A stretch of 64,000 nucleotides of DNA, from assembly GCF_014205835.1 (NCBI RefSeq), contig NZ_JACHCQ010000002.1:62001-126000 (forward strand), read 5' to 3'. Shown here piece by piece: positions 1-64,000 of this stretch. The translations under genes were made by a program, and so were the position numbers. The notes under the pieces are model-generated. The model had not been told where the DNA came from. It made no database searches and worked only from the letters and a program-made list of their open reading frames with translations. The stretch is from Pedobacter sp. AK013 (GTDB lineage: Bacteria; Bacteroidota; Bacteroidia; Sphingobacteriales; Sphingobacteriaceae). Positions within the stretch are counted from its first letter, which is position 1. Each line of letters begins with the position of its first letter.

Positions 1-315
1 TGTCCAGGATGTATTTCTTCATTCAGTATGGTTTTGTTTGATATTGAGTTATTTATACGGTTGTTTAGCCCAGATGTTGCCCAAATCTTATTATTGACTT
101 CAGATATGCAGTGTGTTTTACATTCCCGTGACTTAAAACGGAATAATATAGCTCTTGAGAATTAAAAGCGGTAATTTAATTATTTTGCGATATGGTCTAA
201 GTGAGAATAACAAGCCCGTTATATATAATCAGCCATATTGATTTTAATTTGTGATCACAAATTATTGGTTTTTCTTTAAATCTATTTGCCTATTTTTGTC
301 GCAAAAATAGATGAA
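1..315. other. Left-edge non-coding stretch
   Basis: No open frame of useful length was seen on either strand. The only structured signals are the palindrome at 245-264 and a TATTTTTG box at 291-298, which matches the Bacteroidota -7 consensus TAnnTTTG and could drive the small gene starting at 316. The left part, 1-240, shows nothing recognisable. Confidence 0.4.
245..264. promoter_or_regulatory. 20-bp perfect palindrome, candidate operator
   Basis: The sequence TAATTTGTGATCACAAATTA equals its own reverse complement over 20 bases. It lies 27 bases upstream of a TATTTTTG -7-like box (291-298) and 52 bases upstream of the small ORF at 316, so its position suits a dimeric transcription factor. 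The TGTGA/TCACA half-sites resemble the CRP/FNR type, but they abut here instead of being separated by six bases. The regulator is unknown. Confidence 0.45.
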
Positions 316-438
316 ATGCCAAACGAAGAAAATGATTATTCCTTCTGGACCAAATACAAGAAATTTGCCTCAACAGAAATTTTGATGTACCTGATCATGA
401 TTATCGGCATTGGCCTTGGAATTATTTTTTTAAGCTAA
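316..438 (+). CDS. Small single-pass membrane protein (40 aa)
   Basis: A 40-codon ORF opens with ATG at 316 and ends with TAA. Residues 1-22 are polar (MPNEENDYSFWTKYKKF...). Residues 23-39 form a hydrophobic helix rich in Ile, Leu and Gly that ends in FLS, so the protein should be a C-tail-anchored or single-pass inner membrane protein. A -7-like TATTTTTG box lies 17 bases upstream of the start and a perfect palindrome lies further up. Its 3' end overlaps the convergent DUF3857 gene by 17 bases. No family was recognised. The clean composition and promoter suggest a real gene, but it rests on sequence features only. Confidence 0.55.
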   Translation: MPNEENDYSFWTKYKKFASTEILMYLIMIIGIGLGIIFLS

Positions 439-2329
439 GGGCTAGTTTTAGATAATCTGCTGAGTTTACATCGTTTATAAACTTCGAGAATTCGGAGTAC
501 TGTTCTGCTGGAAATGTACCGTCATTTAAAACAAATTTTCGGTGATAGGTTAATTTATTCCCTTCTAAAGTGGTTTTGCACGTGTACTCGCCAAATACAT
601 TTTTAAAAGTTTTATTCTGCCCAATAATTAATTCTGAATTTACATTATCAGGAAGGGTATAAATAATGGTATCTTCATCGGTATAACCACGGTTAATGTA
701 AACTGGTAGTGTTCTGTTTTTTATTTCGGGGATGGATCGTTTTATGTTAAAAGCATTGAGCTGTAAAAACATCTTATTCCCGTTAACTGGAGCATAATTT
801 CTGATATTTACAGTTATATCTTCAATTAATTTAGGATTAATGTCTTTTTTCTGAGCGAAGGAAACCGTTTCAAAATTGATATTATCAATATTGTATGTTT
901 CTTTTAATAATTTATGCTTTTCGGTTATTGATTTACCAATCAGCTGTTCCTGGTTTTCGTATTGGGAGCCAGCATAAACAGTACTTATTTTGCCAAACAC
1001 ACTTCCATCTAATTGTACAGTTAAATCGGCCTTACGTGTCTGCAAGTTCTCAGCGGTTGTTAGTTTTGGTGTACGTAATAGTTCTCCGCCATCTGCAGTG
1101 CAGGCCAGAACCAGCCTGTCGTCAGTAAAATCGCTTAAAAAACCAAATGGGATTTTTTGGCTGGTGCATTCTAACCAGGTGGTATCACCCTTTAATGGCA
1201 TACACAAGATAATATGATTGCCTTGTACCATACTGGCGTATTTTGGATCCATACTTTTCTTTTCAGAACCGGCTGATACTACACAGTAATAAGAATCTAT
1301 ATTCGCGGCATTGAGCAGGCTTTGCATATAATTTACCAAGGCTTTACAGTCGCCATAGCCCAATCGATCTACTTCACTTGCTGCAATAGGCTGAAAACCA
1401 CCAATACCAATCTGGACGCTAATATACCGTGTTTTATCCTGTAAGTACTGGTAGATTTTCCTGGCTTTTTCCTTATCTGTTTTTTCGTTTTTTACCAGAT
1501 CTTTAACCATTTCAATAGTGCTCGTTGGCAATGCCTTACGCTCTGCTAACAGATCATCGTATATCCATTTGCCTAGTTCTTGCCAGTTGGTATAACTGCC
1601 TTTATGGTTGTAATAATAAAATGCTTGGGGGGCAATCTGGATGTTAGTAGCATAAGTTTGGAGTGCAGGGCTGTAAGGTTCGGTTCTAACTGCTAAAATA
1701 TTGCTGACTTTCCAAATGGTTTTTTTCTGCTTTTCATCAGTGAGTACTTCAGGAGCGCCAATATAATTCTGGCTTTTTATCCTGACCTGATCTGTAGGCT
1801 TACAAATAAAGGTATAAGTGCTTTTTTCCACAGAGACATCTTCTGCTGGTTTCGGGTTCCAATCGGGGATGATCAGGTTTTGTTTATTTCTGATTTCGTA
1901 ATTATAAACCAGGGTGTAAGGATACTGGTTTACCGACGGTAGATAATGTTTTACGCGGCTATCAACAAAAAGTGAAAATCCATCGGCAGCACTCACATCG
2001 GCAAAATCATTTTGAGAGAATTTATTGGTCAGTTTACCTACACTATTGTAAACTTCTCCCTTTATGCCTTTAATTGAAATATTTTTATCATAGTAAATGA
2101 CCAAACGGGCCTCATCTTCTCCATTCTGATTAAAAACCGTAATGGCCTTTTTTACATTGAGCATCACATTGTCAGGAGAACGCATATCAATGATTGTTTC
2201 CTCGTTACGGATACAGGCATTGGCGCGGTTACGGAGGTTGGCGGGAATTAAGTCGACATCATAGTTCTCTTGGGCAAAACCCATAACCGATATAAAAAAC
2301 AAAAAAACAGCTGTAAATAAGAATCTCAT
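422..2329 (-). CDS. DUF3857 / transglutaminase-like secreted protein, site intact
   Basis: 635 aa. An N-terminal signal peptide (residues 1-19, ending GFAQ) points to export. The N-terminal half matches the DUF3857 beta-rich domain and the middle is a transglutaminase-like fold. The expected catalytic Cys is visible in YGDCKALVNYM (about residue 330), the His in GNHIILCMP (about residue 375) and an acidic position in WLECTS shortly after. A C-terminal beta domain of DUF3858 type follows. Family members are common in Bacteroidota, and their substrate is unknown. The gene begins immediately after the stop of the upstream DUF3857 gene with no spacer, so the two are surely co-transcribed and probably translationally coupled. 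The pair contrasts an apparently active copy with a degenerate one. Confidence 0.85.
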   Translation of the reverse strand: MRFLFTAVFLFFISVMGFAQENYDVDLIPANLRNRANACIRNEETIIDMRSPDNVMLNVKKAITVFNQNGEDEARLVIYYDKNISIKGIKGEVYNSVGKLTNKFSQNDFADVSAADGFSLFVDSRVKHYLPSVNQYPYTLVYNYEIRNKQNLIIPDWNPKPAEDVSVEKSTYTFICKPTDQVRIKSQNYIGAPEVLTDEKQKKTIWKVSNILAVRTEPYSPALQTYATNIQIAPQAFYYYNHKGSYTNWQELGKWIYDDLLAERKALPTSTIEMVKDLVKNEKTDKEKARKIYQYLQDKTRYISVQIGIGGFQPIAASEVDRLGYGDCKALVNYMQSLLNAANIDSYYCVVSAGSEKKSMDPKYASMVQGNHIILCMPLKGDTTWLECTSQKIPFGFLSDFTDDRLVLACTADGGELLRTPKLTTAENLQTRKADLTVQLDGSVFGKISTVYAGSQYENQEQLIGKSITEKHKLLKETYNIDNINFETVSFAQKKDINPKLIEDITVNIRNYAPVNGNKMFLQLNAFNIKRSIPEIKNRTLPVYINRGYTDEDTIIYTLPDNVNSELIIGQNKTFKNVFGEYTCKTTLEGNKLTYHRKFVLNDGTFPAEQYSEFSKFINDVNSADYLKLALSLKK

Positions 2330-4303
2330 TTAATTTGCCTTTTTTAATAAAAACTCTGTCTTTTGGTTCTGGATGATCTTACTATAGAACTCCTTTAAAT
2401 AAAGGTATTCTTCTGGCTGATAAATAGCACTATTAAATTGTAAAATCTGACTCATTGATATGGTGTTTTCATTTAAACCAGTTTGCAACAGGTACCTTCC
2501 ACCGGCATTCGGTAGCGCAATGGCCATATCTTTCGGTTTTTCCAGCAATTGGTACTTTTCGGGTAAAAGTACATTGATGATAATACGCTCGTCTGACGCT
2601 GCGCCCAAATCAACAGGGTAGGTACGCTCGTTTAAATTAAATGGGTTTTTCGAAATGGTATTAATAAAAAACGGACTAAAATAAAACTGATCTTTATTGG
2701 CGCCGTCGTTTATGGTAAACTCTACCTCGTATTTTTCTATCAAAGAATTTTCTATACTATCCAAATTTGAAATTTTATGATCTAAGATCTTAATTCTGGT
2801 TAAGCGTTCATCGAGTTTCTCTACATATTCATCCGGAGAATTATATCGAAGAATTTCTTTGCGTTTACCGTATGCTGCATAACCCATGGTATTGGTAGTT
2901 AAAGTGCCGATAATTTTTCCATCGGTAGTCATTTTTCCGGTCAGTATATAACTGGTCGTATTTTTTTGGCTGGCTTTTAAATCTATCCAATATGATGGTT
3001 TTTTTAAATTAATTACCCTTCCTTGGTCGTTAATACAGCGTAACGGTAACAATCCGAAGGGTAAAAGTGGTTCTGTAGCATCCAATAAATAACTTTTATC
3101 CGCAATATTTACTTTGGCAACCAGGTAGTTAAAGTCGCTCATTACCGGATAGAGCTTATTTAGAGTGCCATTATCGCGGGTAGAGAGTATAACAGCCTCT
3201 GCATCTAAACCGGCTGCAGAAAGCGCTGCAATTAAGCTTAGATTAATATCTGCCACATTACCAGATCTATTTTCTAGTGCCTTTTTAATGTTATCTTCTG
3301 AATATTTTCCGTAATAATTATTCCATTTGATCTGTTTTTTGATATAATTATAAATAGATCTTGCTTTGTCTAAATCTGTTGCACTTCCTTTTGTAATTTC
3401 TGGAATGAGGTCTTTAAAAACATCTTTCCTTTTCATCTGATCGCCCAATGTTTTATAGGACGACAGCTCGTAATCAATATCTTCCCACGTTTTGGTATAA
3501 GACGTTTTAGCACCATTTAAATTCTGGACATCAGAAAGCTCAAAATAGATGGCTGATTTGAAGTTACTGGGTGCAGTCATGTTATCTTCCTCAATAAATG
3601 CCGGAATATTTTTCATCATGTAGTTGATTTTGGAGCAATCGATAGCTACACCCGAAAGCCTTAAACATTCCTTGCTCAGTTCTACTTTTTGGTCGGTAAG
3701 CTTTTGAAATCCGCGCAACGAAACATTGTAATTGTAAATGCCCGGAATATAAACCAAATATTCACTAATCACTTTTGGAATGTTGCTTTGAAATTCCCAC
3801 GTTTTGAAATTGAATAAGTTGGGCGATTTTAACCTATAACTATATTCAATTACCGAGCCTTCTTTGAGATTTGGAAGCGTAAACTTGGTTAGTCTGGTAT
3901 ATTTTGACCGGTTTTCGGTGAAAATGGCCTTTTTATCCATAACGGTTTCTACAAAATGACCGTTGATGTAATTAAATGTAGAAGCTTTTAAATCATCGAT
4001 TGTTTCTTCCCGAGATTCGTCTTTGTAGGTTGGAATAACAATGTTAGCTTCCTTAAAGCCTTCTTTATTATAGATTTTGATTTTTACATGGCGTTCAAAA
4101 ATCAGTTCTAAACTACCTGTATTATCATCTCGTTGAATAGATGCTGTACCAAATTCTTTTAAAACAATAGCATTGGCATTACTGTCTATTTTTTTTCTGT
4201 CGAATTCATAATCGTCATAGGTAATTGCGCCAAAGTTAAAGTTTTGAGCATGAGTGGTTAGCGATAGAAATAAGAGGAATAATATGGCTAATATTTTATT
4301 CAT
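2330..4303 (-). CDS. DUF3857 secreted protein, degenerate transglutaminase site
   Basis: 657 aa from the chosen start. A longer frame opens at 4366, but the ATG at 4303 begins a clear signal peptide (MNKILAILFLLFLSLTTHAQ), and a promoter-like sequence at 4338-4366 would place transcription start inside the longer frame. The protein follows its downstream neighbour in layout: DUF3857 domain, transglutaminase-like core, C-terminal beta domain. At the position of the catalytic Cys it reads SGNVADINLSL, and at the His position FNYLVAKV, so both catalytic residues appear lost. It is therefore probably a non-catalytic partner or binding protein in the periplasm or outer membrane. Its function is unknown. 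Confidence 0.83.
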   Translation of the reverse strand: MNKILAILFLLFLSLTTHAQNFNFGAITYDDYEFDRKKIDSNANAIVLKEFGTASIQRDDNTGSLELIFERHVKIKIYNKEGFKEANIVIPTYKDESREETIDDLKASTFNYINGHFVETVMDKKAIFTENRSKYTRLTKFTLPNLKEGSVIEYSYRLKSPNLFNFKTWEFQSNIPKVISEYLVYIPGIYNYNVSLRGFQKLTDQKVELSKECLRLSGVAIDCSKINYMMKNIPAFIEEDNMTAPSNFKSAIYFELSDVQNLNGAKTSYTKTWEDIDYELSSYKTLGDQMKRKDVFKDLIPEITKGSATDLDKARSIYNYIKKQIKWNNYYGKYSEDNIKKALENRSGNVADINLSLIAALSAAGLDAEAVILSTRDNGTLNKLYPVMSDFNYLVAKVNIADKSYLLDATEPLLPFGLLPLRCINDQGRVINLKKPSYWIDLKASQKNTTSYILTGKMTTDGKIIGTLTTNTMGYAAYGKRKEILRYNSPDEYVEKLDERLTRIKILDHKISNLDSIENSLIEKYEVEFTINDGANKDQFYFSPFFINTISKNPFNLNERTYPVDLGAASDERIIINVLLPEKYQLLEKPKDMAIALPNAGGRYLLQTGLNENTISMSQILQFNSAIYQPEEYLYLKEFYSKIIQNQKTEFLLKKAN

Positions 4304-4337
4304 TTGAGCGTATATAAATTGCCGCAATTTAATCCTA

Positions 4338-4366
4338 CAAACTAACATTCTAAAATAATTTGACAA
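4338..4366 (-). promoter_or_regulatory. Putative promoter of the DUF3857 pair
   Basis: Read on the minus strand there is a TTG (4366-4364), an 18-base spacer and TTAGTTTG (4345-4338), one mismatch from the Bacteroidota -7 box TAnnTTTG. This predicts a start of transcription near 4331, about 28 bases before the ATG at 4303. It supports the shorter start of the upstream DUF3857 gene. Confidence 0.4.
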
Positions 4367-4487
4367 TTAAATTTATAAATTAATAAAGTTGTTTTACAGA
4401 ACTAATGAAACCTTTTTAGCACTTTTGAAAAAAAAGAATTTGACATTCCGATTCAAATCTAATGTCGCCAATCTCACATCATAAGAA

Positions 4488-5441
4488 ATGAAATTAAATT
4501 TAAAGCGCCCTTTAGCATTTTTTGATTTAGAAGCTACTGGAGTTAATGTTGGAGCTGACAGGATCGTTGAAATAGCGATTTTAAAAGCCATGCCAGATGG
4601 TTCTGAATTAGTTAAAACCTGGCGTGTAAATCCAGAAATGCCGATTCCTTTGCAAACTTCGTTAATACACGGTATTTACGACGAAGACATTGCTAATGCG
4701 CCAACTTTTAAAACTTTAGCAGCGGAAATCGCTGAATTTATTGGTGAAAGTGATCTGGCAGGATACAATTCAAACAAATTTGATATCCCAATGCTCTTAG
4801 AAGAATTTTTAAGGGCAGAAGTCGATTTCGACATGAATGACCGCAAATTCGTTGACGTACAGAATATATTCCACCAAATGGAACAACGTACCTTAAAAGC
4901 TGCGTATAAATTCTATTGTCAGGAAGATTTAATTAATGCACACGCTGCAGAGGCAGATGTAATTGCTACTTATAAGGTTTTACTCGGTCAGTTGGAAATG
5001 TACAAAGAAACCGAGTTTGAGAATAAACAAGGAGTAAAAAGCATTCCAGTTGTAAATGATGTGGATGCACTGCATATTTTTACCAATATTAATAAACCTG
5101 TAGATTTTGCGGGTCGTTTGGTTTACAATGATAATGATGAAGTATGTTTTAACTTTGGTAAACACAAAGGTAAAACCACAGCTCAGGTATTTTCTGTAGA
5201 GCCTAGTTATTATGCCTGGATGAAAAATGGCGATTTCCCGTTGTACACAAAGAAGAAATTAGACGAGGAGTGGGCAAAGTTCAACGCTAAGAAAAATGAG
5301 AACAAGGCACCACGACCTCAGAATAATGCACCTGCAAATAAACCTCAATATCAACAGAAGCCTCAACCTAAACCGGAAAAACCTGCACAACCCATCAATA
5401 CTGAGATGTTGGAGCAATTAAAAATGAAGTTTGGCAAATAA
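4488..5441 (+). CDS. DEDDh 3'-5' exonuclease (PolIII epsilon/RNase T type)
   Basis: 317 aa. Residues 8-170 form a DnaQ-like exonuclease domain. Exo I is FFDLEATG with Asp13 and Glu15, Exo II lies in GYNSNKFDIPML, and Exo III lies in HAAEADVIATY with the His and Asp expected for the DEDDh group. A second segment, about residues 210-265 (FGKHKGKTTAQV...YYAWM), resembles the small C-terminal module often attached to such exonucleases in Bacteroidota. The tail (about 270-305) is Pro/Gln/Lys-rich and probably flexible. It is likely a cytoplasmic nuclease trimming DNA or RNA 3' ends in repair or processing. It is not the replicative subunit by any evidence here. It is transcribed divergently from the DUF3857 pair. 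Confidence 0.85.
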   Translation: MKLNLKRPLAFFDLEATGVNVGADRIVEIAILKAMPDGSELVKTWRVNPEMPIPLQTSLIHGIYDEDIANAPTFKTLAAEIAEFIGESDLAGYNSNKFDIPMLLEEFLRAEVDFDMNDRKFVDVQNIFHQMEQRTLKAAYKFYCQEDLINAHAAEADVIATYKVLLGQLEMYKETEFENKQGVKSIPVVNDVDALHIFTNINKPVDFAGRLVYNDNDEVCFNFGKHKGKTTAQVFSVEPSYYAWMKNGDFPLYTKKKLDEEWAKFNAKKNENKAPRPQNNAPANKPQYQQKPQPKPEKPAQPINTEMLEQLKMKFGK

Positions 5442-5514
5442 GCTGGTTAATTGTTTAAATTGGTTAACTGATATTAAACGCTAGGCACAATGCGCTAAGC
5501 CCTAAACTCAAAAA

Positions 5515-7374
5515 ATGAAATCTATAAAAATATTTTGCCTTTTATGGTGTACTACAATTTATGTAAGTGCACAAACTACTTTACCGCTAGAACCAGTATT
5601 TCAGAAAACCTATCAAAAGGAAACTAGAAATACAAATGGGAAACCCGGAAAGAATTATTGGCAAAATACTTCTAAATATGATTTGAATGTAGATTTTAAT
5701 CCTATCAGCAGGTTGTTAAAAGGTAAGGTTCAGGTAACTTATACCAATAACAGTCCTGATACTTTGAAGGAAATCTGGTTTAAACTTTATCCAAATCTAT
5801 ACAAAAAGGGGACACCAAGAAAATCAAAATTGGCAGAATCTGATCTGGGTGATGGAGTTGCAATAGAAAAAATGGTAGCGAATGGAAAATCAATCGCCGA
5901 TTTTAAAATTAACGGAACAAATATGACCGTTAATATCCCTGCAGTTGCACCGGGCAAAACCATTAGTTTTTCGATCAATTATAGCTACACTTTAAATAAG
6001 GGATCACATGTGCGTACTGGTCAGGTAGATGAAGGTTCTTATTTTGTGGCCTACTTTTTTCCACGTATTGCGGTTTATGATGATGTGGATGGCTGGAATA
6101 AATTTCCATACACTGGTGCTGAAGAGTTTTATAATGACTTTGATCAGTTTAATGTTTCAATTACAGTGCCAGGTGCTTATGGTGTTTGGGCAACGGGTGA
6201 TCTGAAAAACCCTTCAGAAGTTTTCCAAAACGATATTGTTTCCAGAATGTTATCTGCAGAAAAAAACGATGCTATAATTGATGTGATTACGGCCAAAGAT
6301 TTGACCGATAAAAAAGTAATGCAACCTAACGCTTATAACACTTTTAAATTTGAAGCTAAAAATGTAACCGATTTTGTATTTGCGTTGAGCGATCATTATT
6401 TATGGAAATCGAGTAGTTTAGTGGTTGATCCTAAAACGAAAAGAAGAACCCGTGTAGATGCTGTTTTTAACCCAAAACATAAAGATTATTATGAAGTGAT
6501 AGATTTTGCCCGTAAAACGGTAGACGCCATGAGTTATACTTTTCCCAAATGGCCTTTCCCTTACAACCACGAAACGGTATTTGACGGTTTAGACCAGATG
6601 GAATATCCAATGATGGTAAATGACAATCCTGTGGACAATAGGGTTGATGCCATTACCTTAACCGATCATGAAATTTTCCATACCATGTTCCCATTTTACA
6701 TGGGCATAAATGAAACCAAATATGGCTGGATGGATGAAGGTTGGGCCACAATAGGCGAGTGGTTGATTTCTCCGATGATTGATTCTACGATTGTTGATGA
6801 ATACGGTGTTCAGCCTACGGCTTCATCTTCCGGTGGGAAAGACGATACTCCGATTATGACTTTAACACCTGATTTAAAAGGTTCAGGCTCTTTTACTAAC
6901 TCTTATCCTAAACCTGGTTTAGCTTATTTGTACGTTAAAGATTATCTGGGTGATGAATTGTTTACAAAGGCGCTACACACCTACATTCAAAACTGGAATG
7001 GCAAACACCCAATGCCTTACGATTTCTTCAATAGTATGAATGAGGGTAGTGGTAAAAATTTAAACTGGTTTTGGAAAGCTTGGTTCTTTGATGATGGTGT
7101 TACCGACATGGCCATTAAAGCAGTAGATAAAACTTCAGGTGGATATGCGGTTGTTATTGAGAATAAAAGTGTTAAGGCTATGCCAGTTGATTTAACGTTA
7201 ACTTATAATGATGGTTCCGTTGAAAAGAACCACAGTACAATCGGCATTTGGGAAAAGGGTGATAAACAGGTTAAAATAAATATAACAACTACTAAAAAGT
7301 TATCTAAAGTAGTGATGGGTAACCCACATACACCAGATAAGGTTAAAAGTGATAATAGCTTTTCGGTGAACTAG
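5515..7374 (+). CDS. Secreted M1 family metallopeptidase
   Basis: 619 aa with an N-terminal signal peptide (ends near VSAQ). The N-terminal domain (about 50-250) is the M1 beta-saddle. The catalytic domain holds the zinc motif HEIFH (His385, Glu386, His389) followed after 18 residues by Glu408 in GWMDEGWA, the exact HExxH-x18-E spacing of the family. The exopeptidase motif usually written GxMEN appears as DQMEYP, a common variation in the bacterial secreted branch. The expected role is removal of N-terminal residues from peptides in the periplasm or outside the cell. It starts 73 bases after the exonuclease gene, with no obvious terminator between them. Confidence 0.9.
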   Translation: MKSIKIFCLLWCTTIYVSAQTTLPLEPVFQKTYQKETRNTNGKPGKNYWQNTSKYDLNVDFNPISRLLKGKVQVTYTNNSPDTLKEIWFKLYPNLYKKGTPRKSKLAESDLGDGVAIEKMVANGKSIADFKINGTNMTVNIPAVAPGKTISFSINYSYTLNKGSHVRTGQVDEGSYFVAYFFPRIAVYDDVDGWNKFPYTGAEEFYNDFDQFNVSITVPGAYGVWATGDLKNPSEVFQNDIVSRMLSAEKNDAIIDVITAKDLTDKKVMQPNAYNTFKFEAKNVTDFVFALSDHYLWKSSSLVVDPKTKRRTRVDAVFNPKHKDYYEVIDFARKTVDAMSYTFPKWPFPYNHETVFDGLDQMEYPMMVNDNPVDNRVDAITLTDHEIFHTMFPFYMGINETKYGWMDEGWATIGEWLISPMIDSTIVDEYGVQPTASSSGGKDDTPIMTLTPDLKGSGSFTNSYPKPGLAYLYVKDYLGDELFTKALHTYIQNWNGKHPMPYDFFNSMNEGSGKNLNWFWKAWFFDDGVTDMAIKAVDKTSGGYAVVIENKSVKAMPVDLTLTYNDGSVEKNHSTIGIWEKGDKQVKINITTTKKLSKVVMGNPHTPDKVKSDNSFSVN

Positions 7375-7452
7375 TGGTTGCCTACTCCAAACAGAAGTCA
7401 AGGTTTTATGGGCGATCTGCTTAGCTCAACTTGACTTCGCTAACATTGATAA

Positions 7453-7480
7453 TCGTCATCTTGAACTTGTTTTAGGATCT
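7453..7480. repeat. CTGAA-type interspersed hairpin repeat, copy 1
   Basis: The stretch reads TCGTCATC, TTGAAC, TTGTTT, TAGGATCT. It matches, with a few substitutions, the reverse complement of 11050-11076 and other copies in this window. It lies between the convergent M1 peptidase gene and the PIN toxin gene, where it may act as a weak terminator. Confidence 0.55.
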
Positions 7481-7522
7481 ATTTAATCTGATTCTTGATT
7501 ATGAATGATCCAGTATAACATC

Positions 7523-7909
7523 TTATTTATTAATGAGTTGTATTTTGTAGGCTGGAAAATAATTATCATTGCTTACCATGTAAAGCTTTTCAATAATTGA
7601 CTGGGATATCATCAACCTATCAAAAGGATCATTATGGGAATGTTCTAGCTTTGAAAGTTGGATGATATGATTCAGTGTAATAGGTAATATGTCAAATCCA
7701 CTTTTTTCTATGATACTAAATATTTCCTCAATTGTTGAATTTAAATTCAATCTCCCTAGCGTATATTTAATAGATAATTCCCAATAACTAGCTATACTAA
7801 CAAAACACTTGTTTTTTGAATCTTCAATAAGATCCTTGATTTTTTTTGAAAGTTTATCATCATTAGTGATAAACCAGATTATAATATGTGTGTCAAGTAA
7901 AAGATTCAT
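7523..7909 (-). CDS. PIN-domain toxin, VapC-like
   Basis: 128 aa, a complete PIN domain. The acidic metal-binding residues of PIN ribonucleases are visible: Asp6 in LLLDTHIIIW, Glu44 in SYWELSIK, Asp97 in HNDPFDRLM and Asp115 in VSNDNYF. The HxDPFDRL signature marks the branch found with DUF2281-type antitoxins. The expected activity is Mg-dependent RNA cleavage that halts translation when the antitoxin is lost. Its start codon overlaps the stop of the upstream antitoxin gene by one base (TAATG), the usual coupling in type II modules. The RNA target cannot be read from sequence. Confidence 0.85.
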   Translation of the reverse strand: MNLLLDTHIIIWFITNDDKLSKKIKDLIEDSKNKCFVSIASYWELSIKYTLGRLNLNSTIEEIFSIIEKSGFDILPITLNHIIQLSKLEHSHNDPFDRLMISQSIIEKLYMVSNDNYFPAYKIQLINK

Positions 7910-8112
7910 TATAGATAATCTTCAAATCCTTCAATAGGATCGTTAAAATTATCCTTTATGCTAATTAGACCTTTGCCTAAACCAGGTACCCTCTTTTTGG
8001 ATTTATCAACCGATTTCTCTTTCGCCATTAAAGAATCAATATAATCTGATACTCTTTTTTTTAGTCCGGTAGGTAAGTCTGCCAATTTTGTATATAATTG
8101 AATGTCAGTCAT
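7909..8112 (-). CDS. DUF2281-like antitoxin of the PIN module
   Basis: 67 aa. The N-terminal part (MTDIQLYTKLADLPTGLKKR) resembles DUF2281 proteins that partner PIN toxins. The C-terminal part (PGLGKGLISIKDNFNDPIEGFEDYL) is the typical toxin-binding tail of this group, where the DPIEGFEDYL ending folds into the PIN active site. It is placed directly upstream of the toxin with a one-base overlap. It should bind and neutralise the toxin and repress its own promoter, although no operator was identified in the short gap to the queG gene. Confidence 0.8.
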   Translation of the reverse strand: MTDIQLYTKLADLPTGLKKRVSDYIDSLMAKEKSVDKSKKRVPGLGKGLISIKDNFNDPIEGFEDYL

Positions 8113-8139
8113 AATATCAAATATAATAAAGATTTATGA

Positions 8140-9138
8140 TTATTCAGGCTTCAAAAAATCGATATTTCTTTTCAATCCCGTAAATTTAGTGCGCTTAACT
8201 GCCGAGCCCTTAAAAACCTTTTTAAAAACATCATCCGTAATTTCGGTCAGGTCTTTTGCATTCAAATCCAGTAACCCATTCTCTGGTTTAAAAGCTTCCT
8301 CATTGTGGGCTTTAGAGAAACGGTTCCAAGGACAAACATCCTGACAGATATCGCAGCCGAACATCCAATTGCTCATTTTATCTTTAAACTCATTTGGGAT
8401 TTCATTTTTGAGTTCAATGGTGAGATAAGAGATACATTTCGTTCCATCAACAACTTGTGGTGCAATAATGGCATCAGTAGGACAGGCATCTAAACAACGG
8501 GTGCAAGTTCCACAGTAATCGGCCTGGTAGGGATGGTCATAATCCAGCTCCAGATCAACAATTAATTCAGCAAGAAAGAAAAAAGAACCATCGGTTTTAC
8601 TGATCAAGTTAGAATTTTTACCAATCCAGCCAATTCCTGATTTTTTTGCCCAGGCACGGTCTAAAACAGGAGCAGAATCTACGAATGCTCTTCCAGAAAC
8701 TTCTCCGATGTTCTCTTCTATAAAATGCGTAAGCTCCTTCAGTTTCTCTTTAATTACAGTATGGTAATCCTGTCCGTAAGCATATTTAGAGATTTTCGGT
8801 GCATTGGGGTCTGATTGTTTTTCTTCGGTATAATAATTTAGCGACAAGGAGATTACCGATTTAGCGCCATCAACCAATAATCTGGGATCTAGGCGTTTAT
8901 CAAAATAATTTTCCATGTATTTCATTTCGCCATGACGGTTTTGGTTGAGCCAATTTTCCAGTCTGGGCGCTTCCTCTTCAAGAAATTCAGCTTTAGCAAT
9001 ACCACATGCCATGAAACCCAAACGCATGGCTTCATCTTTGATCAGCTGGCTATATTTTGCTTCATTATTGTACACCGATTGGCAAAGATAAGGCTTAAGA
9101 TTTAAAACATTTTCATTAATCACTTGTTCTAAATACAA
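8140..9138 (-). CDS. queG: Epoxyqueuosine reductase QueG
   Basis: 332 aa. This is the cobalamin- and iron-sulfur-dependent enzyme that reduces epoxyqueuosine to queuosine in tRNA wobble positions. Two [4Fe-4S] clusters are indicated by [12 protein letters not shown] and by [11 protein letters not shown], with the intervening Cys in TKCISYL. The N-terminal cobalamin-binding region contains the conserved [13 protein letters not shown] segment. The first ~22 residues before [13 protein letters not shown] look unlike the family. A GTG at that Val could be the true start, giving about 311 aa, near the usual length. It precedes the toxin module on the same strand with only 27 bases between. Confidence 0.93.
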
Positions 9139-9183
9139 AAACTAAATTAATTAGGGTTCATCCTTTATTATTGAAGTAACACC

Positions 9184-9190
9184 AGGAGGG
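9184..9190 (+). promoter_or_regulatory. Unusually strong Shine-Dalgarno
   Basis: AGGAGGG stands 12 bases before the ATG at 9203. Perfect purine-rich ribosome binding sites are rare in Bacteroidota, and no neighbour in this window has one as complete. This supports the chosen start of the small membrane protein. Confidence 0.5.
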
Positions 9191-9202
9191 AGAGCATTAG
9201 CA

Positions 9203-9409
9203 ATGGAAAATATAGATCCACAACATACGGAATCAGGAGCAGCTCCGAAACCGATTGAAAAAGATTATGAGAGTCATAAAGCAGATCCGGGACCAGCAAA
9301 ACCAGCGGTTACAGAAAAAGACGAAAACGGAGGTGGACAAGCCTTGAAATGGGTACTACCCCTAGCTGTAATTATTGGTCTGATAATATGGTTTGTGATG
9401 AGAAAATAA
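9203..9409 (+). CDS. Small tail-anchored protein with acidic Pro-rich N-terminus
   Basis: 68 aa. Residues 1-49 are hydrophilic, rich in Glu, Asp, Lys, Pro and Gly, and probably disordered. Residues 50-66 (WVLPLAVIIGLIIWFVM) form one transmembrane helix followed by RK, giving a tail-anchored topology with the long part probably in the cytoplasm. A strong AGGAGGG site precedes the ATG and a factor-independent terminator follows directly, so it forms a single-gene transcript. No homologous family was recognised. Small Bacteroidota membrane proteins of this build often have no assigned function. Confidence 0.7.
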   Translation: MENIDPQHTESGAAPKPIEKDYESHKADPGPAKPAVTEKDENGGGQALKWVLPLAVIIGLIIWFVMRK

Positions 9410-9428
9410 TTAGCTTTAGATTGAAATG

Positions 9429-9465
9429 AAATGCCGGTACATTAATTTGACCGGCATTTTTTTAT
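9429..9465. terminator. Bidirectional intrinsic terminator
   Basis: A 10-bp stem (AAATGCCGGT / ACCGGCATTT) with an 11-base loop is followed by a T-run. It sits between the small membrane gene (+) and the nitrilase gene (-), whose stop lies just beyond, so it can serve both. Confidence 0.85.
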
Positions 9466-9471
9466 AGGTAT

Positions 9472-10980
9472 TTATTTTAAAAGTTTAACCTGGTAAAGAT
9501 CTTTCCGCCTGTCTTTTAGCACCTTTACCGTTCCATAATGATGCAGTTCGTCTAATAAATGCAGATCAACATCTACTACCAATACCATCTCGGTATTTGG
9601 CGTTGCCTCTGCTTTAATCGCATTGGTTGGAAAGGCAAAATCGGACGGGGTAAAAACTGCCGACTGCGCAAACTGGATATCCATATTATTTACTTTGGGT
9701 AAATTGCCTACACAGCCTGCAATAGCTACGTAGCATTCGTTTTCTATAGCCCTTGCTTGCGCGCAATGACGAACGCGTGTATAACCATTTTGCGTATCGG
9801 TTAGAAATGGTACAAATAGGATCTGCATACCCTGCTCGGCATAAATGCGGCTTAATTCAGGGAATTCTACATCATAACAAATCAAAATGCCTACTTTACC
9901 GCAATCGGTATCGAAAACCTGCACTTTATCGCCGCCAATCATACCGTAATATTTTTGTTCATTTGGGGTAATATGGATTTTCCTATACTCATCTATTTTG
10001 CCGGTACGGTGACAAAGGTAAGTAGCATTGTAAAGTTTGCCATCTTCAATGAGTGGCATACTGCCGGTAATAATGTTTGTATTGTAGCTCAACGAATATT
10101 CATGCATTTTTTGCACAATCTCTTGTGTTTTTTCAGCAAGCTTGCGCATAGCCTCAATTTCTGGCAGGTGATTGTACGGTTGCAGTAAGGGCGTGTTAAA
10201 TAGTTCAGGGAACATCACGAAATCTGATTTATAACCACTTAGCGCATCAACAAAAAACTCTACCTGCTCATAAAATGCGTCCATATTGGGGAATAAACGC
10301 ATTTCCCATTGCACCAAACCTAAACGGATGGTCATTGCCGAGCGGGCAGAAGCATCAATACCCTGGTAATAAATATTATTCCACTCAATTAAGGTGGCAT
10401 ATTCTTTCGATTCTTTATCGCCTGGTAAATAATTCTTTAATACTTTTCTGACGTGAAAATCATTCGAAATCTGAAAGGTAAGCGTAGGGTCGTAAATCTC
10501 TTTTGCTTTTACCTTATCTATATACTGTCTCGGGCTCAACTGCTCTGCATATTGATGATAACCAGGGATTCTTCCGCCAGCAATAATGCTTTTGAGGTTG
10601 AGGCTTTCGCAAAGTTCTTTGCGTGCTTCGTATAATCTTCTGCCCAAGCGTAAACCACGGAAATCGGGATGCACGAAAATTTCTATACCATAAAGCGTAT
10701 CTCCGTTGGGATCATGTGTGGTAAAAGAATAGTCGCCAGTAATCAATTTATAGGTGTGCCGGTCTCCGTACTCATCATAATTTACAATAATTGAAAGTGA
10801 GCAGGCCACAACTTTATCGTCAACTGCAATGCAAAGTTGTCCCTCGGGAAAAATATTTAAAAGTTTGGCGATACTTGATTTTGGCCAGATGGAACCGCCC
10901 ATACTGTCGTAGGCCTGTAACATGGATTCTTTAAGATCGGCGTAATCTTCGAGCGTTAGTTTACGTAATTCAATATTCAT
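9472..10980 (-). CDS. GNAT acetyltransferase-nitrilase superfamily fusion
   Basis: 502 aa from the ATG at 10980. A frame extension to 11007 (MFIKYKSNR) seems untranslated, since MNIELRKLTLEDYADL starts the acetyltransferase fold. Residues 1-200 are a GNAT domain with the acyl-CoA loop in HPDFRGLRLGRRLYEAR. Residues about 215-500 are a carbon-nitrogen hydrolase with the Glu-Lys-Cys triad in FPELF (about 256), YRKIHIT (about 332) and ILICYDVEFP (about 365). This two-domain layout is known across bacteria and is annotated as an amidohydrolase of unknown substrate. The fusion suggests that an amide or N-acyl group is handled in two steps. It is a cytoplasmic, stand-alone gene. Confidence 0.88.
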   Translation of the reverse strand: MNIELRKLTLEDYADLKESMLQAYDSMGGSIWPKSSIAKLLNIFPEGQLCIAVDDKVVACSLSIIVNYDEYGDRHTYKLITGDYSFTTHDPNGDTLYGIEIFVHPDFRGLRLGRRLYEARKELCESLNLKSIIAGGRIPGYHQYAEQLSPRQYIDKVKAKEIYDPTLTFQISNDFHVRKVLKNYLPGDKESKEYATLIEWNNIYYQGIDASARSAMTIRLGLVQWEMRLFPNMDAFYEQVEFFVDALSGYKSDFVMFPELFNTPLLQPYNHLPEIEAMRKLAEKTQEIVQKMHEYSLSYNTNIITGSMPLIEDGKLYNATYLCHRTGKIDEYRKIHITPNEQKYYGMIGGDKVQVFDTDCGKVGILICYDVEFPELSRIYAEQGMQILFVPFLTDTQNGYTRVRHCAQARAIENECYVAIAGCVGNLPKVNNMDIQFAQSAVFTPSDFAFPTNAIKAEATPNTEMVLVVDVDLHLLDELHHYGTVKVLKDRRKDLYQVKLLK

Positions 10981-11049
10981 ACGGTTTGATTTGTATTTAA
11001 TGAACACAAAAGAGCCTTAAATGTTCCGATTGATTGCATATTTCTATGA

Positions 11050-11076
11050 AGATCCTGAAACAAGTTCAGGAGGACG
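11050..11076. repeat. CTGAA-type interspersed hairpin repeat, copy 2
   Basis: AGATCCTGAAACAAGTTCAG followed by GAGGACGG is an internal hairpin (CCTGAA...TTCAGG). It is the inverse of the 7453-7480 sequence. It lies upstream of the nitrilase gene, next to the composite element at 11121-11210. Confidence 0.6.
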
Positions 11077-11120
11077 GAACGTTTGATCTGATGCAATAGT
11101 TACTAGATTGGCGTCACCCT

Positions 11121-11210
11121 GACTTGTAGCGCATCGGAAAGCTATGCAGTAAACCGAGCCTTAAGCGAGCTCACCGAAGGTAATTTATCTCAGGGTCTTA
11201 ATGGGTTTGT
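11121..11210. repeat. Composite ~90-bp interspersed element, copy 1
   Basis: This segment, from CACCCTGACTTGTAGC through AAACCGAGCCTTAAGCGAGC and CACCGAAGGTAATT to CTCAGGGT, recurs in reverse orientation at about 22147-22230 with roughly nine of ten bases identical by eye. Its ends (ACCCTGA / TCAGGGT) are inverted repeats, so the whole element can fold back. It contains no ORF and lies between ruvB and the nitrilase gene. Confidence 0.75.
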
Positions 11211-11217
11211 AAGGTTA

Positions 11218-12240
11218 TTAAAACAACTTTCCGGTTTGCCCCGGAAAATTTTTCTTTAAATGTTTATACGCTGCTTCGGTAACTTCCCTTCCACGTGAAG
11301 TGCGCATAATATATCCTTCTTGGATTAAAAATGGTTCATAAACCTCTTCAATAGTCCCTTCATCTTCTCCAACAGCTGTTGCAATGGTTTTTAAGCCTAC
11401 CGGACCACCCTTAAATTTGTCGATAATGGTAAGCAGTATCCTATTATCCATCTCATCTAAACCATGCTCATCTACATTTAACGCATCTAAGGCATAGCGG
11501 GCTATTTCTGTATCGATATTTCCATTTCCTTTAATCTGTGCGAAATCTCTTGTTCTGCGTAAAAGTGCGTTGGCTATACGGGGTGTACCGCGGCTACGGC
11601 GGGCAATTTCATAAGCACCTTCATCACTTATAGGCGTTTTTAGTATATCAGAAGAACGTAGCACAATTGTAGTAAGTAGTTTAGCATCGTAGTAAGCCAA
11701 ACGGGCATTAATTCCGAAGCGGGCCCTTAAGGGGGCTGTTAACAAACCCGAACGTGTAGTAGCGCCCACCAAGGTAAAAGGATTAAGTGATATTTGTACC
11801 GAACGGGCATTTGGACCAGTTTCGAGCATAATATCGATTTTAAAATCTTCCATGGCAGAATATAGGTATTCCTCCACAAGAGGAGATAAGCGATGGATCT
11901 CATCAATAAAAAGAATATCGCCTTCATCCAGGCCAGTTAATAAGCCGGCCAAATCGCCAGGTTTATCTAATACCGGACCAGAGGTTACTTTAATACCAGT
12001 GGCCATTTCATTGGCAATAATATGAGAAAGTGTGGTTTTGCCTAATCCAGGAGGGCCATGTAAAAGAACGTGATCTAAAGCCTCGCCACGGAGTTTTGCT
12101 GCCTGAACAAAAATCTTCAGGTTTTCCATCACTTTTTCCTGTCCTGTAAAATCTTCAAAAGCCTGTGGCCTTAAAACCCTTTCAATATCGCGATCGGTAG
12201 GGTTTAGGTTGCTTGCTTCAGGGTCCAAGTGCTCATTCAT
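11218..12240 (-). CDS. ruvB: Holliday junction branch migration ATPase RuvB
   Basis: 340 aa, the usual length. An AAA+ motor that, with RuvA, drives branch migration during recombinational repair. Walker A is [10 protein letters not shown] (61-70) and Walker B is FIDEIH (111-116). Sensor 1 lies in [19 protein letters not shown], and the C-terminal winged-helix domain ends with [11 protein letters not shown]. No ruvA or ruvC is adjacent, which is usual in this phylum. The gene precedes a minus-strand neighbour across a repeat-filled gap, so it is probably the last gene of its transcript. Confidence 0.97.
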
Positions 12241-12271
12241 ACAGCAAATATAAAATTAAATGCTAAAAAAA

Positions 12272-13165
12272 TTAGGATTTTTTAAATTTATCAGAAACTA
12301 TAAGGTCTTTTGATCCCGCCGTATATTTATAAAAACCTTCGCCAGTTTTAGCACCTTTTTTTTCTGCCGCCACCATGTTTACCAATAATGGACATGGCGC
12401 GTATTTAGGATTTCCAAAACCATCGTGCAATACTTTTAATATTGCCAAACAAACATCCAGGCCAATAAAATCAGCTAATTGCAGGGGACCCATCGGGTGT
12501 GCCATTCCAAGTTTCATTACCGTATCGATTTCATGGACACCCGCAACGCCTTCGTATAACGTATAAATGGCTTCATTAATCATAGGCATCAAAATGCGAT
12601 TAGCCACAAAACCCGGATAATCATTTACCTCAACCGGAACTTTCTCCAAACTTTGAGACAGCAACATAATGGTACTGGTTGTTTCATCACTGGTGGCATA
12701 ACCTCTTATTACCTCTACCAGCTTCATTACCGGAACAGGGTTCATAAAGTGCATCCCGATTACTTTATCACCTCTCCCGGTTACAGCAGCAATCTGCGTA
12801 ATCGAAATAGATGAGGTATTAGAAGCGAGAATAGCATGTTCAGGTGCATACTCATCTAAATCCTTAAAAATCTTCAATTTTAAGTCTAAATTTTCGGTAG
12901 CGGCTTCTACAATTAGATCGGAACTTTTAACACCATCCTTTATTGAAGTATATGTGGTAATGTTGTTAAGAGTAGCCGCTTTCTGATCGTCTGTTAAGGT
13001 TCCTTTGGCGACCTGTCTGTCTAAGTTTTTGGTAATGGTTTGTATGGCCTTATCTAAAGCTGACTGATTGATATCGATCAGATTGACTTTATAATTGAAT
13101 TGTGCAAAAGTATGGGCTATACCATTTCCCATGGTGCCAGATCCTATAACTGCGATTTGTTTCAT
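12272..13165 (-). CDS. 3-hydroxyacyl-CoA (3-hydroxybutyryl-CoA) dehydrogenase
   Basis: 297 aa. The N-terminal Rossmann fold binds NAD through GSGTMGNGIA (residues 8-17). The active site is recognisable in ILASNTSSISIT and GMHFMNPVPVMKLVEVI (His-Glu dyad region). The C-terminal dimerisation domain contains VNDYPGFVANRILMPMINEA. The length matches single-domain short-chain 3-hydroxyacyl-CoA dehydrogenases that oxidise (S)-3-hydroxybutyryl-CoA to acetoacetyl-CoA in fatty-acid breakdown or butyrate-type metabolism. No thiolase or enoyl-CoA hydratase is adjacent, so the pathway direction cannot be stated. It ends 31 bases before ruvB and may share its transcript. Confidence 0.92.
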   Translation of the reverse strand: MKQIAVIGSGTMGNGIAHTFAQFNYKVNLIDINQSALDKAIQTITKNLDRQVAKGTLTDDQKAATLNNITTYTSIKDGVKSSDLIVEAATENLDLKLKIFKDLDEYAPEHAILASNTSSISITQIAAVTGRGDKVIGMHFMNPVPVMKLVEVIRGYATSDETTSTIMLLSQSLEKVPVEVNDYPGFVANRILMPMINEAIYTLYEGVAGVHEIDTVMKLGMAHPMGPLQLADFIGLDVCLAILKVLHDGFGNPKYAPCPLLVNMVAAEKKGAKTGEGFYKYTAGSKDLIVSDKFKKS

Positions 13166-13267
13166 TTTTAAGTTTAAGAAATTAAAAAGGAGAATTTACT
13201 AATAAACGATTAAGTTAAAATAAAGATCTTGCTGTATAGCTGATACTCTATTATTTTCATAAACACC

Positions 13268-13918
13268 TTATGGCGCCAACCTGGTTTTGGTCCAGGTTCC
13301 CTTAACTTTTTCGAAATTTATCCTGTCGTGCAATCGGCTACTTCTTCCTTGCCAAAATTCTATCCGTGTAGGTTTTACAATATAGCCACCCCAGTGTGCA
13401 GGTTTAGCTATACTTTTATTGGCACTTTTGGCTTTTAATTCTTCTACTTTCTCTTCCAGAAATGCCCTGTTTGGAATAACCTGACTCTGTGGAGAGGCTA
13501 CTGCTCCAATCTGACTGTCAATAGGTCTGGTATTGAAATATTCCTCAGAAGTCTCTTTATCCAGTTTTTCTACTATTCCCTCTATTCTAACCTGTCTTTC
13601 CAATTCAGGCCAGAAAAATACTAACGCTGCATATGGGTTTCGTTTCAGCTCTTTCCCTTTTGCACTAAGATAATTCGTAAAGAATCTAAATCCATCTGTA
13701 TCAACGCCTTTAAGTAAAACAATGCGGGCATTTGGTCGGCCAGCTTTATCTGCCGTAGCCAAAGTCATTACATTGGGTTCGTATATTTGAGCATCAACTG
13801 CATGTTGAAACCAGTTTTTAAATTGGATGATTGGATCTTGATCAACGTCAGATTCGTCTAGCGAAGCGCTTTTATAATCTTGGCGCAGGTTTTGTAGAAA
13901 TTCATTTGTAACTTGCAT
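13268..13918 (-). CDS. pdxH: Pyridoxamine 5'-phosphate oxidase PdxH
   Basis: 216 aa, the family length. An FMN enzyme that oxidises PNP or PMP to pyridoxal 5'-phosphate. FMN-binding segments are visible in ARIVLLKGVDTDGFRFFTNY and SAKGKEL. The conserved C-terminal segment is FWQGRSSRLHDRINF and ends in TRLAP. A well-formed promoter reads straight into the start codon: on the minus strand TTG (13952-13950), a 19-base spacer, TATTTTTG (13930-13923), then only four bases to ATG. The mRNA is therefore predicted to be leaderless or nearly so. It is divergent from the YqgE gene. Confidence 0.95.
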   Translation of the reverse strand: MQVTNEFLQNLRQDYKSASLDESDVDQDPIIQFKNWFQHAVDAQIYEPNVMTLATADKAGRPNARIVLLKGVDTDGFRFFTNYLSAKGKELKRNPYAALVFFWPELERQVRIEGIVEKLDKETSEEYFNTRPIDSQIGAVASPQSQVIPNRAFLEEKVEELKAKSANKSIAKPAHWGGYIVKPTRIEFWQGRSSRLHDRINFEKVKGTWTKTRLAP

Positions 13919-13922
13919 TTAA

Positions 13923-13952
13923 CAAAAATAGACATCTTTTATGGTGTAACAA
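13923..13952 (-). promoter_or_regulatory. pdxH promoter, predicted leaderless transcript
   Basis: A minus-strand TTG and the TATTTTTG -7 box are separated by exactly 19 bases, the spacing of Bacteroidota sigma-ABfr promoters. The -7 box ends four bases before the pdxH start codon, so transcription should start at or within a few bases of the ATG. Confidence 0.65.
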
Positions 13953-13964
13953 ATGATTATCATC

Positions 13965-14528
13965 ATGCTGAACAATATAAAACCAAAAACTGGCCGCTTG
14001 CTTATCTCAGAACCATTTATGGCCGATCCGAATTTTAAAAGATCTGTTGTGCTACTAACCGAACACGGTGATGATGGAACTGTAGGTTATATCCTTAACC
14101 AGGTAGGAAACCTTATTCTGAACGACGTGATCCAGGATTTGTGGGATGCAAAAAATTACATTTATTTTGGTGGCCCCGTTGCTGCAGATACCTTGCATTT
14201 TATCCATAGATGTTATGATAAATTGCAGAGTGGCGAATCTATTGGAAATGGATTGTATTGGGGAGGAAATTTCGAAACACTTAAAATCCTGTTAAATACA
14301 AACGCCATAAGCCAGGATGAAGTGAAATTTTTTATGGGTTACTCGGGCTGGGATCATGGACAGCTCGATCGCGAAATAGAGCAGAATGCCTGGATGGTGA
14401 GTGATATCTTTAATCCTGATCTCATTTTTAGTAATGATGATGAAAAACTTTGGCGGGATGTAATCGTAAACTTAGGCCCAAAGTATGCACATATCAGTAA
14501 TTTTCCTGCAGATCCGAGCTTGAACTGA
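13965..14528 (+). CDS. YqgE/AlgH family protein
   Basis: 187 aa from the ATG at 13965. An ATG four codons earlier (13953) is possible, but the family normally begins close to the LNNIKPKTGRLLISEP segment. The conserved features are LLISEPFMADPNFKRSVVLL near the N-terminus, GTVGYILNQ, and YFGGPV in the middle. The YqgE fold is a compact alpha/beta protein of still unsettled biochemical role, often in the cytoplasm. It was first linked to alginate regulation in Pseudomonas, a link with no support here. It is divergent from pdxH and followed by about 108 bases before the next gene. Confidence 0.88.
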   Translation: MLNNIKPKTGRLLISEPFMADPNFKRSVVLLTEHGDDGTVGYILNQVGNLILNDVIQDLWDAKNYIYFGGPVAADTLHFIHRCYDKLQSGESIGNGLYWGGNFETLKILLNTNAISQDEVKFFMGYSGWDHGQLDREIEQNAWMVSDIFNPDLIFSNDDEKLWRDVIVNLGPKYAHISNFPADPSLN

Positions 14529-14586
14529 TCAGTTAACAACAGTTTTAATTAAACTAATTTATTTAAAATAAAACGATAAATATTTA

Positions 14587-14616
14587 TTGTTTTATTTTAA
14601 ATATTTTTTATATTTG
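14587..14616 (+). promoter_or_regulatory. Promoter of the DUF2975/YozG pair
   Basis: TTG (14587-14589), a 19-base spacer and TATATTTG (14609-14616) form a near-ideal Bacteroidota promoter. The predicted start of transcription is about 15 bases before the ATG at 14637. The surrounding sequence is extremely AT-rich. Confidence 0.65.
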
Positions 14617-14636
14617 TTTCATACTTAAATGAATTG

Positions 14637-15287
14637 ATGATGAAACTCTCAGAAAGCAAGGTGATTAAAAACCTAAATAGATTGGCTACCATAGTGCTGG
14701 CTTTTTATGTTATATTCTTGCTGCAACAACTTTTTACTTCGTCTTCACCAGTAAATAGTAAGGCAATTAAAAGTTACGAAGTATATAATGTTAAACTCAA
14801 TTATTTTACAAATAAAGTTGCTGAAGATCCTTTAAAATCTTGGTTTAACGATACTGTTGTGATACAAAAAACTGATAAGGCTTTGGTTAGTTTAAGATTT
14901 AGGACCTATGATCAATTATTTTCCTTACCAGCTCTATTGTTTCAGTTTTCAATTGTTATTCAGTGGTTAGTTATTGGGGTAATTATAATTCTGATAAAAA
15001 TGTTTTTCCAATCGCTAACAAAGGACAACGTATTTACTGCAAAAAATGCATCGATTATAATATGGGGGAGTTTATTGCTAATATGTTTGCCAATTGTAAG
15101 GTGGTTTTCTCAAGAGCTATTTGTTTCTTGTATTGATCAGCTGCATTTAAATGATTCTAAATATGCTTTAAGTAATGGAGAAGGTATTATTGCTTCGGAA
15201 ACGATTATAGGCTTGGTAATATTAGCCTTCGGCCTTGCCTTTAAAGTGGGTATTGATATCAAACAAGAAAACGAATCATTTGTATAA
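14637..15287 (+). CDS. DUF2975 membrane protein
   Basis: 216 aa (two consecutive ATG codons at 14637 and 14640). There are four hydrophobic segments: near the N-terminus (about 15-35), about 100-122, about 138-156 and about 183-203. A polar extracytoplasmic region of about 60 residues follows the first helix. The layout agrees with DUF2975 (YoaS-like) membrane proteins. The family is almost always encoded next to a small Cro/CI-type regulator, as here (8-base gap), so the pair probably forms a membrane-linked regulatory module. The signal it senses is not known. Confidence 0.83.
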   Translation: MMKLSESKVIKNLNRLATIVLAFYVIFLLQQLFTSSSPVNSKAIKSYEVYNVKLNYFTNKVAEDPLKSWFNDTVVIQKTDKALVSLRFRTYDQLFSLPALLFQFSIVIQWLVIGVIIILIKMFFQSLTKDNVFTAKNASIIIWGSLLLICLPIVRWFSQELFVSCIDQLHLNDSKYALSNGEGIIASETIIGLVILAFGLAFKVGIDIKQENESFV

Positions 15288-15295
15288 TCCCAGTT

Positions 15296-15496
15296 ATGCC
15301 CATTATTATTAATTTAGATATCATGCTAGCTAAACGAAAGATGTCGTTAACTGAGCTCTCAGAGAGAGTTGGGTTAACGATTGTAAACCTTTCCATACTA
15401 AAAACTGGAAAGGCAAAAGGCGTGAGGTTTGATACACTGGAAGCAATTTGCAAAGTTTTAGAATGCAAACCTGGCGATATTATAGATATGGAATAA
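15296..15496 (+). CDS. YozG-like Cro/CI-type transcriptional regulator
   Basis: 66 aa, a single helix-turn-helix domain of the XRE class. The N-terminus PIIINLDIMLAKRKMSLTEL, the recognition-helix region VGLTIVNLSILKTGKAKGV, and the ending CKVLECKPGDIIDME match the YozG-type group that travels with DUF2975 proteins. It lies eight bases downstream of that gene and surely shares its mRNA. It probably represses or modulates its own operon. No dyad operator was identified in the short AT-rich promoter. A palindromic repeat follows at 15524-15590. Confidence 0.88.
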   Translation: MPIIINLDIMLAKRKMSLTELSERVGLTIVNLSILKTGKAKGVRFDTLEAICKVLECKPGDIIDME

Positions 15497-15523
15497 AAAA
15501 GGGCGATGTTATAAGTATGAATT

Positions 15524-15590
15524 GTCATCCTGAACCCGTCGAAAGGCTACTTTAATACTATCTAAGGCGTTTCGACTGGTTCAACGAGAC
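15524..15590. repeat. CTGAA-type inverted repeat, copy 3
   Basis: The left arm GTCATCCTGAACCCGTCGAA and the right arm, reverse complement GTCTCGTTGAACCAGTCGAA, pair over about 22 bases with a few mismatches around a 20-base loop. It lies between the convergent YozG-like gene and purE and may end both transcripts. Confidence 0.6.
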
Positions 15591-15653
15591 AAACTTTTAA
15601 GAAAACATATTTTATAATAAAATTTTCTTCTTTATAGACTAAAGACTCCAGAC

Positions 15654-16160
15654 TTAGGGTTGCAAACTATCAGCGCTTTCTTCAACTTTCCTTTTCAGTT
15701 CATCTTTGTAAGCCTGCATTTTAACTGTTAAAGAATCATCAGCAGTGGCTAAAATCTGAGTGGCTAATAGACCTGCATTTTTAGCTGCGTTTAATGCTAC
15801 TGTGGCCACCGGGATGCCGTTCGGCATTTGTAAGATCGATAAAATACTATCCCAGCCATCAATAGAGTTTGATGATTTAACCGGAACACCAATTACTGGT
15901 AGTGTGGTAATAGAAGCTACCATTCCCGGTAAATGGGCAGCGCCACCTGCACCGGCAATAATTACCTTTAGGCCACGGCCTTGCGCTTCTTTAGCATAAT
16001 TGAACATACGTTCTGGTGTTCTGTGGGCAGAAACAACCGTAATTTCGTAGTTTATTCCAAATTCTTTTAATACATCAGCCGCATCTTGCATTACAGGTAG
16101 ATCTGATTTGCTACCCATTATAATTCCAACTAATGCCGAATTTGAATTTCCTTGACTCAT
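15654..16160 (-). CDS. purE: N5-carboxyaminoimidazole ribonucleotide mutase PurE
   Basis: 168 aa. Converts N5-CAIR to CAIR in purine synthesis, acting after PurK. The class I signature is clear: [16 protein letters not shown] at the phosphate site, [11 protein letters not shown] with the catalytic His, [15 protein letters not shown], and [20 protein letters not shown]. It follows purK on the same strand after 60 bases, so purK and purE form an operon with sequential enzymes, as expected for a class I PurE that needs N5-CAIR. Confidence 0.97.
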
Positions 16161-16220
16161 ATCTATTTATTTCTTTTTAACTTCTTTAAATTTTACGCTT
16201 AACTATAGATTCAATTAAGC

Positions 16221-17360
16221 TTAAGCAATTACCTTTAATGTTTTTTGTACAAAGCGTGCTTTTTCAATGGCTTTTTCCCTGTCGATATCAACAATGGTTA
16301 CATGCCCCATCTTGCGGAAAGGTTTAGTGTATTTTTTACCGTATAAATGAACATAAACACCATCGATGGCTAATATTTTCTCCAGATTTTCATATTTAGC
16401 TACACCTTCAAAACCTTTTTCGCCAAGAAGATTGATCATAATGGCGTTGGTAATGCTGCTAGTATCGCCAAGTGGTAAATTATAAATAGCACGTAAATGT
16501 TGTTCGAACTGAGAAACATAATTGCCCTCAATGGTTTGGTGACCGCTATTGTGTGGGCGGGGAGCAACTTCGTTAACCAATAATTCTCCATCTTTGCAAA
16601 CAAACATCTCAACCGCCAAAATTCCGGTGATATTCATTCCAGAAGCTATATTCTTGGCAATGTTTTCGGCTTTTTGTTGTAAGCTTTCTGCAAAAGTTGA
16701 TGGTGAAATCAGAAATTCTACTAGATTAGCTTCCGGATTGAATTCCATTTCTACCATCGGGAAAGTTTTCATATCACCATTGGCGTTACGGGCAATAATT
16801 ACTGCAACTTCTTTTTCAAAATCGACCAGTTTCTCAATAATGCAAGGCGCATCGAAAGCTTTGTCCAGATCGGCAGCACTGTTGATTTTCATTACCCCTT
16901 TGCCATCATAACCATCTTTTCGCAGTTTTAAAATATATGGAAAAGGGAAATTACTGTTTTCCATATCTTCCTTCGTATTTACAATCTGGAAAGGAGCGGT
17001 TGGTATATCGTTTTCTTTAAAAAACTGTTTCTGTATACCTTTATCTTGGATTAAACGGATTACCCTCGATTGCGGAAACACTTTTTTACCTTCTTTTTCG
17101 AGTTGTTCAAGCGCATCGATATTTACTTTTTCAATTTCAATGGTAATGATATCGGCTTTCTTCCCGAAGCTGTAAACGGTGTCAAAATCTGTAATCGAGC
17201 CATTTTCGAAGTAATTAGAAATGTGTTTGCAGGGAGCATCGGGATCTGGGTCTAAAACTAATGTAGTTACATTGTAATTGATTGCTTGTTGAATGAGCAT
17301 CCTGCCCAATTGTCCACCACCTAAAATACCTAATTTTAATTCGCTAATCTGTTTTGCCAT
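16221..17360 (-). CDS. purK: N5-carboxyaminoimidazole ribonucleotide synthase PurK
   Basis: 379 aa from the ATG at 17360. An upstream ATG at 17390 lies between or before the predicted -7 box and start of transcription and would add ten atypical residues. An ATP-grasp enzyme that carboxylates aminoimidazole ribonucleotide with bicarbonate. The N-terminal LGILGGGQLGRML, ATP-grasp core LRKDGYDGKGVMKI, and metal-binding AVEMFVCKDGELLVNEVAPR with PHNSGHQTIEG are all visible. It is the first gene of purK-purE. Its -7 box is back to back with that of the divergent flavoprotein gene (17378-17395). Confidence 0.96.
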   Translation of the reverse strand: MAKQISELKLGILGGGQLGRMLIQQAINYNVTTLVLDPDPDAPCKHISNYFENGSITDFDTVYSFGKKADIITIEIEKVNIDALEQLEKEGKKVFPQSRVIRLIQDKGIQKQFFKENDIPTAPFQIVNTKEDMENSNFPFPYILKLRKDGYDGKGVMKINSAADLDKAFDAPCIIEKLVDFEKEVAVIIARNANGDMKTFPMVEMEFNPEANLVEFLISPSTFAESLQQKAENIAKNIASGMNITGILAVEMFVCKDGELLVNEVAPRPHNSGHQTIEGNYVSQFEQHLRAIYNLPLGDTSSITNAIMINLLGEKGFEGVAKYENLEKILAIDGVYVHLYGKKYTKPFRKMGHVTIVDIDREKAIEKARFVQKTLKVIA

Positions 17361-17377
17361 GCGCTTGAAAATAATGC

Positions 17378-17395
17378 TACTTTTGTGCAAAAGTA
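17378..17395. promoter_or_regulatory. Overlapping divergent -7 boxes (purK / flavoprotein)
   Basis: TACTTTTGTGCAAAAGTA holds a perfect TAnnTTTG box on the plus strand (17378-17385) and another on the minus strand (17395-17388), two bases apart. The plus-strand box has a TTTTG at 17352-17356, 21 bases upstream. No good -33 element was seen for the minus-strand box. Only one polymerase could use this site at a time, which would tie the two genes together. Confidence 0.55.
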
Positions 17396-17414
17396 ACCAT
17401 AATAAATTTTATTG

Positions 17415-18605
17415 ATGAATGCTGATGCAATAATTATTGGAGCAGGTGCTTGCGGATTGATGTGTGCTGTGCAGGCAGGCTATCTGGGTAAGAAAGTAAT
17501 TGTGCTCGAGAAAAACGAAAAACCTGGTGCTAAAATTTTAATTTCCGGAGGCGGTCGCTGCAATTACACCAACCAATTCGCATCAGCTGAGCAATTTATA
17601 TCTGCTAACCCGCATTTTATTAAATCTGCTTTCAATCAGTGGACGGTTGACGATACAATTGGCTTTTTTGAAACATATGGCATAACAGGAAAAGAAAAAA
17701 CTTTAGGCCAATTATTTCCAGATGATAAAAATGCAAAAGATGTTGTTCAGGTTTTTACTTCCATCTGCGAAGATTTGGGACAGGAAATTAGGTGTAATGC
17801 CGATGTAAAAGATATTGAAATATTACCTGAAGCCTTTAAAGTAAGTTATGAGAAAAACGGGAAAACAATTGTTCTAACTGCTCAAAAGTTGGTGATTGCA
17901 ACGGGAGGCTTACCCATTCCAAAAATGGGCGCTACCGATTTTGCCTTACGCTTTGCGAGGAAACATAACTTAAAAATTATTGAAACTGCACCCGCCCTGG
18001 TTCCGTTAACCATTACCGGAAAGGATGAAGAATGGTTTGCACAGCTTTCGGGGAATGCTGTTTTTTGTGAAGTAAGCAACGACGAAATTTCGTTTGAAGA
18101 AAATATACTCTTTACGCATTGGGGATTAAGCGGCCCCGCTATTTTGCAGATTTCTTCTTTTTGGAGGAGAGGAGAAACTGTTAATCTCAATCTGTTGCCA
18201 CACCAGGATATTGTTTTGTTATTAGATGTTGAAAGAAAAAATAATGGTAAAACTTTACTGTCAACGTTATTAAACAGGATTTATACCAAGAAGTTTACCG
18301 ATGCATTAGGTAAGTTTTTGCCTTTAAATAAGCCTGTTGCAGCCCTAACAAAATCAGAGATTTATTTAATTGAACAAACGATCCATCACTTTAAAGTTAA
18401 ACCTGCGGGCGATAAAGGTTATGATAAAGCCGAAGTAATGCGTGGCGGAATAGATACGAACGAAATTTCTTCTAAAACCCTCGAATGTAAAAAAATACCC
18501 AATCTGTTTTTTGGTGGCGAATGTTTAGATGTTACCGGTTGGCTGGGAGGCTATAATTTTCAATGGGCCTGGGCCAGTGGTTTTGTAATTGCGCAGAATT
18601 TGTAA
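17415..18605 (+). CDS. BaiN/HI0933-type FAD-dependent oxidoreductase
   Basis: 396 aa from the ATG at 17415. The N-terminal dinucleotide site IIIGAGACGLMCAVQAG is followed by GGGRCNYTN. Mid-protein motifs are ATGGLPIPKMGATDFALRFA and THWGLSGPAIL. The C-terminal FAD-contacting motif is GGECLDVTGWLGGYNFQWAW. These are the diagnostic blocks of the HI0933 / BaiN flavoprotein family. The BaiN name comes from bile-acid 7-dehydroxylation in clostridia, but most members, including this one, have no known substrate. It is divergent from purK with overlapping promoters. Confidence 0.9.
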   Translation: MNADAIIIGAGACGLMCAVQAGYLGKKVIVLEKNEKPGAKILISGGGRCNYTNQFASAEQFISANPHFIKSAFNQWTVDDTIGFFETYGITGKEKTLGQLFPDDKNAKDVVQVFTSICEDLGQEIRCNADVKDIEILPEAFKVSYEKNGKTIVLTAQKLVIATGGLPIPKMGATDFALRFARKHNLKIIETAPALVPLTITGKDEEWFAQLSGNAVFCEVSNDEISFEENILFTHWGLSGPAILQISSFWRRGETVNLNLLPHQDIVLLLDVERKNNGKTLLSTLLNRIYTKKFTDALGKFLPLNKPVAALTKSEIYLIEQTIHHFKVKPAGDKGYDKAEVMRGGIDTNEISSKTLECKKIPNLFFGGECLDVTGWLGGYNFQWAWASGFVIAQNL

Positions 18606-18888
18606 TCTCCGTCACCCTCAATTTATTTCATGGGCTATCCAGGCCGCTCATTTTTTTAACGGCGTAGCCGTCAATAAGGCCGATGAAACCTGATAGTTTT
18701 GTAAGTCGCCCTACTTAGACGTCCTCAGGTGACTCAGGTAGTCTATATCGTTTTGGAAATGAGCGCTGTAATACTTCGGATTTGCAGCCCTGCTATCGTT
18801 CCAAGTCCTCACTCGTTCCTCGCTCCGGGCTTTCCACTTTATCAGGTTTATTTAACCTAAAACAGTGGTTTTTAGGGGCGAGCTAAAA
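18606..18888. repeat. Repeat-rich intergenic stretch with partial mobile-like element
   Basis: No ORF is supported. The start (18611-18632, CCGTCACCCTCAATTTATTT) is a decayed CTGAA-type repeat. From about 18750 (TTTTGGAAATGAGC, then GCAGCCCTGCTATCG, CGCTCCGGG, CTTTCCACTTT) the sequence follows the 252-bp element at 30771-31022 at reduced identity. It looks like a decayed or truncated relative. The alignment was done by eye. Confidence 0.45.
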
Positions 18889-18923
18889 TAAACCTCGCAG
18901 GTTTTGAAAACCTGCGAGGTTTA
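18889..18923. terminator. 17-bp perfect inverted repeat, bidirectional terminator
   Basis: Two arms (TAAACCTCGCAGGTTTT and its complement, 18889-18905 and 18907-18923) pair perfectly around one central base. It lies between the flavoprotein gene and the convergent gene ending at 18929, so a terminator role for both is likely. AACCTCGCAGGTTTT-type palindromes are common intergenic repeats in Bacteroidota. Confidence 0.7.
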
Positions 18924-18928
18924 GTCCT

Positions 18929-19645
18929 CTACAAATAAACATTTGGCATAATTTCCCAGGCCCAGGGTTTTTTAAATGTTTTAAAAGTCCTCAATTGCGA
19001 AAAATACAAAACTTCACTTGTTTTGTGGTTTGCAATATCTCTTCTGTGCAGATTGCCAACAGTAGTAAATAATTCTCGGGTTTTAAAATCATAAACCCTT
19101 TCGGTCATATCACCATTATTTTGGTTGTAATAAAGATTGATTGCACTGGTTAAAAACCAGTCTTTATTTTCGAATTTAAAGGTATAACCTAATTCCCAAC
19201 GCCATTCAGAACCACCCTGGAAACGGAGATAAAGTTGTTGATCTTTAATTGCAATCTGCTGTAATGGATCTCCCAACTTTCCACCTTCTTCAGAACGTAA
19301 AATGAAATCGTTATTCTGTGTAGATAAATAATAACTTCCTGATGGTTTATCTTTAAAAAAAATGGCTAAGATTCTTGGTTTCTGCGTTTCTTTTATAATA
19401 TCGCTATTATTATCACCATATACACGCGTTTCATCTATTGTTTTATTATACTCAAAAACTACGGCTAAATCGTCTGAGGCGTCGTTGTTTAAATCGCCAT
19501 AAACCTGGTCTATAACCGTCCAATTGGCAGGGGTAAGTTGTTCAACAGAAGATCCTTGTGCTTTAATTTTGGGGAAAATAAATGTTTTTTGCGCAAAGCA
19601 TATTTGCGCACAGAGCATCAGGATGTAAAGACAAAAAACTTTCAT
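18929..19645 (-). CDS. Secreted protein of unknown function with FG-GAP-like acidic loop
   Basis: 238 aa with a signal peptide (MKVFCLYILMLCAQICFAQ). The mature part is beta-rich. YGDLNNDASDDLAVVFEY near residue 48 resembles the calcium-binding loop of FG-GAP or VCBS repeats (DxNxDxxxD), but only one copy is seen, so a propeller is not implied. Later text such as LQQIAIKDQQLYLRFQGGSEWRW suggests a sandwich domain. Related proteins are found in Bacteroidota as uncharacterised exported proteins. It is a single gene, ending at a strong hairpin. Confidence 0.65.
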   Translation of the reverse strand: MKVFCLYILMLCAQICFAQKTFIFPKIKAQGSSVEQLTPANWTVIDQVYGDLNNDASDDLAVVFEYNKTIDETRVYGDNNSDIIKETQKPRILAIFFKDKPSGSYYLSTQNNDFILRSEEGGKLGDPLQQIAIKDQQLYLRFQGGSEWRWELGYTFKFENKDWFLTSAINLYYNQNNGDMTERVYDFKTRELFTTVGNLHRRDIANHKTSEVLYFSQLRTFKTFKKPWAWEIMPNVYL

Positions 19646-19722
19646 TCAGGTAGAAAACGTGTTGATTTATGATTAAAACGTTTGGTTTCGGCTTTTAGTT
19701 TAATTGAATCGTATGCCAATAG

Positions 19723-19783
19723 ATTCGTTGTGCTGAATTCATTTGAGTATCTTATAAACCGTGAAATAAATTCAGGGTAACGA
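19723..19783. repeat. CTGAA-type inverted repeat, copy 4
   Basis: The left arm (TCGTTGTGCTGAATTCATTT) and the reverse complement of the right arm (TCGTTACCCTGAATTTATTT) match at most positions, forming a ~60-bp fold-back. It lies in the promoter region between two divergent genes, about 40 bases before the radical SAM start, instead of at a 3' end. Confidence 0.5.
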
Positions 19784-19825
19784 CTGTATAAAAAATCCCG
19801 TACTTTTGCAGAAAAACAATTCCTT

Positions 19826-22042
19826 TTGAAAACCGAAATATTTGCCATTACGCCACCGTTTACCCAACTGAATACCCCATATCCAGCAACAGCGTATATA
19901 AAAGGTTTTTTGAATACCAAAAAAATTAGTACAACACAAGCAGATTTAGGCATTGAAGTAATTTTGGAATTGTTCTCTAAAAAAGGATTACAAAATTTAT
20001 TTTGTTACACCGAACGGAGTCAAAGTGTAGACAATCAAAAGTCTAAAAGTGAAAATTCCAAACGTATTTTTGCGCTACAGGATGAATATCTAAAAACAAT
20101 TGATGCCGTAATTGCATTTTTGCAGGGCAAGAACCCAACTTTGGCTTTACAGATTTGTAGCAACGACTTTCTTCCGCAAGCATCACGTTTTTCGCAGTTA
20201 GAGGAACTAGACTGGGCCTTTGGCGCTATGGGTACACAGGATAAAGCAAAACATCTGGCTACACTTTATCTTGAAGACATATCTGATTACATAGTAGAAT
20301 GTGTTGATGAAAATTTTGGCTTTAGCCGTTATGCCGAACGTTTAGGCAGAAGTGCAAATTCTTTTGACGAGTTATATGCTGCCTTATCAAAAGAACCCAC
20401 TTATATTGATCAGATACTAATCTCAGTTTTAAAAGAGAAAATAGAAATAGTTCAACCTAAATTGTTCCTGATTTCGGTTCCTTTTCCGGGTAATCTATAC
20501 AGTGCTTTCCGCTGTGCACAGTGGATAAAAGCCAATCACCCCGAAATCAAAATTTCGATGGGCGGTGGTTTTCCAAATACTGAATTAAGATCTTTATCAG
20601 ATGCACGTGTTTTTGAATTTTTCGATTATATCACTTTGGATGATGGTGAGTTACCGATCGAATTGTTATACCATAATATTACACACCCCATTCCGGCAGA
20701 GGCCCACTTTTATAAAAGGACTTTTCTGTTTGAAAATGGCAAAGTAGTTTACCGTAACGATGCTTTCAGAAATGATTATAAACAAGCTGATATAGGCACA
20801 CCAGATTATACAGGATTGCTTTTAGATAAATATATTTCGGTAATCGAAATTGTTAACCCGATGCACCGCATGTGGAGCGATGGGCGTTGGAACAAACTCA
20901 CCATGGCACATGGTTGTTATTGGGGCAAGTGTACTTTCTGTGATATTTCACTGGATTATATTAAAGTTTACGAGCCTGTTGCTGCTAAATTGATTGTTGA
21001 CCGCATTGAGGATTTATACGCTAAAACCGGACAAAATGGATTCCATTTTGTAGATGAGGCAGCACCACCAGCGTTAATGCGTGAAGTGGCCCTTGAAATT
21101 ATCAGAAGGAAACTGGCGGTTACCTGGTGGACAAATATCCGGTTTGAGAAAAGCTTTACGCAGGATTTATGTTTGTTGTTAAAGGCGTCGGGCTGTATTG
21201 CGGTTTCAGGTGGATTGGAAGTGGCATCTGACCGTTTATTGAAACTGATTGATAAAGGTGTAACGGTAGAACAAGTAGCAAAGGTTACCCGTAACTTTAC
21301 CGAAGCGGGGATTATGGTGCATGCTTATTTAATGTATGGTTATCCTACTCAAACGGTACAAGAAACGGTTGATAGTTTAGAGATGGTGCGCCAGCTGTTT
21401 GAAGTTGGGATATTACAATCTGGCTTTTGGCACCAGTTTGCGATGACCGCACATAGCCCTGTAGGCATGTATCCAGAAAAATTTGGAGTGGTTAAAGAAA
21501 CCGAAGCGATTGGGACTTTTGCCAATAACGATATTAATTATACCGATAAAACCGGGATAGACCACAATAAATTCAGCTATGGGTTGAAAAAATCTCTTTT
21601 CAATTTTATGCACGGTATCTGTTTTGATTACGAACTGCAGGATTGGTTCGATTTTAAGATCCCGCGGACTAAAATTCCTGCAGATTTTATTGAGAAGGCT
21701 TTAAATGATACGGATCATTTTAATACCAAACCAACAGCAAAAGTAGTTTGGATAGGGGGGAAACCATCAACCGATTATTTTACCAAATCGAAAAAAGGAA
21801 ACACCCGGGAAATGGCTTCACTTACTTTTTACGATAAAAAAGAAACTGTTACCGTTCAAACGAACAAAAAAGAAGGTGAATGGTTAACATCCATCTTAAA
21901 TAAAATTTCGATCTCAACTGAAAGAGTATATACTTTTCAAGAGATTAAGGCCGATTTTGAGACAGAATTGGATAACTTTGAGCTTTTCTGGTATTCTAAA
22001 CCGATCAACACGCTTAGGGAATATGGCCTTTTGGTTTTATAG
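19826..22042 (+). CDS. B12-binding-type radical SAM protein, CX4CX2C, TTG start
   Basis: 738 aa. The only start that keeps the conserved IFAITPPFTQLNTPYPATAY N-terminus is TTG at 19826. A TACTTTTG -7-like box at 19801-19808 fits a very short leader. Residues about 150-260 resemble a cobalamin-binding Rossmann domain (PKLFLISVPFPGNLYSAFR, ISMGGGFPNTELR). The radical SAM core follows with Cys364, Cys369 and Cys372 in CYWGKCTFC, a CX4CX2C spacing instead of CX3CX2C. A later domain follows residue 600. Residues 60-80 (CYTERSQSVDNQK...) look like an inserted repeat. Methyl transfer or complex rearrangement is the usual chemistry, but the substrate is unknown. Confidence 0.8.
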   Translation: MKTEIFAITPPFTQLNTPYPATAYIKGFLNTKKISTTQADLGIEVILELFSKKGLQNLFCYTERSQSVDNQKSKSENSKRIFALQDEYLKTIDAVIAFLQGKNPTLALQICSNDFLPQASRFSQLEELDWAFGAMGTQDKAKHLATLYLEDISDYIVECVDENFGFSRYAERLGRSANSFDELYAALSKEPTYIDQILISVLKEKIEIVQPKLFLISVPFPGNLYSAFRCAQWIKANHPEIKISMGGGFPNTELRSLSDARVFEFFDYITLDDGELPIELLYHNITHPIPAEAHFYKRTFLFENGKVVYRNDAFRNDYKQADIGTPDYTGLLLDKYISVIEIVNPMHRMWSDGRWNKLTMAHGCYWGKCTFCDISLDYIKVYEPVAAKLIVDRIEDLYAKTGQNGFHFVDEAAPPALMREVALEIIRRKLAVTWWTNIRFEKSFTQDLCLLLKASGCIAVSGGLEVASDRLLKLIDKGVTVEQVAKVTRNFTEAGIMVHAYLMYGYPTQTVQETVDSLEMVRQLFEVGILQSGFWHQFAMTAHSPVGMYPEKFGVVKETEAIGTFANNDINYTDKTGIDHNKFSYGLKKSLFNFMHGICFDYELQDWFDFKIPRTKIPADFIEKALNDTDHFNTKPTAKVVWIGGKPSTDYFTKSKKGNTREMASLTFYDKKETVTVQTNKKEGEWLTSILNKISISTERVYTFQEIKADFETELDNFELFWYSKPINTLREYGLLVL

Positions 22043-22104
22043 GCTGCTTAAGTTCATTCTAACGAGTGTAAACGTAGGTTCAATTAATGCTTTACCCAAT
22101 TCGA

Positions 22105-22233
22105 TCGTCATGCTGAATTTATTTCAGCATCTTTCAAGCTATTAACACCCTGAAATGAATTACCTTCGGTGAGCTCGCTTAAGGCTCGGTTTACTGCGTA
22201 GCTTTCCGCTGTGCTACAGGTCAGGGTTGACGA
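22105..22233. repeat. Composite interspersed element, copy 2 (with CTGAA hairpin)
   Basis: Starts with the hairpin CGTCATGCTGAATTTATTTC/AGCATCTTT (22106-22134) and continues through the inverse of 11121-11210 (TTACCTTCGGTGAGC, CTTAAGGCTCGGTTTACTGC, GTAGCTTTCCGC, CAGGTCAGGGT). The outer ends are TCGTCA and TGACGA, a 6-bp terminal inverted repeat. It lies between the convergent radical SAM gene and the minus-strand 87-aa gene. Confidence 0.7.
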
Positions 22234-22281
22234 CCCCTTATAAAAAAGTTAAGATAGAACTGCAAGAACAATCATAAATTA

Positions 22282-22545
22282 CTACATCTTCATTTTAAAA
22301 TGCGTTAGAAAATAAATGATACAAATGAGTACAATTGAATTTAAGATTAATAGCAACCACGAAATAACCGATTTTCTATCTTTCATTACCGCTATAAAAG
22401 AAGTAATATAAGCCATTGCAATCAGCGCCAGGAAAAGGTTTACCGTTTGGATGCCCAAAATATAATATCCACTGTATGAAAAAACAAGAAGACTCAATAT
22501 TAAAAAAATCGCTGAAGCAGCAGCATATAGCTTGTTCGGTTTCAT
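22282..22545 (-). CDS. Small membrane protein, three helices (87 aa)
   Basis: 87 aa from the ATG at 22545. A longer frame reaching 22674 would run into the end of the upstream amidohydrolase gene and lacks membrane character there. Three hydrophobic segments are visible: IFLILSLLVFSYSGYYIL, TVNLFLALIAMAYITSFIAV and VISWLLLILNSIVLICIIYFL. Short charged loops separate them. No family was recognised. It follows the amidohydrolase gene by 52 bases on the same strand and may be co-transcribed with it. Confidence 0.65.
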   Translation of the reverse strand: MKPNKLYAAASAIFLILSLLVFSYSGYYILGIQTVNLFLALIAMAYITSFIAVMKDRKSVISWLLLILNSIVLICIIYFLTHFKMKM

Positions 22546-22597
22546 ATTATGCAAATTACCTGTTTTGAAGTGCTTATTTATATTTTGACCATAAAAA

Positions 22598-25500
22598 TTA
22601 ATCGCAATGTGGAACAGTAAAAGTCCAGGTTTCTGATTCTCCGTTTGGAATAATATAGCCGTTTCCTTTGGCATTTTCGAACCACAGTTTCCCCCGCAGT
22701 TTTTCTCTCGTTCCCACTTCGTTTAAGGTGGCACTATCATAAAGCCGCCCGTTGATCATTACATATTTGATTTTTTCCGAATTACGGATATCATCCAAAG
22801 GATTGGCATCCATAATCACCATATCGGCCAGTTTGCCTACTTCAAGCGAGCCGATTTCTTTGTTCATGCCTAAATAACTTGCACCATTTAATGTTGCTGC
22901 CCTAATGGCCTGCAGTGGACTAAAACCACCCTGCACCAACATCCACAACTCCCAATGTGCGCCCAGACCTTGAATCTGTCCATGTGCACCAAGGTTAACC
23001 TTAGTACCACCATCAGCAATTTGTTTGGTTGCTTTGGCAATATCGATGTGGTTATAATCACTATATTCTGAAGTTGTTCTACGTCTTGCTCGCGCGTCAA
23101 CGATCGAGCGAGGGGTGTAAGTCATCAATTTTTCGTTTTCCCAAACATTGGTTCTATCGTACCAATAATTTTCTCCCCATTGGCCACCATAAGCCACAAT
23201 TAAAGTAGGAGTGTAGCCCACTTCAGTATTGTTCCACAGCGTGGTTACATCTTTATAAACCGGTAAAACAGGAATACTGTGTTCAATTCCGGTATGCCCA
23301 TCTGCAATCATATTCATGTTGGTGAAAAAAGTAGAGCCACCCTCTGGCACAACTTCCATATTTAACTGACGGGCTGCTTCTAAAATCTGTTGACGCTGCT
23401 CCCTACGTGGTTGATTATACGATTTAACAGAAAATGCACCAACAGCTTTTAACCTACGCAGGTTAGCCAGTGCATCATCCAAACTATTAATCACCACTTT
23501 AAAGTCGCCATCTGCACCATATAGAATCGATCCTGTGGAATAAACCCTCGGACCAACCATTCTGCCAGCTTTAAGCATTTCACTCTGGCTAAAAACCATT
23601 TCGGTATTGCTAGATGGATCGTGTGAAGTGGTTACACCAAAAGCCAGATTAGCCATATAACTCCAATCGTTCTGTGGTGTTATTCCATCTGGGCTGGTGC
23701 GCAAGTGGGCATGAACATCAACAATGCCTGGCATAATGGTTTTGCCATTAACATCTATTACTTTAGCATTGGCTGGAATGCTTACCGCATCTGCTTTTCC
23801 TATTGCGGTAATTTTATTTCCATTGGTTATGATGGTTCCATTTTCAATTACTTCGTCTCCTTTCATAGAAATAATCCTGGCTCCTTTGAGGGCTACTATT
23901 CCAGTAGGCACGTCAGACTTTAATACCAGATTAATGTCGATAGCAGATGCTTCGGTTTTAGGTGTATTTCCATCAAAATTGAAGGCATTGTTTACATCAA
24001 TGGTGAAATATTTCGGTCCTAATGTCCAATGCAGGTTTTTACTATCGGCACTCCATTGAATATATGTTCCGCCATCGGTAGTCACTTTTGTAACCGGAAT
24101 GGCCTTATTACCTGCTGATGCATCTTGTGCTGCACCAATATTAATCATCGGTGTGATATAAACGTTAAATAATTCATTAAATGCTACCCATTTATTATCC
24201 GGACTGATAACAAACTGATTAGCATATTGAGAAGTGAAATGTGTTCTTTCGTTGGCACCGTTTAAATCGATACTTTTTAGCGCTTTTTTACCATCAGCAT
24301 AACTCTGGAAATAAATGCGTGTATCAGTATTATTAAACTGTGGCCGGATTCCATTATCTAAAATCAAAGTTTTAGCACCACCATTGGCTGGCATTATAAA
24401 AATACCTGTTCCTCGGCCATAGTTATAACCCAAAACATCGTTGCCACTTCCTTTTCTGAAAACGATTTTATCTCCTTTTGTTGAATATTGAGGAGAGTAA
24501 TAAAAACCTTTTTCATCGCTTAGCATAATGGTTTTCCCCGATTTTACGTCTGTCCGTTTTATTGCTCCCCGTAATTCATCACTCCAGGTGGTATAAACAA
24601 CATATTTTCCATCAGGGCTAAAGGCCGGTTCAAATTCGAAATCCAGTCCATTGGTTAACCTTTCTGGTGTTCCGGCTGGCAACTCTTGTTTGTATAAGTA
24701 CCCTGCCGCATTAAAAACAATTATTTTTCCATCAGGCGAGGTAGTTAACTGTCTTAACATTTTGGCTGAAAATTCGTTATTGAAAACCTGCTGTTCAAAA
24801 TGTAAGGCTTTTTGTACCGTTTGAATAGTATTCGCTTGAAAAGGAATGGTGCTGTTGATCAACGTGCCGATTTCCGTTTTTCTAATTTTTCCTTTTGCAT
24901 AAAAAACGATGCTTTTGCTATCTGGAGTCCATGCAAAATTTGGGTATACACCGAAAATAGCCCATGTTTCCTGCTGATCATGAGATAAATCTTCATTTAC
25001 AGGCCATTCTTCACCCGTTTTCAGGTTCTGCACATATAAGGTAGATTTTAACCTAACACGCTTTACAAAAGCTATTAAATTCCCATCCGGAGAAACTTGT
25101 GGCCTACAGGCCCCTCCTTGCTCATTAATTAAGGTATTTAATTTTCCTGAAGTCAGATCCAGTTGACGGATGGCATAAATGGTTCCGTTAGGATCTTTGC
25201 TGTACTCAAAATTAGGGCCTGGACTCACATCTTCACTAAAGTAAACATATCTGCCATCTGGCGAAACATTGGGCTCACCTGCATCTTGCTGGTCGTTTTT
25301 GCGTTTAGTTAACTGTACACCATCGCCACCGTTTATGCTATACATCCACATTTCGCCAGCACCTAAAGAACGGCTTGCTGTAAAGTGTTTTCTTGCAATT
25401 ACGTACTCGCTGTTTGGCATCCAGGTAGCATTATTCAGTAACCTGAAGTTCTCTTTAGTAATCTGTTTTTTGCCAGAACCATCACGGTTCATGATCCATA

Positions 25501-25825
25501 TGTTATCTCCACCGCTTTTATCGCTCGTATAGGAAATATATTTTCCGTTAGGGCTAAACCTGGGCTGAACATCCCATGCAGCACCCCCGCTAATCAGCTT
25601 TGCCACACCACCAGTGATTGGCATTACGTAGATATCGCCCAATAGATCAAAAGCAATTTCCTGCCCATCGGCGCTTACATCGAGATTCATCCAGGTGCCT
25701 TCATCAGTATTTAAAGTGAAGTTTTTGGTTGTTCCCAGGTATTTTTCAATGTCCCATTTCTTTTCCTGGGCATTAGCGTTGAAAAATAATAAGGAAAGAG
25801 CAGAGAGAAAATAGAGGTGTTTCAT
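22598..25825 (-). CDS. Secreted TolB-propeller / amidohydrolase fusion
   Basis: 1075 aa with a signal peptide (ends NANAQ). Residues about 30-640 contain repeated WD40-like PD40 blades (SPNGKYISYTSD, SPDGRYVYFSED, SPDGKYVVYTTW), forming TolB-like propellers. Residues about 655-1070 are a metal-dependent amidohydrolase: IMPGIVDVHAHL carries the HxH metal pair (near 704-706), DGHTGIEHSIPVLP and NLGAHGQIQG follow, and EVGKLADMVIMDANPL is the typical C-terminal return strand. Such fusions are frequent in Bacteroidota and are probably periplasmic or secreted enzymes acting on peptides, imides or similar amide substrates. The exact substrate is unknown. Confidence 0.9.
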   Translation of the reverse strand: MKHLYFLSALSLLFFNANAQEKKWDIEKYLGTTKNFTLNTDEGTWMNLDVSADGQEIAFDLLGDIYVMPITGGVAKLISGGAAWDVQPRFSPNGKYISYTSDKSGGDNIWIMNRDGSGKKQITKENFRLLNNATWMPNSEYVIARKHFTASRSLGAGEMWMYSINGGDGVQLTKRKNDQQDAGEPNVSPDGRYVYFSEDVSPGPNFEYSKDPNGTIYAIRQLDLTSGKLNTLINEQGGACRPQVSPDGNLIAFVKRVRLKSTLYVQNLKTGEEWPVNEDLSHDQQETWAIFGVYPNFAWTPDSKSIVFYAKGKIRKTEIGTLINSTIPFQANTIQTVQKALHFEQQVFNNEFSAKMLRQLTTSPDGKIIVFNAAGYLYKQELPAGTPERLTNGLDFEFEPAFSPDGKYVVYTTWSDELRGAIKRTDVKSGKTIMLSDEKGFYYSPQYSTKGDKIVFRKGSGNDVLGYNYGRGTGIFIMPANGGAKTLILDNGIRPQFNNTDTRIYFQSYADGKKALKSIDLNGANERTHFTSQYANQFVISPDNKWVAFNELFNVYITPMINIGAAQDASAGNKAIPVTKVTTDGGTYIQWSADSKNLHWTLGPKYFTIDVNNAFNFDGNTPKTEASAIDINLVLKSDVPTGIVALKGARIISMKGDEVIENGTIITNGNKITAIGKADAVSIPANAKVIDVNGKTIMPGIVDVHAHLRTSPDGITPQNDWSYMANLAFGVTTSHDPSSNTEMVFSQSEMLKAGRMVGPRVYSTGSILYGADGDFKVVINSLDDALANLRRLKAVGAFSVKSYNQPRREQRQQILEAARQLNMEVVPEGGSTFFTNMNMIADGHTGIEHSIPVLPVYKDVTTLWNNTEVGYTPTLIVAYGGQWGENYWYDRTNVWENEKLMTYTPRSIVDARARRRTTSEYSDYNHIDIAKATKQIADGGTKVNLGAHGQIQGLGAHWELWMLVQGGFSPLQAIRAATLNGASYLGMNKEIGSLEVGKLADMVIMDANPLDDIRNSEKIKYVMINGRLYDSATLNEVGTREKLRGKLWFENAKGNGYIIPNGESETWTFTVPHCD

Positions 25826-26184
25826 TGTATATTGGATGGTTATTTGAACAATTCGTGTATTTTTCTTTGAAGTAGTTATTTATTGAAATGTATTTGTCTC
25901 AACACCGTTGAGAGTTTTTATGATTTATTTAAACCACGATAAGCGTCATTTCGAGCGAAGTGCAACGAAGTCGAGAAATCTGTCTCGAGATAGATCTCTC
26001 CATTCCACTGCGTTCCAGTCGAGATGACGTTTTTTTATGAATTCGACCTTCAAATTGCGTTTCTAACATGTAATCTGTCTTAAATGCCAAAGTTAATAAT
26101 CTTTTCTAAAGATGATTTTTTCAATTTCCAACAATAATAAGTGGCGATTTTGGATTAAATGTATAGTTTTGATACCGCCGATTT
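25826..26184. other. Intergenic region before recQ
   Basis: No ORF is supported. It holds an 86-bp hairpin repeat at 25944-26029 and a perfect -7 box TAGTTTTG at 26164-26171, 13 bases before the recQ ATG. No matching -33 element lies at the usual distance. The rest is plain AT-rich sequence. Confidence 0.5.
25944..26029. repeat. Interspersed hairpin repeat (TTTCGAGCGAAGTGCAACG type), copy 1
   Basis: The left arm CGTCATTTCGAGCGAAGTGC and the right arm, whose reverse complement starts CGTCATCTCGACTGGAACGC, fold back over about 38 bases with mismatches. The same element recurs at 44932-45021. This copy lies between divergent genes (the amidohydrolase and recQ). Confidence 0.75.
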
Positions 26185-28077
26185 ATGACAGCAATAGAGA
26201 TTTTACAAAAATATTGGGGACACCAGGCTTTTAGACCTTTACAGGAAGATATTATCGCTTCCGTTTTAGAAAGGAAAGATAGTTTAGCACTTTTACCAAC
26301 TGGCGGTGGAAAATCGATCTGTTTTCAAGTTCCTGCTTTGGTTAAAGAGGGGATCTGCATTGTCGTTTCGCCGTTAATTGCGCTGATGAAAGATCAGGTA
26401 GAAAATCTGAAATCCAAAGGGATTGAAGCCATTGCCATTTATGCCGGAATGGGTAAACGTGAAATCGATATCTTACTGGATAACTGTATTTACGGAAAAA
26501 TTAAGTTTCTTTATTTATCCCCAGAGCGCTTATTGTCTGATTTGGTACGGGTTCGTATTTCTTACATGAATGTGAGCCTGATTGCGGTAGACGAGGCGCA
26601 TTGTATTTCTCAATGGGGTTACGATTTTCGCCCGCCATATCAACAGATTTCCAAACTCCGCGAAATTCTGCCGAATGTCCCTGTTTTAGCGCTTACCGCA
26701 ACAGCTACCGAATTTGTTCGAAAAGATATTATAGAAAAACTGGAAATGAAAGACCCTCAGGTTTTTGTTAAAAGTTTTGCCAGGGATAATTTAAGTTACG
26801 TAGTTTTTGGTAACGAAGACAAGTATAAAAAACTAATTGATATTTGCCGCAATGTAAAGGGAACAGGGCTCGTTTATGTGCGCAACCGCAGAGAAACTGC
26901 CGAAGTCGCTAATTTTTTAAACAGAAACCAGATCAAGGCCGATTATTATCACGCAGGACTGGAAAGAGACATTCGTTTTCAAAAACAGGAAGACTGGAAA
27001 CAAAACAAAACCCGGATCATGGTGGCTACCAATGCCTTTGGCATGGGTATAGATAAAGCCGACGTTCGCTTTGTGGTGCATTTAGATTTACCAGAAAGTT
27101 TGGAGGCTTATTACCAGGAAGCAGGCAGGGCAGGGCGCGACGAAAAGCGAAGTTATGCCGTACTGCTAGCCCATCAGGCTGATATTTTAGGACTGGAATC
27201 TAGATATCTTGATAGTTATCCATCTCCTGATGAAATCAGAAAAACCTATCATTACCTCGGCAATTATTTCCAACTGGCATTTGGTGCAGGCGAAGGTTTA
27301 ACCTTTACCTTTGATATCGCTGATTTCTGCAAAAGGTTTAATATTAGTGTTTTAAAAACAATTTCAGCACTGAAGTTTTTAGAACATGACGGTTATCTTA
27401 CCTTATCTGAAAGTGTTTTCCTTCCATCAAGAATGATGTTTATTGCCAGTCATGAAGATATTTACCGCTTTCAGATCGAAAATAAAGCTTACGATGGGAT
27501 TATAAAGACGATTTTGCGTTCGCATGGCGGAGCTTTTGACGGTTTTGTTAAGATTAATGAAGCTGACTTAGCCAAAAGAACAGGGTTGTCTTATAAAGAG
27601 ATTGTTGCTTTATTGAATAAGTTGCATACCATCGAATTGCTTACGTATATTCAACAGACCGATCAACCACAGTTACAATATGTTAGGCCAAGGGTAGATA
27701 TGGATCATTTTGACCTGGATGTAAAATATCTCGAACTGAGAAAAGAAATCTTACATAAACAGATTAACGCGGTGGTGGGTTACGCTTCGTCTAATTTATG
27801 CAGAAGCATTCAGCTACTCAATTATTTTGACGAACCCCACGCTACGAAATGCGGCGTTTGCGATGTTTGTTTAGCTGAAAAAAGAGCTGAAAACCATAAC
27901 CAAATGAGCGAAGAAATTGAATATGAAATTGTTTCTTTACTCCAACAACAGCCTTTAAGCCTTGATGATCTGGTCATCAACATTAAAAATGGTGCAGATG
28001 CGGAAAGAATTGATACAATAAGGGAATTATTAGATGCAGGTAAGATTAAAACAGATGGAAAGAAGTATTATCTTTAG
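26185..28077 (+). CDS. recQ: RecQ-family ATP-dependent DNA helicase
   Basis: 630 aa. A superfamily 2 3'-5' helicase for recombination and fork repair. Motif 0 is the FRPLQEDII region, Walker A is LLPTGGGKSICF, Walker B is VDEAHCISQWGYDFRP, motif III is LALTATAT, and motif VI is QEAGRAGRD. The RecQ zinc site is visible in the four Cys of NLCRSIQLLNYF and KCGVCDVC, followed by a winged-helix region. The end (residues 570-630) is short for an HRDC domain and may be a second winged helix, a form seen in Bacteroidota RecQ paralogues. It is possibly one of several RecQ paralogues in the genome. Confidence 0.93.
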   Translation: MTAIEILQKYWGHQAFRPLQEDIIASVLERKDSLALLPTGGGKSICFQVPALVKEGICIVVSPLIALMKDQVENLKSKGIEAIAIYAGMGKREIDILLDNCIYGKIKFLYLSPERLLSDLVRVRISYMNVSLIAVDEAHCISQWGYDFRPPYQQISKLREILPNVPVLALTATATEFVRKDIIEKLEMKDPQVFVKSFARDNLSYVVFGNEDKYKKLIDICRNVKGTGLVYVRNRRETAEVANFLNRNQIKADYYHAGLERDIRFQKQEDWKQNKTRIMVATNAFGMGIDKADVRFVVHLDLPESLEAYYQEAGRAGRDEKRSYAVLLAHQADILGLESRYLDSYPSPDEIRKTYHYLGNYFQLAFGAGEGLTFTFDIADFCKRFNISVLKTISALKFLEHDGYLTLSESVFLPSRMMFIASHEDIYRFQIENKAYDGIIKTILRSHGGAFDGFVKINEADLAKRTGLSYKEIVALLNKLHTIELLTYIQQTDQPQLQYVRPRVDMDHFDLDVKYLELRKEILHKQINAVVGYASSNLCRSIQLLNYFDEPHATKCGVCDVCLAEKRAENHNQMSEEIEYEIVSLLQQQPLSLDDLVINIKNGADAERIDTIRELLDAGKIKTDGKKYYL

Positions 28078-28100
28078 CGAGTACAAACAAAAATGTATTT

Positions 28101-28484
28101 ATGATTAGTCGTGAAACGGAGCTAATAGCAAAGATAGATTTACATAGTGGAAGACGTGATTTTTCTGAAAATAAGAATTATGTTGAGTTCTCATTTTATG
28201 CGTGTTTTTACGAGCTGTTGAACGTTGAAAACTCATATTGGGAAACAAATCTTAATGGAAACGAGATTTTTGAAATTTTAACATCATTGAATGTAGATGT
28301 GAGTAGAGATTTTTTGATCAAACGATATAATGATCAAATTAATAACGACGTAGAAGTATTTCATGCCGATTGCGATGAGCAGGTATTTGCTTTTTTTGAT
28401 TTAGAGAAAGAAGAAACGGATCAAAATGATATGTTTTTTTTCGGCTTAAGATGTCTTAAAAAGGAAGAACCTATAGTAAATTAA
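28101..28484 (+). CDS. Hypothetical acidic protein (127 aa)
   Basis: 127 aa, starting 23 bases after recQ. It has no signal peptide or transmembrane segment. It is acidic (many Asp/Glu) and rich in Phe, Tyr and Asn, with no Pro-rich or repeat region. The composition suggests a compact cytoplasmic alpha/beta protein. No motif or family was recognised. The close spacing suggests co-transcription with recQ, but this may be chance, because the gene content of the next transcript is unrelated. Codon use looks slightly more AT-rich than recQ, which would fit a recently acquired gene. Confidence 0.6.
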   Translation: MISRETELIAKIDLHSGRRDFSENKNYVEFSFYACFYELLNVENSYWETNLNGNEIFEILTSLNVDVSRDFLIKRYNDQINNDVEVFHADCDEQVFAFFDLEKEETDQNDMFFFGLRCLKKEEPIVN

Positions 28485-28511
28485 AAACTTTTAAAGATTT
28501 ATAGGCAATTA

Positions 28512-28652
28512 ATGACCTCATCTCCGTTTGAATTTGATATTTTGAATCATAGACTTTATAATAAGACTTTTCGGAGCTATTTCTATTTTTATGATCGAAA
28601 TTATAATCAATACAAGAGACAAATCCACCACCATAACCTTACTACTAGTTAA
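28512..28652 (+). CDS. Possible small ORF (46 aa) coupled to transporter gene
   Basis: An ATG at 28512 opens 46 codons (MTSSPFEFDILNHRLYNKTF...), ending in TAA whose last base is the A of the next gene's ATG (TAATG at 28650-28654). The product would be Tyr-, Asn- and His-rich, basic and soluble. The stop/start overlap suggests translational coupling, but the odd composition and lack of a recognisable ribosome site mean it may be a chance frame. Confidence 0.25.
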   Translation: MTSSPFEFDILNHRLYNKTFRSYFYFYDRNYNQYKRQIHHHNLTTS

Positions 28653-29959
28653 TGATAACAAAAAACAATAAGAAAACCATCCGTTCGTGGGCATTCTTCG
28701 ATTGGGCAAACTCGGCCTATAACCTGGTCATTACTTCTACCATTTTTCCGGCTTATTATACTATTATTACCACCACTAAAGAACATGGCGATAAAGTGCA
28801 GTTTTTTGGCAGAACTTATATCAATACCTCACTTTCTAATTATGCCCTGTCGTTTGCCTATCTGATTATGGCTTTTGCATTGCCAATGCTTTCGTCTATT
28901 GCCGATAGAAGGGGCAATAAAAAATCCTTTATGAAATTTTTTACTTATATGGGTGGTTTAGCCTGTATCGGTTTGTATTTTTTTAAACTCAATACACTCG
29001 AAATGAGCATTATTCTATTTGCATTGGCAGCAATGGGATATATTGGAGGAGTATTATTTAGCAACTCTTATCTGCCAGAAATAGCAACTGAAGAACACCA
29101 GGATCGTGTAAGTGCGCAAGGTTTTTCATATGGATATATTGGTTCGGTTTTACTTCAACTGATTTGTTTTCTGTTCGTGTTAAAGCCAGAATGGTTTGGT
29201 ATTACTGATGCCTCATTCCCACCCAGGTTATCCTTTTTATTGGTTGGGGTTTGGTGGATCGGTTTCTCCCAGATTCCTTTTTCGGTACTTCCAAATGGAA
29301 CACCTCAACACGATAAAGTAAAAACGAATATTCTTAAAGATGGCTTTAGTGAATTATCGAAAGTTTGGGCACAGGTAAAACAAATGAAAGTTTTAAAAGG
29401 ATTTTTAGTTTCGTTTTTTTTCTACTCTATGGGCGTGCAGACCATTATGCTTGCTGCTGCTGGTTTCGCTGAAAAAACATTAAAACTAGGTACCGCAAAA
29501 CTTATTGCCGTGATATTGATTATTCAATTGGTCGCCATTCCCGGAGCAATGTTGATGTCGTTTCTCGCAAAAAAAATAGGCAATATAAACGTACTGATTA
29601 TGGTTGTTTTAGTGTGGATAGGCTGTTGTGTTTATGGCTATTACATTACAAACGAATACCAGTTTTATTCATTGGCAGCAATTGTGGGGTTAATTATGGG
29701 CGGAATTCAATCTTTATCGCGTTCTACTTACTCTAAATACCTACCGGTTGATACAAAGGATAGTACTTCATTTTTTAGTTTTTATGATGTAACTGAGAAA
29801 TTGGCAATTGTAATTGGTCTTTTCAGTTTTGCATACATTGAAGATTTAACTGGAAATATTCGCTACTCTATTATAGCTTTGGCATCATTTTTTATTGTTG
29901 GATTAGTTCTTTTAGTGCTTCTAAGAAAAAACGAACAGAAAGAATCGCTAAAATTGTAA
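28652..29959 (+). CDS. UMF1-type MFS transporter
   Basis: 435 aa, about 12 transmembrane helices. The N-terminal SWAFFDWANSAYNLVITSTI is the signature of the UMF1 / Atg22-like branch of the major facilitator superfamily. The middle loop (about 215-250) is short and charged. A helix near residue 350 contains GGIQSLSRSTYSKYLPV, another conserved segment. Bacterial members have no proven substrate. The yeast relative exports amino acids from the vacuole. It is followed after 19 bases by a LutA-like gene, so both probably share an mRNA. Confidence 0.88.
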   Translation: MITKNNKKTIRSWAFFDWANSAYNLVITSTIFPAYYTIITTTKEHGDKVQFFGRTYINTSLSNYALSFAYLIMAFALPMLSSIADRRGNKKSFMKFFTYMGGLACIGLYFFKLNTLEMSIILFALAAMGYIGGVLFSNSYLPEIATEEHQDRVSAQGFSYGYIGSVLLQLICFLFVLKPEWFGITDASFPPRLSFLLVGVWWIGFSQIPFSVLPNGTPQHDKVKTNILKDGFSELSKVWAQVKQMKVLKGFLVSFFFYSMGVQTIMLAAAGFAEKTLKLGTAKLIAVILIIQLVAIPGAMLMSFLAKKIGNINVLIMVVLVWIGCCVYGYYITNEYQFYSLAAIVGLIMGGIQSLSRSTYSKYLPVDTKDSTSFFSFYDVTEKLAIVIGLFSFAYIEDLTGNIRYSIIALASFFIVGLVLLVLLRKNEQKESLKL

Positions 29960-29978
29960 GTTTGCAGTCGTTAAGAAT

Positions 29979-30719
29979 ATGATGAAAGTAGAATTATTTG
30001 TGCCTTGTTTTGTAGATCAGCTTTATCCTGAAACCGCTTTTAATACTTTAAGGTTATTAGAAAAATCAGGATGCGATGTAACCTACAATTCTAAACAGAC
30101 CTGTTGTGGGCAACCAGCATACAATGCGGGTTACTGGGATGAAGCTAAAGAAGTAGGCACTAAGTTTTTGAGCGATTTTACTGAAAACACTTATGTAGTA
30201 GCCCCATCGGCATCGTGTGTAGGCATGGTGAAAGGTGGATTTAATGATCTGTTTACAAATACCATTGTTCACAACAAATGCCGAAATCTGCAATCGAACA
30301 TATGGGAACTTTCTGATTTTCTGGTAAATGTGGCTAAAAAGGATTATTTCGGTGCTGAACTAGAAGGCAAAGCTGTTTATCACGATTCTTGCAGTGCTTT
30401 ACGCGAGTGTAAAATCAAAGATGAGCCCCGCCTGTTGCTTTCAAAAGTACATGGCTTGGAAATGATCGAGATGGAAGATACCGATATGTGCTGTGGTTTC
30501 GGTGGAACATTTGCAGTTAAGTTCGATGCCATTTCATCAGCTATGGCGGAGCAAAAAGTTAATCATGCATTGGCACAGCAGGCAGATTATATCATATCTA
30601 CAGATCTATCTTGCCTTTTGCACCTACAGGGTTATATTGATAAAAATAATTTGGCCATTAAAACCATGCATATTGCCGATGTATTGTGCAACGGTTGGTT
30701 GGAAAGTACGGAATATTAA
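29979..30719 (+). CDS. LutA-like (Fe-S)-binding CCG-domain protein
   Basis: 246 aa (ATG ATG at 29979/29982). Two cysteine-rich CCG domains: CCGQPAYNAG near residue 39 with a preceding PCFVDQLYPE, and CCGFGGTFAVK near 170 preceded by YHDSCSALREC. This layout is that of LutA/YkgE, a subunit of the LutABC lactate-utilisation complex and of glycolate-oxidase-like iron-sulfur proteins. No lutB or lutC follows within the window, so this copy may work with partners elsewhere or do something else. It is predicted to be cytoplasmic and to bind an iron-sulfur cluster. Confidence 0.88.
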   Translation: MMKVELFVPCFVDQLYPETAFNTLRLLEKSGCDVTYNSKQTCCGQPAYNAGYWDEAKEVGTKFLSDFTENTYVVAPSASCVGMVKGGFNDLFTNTIVHNKCRNLQSNIWELSDFLVNVAKKDYFGAELEGKAVYHDSCSALRECKIKDEPRLLLSKVHGLEMIEMEDTDMCCGFGGTFAVKFDAISSAMAEQKVNHALAQQADYIISTDLSCLLHLQGYIDKNNLAIKTMHIADVLCNGWLESTEY

Positions 30720-30770
30720 CCCCAATTCTTAAAAAAGGAAACTTTCCGACTTAGTTTATCATAATTGTTT

Positions 30771-31022
30771 TTAGGAAAGCAATTGTAGAAGCCTGTAGGC
30801 TAGAGCAGCCCCGCTCTCGCTTCTGCTCCGATGAAAAAAACGGGAGCATTCCGCTTTGATCCGGGTTTAGTCGGCGTAGATAGTGCTGCTATTAAGAGTA
30901 AAATAAACCCGACCGACAGCGTTATCCCGATTAAGGATCAGTTTTAAATTAAGGTGTTTTTTCGGGATTAAGCAGAGGGCGGGACTGTAGCAACCCAAGA
31001 ACTACTGGCATTGCTTTCCTAA
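30771..31022. repeat. 252-bp structured element with 13-bp terminal inverted repeats
   Basis: TTAGGAAAGCAAT at 30771-30783 is repeated in inverse at 31010-31022. Inside are stems GCTCC/GGAGC, GGGTTTA/TAAACCC and ATCCCGA/TCGGGAT, so the single strand would fold into several hairpins. There is no ORF. A reduced-identity relative lies at about 18750-18860. This is the build of a non-autonomous (MITE-like) element or a structured repeat, but no target-site duplication was confirmed. Confidence 0.6.
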
Positions 31023-31134
31023 TAAAAGGATTAGGCATTGTAATATTTAAATTACCTTCAGCCTAAATCTACGTTTAAATGAGCTAAACGTAATCTTTAA
31101 CACAATTTAACACGTTTTACTTTACAAACTACAA

Positions 31135-31142
31135 TATCTTTG
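31135..31142 (+). promoter_or_regulatory. -7 box of the GLPGLI gene
   Basis: TATCTTTG is a perfect match to TAnnTTTG. It predicts a transcript beginning near 31149 with a ~42-base leader before the small ORF at 31191. Confidence 0.45.
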
Positions 31143-31190
31143 TTAAACCTTTTTAGGGCGACCATATCTAACAATCAAAACAAAATCATA

Positions 31191-31250
31191 ATGGAAACTG
31201 TCAAGAGTTATCATGACAGCATTTCAGTTAAAACAAAACTAAAAAAATGA
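31191..31250 (+). CDS. Possible 19-aa leader ORF overlapping the GLPGLI gene start
   Basis: An ATG opens a 19-codon frame (METVKSYHDSISVKTKLKK) whose TGA overlaps the next ATG as ATGA (31247-31250). This is a typical translational-coupling arrangement. The start of the frame also holds a small dyad (CTGTCA...TGACAG). The peptide is basic at its end and has no known relative. The frame may be a regulatory leader or chance. Confidence 0.35.
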   Translation: METVKSYHDSISVKTKLKK

Positions 31251-32140
31251 AAAAAATAATCTTCGCTTTACTAGGAGTTTTATCATTTGCATCTGTTGCA
31301 AATGCGCAGCAGAAAAAAACTTCGGGGGCCATACAGTTCGAAAATACGATCGATCCGGCTGCAATGGCTTCAGCAAGTGGCATACAGTTAACCGACCAAA
31401 TGAAAGCCAGGATGCCTTCTACAAGTAAAAGTAATTTCGAATTATTGTTTACAGCTACAAATGCCAGTTACATGCCGGTTGAAGAAACCGAAGATAGCAA
31501 TGGTGCAGGTGGCGGCGGCGGTGGAATGGGCCGTATGATGATGCGTTTTGGCGGCGCAGGTGGTAACCGCGAGTACTATTATGTTTTTGCCGACAAAAGC
31601 TTAACAGAAGTTTTTGACTTAAACGACACTACTTATTATATGCCGAGTAAATTAACGCTGTCTACTTCTGGTCCGATCAGCTCATTCAGAATGGGAGGTG
31701 GAAACCCGAACGATACAACCAAGGCAAAACCTGCTGCTCCAACCATTGAAGTGGTTAAAACGGATTCTACCAAGCAGATTTTAGGATTTACCTGTCACCA
31801 GGCAATTGTAAGGTCTACCAGGGCCATTAAAATTTTAGACATGGATAAAAACGTGGTGGAAGAAACCAAAATCTGGTATACCAAAGATCTGGGCTTCGAT
31901 TTTTCTCCAAACCCCAACATGTGGACGGAAGGTGCGGTTTTGGCCATTGAGGGACGGGGTAACAGTTCTATTGCCAAAAGCATAGAATATAGGAACGTAA
32001 GTTCGAAAGATGTAACCGCGCCTAAAAAAGCGAAACTGATTACTGCTGAAGAGTATAAAACTAAGATGGAGAACACAATGAAACGTTTTAGACAGAACAG
32101 ACCTGGTGGTGGACAAGTAAGAGCATTTGGAATAAATTAA
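31247..32140 (+). CDS. GLPGLI-family exported protein
   Basis: 297 aa with a signal peptide (ends VANAQ). It has a Gly/Met-rich low-complexity loop (about 84-105). The C-terminal half contains FTCHQAIVRSTR and IWYTKDLGFDFSPNPNMW, followed by AVLAIEGRGNSS in the position where the family name motif GLPGLI normally lies. The name motif itself is not conserved. The family is abundant in Bacteroidota and of unknown function. Members are often found near outer-membrane transport genes, but none is seen here. A clean hairpin terminator follows, so this is a single-gene transcript. Confidence 0.75.
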   Translation: MKKIIFALLGVLSFASVANAQQKKTSGAIQFENTIDPAAMASASGIQLTDQMKARMPSTSKSNFELLFTATNASYMPVEETEDSNGAGGGGGGMGRMMMRFGGAGGNREYYYVFADKSLTEVFDLNDTTYYMPSKLTLSTSGPISSFRMGGGNPNDTTKAKPAAPTIEVVKTDSTKQILGFTCHQAIVRSTRAIKILDMDKNVVEETKIWYTKDLGFDFSPNPNMWTEGAVLAIEGRGNSSIAKSIEYRNVSSKDVTAPKKAKLITAEEYKTKMENTMKRFRQNRPGGGQVRAFGIN

Positions 32141-32166
32141 TTAAGACCACCATAATTGTTTTATTT

Positions 32167-32199
32167 AGCCCTGAATCTGAAGCATTCAGGGCTTTTTTT
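32167..32199 (+). terminator. Intrinsic terminator of the GLPGLI gene
   Basis: A 10-bp stem (AGCCCTGAAT / ATTCAGGGCT) with a 7-base loop, followed by a run of seven T. It is a clear factor-independent terminator. Confidence 0.9.
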
Positions 32200-32284
32200 G
32201 TATCATTTTTGAAAAGGTTTGCTTTAGTTTTTGCATATAAACTGAGAATAACTATTATTGGAATTAAATATAACCTAGCCAAAA

Positions 32285-33382
32285 GTGATTACAGCAGAGA
32301 ACAAAACAAATTTATTAGCAACCAAGCAACATTTCGAAATTTTAGATGGATTAAGGGGGATAGCGGCTATTGTAGTGGTAATTTATCACTTTATGGAAAT
32401 CGCGATTACGAATTATAATAAAAATTTTCTTTCACATGGTTTTCTTGCTGTAGACTTTTTTTTCTGTTTGTCGGGTTTTGTAATTGCCTATGCTTATGAT
32501 AGCCGCGCGCCACATATCGGGATTATACAGTTCTTTAAATTAAGGCTTATCCGTTTGCATCCGCTGGTGCTTATCGGTTCCATTTTAGGACTGATCACAT
32601 TTCTGATCGATCCATATAGCGATCTTTATGAGGTTTATGGATTTGGGAAAACCTTTCTTTTATTTTTATCCTCAGCTTTTTTGATTCCTTATCCGGCCAT
32701 GCCCGAGCGGTATACCAACTTATTCTGTTTAAATGCACCGGCCTGGTCGTTGTTTTGGGAATATATTGCCAATATCTTTTATATTTTAGTGCTTTATCGT
32801 TTAGGTAAAAAATCACTGATCGCTCTGGTTGTTATAGGTGCTGTATGCCTCTGTTATGTTGCAGTTCGTGCTACCAATGTAGGCGGTGGCTGGGGCGGAC
32901 AAAATTTTTGGGATGGTGGAGCGCGTGTACTGTATTCTTTTACAGTTGGTATGCTGGTTTACCGTTTCAATTGGATCATCAAAAATAAACTTGGTTTTTT
33001 AGGTATGATTGTGCTTTTGCTCGCAGCCTTTTTAGTTCCTTTTAATGACAAATACAATTTTATTACCGAACCTATACTCGTACTATTTTACTTTCCATTT
33101 TTAGTAGCATTAGGTGCAGGTACAACACTAAACCCATCGTTTAAAAAAATCTGTAATCTCTCAGGCGAAATATCATACCCGCTTTATATGGTACATTATC
33201 CATTTGTATGGATATTTTTAACCTATGTAGCCGAAGTTCAGCCAGCAGCATCCTCACTTTGGGTCATTATCCCGGTTTCGGTAACCCTATTGGTGTTACT
33301 GGCTTATTTAATCATGAAATTTGTCGATATCCCATTACGTAAATACCTTAAACGAAAATTTTTAAACGATCATAGCATATGA
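32285..33382 (+). CDS. Acyltransferase-3 family membrane protein, GTG start
   Basis: 365 aa with about ten transmembrane helices. The frame opens with GTG at 32285. No ATG lies before the conserved FEILDGLRGIAAIVVVIYHF segment, which holds the family's catalytic-site His. FFFCLSGFVIAYAYDSR is the second conserved block. Such proteins move O-acetyl or other acyl groups from cytoplasmic donors to sugars of surface polymers. The acceptor is unknown. The stop codon overlaps the start of the lipoprotein gene (ATGA), so translation is coupled. Confidence 0.9.
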   Translation: MITAENKTNLLATKQHFEILDGLRGIAAIVVVIYHFMEIAITNYNKNFLSHGFLAVDFFFCLSGFVIAYAYDSRAPHIGIIQFFKLRLIRLHPLVLIGSILGLITFLIDPYSDLYEVYGFGKTFLLFLSSAFLIPYPAMPERYTNLFCLNAPAWSLFWEYIANIFYILVLYRLGKKSLIALVVIGAVCLCYVAVRATNVGGGWGGQNFWDGGARVLYSFTVGMLVYRFNWIIKNKLGFLGMIVLLLAAFLVPFNDKYNFITEPILVLFYFPFLVALGAGTTLNPSFKKICNLSGEISYPLYMVHYPFVWIFLTYVAEVQPAASSLWVIIPVSVTLLVLLAYLIMKFVDIPLRKYLKRKFLNDHSI

Positions 33383-33873
33383 AATCATTAAAGCTTGTAC
33401 TGCTCTTTTTTCCATTAAGTTTATTGTTCAGCTGCACATCGTCAACGAGCGATTATGCCTATAACGAAAAAGTAACTTCTATTTTTTTAAGCCAGATGAA
33501 GCAGATCGATGAAACGGATAGCGTTTTTAAGGATACTTCCACCGTATACATAAAGGGATTTCCTGATTCTGTTTCCCTATCAAACAAAGCAGATAATCTG
33601 GTAAATAATTCAAGAACGGAACTTGCTAATGTTGCAGATCTGAAACCAAGTAAAGCCGCCGGAAAATTTAATGATGGGGTAGTAGCCTACCTCACGGCCA
33701 TAAACGATTATGGAAAAACAGCACAGGAAATGTTACGGGCAAAAAACATTGACGAAAAGAAAAAACTGCATGATCAACTTAAGTTAAAGTATGAAAAGCT
33801 GAATACTTATCCAGATCGTTTATTGGCGATACAAAAAACATACCTCAGCGAAGTGGGCCTTCAACCCAGATAG
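33379..33873 (+). CDS. Small lipoprotein of unknown function
   Basis: 164 aa. The N-terminal signal ends in a type II box (SLLFSC-TSS), so the mature protein should be lipid-anchored at Cys19. The rest is helical and charged, rich in Lys, Asp and Asn, with NDYGKTAQEMLRAKNIDEKK suggesting a helical bundle. Neither repeats nor known motifs are seen. Start/stop overlap with the acyltransferase gene (ATGA) suggests linked function, perhaps in modification of a surface glycan, but this is inference only. Confidence 0.72.
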   Translation: MKSLKLVLLFFPLSLLFSCTSSTSDYAYNEKVTSIFLSQMKQIDETDSVFKDTSTVYIKGFPDSVSLSNKADNLVNNSRTELANVADLKPSKAAGKFNDGVVAYLTAINDYGKTAQEMLRAKNIDEKKKLHDQLKLKYEKLNTYPDRLLAIQKTYLSEVGLQPR

Positions 33874-33910
33874 ATTTCAAGTTTATCTATCAAATGCGGT
33901 ATAAAAATCG

Positions 33911-33918
33911 TATCTTTG
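33911..33918 (+). promoter_or_regulatory. -7 box of the thrS operon
   Basis: TATCTTTG fits TAnnTTTG. It predicts a leader of about 65 bases before thrS. That leader contains a small hairpin, ATCACATTGTAAGTGAT (33931-33947). No T-box-like structure was recognised. Confidence 0.45.
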
Positions 33919-33987
33919 CACAAAATAGAATCACATTGTAAGTGATCTTTAAAACTTTTTTAATTAAAATTTAAATCATAGTTGTAG

Positions 33988-35913
33988 ATGATTAACATTA
34001 CTTTACCTGACGGTTCTGTCCGTCAGTACGAAAAGGGTACTTCTGCCCATCAAATTGCACTGTCAATTTCTGAGGGCTTAGCCCGTAACGTTTTAGCCGC
34101 CGAGGTTAATGGCGAGGTTTGGGATTCAACAAGACCAATCGAATCTGATTCTTCAGTGAAATTGTTGACCTGGAATGATGCCGCTGGAAAATCAACTTTC
34201 TGGCATTCATCTGCCCACTTAATGGCTGAGGCTTTAGAAGCACTTTATCCGGGTACCAAATTTGGTATCGGTCCGGCAATCGAAACTGGTTTTTATTATG
34301 ATGTAGACTTTGGCGACCGCGAATTTTCTTCGGATGATTTCAAAGCTATTGAAACCAAAATGATCGAACTGGCCAAACAAAAGGAAACTTTTGTACGAGA
34401 AAGTGTAAGCAAAACTGATGCAGTAAAATATTTTACAGAAAAAGGCGATGAGTATAAATTGGATTTAATTGACGGCCTTGAGGATGGTAAAATTACTTTC
34501 TATACCCAAGGTTCATTTACCGATTTATGCCGTGGTCCACATATTCCGAATACTGGTTTTGTAAAAGCAGTAAAACTGATGAATGTGGCAGGTGCTTACT
34601 GGCGTGGCGATGAGACTAAAAAGCAGTTAACCCGTATTTATGGTGTAACTTTTCCTAAAGCGAGTGAGCTTACTGAATATCTTTTAATGATTGAGGAAGC
34701 AAAAAAACGCGATCACCGTAAATTAGGAAAAGAGTTAGAGTTATTTGCTTTCTCAGAAAAAGTAGGAATGGGCCTACCTTTATGGTTGCCTAAAGGAACT
34801 GCCTTGCGCGAGCGTTTAGTGAATTTTTTAACTAAAGCACAGGCTAAAGCAGGTTACGAGCAAGTAGTAACACCACATATTGGCCATAAAAACTTATATG
34901 TAACCTCAGGTCACTGGGAGAAATACGGTAAAGATTCTTTCCAGCCGATAAAAACGCCGCAAGAAGGAGAGGAGTTCTTCTTAAAGCCGATGAACTGCCC
35001 ACACCACTGTGAGATTTACAAAACAAAACCACGTTCTTACAAAGACCTTCCTGTTCGTTTTGCAGAGTTTGGTACCGTATACCGCTACGAGCAAAGTGGC
35101 GAGTTGCATGGTTTAACCCGTGTGCGTGGCTTTACTCAGGATGACGCGCACTTATTCTGTATGCCAGAGCAGGTTAAAGACGAGTTTAAAAAAGTAATCG
35201 ATTTAGTGCTTTACGTATTTAAATCGTTAGGTTTTGATAACTATACTGCACAGGTATCATTAAGAGATCCGGAGAACAAAGCAAAATACATTGGTTCTGA
35301 TGAAAATTGGAGACTATCTGAAAATGCAATTATCGAAGCTGCTGCAGAAAAAGGATTAAATACTGTTGTAGAATATGGCGAAGCTGCTTTCTATGGACCT
35401 AAGCTCGATTTTATGGTGAAGGATGCTTTAGGTAGAAAATGGCAATTAGGTACTATCCAAGTTGATTATAATTTACCAGAGCGCTTCGAATTGGAGTATA
35501 CTGGTAGCGATAACCAAAAGCATAGACCAGTAATGATTCACCGTGCACCATTTGGTTCGTTAGAAAGATTTATTGCTGTCTTAATCGAACACTGTGCAGG
35601 CAACTTCCCGTTATGGTTAAGCCCAGAGCAATTTATAGTTCTTCCTATTTCAGAAAAATACGAAGAATATGCAAAAAAAGTTTTAGATGAACTAAATAAT
35701 TCCGATATTCGCGGGCTGATTGACTTTCGAGATGAGAAAATCGGTCGCAAAATACGCGATTCGGAAGTTAAAAAGATTCCATACATGCTCATTATCGGTG
35801 ATAAAGAAATGGCAGAAGGAAAAGTTTCTGTCCGTAAACATGGTGAGGGAGATTTAGGCGAAATGACGTTGGAAGAGTTCAACAATTTATTAAGAAGAGA
35901 AATAACAGTTTAA
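33988..35913 (+). CDS. thrS: Threonyl-tRNA synthetase
   Basis: 641 aa, the full family length. Domains in order: TGS (1-62), the editing domain with [12 protein letters not shown] and [12 protein letters not shown], the class II catalytic core with motif 2 in [20 protein letters not shown] and motif 3 in [12 protein letters not shown], zinc-ligand region MNCPHHCE, and the anticodon-binding domain after about 540. It charges tRNA-Thr in the cytoplasm and clears Ser-tRNA-Thr through the editing site. It is the first gene of thrS-infC-rpmI-rplT, an arrangement conserved across bacteria. Only 16 bases separate it from infC. Confidence 0.97.
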
Positions 35914-35929
35914 ATTAAATAGTACAAAT

Positions 35930-36499
35930 TTGGCATTAGGAAGACCAGGATTTAACAGGGGACCACGTCCACCTTTTAAGAAAAAAGAAGCAGAGCATAA
36001 CATTAATCAGTATATTAAATCGCCCGAAGTGCGTTTAGCTGGCGATAATGTTGAACCGGGGATTTATCCTTTGGCAAAAGCTTTGGCACTTGCTGATGAA
36101 CTGGAATTGGATTTGGTGGAAATATCGCCAAATGCCGTACCACCAGTTTGTAGAATTATTGATTACAGTAAATTTGTTTACGAGCAAAAGAAAAAGCAGA
36201 AAGAAATTAAAGCTAATGCGAAACAAACTGTAATTAAGGAAATCCGTTTTGGTCCTAACACGAACGACCATGATTTCCAATTTAAACTGAAGCATGCAGT
36301 AAGCTTTTTAGAGAACGGAGAAAAAGTTAGGGCTTACGTGCATTTTAAAGGTAGAGCAATTGTTTACAAAGAGCAGGGAGAAATTTTGTTATTAAAGTTT
36401 GCCCAGGCTTTAGAAGATGTAGGAAAGGTAGAGTTGTTACCTAAGTTAGAAGGTAAACGTATGTTCCTTACAGTTGCGCCTAAAGTAGCAAAAAAATAA
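35930..36499 (+). CDS. infC: Translation initiation factor IF-3, TTG start
   Basis: 189 aa. The N-domain (about 20-90), the lysine-rich linker [13 protein letters not shown], and the C-domain with [20 protein letters not shown] are all visible. The frame has no ATG before the conserved N-terminus [20 protein letters not shown]. The initiation codon is therefore TTG at 35930. In E. coli, infC starts with AUU and IF-3 represses its own synthesis by rejecting non-AUG starts. A non-AUG codon here suggests the same feedback. The Gly/Pro/Arg-rich N-terminal extension is usual in Bacteroidota. Confidence 0.95.
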
Positions 36500-36528
36500 A
36501 AACAATTTTATAAATTAAATAACAGGTT

Positions 36529-36729
36529 ATGCCAAAAATGAAAACCAATTCCAGTGCTAAAAAGCGTTTTTCGCTTACTGGAACAGGTAAAATCAAAAGA
36601 AACAAAGCATACAAAAGTCACATCTTAACCAAGATGAGTACTAAACGTAAACGTGCGCTTGGAAATGCAGGAATTGTAACAGATGCAGATTCAGGTAACG
36701 TAAAACGTATGCTTTGCATCGGAAAGTAA
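36529..36729 (+). CDS. rpmI: 50S ribosomal protein L35
   Basis: 66 aa, very basic. [18 protein letters not shown] and [11 protein letters not shown] are diagnostic for L35. It lies 29 bases after infC and 74 bases before rplT within the translation operon. ACAGG just before the ATG could serve as a weak ribosome site. Confidence 0.96.
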
Positions 36730-36803
36730 ATTCATTAATTTCACCAGGTATCAGGCATTAAAGCTCCTTAAATGGACGCCGCTTACCAAAAAACAACAAC
36801 AAC

Positions 36804-37148
36804 ATGCCACGTTCGGTAAACGCAGTAGCTTCGAGAAGAAGAAGAAAAAAGATCCTTAATTTAGCCAAAGGTTATTGGGGAGCAAGAAGTAAGGTTTATA
36901 CTGTTGCTAAAAACACAGTAGAAAAAGGTTTGCAATATGCATACCGTGACCGTAAAGTTAAGAAAAGAGAATTCCGCGGATTGTGGATCCAACGTATCAA
37001 CGCTGGTGCACGTCAACACGGTATTTCTTACTCTCAATTAATCGGTAAATTAGCTTCTAAAGAAATCGGTTTAAACCGTAAAGTATTGGCTGATTTAGCA
37101 ATGAATCACCCAGAAGCTTTCAAAGCTGTAATTGATGCAGTAAAATAG
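36804..37148 (+). CDS. rplT: 50S ribosomal protein L20
   Basis: 114 aa. The N-terminal basic tail [20 protein letters not shown] and the core [20 protein letters not shown] are typical. L20 is an early 23S rRNA-binding protein, and in several bacteria it represses its own operon. No leader structure for this was recognised here. It is the last gene of thrS-infC-rpmI-rplT, closed by a strong terminator at 37178-37213. Confidence 0.97.
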
Positions 37149-37177
37149 AAATTTTCGCTCAGGCGATAATCATATTT

Positions 37178-37213
37178 AAAAAAGGTTCAGATTTTACATT
37201 GGAACCTTTTTTT
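37178..37213. terminator. Terminator of the thrS-rplT operon, bidirectional
   Basis: An 11-bp stem (AAAAAAGGTTC / GAACCTTTTTT) around a 13-base loop, flanked by A and T runs, so it can terminate both rplT and the convergent YegP gene. Confidence 0.88.
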
Positions 37214-37219
37214 ATGCAA

Positions 37220-37549
37220 TTAACTTTGATCATCCGTTTCGGCATCAGGCGCGTTCTTCTTAACCGATTCTATGCCGTTATCTCTGGCCGATGTACTTTC
37301 GTACATTTCGCTCGAACCTATAATTTGCCCGTTTGTAGCTTTTAAGTTAAAATAATGTTTGCCATTCTTCGAGGTCTTTCGCTCAAACTTCGAGTCGTCT
37401 TGTCCATTCTTTTTAACAGATTCTATTCCGTTTTCACAGCTCGATTTTGCAGCATAACCTTCGCTTGCTAAAATAACCTGGCCATTACCGGCTTTCAGAT
37501 TAAACTGATATTCACCGTTAGTTCTTTTAGTAATCACAAATTTTCCCAT
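37220..37549 (-). CDS. YegP-like protein, two DUF1508 repeats
   Basis: 109 aa made of two ~48-residue repeats: GEYQFNLKAGNGQVILASEGY and KHYFNLKATNGQIIGSSEMY, each ending in NGIESVKKN. This is the tandem DUF1508 layout of E. coli YegP. The fold is a small beta-rich domain. The molecular role is unknown, though the family is widespread. The acidic C-terminal tail (DAETDDQS) is probably disordered. It is a single gene, convergent with rplT. Confidence 0.92.
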   Translation of the reverse strand: MGKFVITKRTNGEYQFNLKAGNGQVILASEGYAAKSSCENGIESVKKNGQDDSKFERKTSKNGKHYFNLKATNGQIIGSSEMYESTSARDNGIESVKKNAPDAETDDQS

Positions 37550-37664
37550 AGTGCTGATTTTTAATTATTTGGTTAGATGATTTATACTTAAAGTTATAAA
37601 AGTTTATAAGTAAAATCAATAGGGTGGCGGTAAATTAAAGATTAGTTAATCTGAAGTGTTATAG

Positions 37665-37738
37665 ATCGTCATTCCCGCGAAGGCGGGAATCTTAAGTCGT
37701 TATGCTTTAAGATTCCCAATCAAGTTGGGAATGACGAT
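37665..37738. repeat. 74-bp fold-back repeat (CATTCCCGCGAAGGCGGGAAT type)
   Basis: ATCGTCATTCCCGCGAAGGC...AAGATTCCCAATCAAGTTGG ending ATGACGAT. The outer arms ATCGTCATTCCC and GGGAATGACGAT pair perfectly over 12 bp, and an inner CCCGCGAAGGCGGG hairpin is present. It is followed by a T-run and lies just after the metalloprotease gene's stop, so it probably also terminates. Confidence 0.7.
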
Positions 37739-37747
37739 TTTTTTATA

Positions 37748-39361
37748 TTAGTATAATCCCAGTTCTGCTAAGCTGGCAAACTGAAGGCCATCCTGTGCCG
37801 AATTGGCAATAATTTTAAAGTACTGGAAAGTTTTGGCACTGCCAAAATCAAAATATTGTGGTCCGTTAACATTTTGGGCTACATAATTATTTACTGAGGT
37901 AAAGTTAACGCCATCTGTACTGGTTAACAGCTCGAAATTTTTAATGGCCCTGCTTAAACCACTTCTTTGCGTTAAGCTTAAACCTGTAGCCGTTTTTGAA
38001 GCACCTAAATTAATGACCACATTATGCGGATAGGTAGCAGCAGTACCAGTCCAGCGAGAATGCCAGTATGTACTTGCATTTCCATCAATTAATCTAATTG
38101 CCCGGCCGTTTGTTGCACCTTCGCCACTGGTTTCTTCTGAACTAAATGAGGCAATACTCCATCCGGTTTTACTTAGCTCGTTCTTAGTTGAGAAACCTAA
38201 CACGGGCAAGCCTCCTGAAAAAGTATAAGCATAAATCTGTTCGGTTACTGTACCATTATCGTGTACCAGTTTCACTTTCAGCTCATAAGGAATACCATCG
38301 GCTTTTTCCTGTAAATCGGCAATTGGCATTACCACTCTAAAGCTATCGGTGCCAATTTTTTTCGATTCCCAGGTAATGGCATTGTAATCCTTATTTACGC
38401 CTGTACCTTCGTTATTTACGTTTGGATCGTTGTAATATAATATACTGGTTACATTACCTGTTGATGTAAATTTTCCAGACACCACTATTGATGCCAGGCC
38501 ACTATCGTAACTGGCATAAATTTTCGGGATAGTGGTGGTAACAGAACCGTAGTAGGTATTAGAGTTGTTGTTAAAAACTTGGTTAGCGTTTAAAATAGCC
38601 GCATCGGCAGCGGTTAAAAACGTAGGGCTTTTACCTAACGCTCCGTTACCTGCCCACATTAATGCCATACCCAGCGTAGAATTTTCTGAAACTTTTTGCC
38701 TGTTGTGTGGTAAATTTAAGCCATGGCCCAACTCATGCACCATACCTCCAAACCAAACGCTGAAACGATTACCTACAGTTGTATTTAAACCAAGGTTGGC
38801 AATGTCCATTTCTTCGTAATCAAGGGCATAACACCAACGCCCGGTACCGTAAAACGGACCACCGCTTGGGGTACCATTTGAGCCTATGGAGTATCTTGGT
38901 ATAATAATTAGTGTATGATCGCTGGTTTTATCGGCCGGGTGCGCAGCAAAATAAGCATTTACTTCGCTGGCTACAGCGCCAGAACCGCCCGAGTAAGGAT
39001 AACTACTTTTCGGCAAGCTTCCTCTAATAGTAAGAATTTTTACACCGCCAGAACCATCATCGGCCAAACCGAAGGTTTTGTTACCATAGCCATTCCGGTT
39101 CATTTCCTGTTTGTACCAGTCCTGGGTCCATAGTAGAAGATCACTTAGTCTTTTACGGTAACCGGCTAGGGTATCTAGGTCGTTAGGCACAAAATACACC
39201 ACATTTACATTGCGGGTTTGCGTAATAATGTTTGCTGTAGCCATTTTATGACTCAGGGTAGGCGTTTTTTCCTCAGGTTGTAAGGTTTCGGCCTTTTTAC
39301 AAGATAAGGCAAACAGATAGGCGGAGACAAGGCCTGCAAAAAGTAGACTGTTTTTTTTCAT
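37748..39361 (-). CDS. Lipoprotein metalloprotease with C-terminal discoidin-like domain
   Basis: 537 aa. The signal ends with FALSC-KKA, a type II lipobox, so the protein is probably lipid-anchored at the cell surface. Residues about 50-300 form a metallopeptidase-like domain with HELGHGLNLPH near 207, a metzincin-type HExxHxxNxxH in which Asn replaces the usual Gly. Residues about 300-390 may be a beta-sandwich. Residues about 395-537 resemble an F5/8 type C (discoidin) domain (RLIDGNASTYWHSRW, YFKIIANSAQDG), which binds glycans. Two LacI-type palindromes upstream suggest carbohydrate-dependent control. The likely target is a glycoprotein or matrix component, by inference. Confidence 0.78.
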   Translation of the reverse strand: MKKNSLLFAGLVSAYLFALSCKKAETLQPEEKTPTLSHKMATANIITQTRNVNVVYFVPNDLDTLAGYRKRLSDLLLWTQDWYKQEMNRNGYGNKTFGLADDGSGGVKILTIRGSLPKSSYPYSGGSGAVASEVNAYFAAHPADKTSDHTLIIIPRYSIGSNGTPSGGPFYGTGRWCYALDYEEMDIANLGLNTTVGNRFSVWFGGMVHELGHGLNLPHNRQKVSENSTLGMALMWAGNGALGKSPTFLTAADAAILNANQVFNNNSNTYYGSVTTTIPKIYASYDSGLASIVVSGKFTSTGNVTSILYYNDPNVNNEGTGVNKDYNAITWESKKIGTDSFRVVMPIADLQEKADGIPYELKVKLVHDNGTVTEQIYAYTFSGGLPVLGFSTKNELSKTGWSIASFSSEETSGEGATNGRAIRLIDGNASTYWHSRWTGTAATYPHNVVINLGASKTATGLSLTQRSGLSRAIKNFELLTSTDGVNFTSVNNYVAQNVNGPQYFDFGSAKTFQYFKIIANSAQDGLQFASLAELGLY

Positions 39362-39599
39362 TAGATAATTTTTAGTTTAGGAATTGATAATATGCAATTG
39401 GTTAATAATGCCTTGTTTAACTTGCTGACCTCAGCCACATGTACTGGCCTTCATAAGTAGAAGGTCACATCAATATTTGCCAAGCCTGGCCGCTATCCCT
39501 CAATATTTAATTAAAAATGAAGCGTAATCAGTTAGTTCTCTTTGTTTTGTAATCCTTAAGTTACAAAGAGTAATTATACACTGTTAAAATAAATCAGCG

Positions 39600-39609
39600 C
39601 AAACGTTTG
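39600..39609. promoter_or_regulatory. LacI-type palindrome CAAACGTTTG, site 1
   Basis: A 10-bp palindrome with CG centre, extended leftward to CGCAAACGTTTG. It has the form of LacI/GalR-family operators (AAACGTTT core). It lies 239 bases upstream of the metalloprotease start. Confidence 0.5.
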
Positions 39610-39717
39610 TGTTGTAATTGTCAGAAATACAATTATAAGCTTAGCTTTAAAAACCTAAACAGTTGATTTTATACCTCTTTTTTTTGAGATAGCAAAAAAT
39701 GTAAAGATTACAACACG

Positions 39718-39727
39718 CAAACGTTTG
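39718..39727. promoter_or_regulatory. LacI-type palindrome CAAACGTTTG, site 2
   Basis: Identical to site 1 including the preceding CG, with 118 bp between centres. Two identical sites at this distance suit DNA looping by a tetrameric or paired repressor. Confidence 0.5.
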
Positions 39728-39969
39728 ATTATCTGAAAAATCATCCAGATAGGATCTGTTTTTTACTGTTATTCTTTATATGTAGTATTTATAAGACTGA
39801 TTAACCGGATTTTATGAAACATAAATGACTCAGCCGGATTTGCAGAATTTTTACAGCAAAAATTAGAAATAATTATATCGGAAATTGAACAAAGGATGGA
39901 AGGTGATAGATATAATCCTCAGTTAATTGATATGCCTGTTAGGGCAATGTTTCGAAAAATAGTTGCAAT

Positions 39970-41421
39970 TTAACCAAGAGTATTGGTAAACTTCATCCTA
40001 ATTCCACTTTGAAAGTTCTGGATGATTTTGAAAATCTCGATCAGTGTTACCTTTTCAATTTTGGTTAAACTATCAATTTCGATAAAGTTATTGGGAACAG
40101 CTTGATCATTGATAATGAGATTGGCCTGATGTTTTAGTCTTAAACCCATCAAATAATAATACGATTGTGAAAGTTCGTTAAATTGCTCTTCGCTAAAAAC
40201 ACCTATCTCTCTTAGGGCTTTTAAGCGTTCGCCAGTATTTTCTTTTTGAAAAATCCTGTTCTGTAATGCATAAACCCTTGCCAGATCCACAATAGGGGTC
40301 ATGGCTGTTTTAATATCGAACACCTCTTTTTTATGGATTTTTTGCGTTCTAATATTCCTAAAATAAGTGAGCGGTGGCTCATATAGTAAGGCATTTTTGG
40401 CCAGGTATACGTAAAATTTCTCAATCGGTTTTTGGAGCTCCTCATCAACAAAAGACCTTAAACTTTCCATAATAGCTAAATCGCCATAAATAGCCCTGCA
40501 ATCGAAAAATGCAGCAAATTTTACAGCAGCTTCGGGTAAAGCTTCTTCTATCCAGTTTTTATAATTGTACTTCCAGTGTGATAGCGAATGTGTCCAGTTT
40601 GGATTGGTGGCCATATAATCACCATCACAGTATACAAAGCCTACAAAATTTAGTTTATCTGAAACCTGGGTAGCCAGGTCGAGAAAATAAGAACGCACTG
40701 CTGCTCTTTTATCTTCTCCGGTATCTTCGTAAATAATGGCATTATCCTGATCGGTTTTTAGGCTAAGCTCTTTTCTCCCTTCGCTACCCAAAACCATAAA
40801 TACAAATTTCGCAGGTGGTGGACCTAATTTGGAAATTACATCCTCAATAATTTTAAAAGAAATGGTATCGGCAATAGTAGTAATTACCTCGTTTACAATT
40901 TTCGAATGTACACCCCTAGCCAGAAGCTGAGAAACAATGCCCGGTACTTTCTGCCATTTTAGCTTTAAATCGCTTGTATTTACAGCCGATTTTACAGATT
41001 GGATAAAAACTAATGGAGATTCGGCCTGCTCGCTTAAAAGGCGGTTTCTGCTTAGAAAACCAACATAATTACCATTGTCGTTTACCAATAAATAGCGCGA
41101 TTTTTTGCTGAACATCATCAATATTGCTTCATACACATAAGCATCAGGAGTTATGGTAACAATATTAGTATCCATAACTTCGTCAATCGGCAAATTCGAA
41201 TTCAGCTGTTTGGCAATTACATTATCCCTTAAAGTAATATCGGTTACGAAGCCCAGATAAACATCCTGCTCATTTTTAATAAAGAGACAGCTGGTTTTCT
41301 GTTCCGACATTTTAATTGCAGCTTCAAAAATAGGCGTGCCTGGGCTACAGCTCACAATCTTTTTGAAAGTAATATCTCCAATACGGGCAGTATAAATTTG
41401 ATCTGCTAGTTTATCTTCCAT
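39970..41421 (-). CDS. CBS-pair / DUF294 putative nucleotidyltransferase
   Basis: 483 aa. Residues about 10-135 hold two CBS domains that probably bind an adenine nucleotide. Residues about 145-290 form a DUF294 nucleotidyltransferase-like domain with GSEGRKELSLKTDQDNAIIYED, where the Gly-Ser motif and DxDN-type acidic pair are conserved. Residues about 330-480 match the DUF294 C-terminal domain. The family is usually seen next to a DEDDh exonuclease and often near acetate transport and acetyl-CoA synthetase genes. Here the exonuclease partner is present (11-base overlap) but no acetate gene is within the window. Its role may be signalling, by inference. Confidence 0.87.
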   Translation of the reverse strand: MEDKLADQIYTARIGDITFKKIVSCSPGTPIFEAAIKMSEQKTSCLFIKNEQDVYLGFVTDITLRDNVIAKQLNSNLPIDEVMDTNIVTITPDAYVYEAILMMFSKKSRYLLVNDNGNYVGFLSRNRLLSEQAESPLVFIQSVKSAVNTSDLKLKWQKVPGIVSQLLARGVHSKIVNEVITTIADTISFKIIEDVISKLGPPPAKFVFMVLGSEGRKELSLKTDQDNAIIYEDTGEDKRAAVRSYFLDLATQVSDKLNFVGFVYCDGDYMATNPNWTHSLSHWKYNYKNWIEEALPEAAVKFAAFFDCRAIYGDLAIMESLRSFVDEELQKPIEKFYVYLAKNALLYEPPLTYFRNIRTQKIHKKEVFDIKTAMTPIVDLARVYALQNRIFQKENTGERLKALREIGVFSEEQFNELSQSYYYLMGLRLKHQANLIINDQAVPNNFIEIDSLTKIEKVTLIEIFKIIQNFQSGIRMKFTNTLG

Positions 41422-42088
41422 TAAAAAGTCCTTGTAATATTCTTTTAAACGAAAATTCTTTTGTCTCTTTGTTTTTCAAGTTAAAAGTATGCTCCTGGTG
41501 GAAAGCTGAAGTTAAGCTAATTTTGCCTGTTTTTAAAAGATGAAAGAAAATCTTTGCTGTGTTTAAGGTATCAGATAAAGCATTGTGCGTATTTTCGGGT
41601 ATTTCATTAAATAAAATGGTGTAAAATTTATCCAGCTTTAGATGACTGATTACGGTATTGGTAATATAAGGTGCACTTGCTTTCATCGTACAGAAAAAAG
41701 CCAGATTTTTAAATACATTTTCCTTTCCGATGCGGTATAACTCTGCATTTACCATGTGATAATCGAGCTCAATAAAATGGCCGATAACTAAAGGCTTGTA
41801 TTTTTCTATGTCTTCAGAAAACTGCAACATTACTTTTTCTTTGTTTTCGCCATAGGTATGCAGATATTCAGGTGTGATTTTGTGAATTTTTAATGCAGCC
41901 TTATCAATGGTGAAATCGGTATTTTTAATGTAGTGATTTTCCCGCTTAATTTCTTGATAAGATTGATCATAAATAATCCAGGCAATTTGGACAATATAAG
42001 GCCAGTTCTTTTCTTTAGAATAAGGTGCTGTCCAATTTTTAGGTAGACCTGAAGTTTCGGTGTCAACAACGAGGAAGTATTCTTGCAA
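41411..42088 (-). CDS. DEDDh 3'-5' exonuclease paired with DUF294 protein
   Basis: 225 aa. Exo I is VVDTETSGLPK, Exo II is VIGHFIELDYHMVNAEL and Exo III is ENTHNALSDTLNTAKIF, giving the D-E-D-H-D set of DnaQ-like nucleases. It is shorter than the other exonuclease in this window (4488-5441) and lacks its C-terminal extension. It overlaps the start of the CBS-DUF294 gene by 11 bases, and such pairs are conserved in many phyla. The nuclease may therefore act under control of nucleotide binding by the CBS partner, a hypothesis only. Confidence 0.87.
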   Translation of the reverse strand: MQEYFLVVDTETSGLPKNWTAPYSKEKNWPYIVQIAWIIYDQSYQEIKRENHYIKNTDFTIDKAALKIHKITPEYLHTYGENKEKVMLQFSEDIEKYKPLVIGHFIELDYHMVNAELYRIGKENVFKNLAFFCTMKASAPYITNTVISHLKLDKFYTILFNEIPENTHNALSDTLNTAKIFFHLLKTGKISLTSAFHQEHTFNLKNKETKEFSFKRILQGLFNGR

Positions 42089-42257
42089 TTTTAAATGGTT
42101 AGCGTATAAGATTGTTCTATTTCAAAGATACTTATTTAAGAACATAAACTATAATTATTCCTATACCTGCCAAATAAAGGCGATTTATAAATAAAGCGTT
42201 TTTTATTTGTTAAAGTGAAAGATTAACACTTATTTGGTGCCAAAATTTAATTAAAAT

Positions 42258-43628
42258 ATGCGCTCTCTATTATTTAGCTCCTTAGCCTATATTTTGTGTT
42301 TTAGTTCTGCCGTTGCTCAGGAAAAGCTCGGAGAAAACATGCACTTTAAAAAACTTGATAACGGTTTGGAGGTGCTGGTTGTTGTAGATAGGACCGTGCC
42401 GCTGGTGACCATCGAAATGGCATGCAGAAATGGTTCTTTTACCGAAACGGACGAATTTAATGGCTTAAGCCACCTTTACGAACACTTGTTTTTTAAGGCT
42501 AATAAAGATTATCCCGATTTCGAACGTTTAAATTCGAGAATGAACGATCTGGATATCAATTCGAATGCTACCACCAGAGAAGAAGTGGTAAATTATTTTT
42601 TTACACTTCCTGCCTCTAATTTAAAGCCTGGTTTAAATTTAATGAATTCTTCTATCCGTTATCCAAAATTCATAAAAGAAGATATGGCTTTGGAAAATGA
42701 AGTGGTAAATGCCGAGTTTACAAGGCATGAATCAAGTCCGGTGTTTGCTCTGATAGAGGCCAATTCGCGGCATATGTGGGGTGCAAATTATTCCCGTAAA
42801 AATGTAATTGGCAGTCACGAGGTAATTTTATCCGCCACTCCATCAAAAATGGATTCCATTAAAAATAAATACTATTGGCCAAATAATTCTGTTTTGGTAA
42901 TAGCAGGCGATGTTAATGTTGATGAAGCTTTTGGTTATGTAAATTCTGTTTTTGGAAGCTGGAAACGTTCGTCTTTTGATCCTTTTGCAAAATGGCCCAT
43001 CCCAGAGTTTAAACCACTTCAAAAAAAGGATTATTATTTTGTAGAATCGAATAAGAGCCCTGTTCCATTTATGCTTTTTAGCTGGCATGGTCCCGATACC
43101 AGAAACGATATTCCAGCCACTTACGCTGCCGATGTTTTTTCTTTTATTGTTAATCAAAACGGCTCTAAGATGAAACAGGCGCTTATTAATTCGGGATTGG
43201 CCCAACAAGCAGACGTAAATTATTATACGCAAAAATACACTGGTCCGATTAGTTTGATGGTAAGTCCTAATCCGGCCAAAATAAAAGAATGTTATCAGGA
43301 AGTACTTAAGCAAATCTCGCTTTGGGCCAGTGATGATTATTTGTCTGATCTACAGATTGAAAGAGCCAAAAGGCTATTGTCTATCGAACAAGTGGAAAGG
43401 AGAGAGGTTACCTCCGATTATGCACATTTACTTTCGTTTTGGTGGGCTTCTGCATCGATTGATTATTATACCCATTATGAAGAAAATGTAAATAAAGTAA
43501 CAAGAAAGGATTTGTTAGATTATGTACGCAAGTATATTAAAGATAAACCTTATTGTGCTGGCCTGATGATGGATAAAGCAGGTATGAACGAAGTGAAGCC
43601 AGAAACATTTTTTAAATCACCAAACTAA
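42258..43628 (+). CDS. Secreted M16 family peptidase, catalytic subunit
   Basis: 456 aa with a signal peptide (ends SSAVAQ). The inverted zinc motif HLYEH (His72, Glu75, His76) is intact, and a distal Glu lies in LENEVVNAEF about 70 residues later. The fold is the two-lobed M16 unit of insulinase and processing-peptidase type. It is followed after 11 bases by a second M16-fold gene that lacks the motif. The pair resembles the alpha/beta arrangement of mitochondrial processing peptidase and other two-subunit bacterial M16 proteins. It is probably a periplasmic peptidase. Confidence 0.92.
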   Translation: MRSLLFSSLAYILCFSSAVAQEKLGENMHFKKLDNGLEVLVVVDRTVPLVTIEMACRNGSFTETDEFNGLSHLYEHLFFKANKDYPDFERLNSRMNDLDINSNATTREEVVNYFFTLPASNLKPGLNLMNSSIRYPKFIKEDMALENEVVNAEFTRHESSPVFALIEANSRHMWGANYSRKNVIGSHEVILSATPSKMDSIKNKYYWPNNSVLVIAGDVNVDEAFGYVNSVFGSWKRSSFDPFAKWPIPEFKPLQKKDYYFVESNKSPVPFMLFSWHGPDTRNDIPATYAADVFSFIVNQNGSKMKQALINSGLAQQADVNYYTQKYTGPISLMVSPNPAKIKECYQEVLKQISLWASDDYLSDLQIERAKRLLSIEQVERREVTSDYAHLLSFWWASASIDYYTHYEENVNKVTRKDLLDYVRKYIKDKPYCAGLMMDKAGMNEVKPETFFKSPN

Positions 43629-43639
43629 CCTTACGCTCC

Positions 43640-44923
43640 ATGAAAAGATTCATATTTTTAATAAACTTCATCTTAGTTTTTCATATTGCCAATGCGCAAA
43701 CCAAAGCCATCTCATTTGACGTGAATGGATTAAAAGTGATTTTAAAGACTACACAGAAAGAAACGGTTAGTATGAGCATGTTTTTTAAAGGCGGTGTAAT
43801 GAATTATAACGCAGAAAGGGCCGGAATTGAAAACCTGGCTTTGGCATCTGCAGCTACCTGCGGTACTAAAAATTACAGCGTTGTAGATTATCAGGAGTTA
43901 GCTGATGAATATGGAATTGATATTTCTGGTTCATCAACAACTGATTATGGCACAATTAGTATGAATTGTATTTCTAAGTACCTTGATCAGGGCTGGAAAC
44001 TTTTTTCAGATGCAGTGATTAATCCTGCCTTTGATAAAACAGAGTTTCAAACCACAAAAGAGCGTATGATTACAGGTATTTATCATAGTCAATCTGATCC
44101 TGAAACAAGGATTGAACAATTAACTATGGAAAGCATGTTTAAAGATTCGCCTTACAGTATTAATCCTTTAGGTACAAGTAAAACCGTAGGTGGCTTTACC
44201 GCCGAAATGGTTAGCAATTATTACCATAACGAATTGTTGAACAAGAATAAAATGTTTTTGGTAGTGGCTGCAAACATTACAAAAGAAGAACTGGAAAAGA
44301 AGATTCAAGCTTCTTTTAATAACCTTAAAGGAAAAGACTATACGCCGCCAACTTACGACCGTAAGACTTTGACAGGAGAGCATTTGGTAATAGAGCAAAG
44401 AGATATTGCAACCAATTACATGAGTTGCATTATGAATGCTCCTACAATGACTAATGCAGATTACTATGCTTTTGTGTTAACAATTAATGCATTAAGTGGT
44501 AGTATGAATTATGAACTGAGAACCAAGCTTGGTTTGTCATACGCGCCAGGCGCAATGGTTAAGACACAGCAGATTCCATATACTTCTATGTTTGTAAGTA
44601 CTACTCAGCCTAAAAAAGCTTTTAAAGCAATGGTTTCGGTTTACAACAATATTAGAGAAGGGAAGTATGGTGAACGTTATCTTGATGCATTAAAAAAAGA
44701 ACATCGTGACAGGTATTACAGGCATCAGGAAAGTGCAAGTTCTATTGTGAAAGATTTAGGGGAAGCCGAAGTTCTTGGCGATTACAGTATAACTGAAAAT
44801 ATGGTTGCAAATTTTAACAAAGTAAGCTTGCAGGACATGAAAGATTCTTTTGGAAAATATTTAAAAGGCGCCATTTGGATATACCTAGGCGATGAGCAGG
44901 TAGGCAGAGCGGCTTTTCAGTAG
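43640..44923 (+). CDS. Secreted M16 family protein, inactive partner
   Basis: 427 aa with a signal peptide (ends IANAQ). The M16 fold is clear, but the position of the zinc motif reads GIENLALASAATCG, so no HxxEH is present and the subunit should not cleave. The C-terminal half carries the conserved LRTKLGLSYAPGAMV segment, which belongs to the substrate-binding part of M16 enzymes. It lies 11 bases after the active subunit in the same direction and probably forms a heterodimer with it. A hairpin repeat after its stop may end the transcript. Confidence 0.92.
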   Translation: MKRFIFLINFILVFHIANAQTKAISFDVNGLKVILKTTQKETVSMSMFFKGGVMNYNAERAGIENLALASAATCGTKNYSVVDYQELADEYGIDISGSSTTDYGTISMNCISKYLDQGWKLFSDAVINPAFDKTEFQTTKERMITGIYHSQSDPETRIEQLTMESMFKDSPYSINPLGTSKTVGGFTAEMVSNYYHNELLNKNKMFLVVAANITKEELEKKIQASFNNLKGKDYTPPTYDRKTLTGEHLVIEQRDIATNYMSCIMNAPTMTNADYYAFVLTINALSGSMNYELRTKLGLSYAPGAMVKTQQIPYTSMFVSTTQPKKAFKAMVSVYNNIREGKYGERYLDALKKEHRDRYYRHQESASSIVKDLGEAEVLGDYSITENMVANFNKVSLQDMKDSFGKYLKGAIWIYLGDEQVGRAAFQ

Positions 44924-44931
44924 CTCTTTTG

Positions 44932-45021
44932 GTCGTCATTTCGAGCGAAGTGCAACGCAGCCGAGAAATCTGTTAGATAGATCTCTCCATTTCGCAGCGC
45001 TTCAGTCGAGATGATGACGAC
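44932..45021. repeat. Interspersed hairpin repeat (TTTCGAGCGAAGTGCAACG type), copy 2
   Basis: Close to 25944-26029 in sequence. The arms GTCGTCATTTCGAGCGAAGT and, by reverse complement, GTCGTCATCATCTCGACTGA fold back. It lies between the convergent M16 gene and glpF, is followed by TTTTTCTATTTT, and may terminate both. Confidence 0.75.
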
Positions 45022-45040
45022 TTTTTCTATTTTATTTTTA

Positions 45041-45781
45041 TTATTTGCTAATCAATAAAAATGCAACTGCAGCTAATACTGATCCGATTATCGGACCAAT
45101 AATTGGTACCCAGGCATAACCCCAGTCGCTGCTTCCTTTTCCTTTCATTGGGATTAAAAAGTGAATAATCCGGGGGCCTAAATCTCTCGCCGGATTGATC
45201 GCATATCCAGTTGTTCCCCCCAAAGCCAAGCCAATTACCCATACTAAAAATGCTACCGGGATTGCACCAATTGAGCCCAAGCCAATAGGGGTGCTAACCG
45301 TTTCTTTAGTGCCCATACTGGCATCTGTAAAATAAAAGATCACAAATATTAAAACGAAGGTTCCAATAATTTCTGATAGTAAATTTGACGACATGTTTCT
45401 GATAGCCGGAGCAGTTGCAAAAGGTGCGGCCTTTAAACCCTGATCATCAGTGGCGTCGAAATGATCTTTGTAAATAAGCCAAACCAGAAAGGATCCTGTC
45501 ATTGCGCCAGCCAGTTGTGCCATGATGTAGAATGGAACTAGGGCCCAACTGAAGCCTTTTCCAATGGCAAGCGCGAGGGTTACAGCTGGATTTAAGTGTG
45601 CCCCACTATATGGGCCAGCAACAACAACCCCTACAAATACAGCAAGTGCCCAAGCAGTTGTAATTACAATCCATCCACTATTATTACCTTTAGTGCCTTT
45701 AAGCACTACATTAGCTACTACGCCATTTCCTAAAAGAATTAATAGTGCTGTACCAATAAACTCTGCGATATATACGTTCAT
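45041..45781 (-). CDS. glpF: Glycerol facilitator (aquaglyceroporin)
   Basis: 246 aa with six transmembrane helices and two half-helices. The two NPA boxes are GAHLNPAVTLALAIG and GYAINPARDLGPR. The Asp after the second NPAR marks glycerol-conducting members. It admits glycerol by diffusion. It lies downstream of glpK (186 bases) in the same direction, with a possible own promoter in the AT-rich gap, although no clear -7 box was found. Confidence 0.95.
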   Translation of the reverse strand: MNVYIAEFIGTALLILLGNGVVANVVLKGTKGNNSGWIVITTAWALAVFVGVVVAGPYSGAHLNPAVTLALAIGKGFSWALVPFYIMAQLAGAMTGSFLVWLIYKDHFDATDDQGLKAAPFATAPAIRNMSSNLLSEIIGTFVLIFVIFYFTDASMGTKETVSTPIGLGSIGAIPVAFLVWVIGLALGGTTGYAINPARDLGPRIIHFLIPMKGKGSSDWGYAWVPIIGPIIGSVLAAVAFLLISK

Positions 45782-45967
45782 CGTAAAAAAAATAAGCGAT
45801 TTATAATTAATTAAATAGGTTGAATCTAATTAGAGGTAAAAAATGAAGATACTTCTTGACCATTTACCTGCTTTATTTATCAGTCATTTGTATTCATTTT
45901 ATATAATAAATTATCCCTCAGGATGACAAATCTATATTTAGATACACCTCTCGATTACTGCTGTTTG

Positions 45968-49064
<3,097 letters not shown>

Positions 49065-49222
49065 TTAGATTTGTAAAAATAATAAAACGAAACAATACGC
49101 AATTATAAGAAATCATAATCGAAATAATATAATATGAGCGTTAAAAATTTATTAATTATTTGCCTAAAATATTTTAAAGAATGTTTTTATTGTTAATTTG
49201 CAGCTCGCTAATTAGATATACT

Positions 49223-49987
49223 ATGATGAATTTGGCTGAGAGGCACCAGTTTATTTTAAGTCGCCTGCAACGTGATCAATATATAAATGTAGTAGATTTA
49301 TGTAAGGAACTGAAAGTGTCGTCTGTAACAATAAGAAAGGACTTAAAACTACTGGAAGATAAGAGCCTTCTATTTAGAACACATGGAGGTGCAACCGTAA
49401 ACAATCCATATACGGTAGATCGTCCGGTTAATGAGAAAGAGAAAATACAATCGACTGAAAAGAATAAAATAGGTATTGCTGCTGCTGCATTGTTAAATGA
49501 TAACGATTCAATCGTTATTGCATCCGGTACCACAGTACTGTATTTTGCAAAGAACATTGCGCCTGCAACAAATTTAACGGTGGTTACTTCTGCCTTAAAT
49601 GTAGCACTCGAATTAATGCGTGAGCCTAGTATTGAAGTAATACAATTGGGGGGATTGCTTAGAAAAAGTTCTTCGTCGGTAATGGGTGCTTATGCGGAAC
49701 AGGTTTTGCAGGATTTTTATTTTAATAAACTGTTTTTAGGTGTTGATGGAATTGATCTTGATTTTGGATTAACCACTACAAATGCAATGGAGGCACATTT
49801 AAACCGTAAAATGATCGGTGCATCGCAAAAAACAATTGTGCTGGCCGATTCTACTAAATTTGGAAAAAGAGGGTTCGGAAAGATATGTGGATTAGAAGAA
49901 ATTGATCATATTATTACAGACAAAGGAATTTCTGAACAAATTGTTAAACATTTAGAGAGTTTAGGTGTTACTGTTACTATTGTATAG
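49223..49987 (+). CDS. DeoR/GlpR-family transcriptional regulator
   Basis: 254 aa from the ATG at 49223. A frame extension to 49181 is possible, but it lies over a -7-like TTAATTTG (49193-49200) and encodes hydrophobic residues unlike the family. The N-terminal winged helix-turn-helix is MNLAERHQFILSRL...DLCKELKVSSVTIRKDLKLL. The C-terminal domain (about 80-250) has the sugar-phosphate isomerase-like fold with FLGVDGIDLDFGLTTTNAMEAHL, where phosphorylated sugars bind. It is divergent from glpD. By analogy with GlpR it probably represses the glycerol genes until glycerol 3-phosphate appears. Confidence 0.88.
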   Translation: MMNLAERHQFILSRLQRDQYINVVDLCKELKVSSVTIRKDLKLLEDKSLLFRTHGGATVNNPYTVDRPVNEKEKIQSTEKNKIGIAAAALLNDNDSIVIASGTTVLYFAKNIAPATNLTVVTSALNVALELMREPSIEVIQLGGLLRKSSSSVMGAYAEQVLQDFYFNKLFLGVDGIDLDFGLTTTNAMEAHLNRKMIGASQKTIVLADSTKFGKRGFGKICGLEEIDHIITDKGISEQIVKHLESLGVTVTIV

Positions 49988-50031
49988 CGAATTCCACGCA
50001 AACAGTATATCCCAAACATTATAATTTGAAC

Positions 50032-50421
50032 ATGGAAAGAAAACGAATACACATTTTAGAAGATGATCAGGAGATCAGAAACGTTATTGAAATTCTATTA
50101 AAAGATGAGGGCTTTGAACTGCAGCTTTCATCATCATTTGCTGAGTTAAAGAAAAATATCCAGGATGCCATGCCTGATCTTTTCTTACTTGATGTAATGT
50201 TGCCGGATGGAAACGGCGCAGAAATCTGCGAAGATTTAAAAACCGATATTTTTACTAAGCACATCCCGATTATTGTAATGTCTGCACAGAATAATAGTGA
50301 ACAGAAAGCCATTGATGCTTTTGCAGATGATTATATCAGTAAACCTTTTGATATTAATGATGTTTTGGAGCGCATTAATGCTCAGTTAAAGCGTAGCGTA
50401 GAAAATAGAATAAAAGTTTAA
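50032..50421 (+). CDS. Stand-alone response-regulator receiver protein
   Basis: 129 aa from the ATG at 50032. A single receiver domain with the acidic pocket LEDDQ (Asp11, Asp12), the phospho-acceptor Asp54 in LFLLDVMLPDGNG, Ser84 in IVMSAQ and Lys104 in ISKPF. No output domain follows, so it either acts by protein interaction (as CheY or Spo0F) or serves a phosphorelay. It lies between the DeoR gene and the exopolysaccharide locus, closed by a terminator. No histidine kinase is adjacent. Confidence 0.92.
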   Translation: MERKRIHILEDDQEIRNVIEILLKDEGFELQLSSSFAELKKNIQDAMPDLFLLDVMLPDGNGAEICEDLKTDIFTKHIPIIVMSAQNNSEQKAIDAFADDYISKPFDINDVLERINAQLKRSVENRIKV

Positions 50422-50438
50422 TTACAGTTAGGCTACAT

Positions 50439-50470
50439 AAAAAGGGAAGTTAAAAATAGCTTCCCTTTTT
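50439..50470. terminator. Intrinsic terminator after the receiver gene
   Basis: An 11-bp stem (AAAAAGGGAAG / CTTCCCTTTTT) with a 10-base loop and T-run. It serves the receiver gene and probably also the convergent acetyltransferase gene. Confidence 0.9.
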
Positions 50471-50486
50471 ATCTGTAAAACATTTT

Positions 50487-51164
50487 CTAAGTCTGTTTAA
50501 CTTCCTGAGCTTTGTTAAACATAACAAAACGCTTCGAGTCTCCTATACGTTGTTGTACTGAGCCGTTAGAAACAATAGCGTAATCTTCAGTATTTTTATT
50601 GATAAAAACACCTGCACCAATAATGTTATGACTGCCAATGGTAATATCTTCTTTAACTGCGGAGTTTATACCTAAAAAAGAGTTATTTCCAATATTTACA
50701 TTACCTGCTAGTATATTACCAGATAGCAAAACATTGTTTCTTATAGTAGAGTGATGGCCAATCCTGGCGCCAATAAGCATGCAATTATTGCCTATGGTTA
50801 CAAAAGGTTGTATATCGCAGCATTGATCGATAAAAGTATTGTGCCCAAATATCAGGTCAGGCCATATATTGGCTTTAGAGGAAACGTAATTTGCAAAACT
50901 ATAGCCCGCTTGACTTACTCTATGGTATACACTTTCTCTGGCACTATTTCTACCAATGGCAACATGCATTTTATGGGATTCTGGAGAAAAATCTTTAATT
51001 ACCTGTTCAAAACTTAAAATGGGTAATCCTTGTAGCGTATTACCTGCTGGGGGTACATAGGCATCGTCAACACAAAAGGCAACAACATTATAATCGCTGT
51101 CATTCATAAAGGAATAACAAATAAATTCAGCCATTTTTCCAGTTCCATAAATAATAACTTCCAT
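50487..51164 (-). CDS. NeuD-like sugar O/N-acyltransferase (left-handed beta helix)
   Basis: 225 aa. The N-terminal half has a nucleotide-binding-like fold (IIYGTGKMAEFICYSF), as in NeuD and PglD. The C-terminal half contains hexapeptide repeats (IGNNCMLIGARIGHHSTIRN, NIGNNSFLGINS, TIGSHNIIGAGVFI), which form a trimeric left-handed beta helix. Such enzymes transfer an acetyl group from acetyl-CoA to an amino sugar. It lies at the edge of the polysaccharide locus but is divergent from it, so it may acetylate one of its sugars, or act independently. The substrate cannot be read from sequence. Confidence 0.85.
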   Translation of the reverse strand: MEVIIYGTGKMAEFICYSFMNDSDYNVVAFCVDDAYVPPAGNTLQGLPILSFEQVIKDFSPESHKMHVAIGRNSARESVYHRVSQAGYSFANYVSSKANIWPDLIFGHNTFIDQCCDIQPFVTIGNNCMLIGARIGHHSTIRNNVLLSGNILAGNVNIGNNSFLGINSAVKEDITIGSHNIIGAGVFINKNTEDYAIVSNGSVQQRIGDSKRFVMFNKAQEVKQT

Positions 51165-51880
51165 ATTTCATTTTTCTTTTAGGGTTTTTACGAATTTATG
51201 GATAAAACAAGCTTTTAATCCCTTTGAAAGTATACTGTACATATTTTGCTAATGCGTGTTTACAGCTTTCACAGTTGTCAACTTTTTTAGTTTTTGTACT
51301 GCTTTTAAGGGATACAACCTATATATTAATCGTTTTACCTGGGTCGATTGCTAAGAACATATCCCAGTTAAGGAAAGCTCAATCACGTTGAGTGGAATGT
51401 AATTTTTAAACAATTAAGAATGTACTGTAAAACAACTTACACAGAAATATGCGTATTGAGACTTATTCAATACCTGGTTAAAAAAGCAATATGTTAAATA
51501 GTAAATCTAGGCCTAGTAATCGGCAGTTTTTAGCTAAAATTTTATAAAAATTATTTTATCCCCCCTATAAAGTGTAGTATTAAATAGCTTTTTTAAATGT
51601 TAAAACATTTTCTGATGTTTTTTGAACTTTACCAATTAAGATCATATCGAAAAATAGGCTTTTTTGAGTAAAAATATAGCCCGAATATTATACAAGTTAC
51701 GCGTTGTAAAATTTACAAATGTTGTGCAATTTATGAGCACAGTATTTAAAATGCTGTGCATACCGACTATATTTTATACAATTTAAATACAACCCTGTTT
51801 TGCATATAAAACATTGATGCTTAATTGCATAGCTTAGTTCTCAATAAATCGAAAGAAAAAAATTAAACATTACTTAAGCT
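51165..51880. other. 716-bp leader region of the polysaccharide locus
   Basis: No convincing gene. An 18-codon frame at about 51491 is short and unsupported. A hairpin GCACAGTATTT...AAAATGCTGTGC lies at 51737-51759. The region is very AT-rich and no good -33/-7 pair was identified. The length suggests a long untranslated leader or complex regulation of the export genes. Confidence 0.4.
51737..51759 (+). promoter_or_regulatory. Leader hairpin upstream of the export gene
   Basis: GCACAGTATTT pairs with AAAATGCTGTGC (11 bp with one wobble, minimal loop). It is not followed by a T-run, so it is not a simple terminator. It may be an RNA element or operator. Confidence 0.35.
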
Positions 51881-52639
51881 ATGAAGAAAGTAATATTATT
51901 TATCGCAATATATACAAGTATAATTAGCGGATGCGCTGCTAGAAGAGATCTTGTATACTTTAGTAACCTGGCTAAACAAACCAGCGAAGTTAAGCTTCAA
52001 GGACAGGAAGTTAAAATTCAGCAAAACGACCTTTTAAGTGTAAGTATAAACAGTTTAAATCAAGAGTCGAATGTTTTATTTGCCGTTAATACACGAAACG
52101 CAAGTTCTGAAAACAATTATAAAGTAGATGGTTATCGGGTAAGTAAGGACGGAATGATTAATCTTCCTGTTGTAGGCAACGTTCGCTTGGAAGGTTTAAC
52201 CATTGAGCAGGCACAAGCTACAATATCGAAAGAATTAGATAAATATGTTAAAAAACCGGTAGTTGATGTTCAGTTGGTCAATTTTAAGGTAACAGTAATT
52301 GGTGAGGTAAACAAACCATCAACCTTCACCGTACAAGGCGATAATATTAATCTCCTGGAAGCATTAGGTATGGCGGGCGATATGACTGTTTATGGTAAAA
52401 GAGAGAATATTTTAGTGATCAGGCAACAAGATGGTCAAAGAGTAATGAAAAGGCTTAATCTAAACAATCAGGATGTGATGGATTCTCCATTCTTTTATCT
52501 GAAACAAAACGATGTGGTGTATGTAGAACCAGATAAGTCCAAAGCGATTGAATACAGTCCGAATACGCGCATTATGCCAGTAGTAATTGCTTCAATATCT
52601 GCTGTAGCAGTATTGATTACAGCTGTTCTCCGTCGATAA
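51881..52639 (+). CDS. Wza-like polysaccharide export lipoprotein
   Basis: 252 aa. The signal ends with IISGC-AAR, a lipobox, so it is lipid-anchored in the outer membrane. Residues about 45-135 form the polysaccharide biosynthesis/export domain (IQQNDLLSVSIN, YRVSKDGMINLPVVGNVRLEGLT). Residues about 140-220 form a SLBB domain (VTVIGEVNKPSTFTV). A C-terminal hydrophobic segment (VVIASISAVAVLITAVL) ends in RR, suggesting an extra membrane helix. It forms the outer-membrane pore for the polymer. The Wzc-like kinase follows after 24 bases. Confidence 0.93.
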   Translation: MKKVILFIAIYTSIISGCAARRDLVYFSNLAKQTSEVKLQGQEVKIQQNDLLSVSINSLNQESNVLFAVNTRNASSENNYKVDGYRVSKDGMINLPVVGNVRLEGLTIEQAQATISKELDKYVKKPVVDVQLVNFKVTVIGEVNKPSTFTVQGDNINLLEALGMAGDMTVYGKRENILVIRQQDGQRVMKRLNLNNQDVMDSPFFYLKQNDVVYVEPDKSKAIEYSPNTRIMPVVIASISAVAVLITAVLRR

Positions 52640-52663
52640 ACGTTTCTTAAAAGAAGATATATC

Positions 52664-54952
52664 ATGCTTAAACAAAGTTCAATTGGTGGCGCAAAAGATT
52701 TTGCAGAAACTATGACCAGGTTTGCCAGAAACTGGCACTATTTCTTAATCAGTATCATTATTTCTATGGTAGCCGTATATGCTTTTTTATACATTACCCC
52801 ACCAAAATATAAAGTGAGTAGCACACTACTAATCTCTGATGATAAAAATGGTGCCGCAATGTCTAACAGTACCGCTTTCAGCGATCTTAATATGTTTCAA
52901 ACGGTTAAAACGGTTGATAACGAAATTGAGATATTAAGATCGAGAGACTTGATTTTTAAAGTATTGAAAAAACTAAACCTAGAAACGGCCTACTTTAAAA
53001 AAGAAGGAATTAGAGAAAAAGAGCTTTATGGAAAAACTTCGCCACTTGTAGTTACCGCTATAAGTTTAAAAAATGGTGCTTACAGAAGAAAAATTAACGT
53101 TTCTTACCTGGACGAAATCTCTTATATTATTCAGGATAGCCTAAAGACAAATATAGTGAAGTATGGCAATATCATTAATACTAAAGACTATGCGATTAAG
53201 ATAGATAAGGGACCAGCATATAAAAGCGAATTTGGCAAAATTAGACTTCAGTTTAAAAACTTATATAAAATGACAGAGGCTTATAACTTGGTTTCATTAA
53301 AAATAGTTCCGGTTGTTAAAGATGCCAACACCATTACCATAAGTTTGAACGATGTGGTTCCACAGCGGGGAATTGATATTCTTAACGATCTGATTGAAAC
53401 CTATAACATTAATAATGTTAATAATAAAAATATCATGGCCCGAAATACCATTAAATTTATCGATAACCGCCTAAAATACCTGGTTGCAGATCTTTCTGGT
53501 GCCGAGGGGGATGTAGAAAACTACAAACAACAAAACCGTGTTACCGATGTTAATATGGATGCCCAGATGAATGCTGCACGCTCAGGAGAGTATAATCAGT
53601 TATTGGAAGCATCGTCAGTGCAACTAAGGTTATTACAGTCTATCGAAAATTATTTCAAAGGTAAACAAAGTCAGTTTAACCTCGTTCCAAGTGCAATGGG
53701 CTTAAAAGACCCGATTTTGAATTCATTGATTTCAAAATTTAACGATCTGCAATTGGAAAGAAATAGAATGTTACGTACCGCTAATGCAGAAAACCCTTTG
53801 GTACTAAACCTTAACGAGCAAATAGCAACACTAAAAACCAATATTTTAGAGAACTTATCTAGTATAAAACAGGGGTTCGTTATTGAAAGAAACAACCTGA
53901 GCGCCAACTACTCTCAATTCGATAATAAAATTAAATCTGTACCCACCATCGAGCGGGGCTTATTGGAAAGGAGCCGCGAACAAAGTGTAAAATCAGGTTT
54001 ATATAAGTATTTGCTACAAAAAAGAGAAGAAACCGCTTTGTCGCTTTCTGCAACCGTTCCAACTTCGCAGGTGGTAGATAAACCGGCCTACAACACTACG
54101 CCTGATAGCCCTAAGCAACCACTTTTGTATCTGTGTGGATTTATTTTTGGATTTTTTGTACCTGCAGGAGCAATTTATGCCAAAGGAATTTTAAACAATA
54201 AGATACAAGATGCCAGTGCTATTGAGTTAACTGGTGCAAAAATGCTTGGCGAACTTTCTCATAACCAAGATAAAAGCACCATCGTTTTTCAAAAAGACAA
54301 CCGTTCTACAATATCAGAGCTGTTTAGGTACATCAGAATGAATTTAGGACTGATGTCTAACAATATCGAAAATAAAGTAATGTTGGTTACCTCTAGTATG
54401 AAAGGAGAGGGTAAAACATTCTTTAGTGTAAATCTGGCCACTACCTTAGGAATGCTTGATAAAAAAGTTGTTGTGCTGGAGTTCGATCTAAGAAAACCTG
54501 ACCTCTTGAATAAAGTGGGTCTAAAGCAAACCAAGGGATTAACCGACTATTTAATTGGTGAGTCTGTGTTAGATGATATTATTAAACCTACCAGTGTTTC
54601 AGATAATATATGGGTGATTGGATGTGGTCAATCGCCTGAAAATCCTGCAGAAGTAATGATGAGCCCTAAAATGGATCTATTGTTTGATGAACTGAAAGAG
54701 AGGTTCGATTATATCATTATTGATACCTCGCCAGTTGGCCAGGTGGCTGATGCCTTTAGCTTAGCAGAATATGCCGATGTAAGTATTTACCTGGTGCGTT
54801 ATAACTACACCAACAAATACCAGTTGGCCATACTGAAAGACATTTGTGAAAACAATAAGCTTAAAAATCCGATGGTTGTTTTTAACGATGCCAAACGGGA
54901 GAAAAGCCAAAAATACAGCTATGGTGGTTACGGTTATGCTATGGCAAACTAA
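52664..54952 (+). CDS. Wzc-like chain-length determinant tyrosine kinase
   Basis: 762 aa. There are transmembrane helices near residues 23-43 and about 490-510. Between them lies a long periplasmic coiled-coil region (Wzz domain). Residues about 560-745 are the BY-kinase domain with Walker A SSMKGEGKTFFS (near 577), Walker A' VVLEFDLRKPD and Walker B YIIIDTSP. The C-terminus YSYGGYGYAMAN is a tyrosine cluster, the usual autophosphorylation site. It controls polymer length and opens the Wza pore through phosphorylation cycles. It is the second gene of the locus. A long leader with twin hairpins follows before the UpxY gene. Confidence 0.93.
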   Translation: MLKQSSIGGAKDFAETMTRFARNWHYFLISIIISMVAVYAFLYITPPKYKVSSTLLISDDKNGAAMSNSTAFSDLNMFQTVKTVDNEIEILRSRDLIFKVLKKLNLETAYFKKEGIREKELYGKTSPLVVTAISLKNGAYRRKINVSYLDEISYIIQDSLKTNIVKYGNIINTKDYAIKIDKGPAYKSEFGKIRLQFKNLYKMTEAYNLVSLKIVPVVKDANTITISLNDVVPQRGIDILNDLIETYNINNVNNKNIMARNTIKFIDNRLKYLVADLSGAEGDVENYKQQNRVTDVNMDAQMNAARSGEYNQLLEASSVQLRLLQSIENYFKGKQSQFNLVPSAMGLKDPILNSLISKFNDLQLERNRMLRTANAENPLVLNLNEQIATLKTNILENLSSIKQGFVIERNNLSANYSQFDNKIKSVPTIERGLLERSREQSVKSGLYKYLLQKREETALSLSATVPTSQVVDKPAYNTTPDSPKQPLLYLCGFIFGFFVPAGAIYAKGILNNKIQDASAIELTGAKMLGELSHNQDKSTIVFQKDNRSTISELFRYIRMNLGLMSNNIENKVMLVTSSMKGEGKTFFSVNLATTLGMLDKKVVVLEFDLRKPDLLNKVGLKQTKGLTDYLIGESVLDDIIKPTSVSDNIWVIGCGQSPENPAEVMMSPKMDLLFDELKERFDYIIIDTSPVGQVADAFSLAEYADVSIYLVRYNYTNKYQLAILKDICENNKLKNPMVVFNDAKREKSQKYSYGGYGYAMAN

Positions 54953-55146
54953 ATCTACCTTGTTTTAAAAGATAATACCAACACCCTTTACCAATAAACG
55001 TCCCCGAACGATTTAATTCTGTTTACAAACAATAAAGCCTCGATGCCTAAACTTCAGTATCATTTAAGCATTAGCACCTTGTAAACAACTCTTAATTAGA
55101 TTGCCCATTTGCCCAAAAAGCAAAATAAGATTTAAAAATAAAATTG

Positions 55147-55175
55147 TCATGTAAGTGATATAGCGAAGCTATATC
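55147..55175 (+). repeat. 29-nt hairpin repeat, copy 1 (UpxY leader)
   Basis: TCATGTAAGTGATATAGCGA then AGCTATATC. The second part is a perfect 8-bp hairpin, GATATAGC-GAA-GCTATATC, with a stable GAA-type loop. It is the same as copy 2 at all but one position. Confidence 0.8.
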
Positions 55176-55232
55176 CGACGGACTGAATAAAGCCTTTTAG
55201 CATACAATTAAAAAAAGAATAACCGATAGCTA

Positions 55233-55261
55233 TCATGTAAGTGATATAGCGAAGCTGTATC
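55233..55261 (+). repeat. 29-nt hairpin repeat, copy 2 (UpxY leader)
   Basis: Identical to copy 1 except for one base in the right arm (GCTGTATC, a G-U pair in RNA). It begins 86 bases after copy 1 and ends 40 bases before the UpxY ATG. A single change that keeps pairing in RNA hints at selection on RNA structure. Confidence 0.8.
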
Positions 55262-55301
55262 AAATCGCCTAAAAAACCAAACTATAACCTCATCAAAAAA
55301 A

Positions 55302-55850
55302 ATGGAATCTACAATTAACATCAAACCCTCGTTCGCAAAAAAATGGTTTGTGATTTATACCCGCCCGCGTTGGGAGAAAAAAGTTGACCGCTTACTGCAA
55401 GAGCAAGGTTTCGAATCTTTTTGCCCTGTTCGTAATGTAGAAAATCAATGGGCTGATAGAAAGAAAATCGTTAGCCTTCCGCTTTTTACCGGATATGTAT
55501 TTGTGAAAATAGATGAGCGTGAAGGTTACAAAATCAGGTATACACTCGGTGTTTTAAACTTTATTAATTACATGGGCAAGCCTGCAGTAGTTAGGGATAG
55601 TGAGATTGAAAAGTTGAAACACATTATGGATACCTATAATGATGTAGACGTAGTGAGTTTAACCGGTGTTTCGAAAGGAGACCGTGTTCGGATCAGTAAT
55701 GGTCTCTTCCATAATCAGGAAGGAGAGGTGATCCAGATTCATGGCAAGCATGTTTTAATGTCTTTCGATCATTTAGACTGTGCTTTAGTTACCAGAGTGC
55801 CAATAAGCAACTTAACATTAACCGTAAATACGCAACAACATTATGTATAA
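55302..55850 (+). CDS. UpxY-family transcription antiterminator (NusG-like)
   Basis: 182 aa. The N-terminal NGN domain ([28 protein letters not shown]) and the C-terminal KOW region ([20 protein letters not shown]) are those of NusG paralogues. In Bacteroides, UpxY proteins bind RNA polymerase in the leader of the same capsule locus and prevent early termination. The placement, third in the locus and directly upstream of the glycan genes, fits. Its stop overlaps the dehydrogenase start by eight bases. The twin hairpins before it are a candidate recruitment or control site. Confidence 0.92.
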
Positions 55851-57141
55851 CGCTGAAGATAATCTGAAAATGACGGTAATTGGCCTTGGCTACGTTGGCT
55901 TACCGTTGGCAGTAGAATTTGCGAAAAAATACAAGGTATTTGGCTTTGATATTAACCAGAGCAGGATAGCAGAATTAAAAGCCGGATACGACAACACATT
56001 GGAAGTTAATGAATCTGAATTGAATGAGGTTTTAACATTCGAATGCACAACTTTAAAAGGCCTGTACTGTACCAATGAAATCGAAAAATTACGCAGCTCA
56101 TCGGTTTACATTGTTACAGTACCAACGCCTGTTGATAAAAACAACAGGCCGGATTTAACCCCTTTAATTAAAGCGAGTGCAGTTGTGGCTAAAGTTTTAA
56201 AGAAAGGAGATATAGTGGTTTATGAATCAACTGTATATCCTGGTGTAACTGAAGACGAATGTGTGCCCATTTTAGAAAAAGGATCTGGTTTGGTTTTCAA
56301 TAAAGATTTTTTTGCTGGTTATTCTCCAGAGCGCATTAATCCTGGAGATAAACAACATACCGTTGCCAATATCTTAAAAATCACATCAGGTTCTACTCCT
56401 GAAGCTGCCGAAAAAATAGATGCACTATACCGTTCGGTAATTACTGCAGGAACTTATAAAGCTTCGTCTATTAAAGTGGCCGAAGCAGCTAAAGTGATTG
56501 AAAACGCCCAGCGTGATATCAATATTGCTTTTGTAAACGAATTGGCAATGATTTTTAACCAGATCGGCATCGATACTTCCGAAGTTTTAGCCGCGGCCGG
56601 TACCAAATGGAATTTCCTGAATTTCAAGCCAGGCTTAGTTGGTGGGCATTGTATTGGGGTAGATCCATATTATTTGGCGCAAAAAGCACAGGAAGCTGGT
56701 TATCACCCTGAAATTATTTTAGCCGGACGACGTGTAAACGATGGGATGGGTAAATATGTGGCTGATCAGATCATCAAAAAAATGATCGCTAAAAACATTC
56801 ACATTGTGGGGGCAGAAGTACTGGTGTTAGGTTTTACGTTTAAAGAAAACTGTCCTGACGTGCGAAATACCAAAGTTATTGATATTGTAAGGCGATTGGA
56901 AGAATACAAAGTTAAAGTAACCATTCACGATCCCTGGGCAAATGCCGATCAGGCTAACCGTAACTACGGTATTATCTGCGAAAATGGCTCATCAAAAACT
57001 AGAAAGTACGATGGGATTGTACTGGCAGTAGCACACGAGGCTTTCAATAGTTTAAATATCACAGCATTGCGTAAACCAACATGTGTGGTATACGATATAA
57101 AAGCTGCATTACCACAATCAATAGAAACGGTTCGGTTGTAA
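55843..57141 (+). CDS. Nucleotide-sugar dehydrogenase, WbpO/TviB type
   Basis: 432 aa. Domains are an NAD-binding Rossmann fold ([16 protein letters not shown]), a central dimerisation domain and a C-terminal UDP-sugar-binding domain. The catalytic Cys270 lies in [13 protein letters not shown] and the lysine region in [18 protein letters not shown]. The sequence pattern is closer to the UDP-N-acetylgalactosamine/glucosamine dehydrogenases (WbpO/TviB) than to UDP-glucose dehydrogenase, so a UDP-N-acetyl-hexosaminuronic acid is the likely product. It would supply an acidic sugar for the exopolysaccharide. Confidence 0.9.
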
Positions 57142-57145
57142 GATC

Positions 57146-58588
57146 ATGAGTTTAACATATAAAGCGCGATCGGGCATTATATGGTCGATTGGACAGCAGT
57201 TTAGTGTTAAATTTATAAACCTGTTCGTTACCGTTATATTGGCCCGCTTATTAAGCCCTGCAGAATTTGGCTTAATCGCAATGCTATCTATTTTTATTGC
57301 TGTAGGTAATTCGTTAATGGATAGTGGCTTAACATCGTCACTAATCCGCACAAGGACTGCTGGACAAAAAGATTTTTCAACCATATTTTTCTTTAACCTG
57401 TTTGGGAGCATCATCGTGTATGGTGTTTTGTTCTTTGCAGCACCGCTAATTGCCAGCTTTTACAGACAGCCCTTGCTTACCGATATTGTTAGAGTTTACG
57501 GTTTAACGTTTTTAATCAACGCCTTTTTCAGCATCCAGAGTACTTTATTAACTAAGGAAATGAAATTCAAACTGCAAACGGTCATTCAAATACCTGCAGT
57601 AGTGCTGGGTGGTTGTTTAGGTATTTACCTGGCAAAAAATGGTTACGGAACCTGGAGTTTGGTTTGGATGAGTTTACTGAGTGCAAGTATTTCTACCGCA
57701 TTACATTGGTTTTACTCAGATTGGCGGCCGCGACTGATTTTTAATAAAAAAAGCTTCAGGAAGCACTTTCATTTTGGCTACAAGATGACGCTTTCCGGAC
57801 TGTTGGATACCATTTATCAAAATTTATATACCGTTATTATTGGTCGCTTTTATGCAGCATCCCAATTGGGTTTTTATGCCAGGGCAGATAGTTTAAGTCA
57901 GTTGCCCATTGGGATTATTTCTACAGCCATTAGTAAAGTAACCTATCCCATGTTTTCGAACATCAGCAATGATGATGTAAAGCTCAAAATGGTTTACCGA
58001 AGATTAATGCAACAAGTGTTATTCTGGAATGCACCCATCCTAATTTTTTTAGCACTTATTGCTCAACCTTTAATCTCCTTGCTTTTAACCGATAAATGGC
58101 TGCCTGCTGTGCCTTATTTTCAGATTTTATGTATCGCCGGTATTTTATATCCCTTACACGCATACAACCTGAATATTTTAAAAGTTAAAGGTCATAGCGG
58201 CCAGTTTTTGAAATTGGAAATTTTAAAAAAGGGGCTAAGTGTAATCGGAATTATCTGTGCAATTCCATTTGGCATTATGGGGCTTCTATATTTTCAGCTC
58301 TTCTTTACAGTTTTCGCCTATTATATCAATTCAATATACAGTGGTAAATTAATCAATTATCCACTTAAAGAACAACTTTATGATGTTGTACCTATTTTAA
58401 TGTTATCTAGTCTGTTAGGTGCTTCTTGTTATTATCTTGATGCTTGGTGTTTAGCACATTATCACATCAATAATATTTTGCGCATAGTTGGCATAAGCAT
58501 CATTTATGGCAGTTTTTACCTCGGTATAAGTAGCAGCATCAAACTAGCTGCACTCATTGATTTTAAACAATTAATCCTCAAACAATGA
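57146..58588 (+). CDS. Wzx-like oligosaccharide flippase
   Basis: 480 aa with about 12-14 transmembrane helices. The N-terminal YKARSGIIWSIGQQFSVKF and the long polytopic layout match the polysaccharide-transporter / MOP superfamily, with a C-terminal polysaccharide-synthesis domain. It should move the lipid-linked repeat unit across the inner membrane. The gene is four bases after the dehydrogenase gene, and its end overlaps the aminotransferase start by four bases (ATGA). Confidence 0.92.
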   Translation: MSLTYKARSGIIWSIGQQFSVKFINLFVTVILARLLSPAEFGLIAMLSIFIAVGNSLMDSGLTSSLIRTRTAGQKDFSTIFFFNLFGSIIVYGVLFFAAPLIASFYRQPLLTDIVRVYGLTFLINAFFSIQSTLLTKEMKFKLQTVIQIPAVVLGGCLGIYLAKNGYGTWSLVWMSLLSASISTALHWFYSDWRPRLIFNKKSFRKHFHFGYKMTLSGLLDTIYQNLYTVIIGRFYAASQLGFYARADSLSQLPIGIISTAISKVTYPMFSNISNDDVKLKMVYRRLMQQVLFWNAPILIFLALIAQPLISLLLTDKWLPAVPYFQILCIAGILYPLHAYNLNILKVKGHSGQFLKLEILKKGLSVIGIICAIPFGIMGLLYFQLFFTVFAYYINSIYSGKLINYPLKEQLYDVVPILMLSSLLGASCYYLDAWCLAHYHINNILRIVGISIIYGSFYLGISSSIKLAALIDFKQLILKQ

Positions 58589-59742
58589 TACCTGTAACTA
58601 AACCCTTTTTGCCGAAACAGGCAGATTTTAAAAGCTATGTAAGTAGCATTTGGGCCAGACAGTGGCTCACCAATAATGGTCCCTTAGTAAATGAGCTGGA
58701 GCTAAAGTTACAGCAATATTTAGGTCTGCCACATTTGTTATACGTAACTAATGGTACTATTGCATTACAATTGGCCATACAAGCTTTAGAGGTAAAAGGT
58801 GAAATTATTACCACACCTTTTTCTTTTGTAGCTACCACCAGCAGTATTGTTTGGCAAGGCTGTAAACCAGTTTTTGTTGACATAGATGAAAATACCCTTA
58901 ACATAGATCCCAATAAAATTGAGGCAGCCATTACGCCTAATACCTCGGCAATTTTAGCTACACACGTTTTTGGAAACCCTTGCGATATCGAAGCGATAGA
59001 CCGCATTGCAAAAAAACATAAACTAAAAGTAATTTACGATGCCGCTCATTGTTTTGGTACAAAATATAAAGGTAAATCGATCTTCGCTTATGGCGATGTA
59101 AGCACAACAAGCTTCCATGCCACTAAACTCTTTCATACCATTGAAGGCGGTGCGGTTTTTACCCAGAATCCTGAAATTTTAAAGAGAATGGCGTTGATGC
59201 GTAATTTCGGTTATAGTGGGGTAGATACTTTTTCGGAGATCGGCACCAATGCTAAAAACTCCGAATTTCATGCCGCAATGGGCCTCTGCAATTTAAAACA
59301 TATCGACCAGATTTTAAACAAACGCAAAGAACTATCACTGCATTACGAAATGCGATTGAATAAAATTGAAGCTCAGTTTCAGGTGATCCAGGCCGATACT
59401 GAATTTAATTATGCATACTATCCTGTAATTTTTAAATCGGAAGAAGTTATGCTCGATTGCATGAAGCAGTTAGAACTGGTTCAGGTGTATTGCAGGCGGT
59501 ATTTTTATCCATCGTTATCAGCGTTGCCATACATCGCGAAGATAACTATGCCGATATGCGATTCTATTTCTAAACGCATTATGTGTTTACCGCTTTACCA
59601 CACCTTAACCGGTGCCGATCAGGATCTAGTGGTCAGGATTATTTTAAGAACGCAGAATTACCGCAAAAAACAAGTGGTTAAACTTGCCGATTATGGCACA
59701 TTGGTTAATGGTAGAATTGGCATGGCAGTTAATGGCCATTAA
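58585..59742 (+). CDS. DegT/DnrJ/EryC1-family sugar aminotransferase
   Basis: 385 aa. A PLP enzyme of fold type I. The PLP-lysine is Lys181 in SFHATKLFHTIEGGAV, and the pyridine-nitrogen Asp is Asp152 in IYDAAHCFGTKY. Substrate-binding regions VTNGTIALQLAIQAL and PFSFVATTSSIVW are typical. It aminates a keto-sugar nucleotide, giving an amino-sugar such as a 4-amino-4,6-dideoxy or 3-amino sugar. The exact sugar is unknown. A second family member begins near the right edge, which suggests two amino-sugars or two amination steps. Confidence 0.92.
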   Translation: MIPVTKPFLPKQADFKSYVSSIWARQWLTNNGPLVNELELKLQQYLGLPHLLYVTNGTIALQLAIQALEVKGEIITTPFSFVATTSSIVWQGCKPVFVDIDENTLNIDPNKIEAAITPNTSAILATHVFGNPCDIEAIDRIAKKHKLKVIYDAAHCFGTKYKGKSIFAYGDVSTTSFHATKLFHTIEGGAVFTQNPEILKRMALMRNFGYSGVDTFSEIGTNAKNSEFHAAMGLCNLKHIDQILNKRKELSLHYEMRLNKIEAQFQVIQADTEFNYAYYPVIFKSEEVMLDCMKQLELVQVYCRRYFYPSLSALPYIAKITMPICDSISKRIMCLPLYHTLTGADQDLVVRIILRTQNYRKKQVVKLADYGTLVNGRIGMAVNGH

Positions 59743-59753
59743 TAGCGGCTTCT

Positions 59754-60626
59754 ATGATGAAACAAGACGATACTGATATAATGGTTAGCATTTTTTGCAT
59801 CACTTATAACCACAGTAAATTTATTGCGAAAGCGCTGGACGGATTTCTGATGCAGCAATGTAATTTCAAAACAGAAATTATTATTGGCGATGACTGTTCT
59901 ACAGATGGAACAACAGAGATTATTGATGAATATATTGCAAAACATCCCGGTAAAATTAAACGCTTAATAGCACCTCAGAACATTGGTGCTACTAAAAACG
60001 TTATTCGTGTGGCCTTAGAAACCAGGGGGAAATATGTTGCCACTTGCGATGGTGACGATTATTGGACTGATCCGAACAAGTTGCAAAAACAGGTTGATTT
60101 TTTAGAGAACAATCCTGAATACGTGATGTGCTGCCACTATACCCGCGAAATTAATTTTGATGATACTGAGTTGATTTACATGGATTTTAACCCAATTCCA
60201 TTACAGTATAGCTTTAATGATCTGATTGTGAACAAACAAGCAGAAACCTGTACCGCAACTATTGTTTATCGCAATATAGATCCCATTAAGAATCTTTATA
60301 AAAACGACTGGCTTTTAAAATGTTATGCCTGCGATAAGTTATTAAAACTTTATTGCACTTGGATAACGGGTAAAAAAGTATATGTTTTGCCAGAAGTAAT
60401 GAGCTGCTACAGGCGTCATCCTGGCGGTATCTGGAGCCCTGTATCTTATGTTCCGTTAAAGAAAATGCAACTGAGCGACTTTTATCTCATTATTAGGATT
60501 TTCACTTATACCGGTTTGCAGAAAACCAGGCTTTTGTACTTCTACTTTAAAAAATACTTCTTCTTTGAAGTGAAATATAAAACATTTAGAAACGCTTTTC
60601 AGACTATTAAAACGATTGTAAACTAA
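59754..60626 (+). CDS. Family 2 glycosyltransferase
   Basis: 290 aa, GT-A fold. The N-terminal VSIFCITYNHSKFIAKALDG and the acidic nucleotide-binding EIIIGDDCSTDGT, followed by the DxD-type VATCDGDDYW, are diagnostic. A C-terminal extension rich in aromatic and basic residues (about 240-290) may associate with the membrane. It adds one sugar to the lipid-linked repeat unit. Donor and acceptor are unknown. It starts 11 bases after the aminotransferase gene. Confidence 0.92.
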   Translation: MMKQDDTDIMVSIFCITYNHSKFIAKALDGFLMQQCNFKTEIIIGDDCSTDGTTEIIDEYIAKHPGKIKRLIAPQNIGATKNVIRVALETRGKYVATCDGDDYWTDPNKLQKQVDFLENNPEYVMCCHYTREINFDDTELIYMDFNPIPLQYSFNDLIVNKQAETCTATIVYRNIDPIKNLYKNDWLLKCYACDKLLKLYCTWITGKKVYVLPEVMSCYRRHPGGIWSPVSYVPLKKMQLSDFYLIIRIFTYTGLQKTRLLYFYFKKYFFFEVKYKTFRNAFQTIKTIVN

Positions 60627-60632
60627 TTCGAA

Positions 60633-61727
60633 ATGGCTACTAAATTATGTTTCGTCATCAACAGTTTAGAAGGTGGCGGTGCAGAACGGGTAATTAGTAA
60701 TCTGGCTAACCACTTCAGCGATAAAGATTGTAGTGTTACCATGATTTGTCTAAACACAGCAGGAGTTAGGTATGAAATAAATAAAAAAGTTAATATCATA
60801 AATCTGGTTAAGCGAAAAGATCATCAAAGTCTTTTCAACAGGCTCAGGTATGCTTATTTAACTTTTTATCGGCTCCTTCGTGTACTAAAGAAGGAAAAAC
60901 CAATTTGTACCATCTGTTTTATGACATCTGCCAATGTTTGGGCAGGTTTATGTTGTGTAATTTTAGGCTTACCCTATCTGGTTTCTGAAAGAACAGCACC
61001 AGCGTATACCTTACGTCAATACAATAAATTGCTGCAGTGGATTGTATTCCACATTTATAGAAAATCGAAAGCCATTGTACTGCCTGCATTTGAAATGTTT
61101 AAAGGGTTTAAAAGAATTAAACAGTTCGAAACACTACATAATTTTAGAACCATACATAATCCAATCCATCACTTTTCTCATTCAAACGCAAGCCCTGTTC
61201 ACAGTAAACGATTTATACTCTCTGTTGGCAGGTTATGTCACGAAAAAGGCTTCGACCATCTTATTGAAGCTTACAGAAACCTGGATTTGGCTGATGTGGA
61301 TCTTTTAATCTCAGGAGAAGGGCCCGAAAGGGCAAGTCTCGAACGACAGATCGCCGATTTAAACCTAAAAAATAAAGTCAAGTTGATTGGCTTTAAATCT
61401 AATCTCCAAGACTATTATACACAGGCTGAAGTTTTTGTGCTTTCTTCCAGAAGTGAAGGTTACCCAAATGTACTGGTAGAGGCCATGGGAATGGGATGTG
61501 CTTGTGTTGCAATGGATTGTGAGTTTGGCCCTTCAGAGATTATTAAACACGGAGTTAATGGGTTTCTGGTTGCTAAAGGAGATATAGTAGAACTTTCGTT
61601 ATCTATTAGTAAAATACTTAATAACAAATATTTAAGAAGGAAATTTTCAGAAAAAGCAAAATCGATCAACGAAACAAATTCTATTGAGCGTATTTCGGCC
61701 AACTGGGAGCAACTCATCATGTCATGA
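60633..61727 (+). CDS. Family 4 glycosyltransferase
   Basis: 364 aa, GT-B fold. The N-terminal glycine-rich LEGGGAERVISNLANHF and the C-terminal EX7E-type motif in SSRSEGYPNVLVEAMGMG are diagnostic for retaining family 4 enzymes. Lys and Arg in the nucleotide-binding segment SVGRLCHEKGFDHLIEAY are also visible. It adds another sugar to the repeat unit. Its stop overlaps the next gene's start by four bases (ATGA). Confidence 0.93.
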   Translation: MATKLCFVINSLEGGGAERVISNLANHFSDKDCSVTMICLNTAGVRYEINKKVNIINLVKRKDHQSLFNRLRYAYLTFYRLLRVLKKEKPICTICFMTSANVWAGLCCVILGLPYLVSERTAPAYTLRQYNKLLQWIVFHIYRKSKAIVLPAFEMFKGFKRIKQFETLHNFRTIHNPIHHFSHSNASPVHSKRFILSVGRLCHEKGFDHLIEAYRNLDLADVDLLISGEGPERASLERQIADLNLKNKVKLIGFKSNLQDYYTQAEVFVLSSRSEGYPNVLVEAMGMGCACVAMDCEFGPSEIIKHGVNGFLVAKGDIVELSLSISKILNNKYLRRKFSEKAKSINETNSIERISANWEQLIMS

Positions 61728-62941
61728 TTAAAAAAATAATGTTTCTCTTTTTGTTGTTTGCCTACGTTTACGTAACAACATTCAACATCTTCATGACTGG
61801 GGTTTTTAGGATTCCGGCACCAATGGTTTTCCTGGCACCGTTAATCTATTTCTTCCGAACAGAAGAAACTGGCTTTCTTTATGGCAAAGAGTTATTTGTT
61901 TTCTTTATCGCTGCCCTGTTTTTTTATCTTATAGGCCAGTCAGATGTTACCGGTTTTTTTGCACTATTAATTGTTGCGGGTTGTTTTGCCTTGTTATTCA
62001 ATTACGTTATCGGTACCAATTTAAAGCGAATGAACATCGCAGTCGGGTTTTTCTTTGGTGTATTGCTGCTTTCTGGAATCATCATGTTTATCGATCACCA
62101 GTATAATATGGCAGCCATCCGTTCGCTTTTAGTGCAGGAAGATGTATTGCAGGCGCCAGCTGGTATTTCGACCACTATTTTTACTTTCGGCTACCAAATG
62201 GCTGCTTTAACACCGTTTCTAGTTATTAATGCCATACTGTTTAAAAGAAGCTGGCTAATTAACCTGCTCTTATTCGGCTTAGCGCTTTCTCTTATCTTCT
62301 TTGGTATGCAACGGTCGGTTTTAGTAGCTTTTGCAGTTGTAACGGGGTTATTTTTCTTAAGCTATTATAAAGCTAGGTCAATTTTAATATTCGCTGTGTT
62401 TTGTGCTATCTTTTTTATTGCACAAAGTTCAATTGAACAATTTTCTGAAGGTAAGAAGCAGCAGAATATTTTAAATAAAAGTGCCGAAAATGCGAGGGGT
62501 AAAGAAGAGCGTGGCGATTTGATGGGAGAGAACATCCAAATTATAACCGATTATCCTTTTGGGTTATTGTTTTATGGAAAAACCTGGAACGATGTAGTTC
62601 AGCACAACTTTGTTTACAAAAAAGGGCCTGTTGTAATTACTTCCCATAATGCTTATTTAATGTTCATTACTTATTTAGGGCCTTTGCTGGGTTTTATTTT
62701 ACTCATTTTATTATATCGAAAAGTAGGGAAGATTATTTTTTATGCCTTTCTGCATATCAAAGATAAGAAAAATGCACTCCTGGTCTGTTTAAGCTGTTCT
62801 TTTCTGGCCATATCCATCAATTCATTTTTCCATAACGAGTGGCTTCTGGCTACAAGTGGCCCTACATTGTTCCTCTATTTTGCCATTTTACAACTCTCTA
62901 AAATCAAAATGGAAGACTCCATTCTGCTTCAATACAATTAG
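61724..62941 (+). CDS. Wzy-like polysaccharide polymerase (membrane)
   Basis: 405 aa with about 10-11 transmembrane helices and one larger extracytoplasmic loop (about 240-305) containing EQFSEGKKQQNILNKSA. No Pfam-style motif is fully conserved in such proteins. The identification rests on topology, the loop, the SHNAYLMFITYLGPLLGF segment (typical of O-antigen ligase/polymerase proteins) and the setting among glycosyltransferases and a flippase. It probably joins repeat units in the periplasm. It could alternatively be a ligase. Confidence 0.75.
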   Translation: MIKKIMFLFLLFAYVYVTTFNIFMTGVFRIPAPMVFLAPLIYFFRTEETGFLYGKELFVFFIAALFFYLIGQSDVTGFFALLIVAGCFALLFNYVIGTNLKRMNIAVGFFFGVLLLSGIIMFIDHQYNMAAIRSLLVQEDVLQAPAGISTTIFTFGYQMAALTPFLVINAILFKRSWLINLLLFGLALSLIFFGMQRSVLVAFAVVTGLFFLSYYKARSILIFAVFCAIFFIAQSSIEQFSEGKKQQNILNKSAENARGKEERGDLMGENIQIITDYPFGLLFYGKTWNDVVQHNFVYKKGPVVITSHNAYLMFITYLGPLLGFILLILLYRKVGKIIFYAFLHIKDKKNALLVCLSCSFLAISINSFFHNEWLLATSGPTLFLYFAILQLSKIKMEDSILLQYN

Positions 62942-62998
62942 CCGTTCGGGTTATCCTAACTATGCAGATTTTAAATTACCATAATTAAATTAACGAAC

Positions 62999-64000
62999 AT
63001 GAACATTCCATTTTCACCGCCGTTTATCGATCAATCTGTGATCGATGAGGTATTAGATACCCTAAACAATAAATGGATTACAACGGGTCCTAAAGTGAAA
63101 GCCCTAGAGCAAGAAATTAAAAGTATCACCGGAACAAATGAAGTGGTATGTGTTAATTCCTGGACATCCGGAGCTGTTTTAATGTTAAAGTGGTTTGGTG
63201 TTAAAGCCGGTGATGAAGTTATTATCCCAGCGTATACTTATAGTGCTACAGCTTTAGCCGTTCTTCATTGTGGGGCTACACCGGTTATGGTTGATATATT
63301 GGATGATTTTAACATCGATCCGGATAAAGTAAAGGCGGCAATTACTACTAAAACAAAAGCCATAATTGCAGTAGATATTGCAGGCTGGCCATGCGATTAT
63401 ACAGCTTTGGAAGAACTGATTACAAACCATAAAGTACAGAAAAAATTTAGGTGCGAATCAGAAAAACAATCCCTGTTAAAAAGAATCCTGTTAATTTCAG
63501 ATGCGGCCCATTCAATCGGTAGTTTATTTCATGATAAACCGGCCGCTCAAAAATGTGATGTAACTATATTTTCTTTTCATGCGGTTAAAAATATAACCAC
63601 AGCAGAAGGTGGCGCCATATGTTTAAATCTTCCATATCCATTTAATTCAGAGGCAGAATACCACTATTTAAAGATGTATACACTTAATGGACAAAATAAA
63701 GATGCACTTTCTAAATCGCGAGGTGGAGGCTGGCGCTACGATATTTTATTCGAGGGACTAAAGATCAATATGCCCGATATCTGTGCAGCTATTGGTCTTG
63801 CACAGATCAGAAAATATAACCAAGAACTTTTGCCGCAACGAAAAAAAATTGCCCAACGTTATTGTGATGGTTTTCAGGACGAAGATTGGTTTATCGCTCC
63901 ACCACTGGTAAGTACACAAAGAGAATCATGCTACCATCTTTTTCCAATGCGCGTTAAGGGGCTTACAGAAGAACAAAGGGATCAGGTTATTGATGACCTT
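62999..64000 (+). CDS. DegT/DnrJ/EryC1-family aminotransferase, 3' end cut
   Basis: Partial: 334 codons run to the window edge without a stop. Fold type I PLP enzyme with Asp168 in LISDAAHSIG and Lys197 in SFHAVKNITTAEGGAI. The substrate loop PAYTYSATALAVLHCGATPV is clear. An extra charged segment (about 140-160) distinguishes it from the 58585 gene product. It would aminate a second keto-sugar, or the same pathway intermediate with other stereochemistry. It starts 57 bases after the polymerase gene. Confidence 0.9.
   Translation, partial: MNIPFSPPFIDQSVIDEVLDTLNNKWITTGPKVKALEQEIKSITGTNEVVCVNSWTSGAVLMLKWFGVKAGDEVIIPAYTYSATALAVLHCGATPVMVDILDDFNIDPDKVKAAITTKTKAIIAVDIAGWPCDYTALEELITNHKVQKKFRCESEKQSLLKRILLISDAAHSIGSLFHDKPAAQKCDVTIFSFHAVKNITTAEGGAICLNLPYPFNSEAEYHYLKMYTLNGQNKDALSKSRGGGWRYDILFEGLKINMPDICAAIGLAQIRKYNQELLPQRKKIAQRYCDGFQDEDWFIAPPLVSTQRESCYHLFPMRVKGLTEEQRDQVIDDL

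Follow-up and report, generated by a model that had tools for sequence, protein, structure and literature searches.

UpxY proteins activate the capsule operons of Bacteroides. The way in which NusG paralogues encoded within operons are recruited was called unknown in 2020 (PMC7593976; this and the other PMC articles are cited from excerpts). For the UpxY of Bacteroides fragilis, which belongs to the same family (NF033644) as the protein considered here and acts in the 5' leader of the same kind of operon, the excerpt names no recruitment element (PMC7819879), and none is named in the open-access literature that we searched, outside which most of the original UpxY papers probably lie. Among the systems described, RfaH of E. 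coli uses ops (GGCGGTAGCGTG), the core of JUMPstart, which is a pause of the consensus type; its bases 3–8 serve RfaH, the C3:G8 pair closes a hairpin in the non-template strand, and the pause-inducing TG at positions 11–12 is common to ops and other targets (PMC5995543). The bacterial consensus pause itself is G-10 Y-1 G+1 (PMC9291695, PMC12288461). LoaP of Bacillus velezensis, a NusG paralogue in the antitermination of long operons, likewise needs a leader hairpin (dfn/mln), of the UNCG type and made of RNA, with no discernible pause; the excerpt describes LoaP as the only known NusG-like protein with specific binding of an RNA element (PMC12691694). Lastly, the JUMPstart RNA (RF01707) is a 5' UTR element of polysaccharide genes concerned with elongation control (PMC2864571). 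The element described here has the look of the docking site that has been missing, where UpxY would board RNA polymerase.

The window, a stretch of 64,000 nucleotides from Pedobacter sp. AK013, contains a polysaccharide locus in which a twin repeat is followed by seven genes on the same strand, extending to position 62941: upxY, ugd and five more (Table 1). As originally predicted, both copies of the repeat precede an antiterminator gene, upxY starting 3' of the two. The UpxY protein scores 138.1 bits against the NCBIfam model NF033644 (antiterm_UpxY), above its cut-off of 100, and is below the cut-offs of both the RfaH model TIGR01955 (77.1 bits, cut-off 144.5) and the LoaP model NF033641 (51.8 bits, cut-off 125). 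Its best solved relatives in a profile search are RfaH chains (E 1.3e-17) and, among the best 80 of 566 loci, its closest named relative is from Pedobacter (99%). In the AlphaFold model, built from 41 sequences (mean pLDDT 79.0), an NGN domain is accompanied by a beta-stranded KOW domain of lower confidence; B. fragilis UpbY is likewise NusG-like by circular dichroism (PMC9247905). A pattern search of 54900–55900 gave no intrinsic terminator-like site. The promoter motif of Bacteroidota is TTTG / TAnnTTTG, and no convincing match to it was seen by eye before the distal copy. The same genome has a second UpxY-family gene (G000:C1:95929, L203) with an element of a different subtype after its stop codon, preceding asparagine-synthase-like, glycosyltransferase and ABC-2 transporter genes.

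Both copies of the 29-nt repeat read TCATGTAAGTGATATAGCGAAGCT[A/G]TATC; their starts are 86 bases apart and they differ by one base, in agreement with the original prediction. Folded as RNA, each gives a GAA triloop on a stem of 8 bp (−7.3 kcal/mol), and the A to G difference turns U-A into U-G in the right arm of the predicted stem, so that the pairing is kept as had been proposed. A search with a 20-mer at up to 3 mismatches returns these two matches alone in the window, against 0.03 expected from shuffles, which bears out the claim that the window holds no other copy; the 6,065,644-base genome also contains no further copy at this threshold. In the 40 bases flanking the two copies only 14/40 positions (5') and 17/40 (3') are identical, so that the element alone has been duplicated and not the leader.

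Table 1 Features of the upxY locus (positions in the window)
Feature	Position	Strand	Basis or remark
Wza-like polysaccharide export gene, upstream	51881..52639	+	Pfam PF02563 Poly_export
Wzc-like chain-length determinant / tyrosine kinase gene, upstream	52664..54952	+	Pfam PF02706 Wzz, PF13807 GNVR, PF13614 AAA_31
Distal 29-nt copy	55147..55175	+	8-bp stem, GAA loop
Upstream box TGTAAGTGA, distal element	55150..55158	+	Conserved as TGTRASTGA in leaders with unconserved flanks
Core GCGAAGC, distal element	55163..55169	+	Commonest 7-mer in leaders collected by protein; putative mini-hairpin of the non-template strand, its first G placed at −10 by prediction
Predicted pause T-1/A+1, distal element	55172..55173	+	The −1 column has T in 75 and C in 11 of the 88 distinct copies
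Proximal 29-nt copy	55233..55261	+	One G-U pair
Upstream box TGTAAGTGA, proximal element	55236..55244	+	Same conserved box
Core GCGAAGC, proximal element	55249..55255	+	Same core
Predicted pause T-1/A+1, proximal element	55258..55259	+	Same column counts
upxY, UpxY-family NusG paralogue, 182 aa, NGN and predicted beta KOW	55302..55850	+	NF033644, Pfam PF02357, AlphaFold
UDP-glucose/GDP-mannose dehydrogenase (ugd), first gene after upxY	55843..57141	+	Pfam PF03721/PF00984/PF03720

At up to 2 mismatches the 20-mer is found at 16 places in 10/59 genomes, our own included. At fifteen of these a UpxY gene follows immediately 3', its product as little as 52% identical to that of the window, and the sixteenth, in G015, is inside a reading frame. 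The original prediction had looked to relatives for copies lying before UpxY-type genes, as these do, and among the several roles that it offered, recruitment of UpxY has the most support. Comparison of the relatives' leaders by eye gave the pattern TGTRASYGANNNNGCGAAGC, which occurs in 88/145 genomes of the genus and in 134/399 genomes and 12/25 genera of the family. The same pattern, with TGK at its start, matches 61/395 genomes and 36/196 genera of the class (reversed control, 4 matches).

Loci were also collected by protein alone, using five UpxY proteins as queries; the 80 named loci obtained, the best 80 of 566, belong to Pedobacter, Sphingobacterium, Mucilaginibacter, Desertivirga, Daejeonella, Arcticibacter and Chitinophagaceae. 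Within the 300 nt 5' of the gene, these best 80 of 566 have GCGAAGC as their commonest 7-mer, present on the sense strand in 68/80 and on the antisense strand in 0/80; in L317 it is out of context. Seven of the 12 leaders without it have a variant, GCGGAGC (L305, L323, L327, L333, L343, L346) or GCAGAGC (L337), such that the loop varies in 7/80 loci (GGA six, AGA one) while the GC arms stay. The spacer to the upstream box is one base longer in L323, L333, L337, L343 and L346, and L305 has an additional copy with a broken core arm. Altogether the element or a close variant is present, partly as judged by eye, in 74/80 UpxY leaders of this best-80 set, and by eye it is absent from the other six (L316, L317, L319, L321, L330, L341). 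Three of the six are from Sediminibacterium. A fixed, relaxed pattern gives 96 copies in 68 loci, with at least two copies in 21 loci at spacings of 72–177 nt. A distal subtype with GTAAGTGG in place of GTAAGTGA is seen repeatedly in leaders of Mucilaginibacter, between −184 and −254 (distal copies of L291, L295, L298, L299, L302 and L314).

Starting from the element, we analysed 160 of 197 merged places, comprising every one of the 72 listed for other genera and 88/125 from the genus itself. A UpxY-type gene, called with an HMM built from these loci (E < 1e-4), is found within 4 kb in 136/160. Three arrangements occur: the element precedes the gene in 53 loci (UP), follows the upxY stop codon in 62 (DN) and is on the strand opposite a divergent upxY in 21 (OPP). 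The remaining 24 (NONE) are all in genomes that do have a UpxY-type gene, 17 of them with the gene on the same contig within ~31 kb and 7 with it elsewhere. With a simple reading-frame caller (at least 90 aa), a same-strand gene follows the element in 159/160 loci, the exception being L096, where no same-strand frame follows, and does so within 300 nt in 158/160 (DN 61/62, OPP 20/21, NONE 24/24). In the UP loci this next gene is usually upxY, at a median distance of 44 nt, and the element is present up to three times. Of 20 proteins encoded after the element at 12 hand-picked loci, 15 have domains of the polysaccharide, glycosyltransferase or export kind (Wza, Wzc, ugd, flippase, glycosyl- and sugar transferases, SLBB, ABC-2). 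The remaining five are a phage sheath protein, a T4 baseplate protein, one asparagine-synthase-like and one glucose-dehydrogenase-like protein, and one without a match. Gene sizes suggest the same type of operon at the remaining element loci. Six convergent pairs of elements are 26–29 kb apart (L126/L127, L136/L137, L143/L144, L159/L160, L175/L176, L185/L186), with upxY at one end and, at the other, an opening with ugd- and flippase-sized genes (Pfam checked in L126).

The arrangement is nearly one per UpxY clade: on a tree of 134 UpxY-type proteins it changes twice, the minimum, compared with a shuffled mean of 56.5, with uneven clade support (95 for OPP; 52 for DN as one side of a branch, three DN rows being on a long branch). 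The letters of the element follow the same division, UP and OPP copies being mostly A..G (81/92) and DN copies mostly G..C (53/62), with 12 changes on the tree. Where a genome has both DN and UP/OPP elements among the fetched loci, the subtypes differ in 22/22 cases. Vertical descent alone could explain this pattern.

The unit that is conserved is a strand-specific element of 24 nt, TGTRASTGA - NNNR - GCGAAGC - YNTR, extending from TGTAAGTGA through the fourth base after GCGAAGC. In a gapless alignment on the core of 60 divergent leaders passing the relaxed pattern, identity to the window is 0.32 in the upstream and 0.30 in the downstream flank, compared with 0.90 in the box and 1.00 in the core, values that the pattern itself partly demands (TGK, core arms). 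Columns free of this demand are nearly invariant, A-9, T-7, G-6 and A-5 (core-aligned offsets) at 0.98–1.0 and both T-2 and the T at offset 9 at 0.95. Conservation stops at the fourth base after the core, that is, at the pause register described below.

Pairing was counted in 88 distinct copies from UpxY leaders, twins included. The two core pairs show no covariation. The first pair outward from the core, the third of the stem, alone covaries (A-T 33, G-C 34, G-T 20, T-T 1, A-C 0; Fisher 3e-10 with the kinship of copies ignored). Further out, pairs 2 and 3 are possible in 72/88 and 64/88 copies, many as G-U, and among the DN copies 56/62 leave pair 2 open and 54/62 pair 4. We therefore take the structure common to all copies to be a 3-bp stem with a GNA loop. 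A long conserved RNA hairpin is rejected as the unit on these DN counts, and the 29-nt hairpin of the original prediction gives way to the 24-nt element, its outer pairs being broken in most loci of this second clade.

These counts bear on the strongest of the alternatives, in which UpxY, like LoaP, would bind the element once it has left the polymerase as a hairpin of the nascent RNA, and would be carried from there to the complex. LoaP does work in this way with the dfn hairpin (PMC12691694), outer pairs 2 and 3 can form in the majority of copies, and the 8-bp RNA stems of the window copies beat most shuffles (3 and 7 of 200 were as good). Set against this are the unpaired positions of the DN clade, the DN element of our own genome, which folds as RNA no better than shuffles (z 0.42), and the end of conservation at the pause register. 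The element also lacks the UNCG type of conserved RNA hairpin, having a GAA or GGA loop and an outer stem that is broken in the DN clade; it thus differs from dfn/mln in its GNA loop, in the unconserved length of its stem and in its conserved pause register. No known RNA family was recognised: none in Rfam, JUMPstart RF01707 included, matches the window leader at E ≤ 1 or any of 14 loci at the gathering score. We regard recognition of nascent RNA as doubtful, and retain it chiefly for the longer RNA stems open to the window's own clade.

A loading site that acts in the non-template DNA is the version that we moderately favour, on grounds of register and pairing. With the first G of the core placed at −10, the conserved T falls at −1 and the box at −23 to −15. 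The −1 column holds the pyrimidine T or C in nearly all of the 88 distinct copies (Table 1), and +1 is A in 54, G in 23, C in 6 and T in 5, a purine in 77/88 with A commoner than the preferred G. The likeness to ops is one of setting and register: both occupy the leader of a polysaccharide operon, are strand-specific and have a NusG paralogue as partner, here a putative one, and both have G-10...T-1 with a short GC-loop-GC hairpin directly after G-10, register and hairpin being predictions for the element. In sequence the element is not an ops, the DN consensus GGCGAAGCTGTG having 7/12 letters identical to it in register. The loop has 3 nt (GAA/GGA) and that of ops 4 (G4–A7), there is no T6, the stem is closed by C3:G7 rather than C3:G8, and the conserved box at −23 to −15 is additional. 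With DNA parameters the 12-mers give no stable hairpin (0 and −0.3 kcal/mol). Mapped by hand, the ops contacts of RfaH become K10 to R21, H20 to L31, R23 to E34, Q24 to Q35 and R73 to L82 in UpxY, so that one of the four residues of the T6 pocket (Q24) is kept and three (H20, R23, R73) are lost, which fits an element without T6. The KOW domain of UpxY, unlike that of RfaH, is predicted to be beta.

In the mechanism that we propose, each copy would recruit UpxY to RNA polymerase on a polysaccharide operon as ops does for RfaH. The polymerase would pause in the register given above, at which the core's first G is at −10 and the conserved T at −1, and the exposed non-template strand would fold into a GC-GAA-GC mini-hairpin. 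UpxY would read this hairpin, with the TGTRASTGA box adding specificity through the upstream DNA or the just-emerged RNA, and would then replace NusG and carry the polymerase through the operon, by antitermination. Twin copies would offer two chances of loading. From its position, strand, co-occurrence and subtypes, the element is very probably a loading site for UpxY; an ops-like site of this kind is likely to be the best explanation of the observations as a whole. It would act in cis and, in some genomes, perhaps also in trans.

The co-occurrence and orientation of the element also bear on a second alternative, that it is a site in double-stranded DNA, part of the promoter or an operator of polysaccharide operons, and merely co-occurs with UpxY. 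In its favour, the element is 5' of the genes, and the window leader has few promoter-like matches of its own (6 in the 1-kb region, 3.3 when shuffled). Orientation is strict, however (68 sense, 0 antisense), the short median distance to the next gene in UP loci and their up to three copies fit such a site poorly, and the element is tied to both the presence and the clade of UpxY. In a sample of the genus (G000–G035) the strict element is found in 18/27 genomes with a UpxY-type gene and in 0/9 without one, and in a sample of 159 genomes of the class in 21/50 with UpxY above the cut-off and 0/109 without. Extending the class sample to the other 40 element genomes and to 40 element-free genomes taken by running handle number, UpxY was found in 37/40 and 10/40. 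The class-wide totals for NF033644 above the cut-off are 58/61 element genomes and 39/178 others, the three exceptions being G684, G720 and G759. Chance matches within reading frames do occur class-wide: the sole match of G543 (L218), a genome counted among the 61, and one of the two of G710 (L211). Examined from the gene, 16/30 class-wide UpxY loci have an element-like core beside it by eye and 14/30 have no element within ~1.5 kb. A double-stranded site appears very improbable to us.

Two further suggestions of the original prediction can be dealt with briefly. Autoregulation or processing of upxY mRNA alone, to which the element's place just 5' of upxY, in the window as in the 53 UP loci, would be suited, is hardly credible given the 62 DN elements after the upxY stop, the 21 OPP elements on the opposite strand and the 24 with no UpxY-type gene within 4 kb; as DN and OPP elements precede a gene other than upxY, the element is not a site of autoregulation only, and that role falls. 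A generic interspersed repeat that landed at the leader by chance is just as implausible for the genus and family, where matching genomes have 1–3 copies each, 136/160 loci are near a UpxY-type gene and the reversed pattern gives 1 match in 145 and 1 in 399 genomes, both in the same genome, G130.

The many scattered copies that would speak for such a repeat are thus not seen in the genus or family, but two genomes from other families do show them in part, and there a repeat may be the explanation. In G472 six of seven copies (L377, L378, L380–L383) are near-identical and dispersed and have in common a longer sequence that closes with a run of T; two of them, L378 and L381, are near contig ends, and the following genes, where present, include HsdM, Fic and helicase. 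In G708 all four copies (L393–L396) are near-identical with shared flanks, are away from that genome's UpxY gene and are followed by genes without a known function or by one for a secreted protein of the beta-propeller type. The G472 copies may be a repeat family or a xenogene regulon and those of G708 repeats or a regulon; both count against a strict link with UpxY.

Other copies without a linked UpxY-type gene may form regulons in trans. G531 and G562, which belong to a different family of the class, each have a single UpxY match that passes the cut-off; of their elements, five in G531 and four in G562, none has a UpxY-type gene in the 7 kb analysed with it. The genes near all five elements of G531 and one of the four of G562 include ugd-wza-wzc, epimerase, dehydratase and a large SLBB export protein, together with MBOAT, an ABC-2 transporter and, at a weak score, a methyltransferase. 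In G455 (L077, contig C44) twin elements at 4001 and 4077 are 100 nt before a phage-tail-sheath gene with a T4-baseplate-like gene further on, a cluster of contractile-injection type; the UpxY-type gene is on another contig, and UpxY may control this cluster in trans. Gene sizes in L106 (G385) are equal to those of L077.

With an element that has a predicted pause base, a predicted hairpin and letters matched to the paralogue, the targeting of NusG paralogues becomes directly testable, and the 24 nt provide a search pattern for UpxY regulons. If the UpxY loading site proposed here is correct, the ops principle of a pause combined with a non-template hairpin would also operate outside Proteobacteria, with another loop and another reader.
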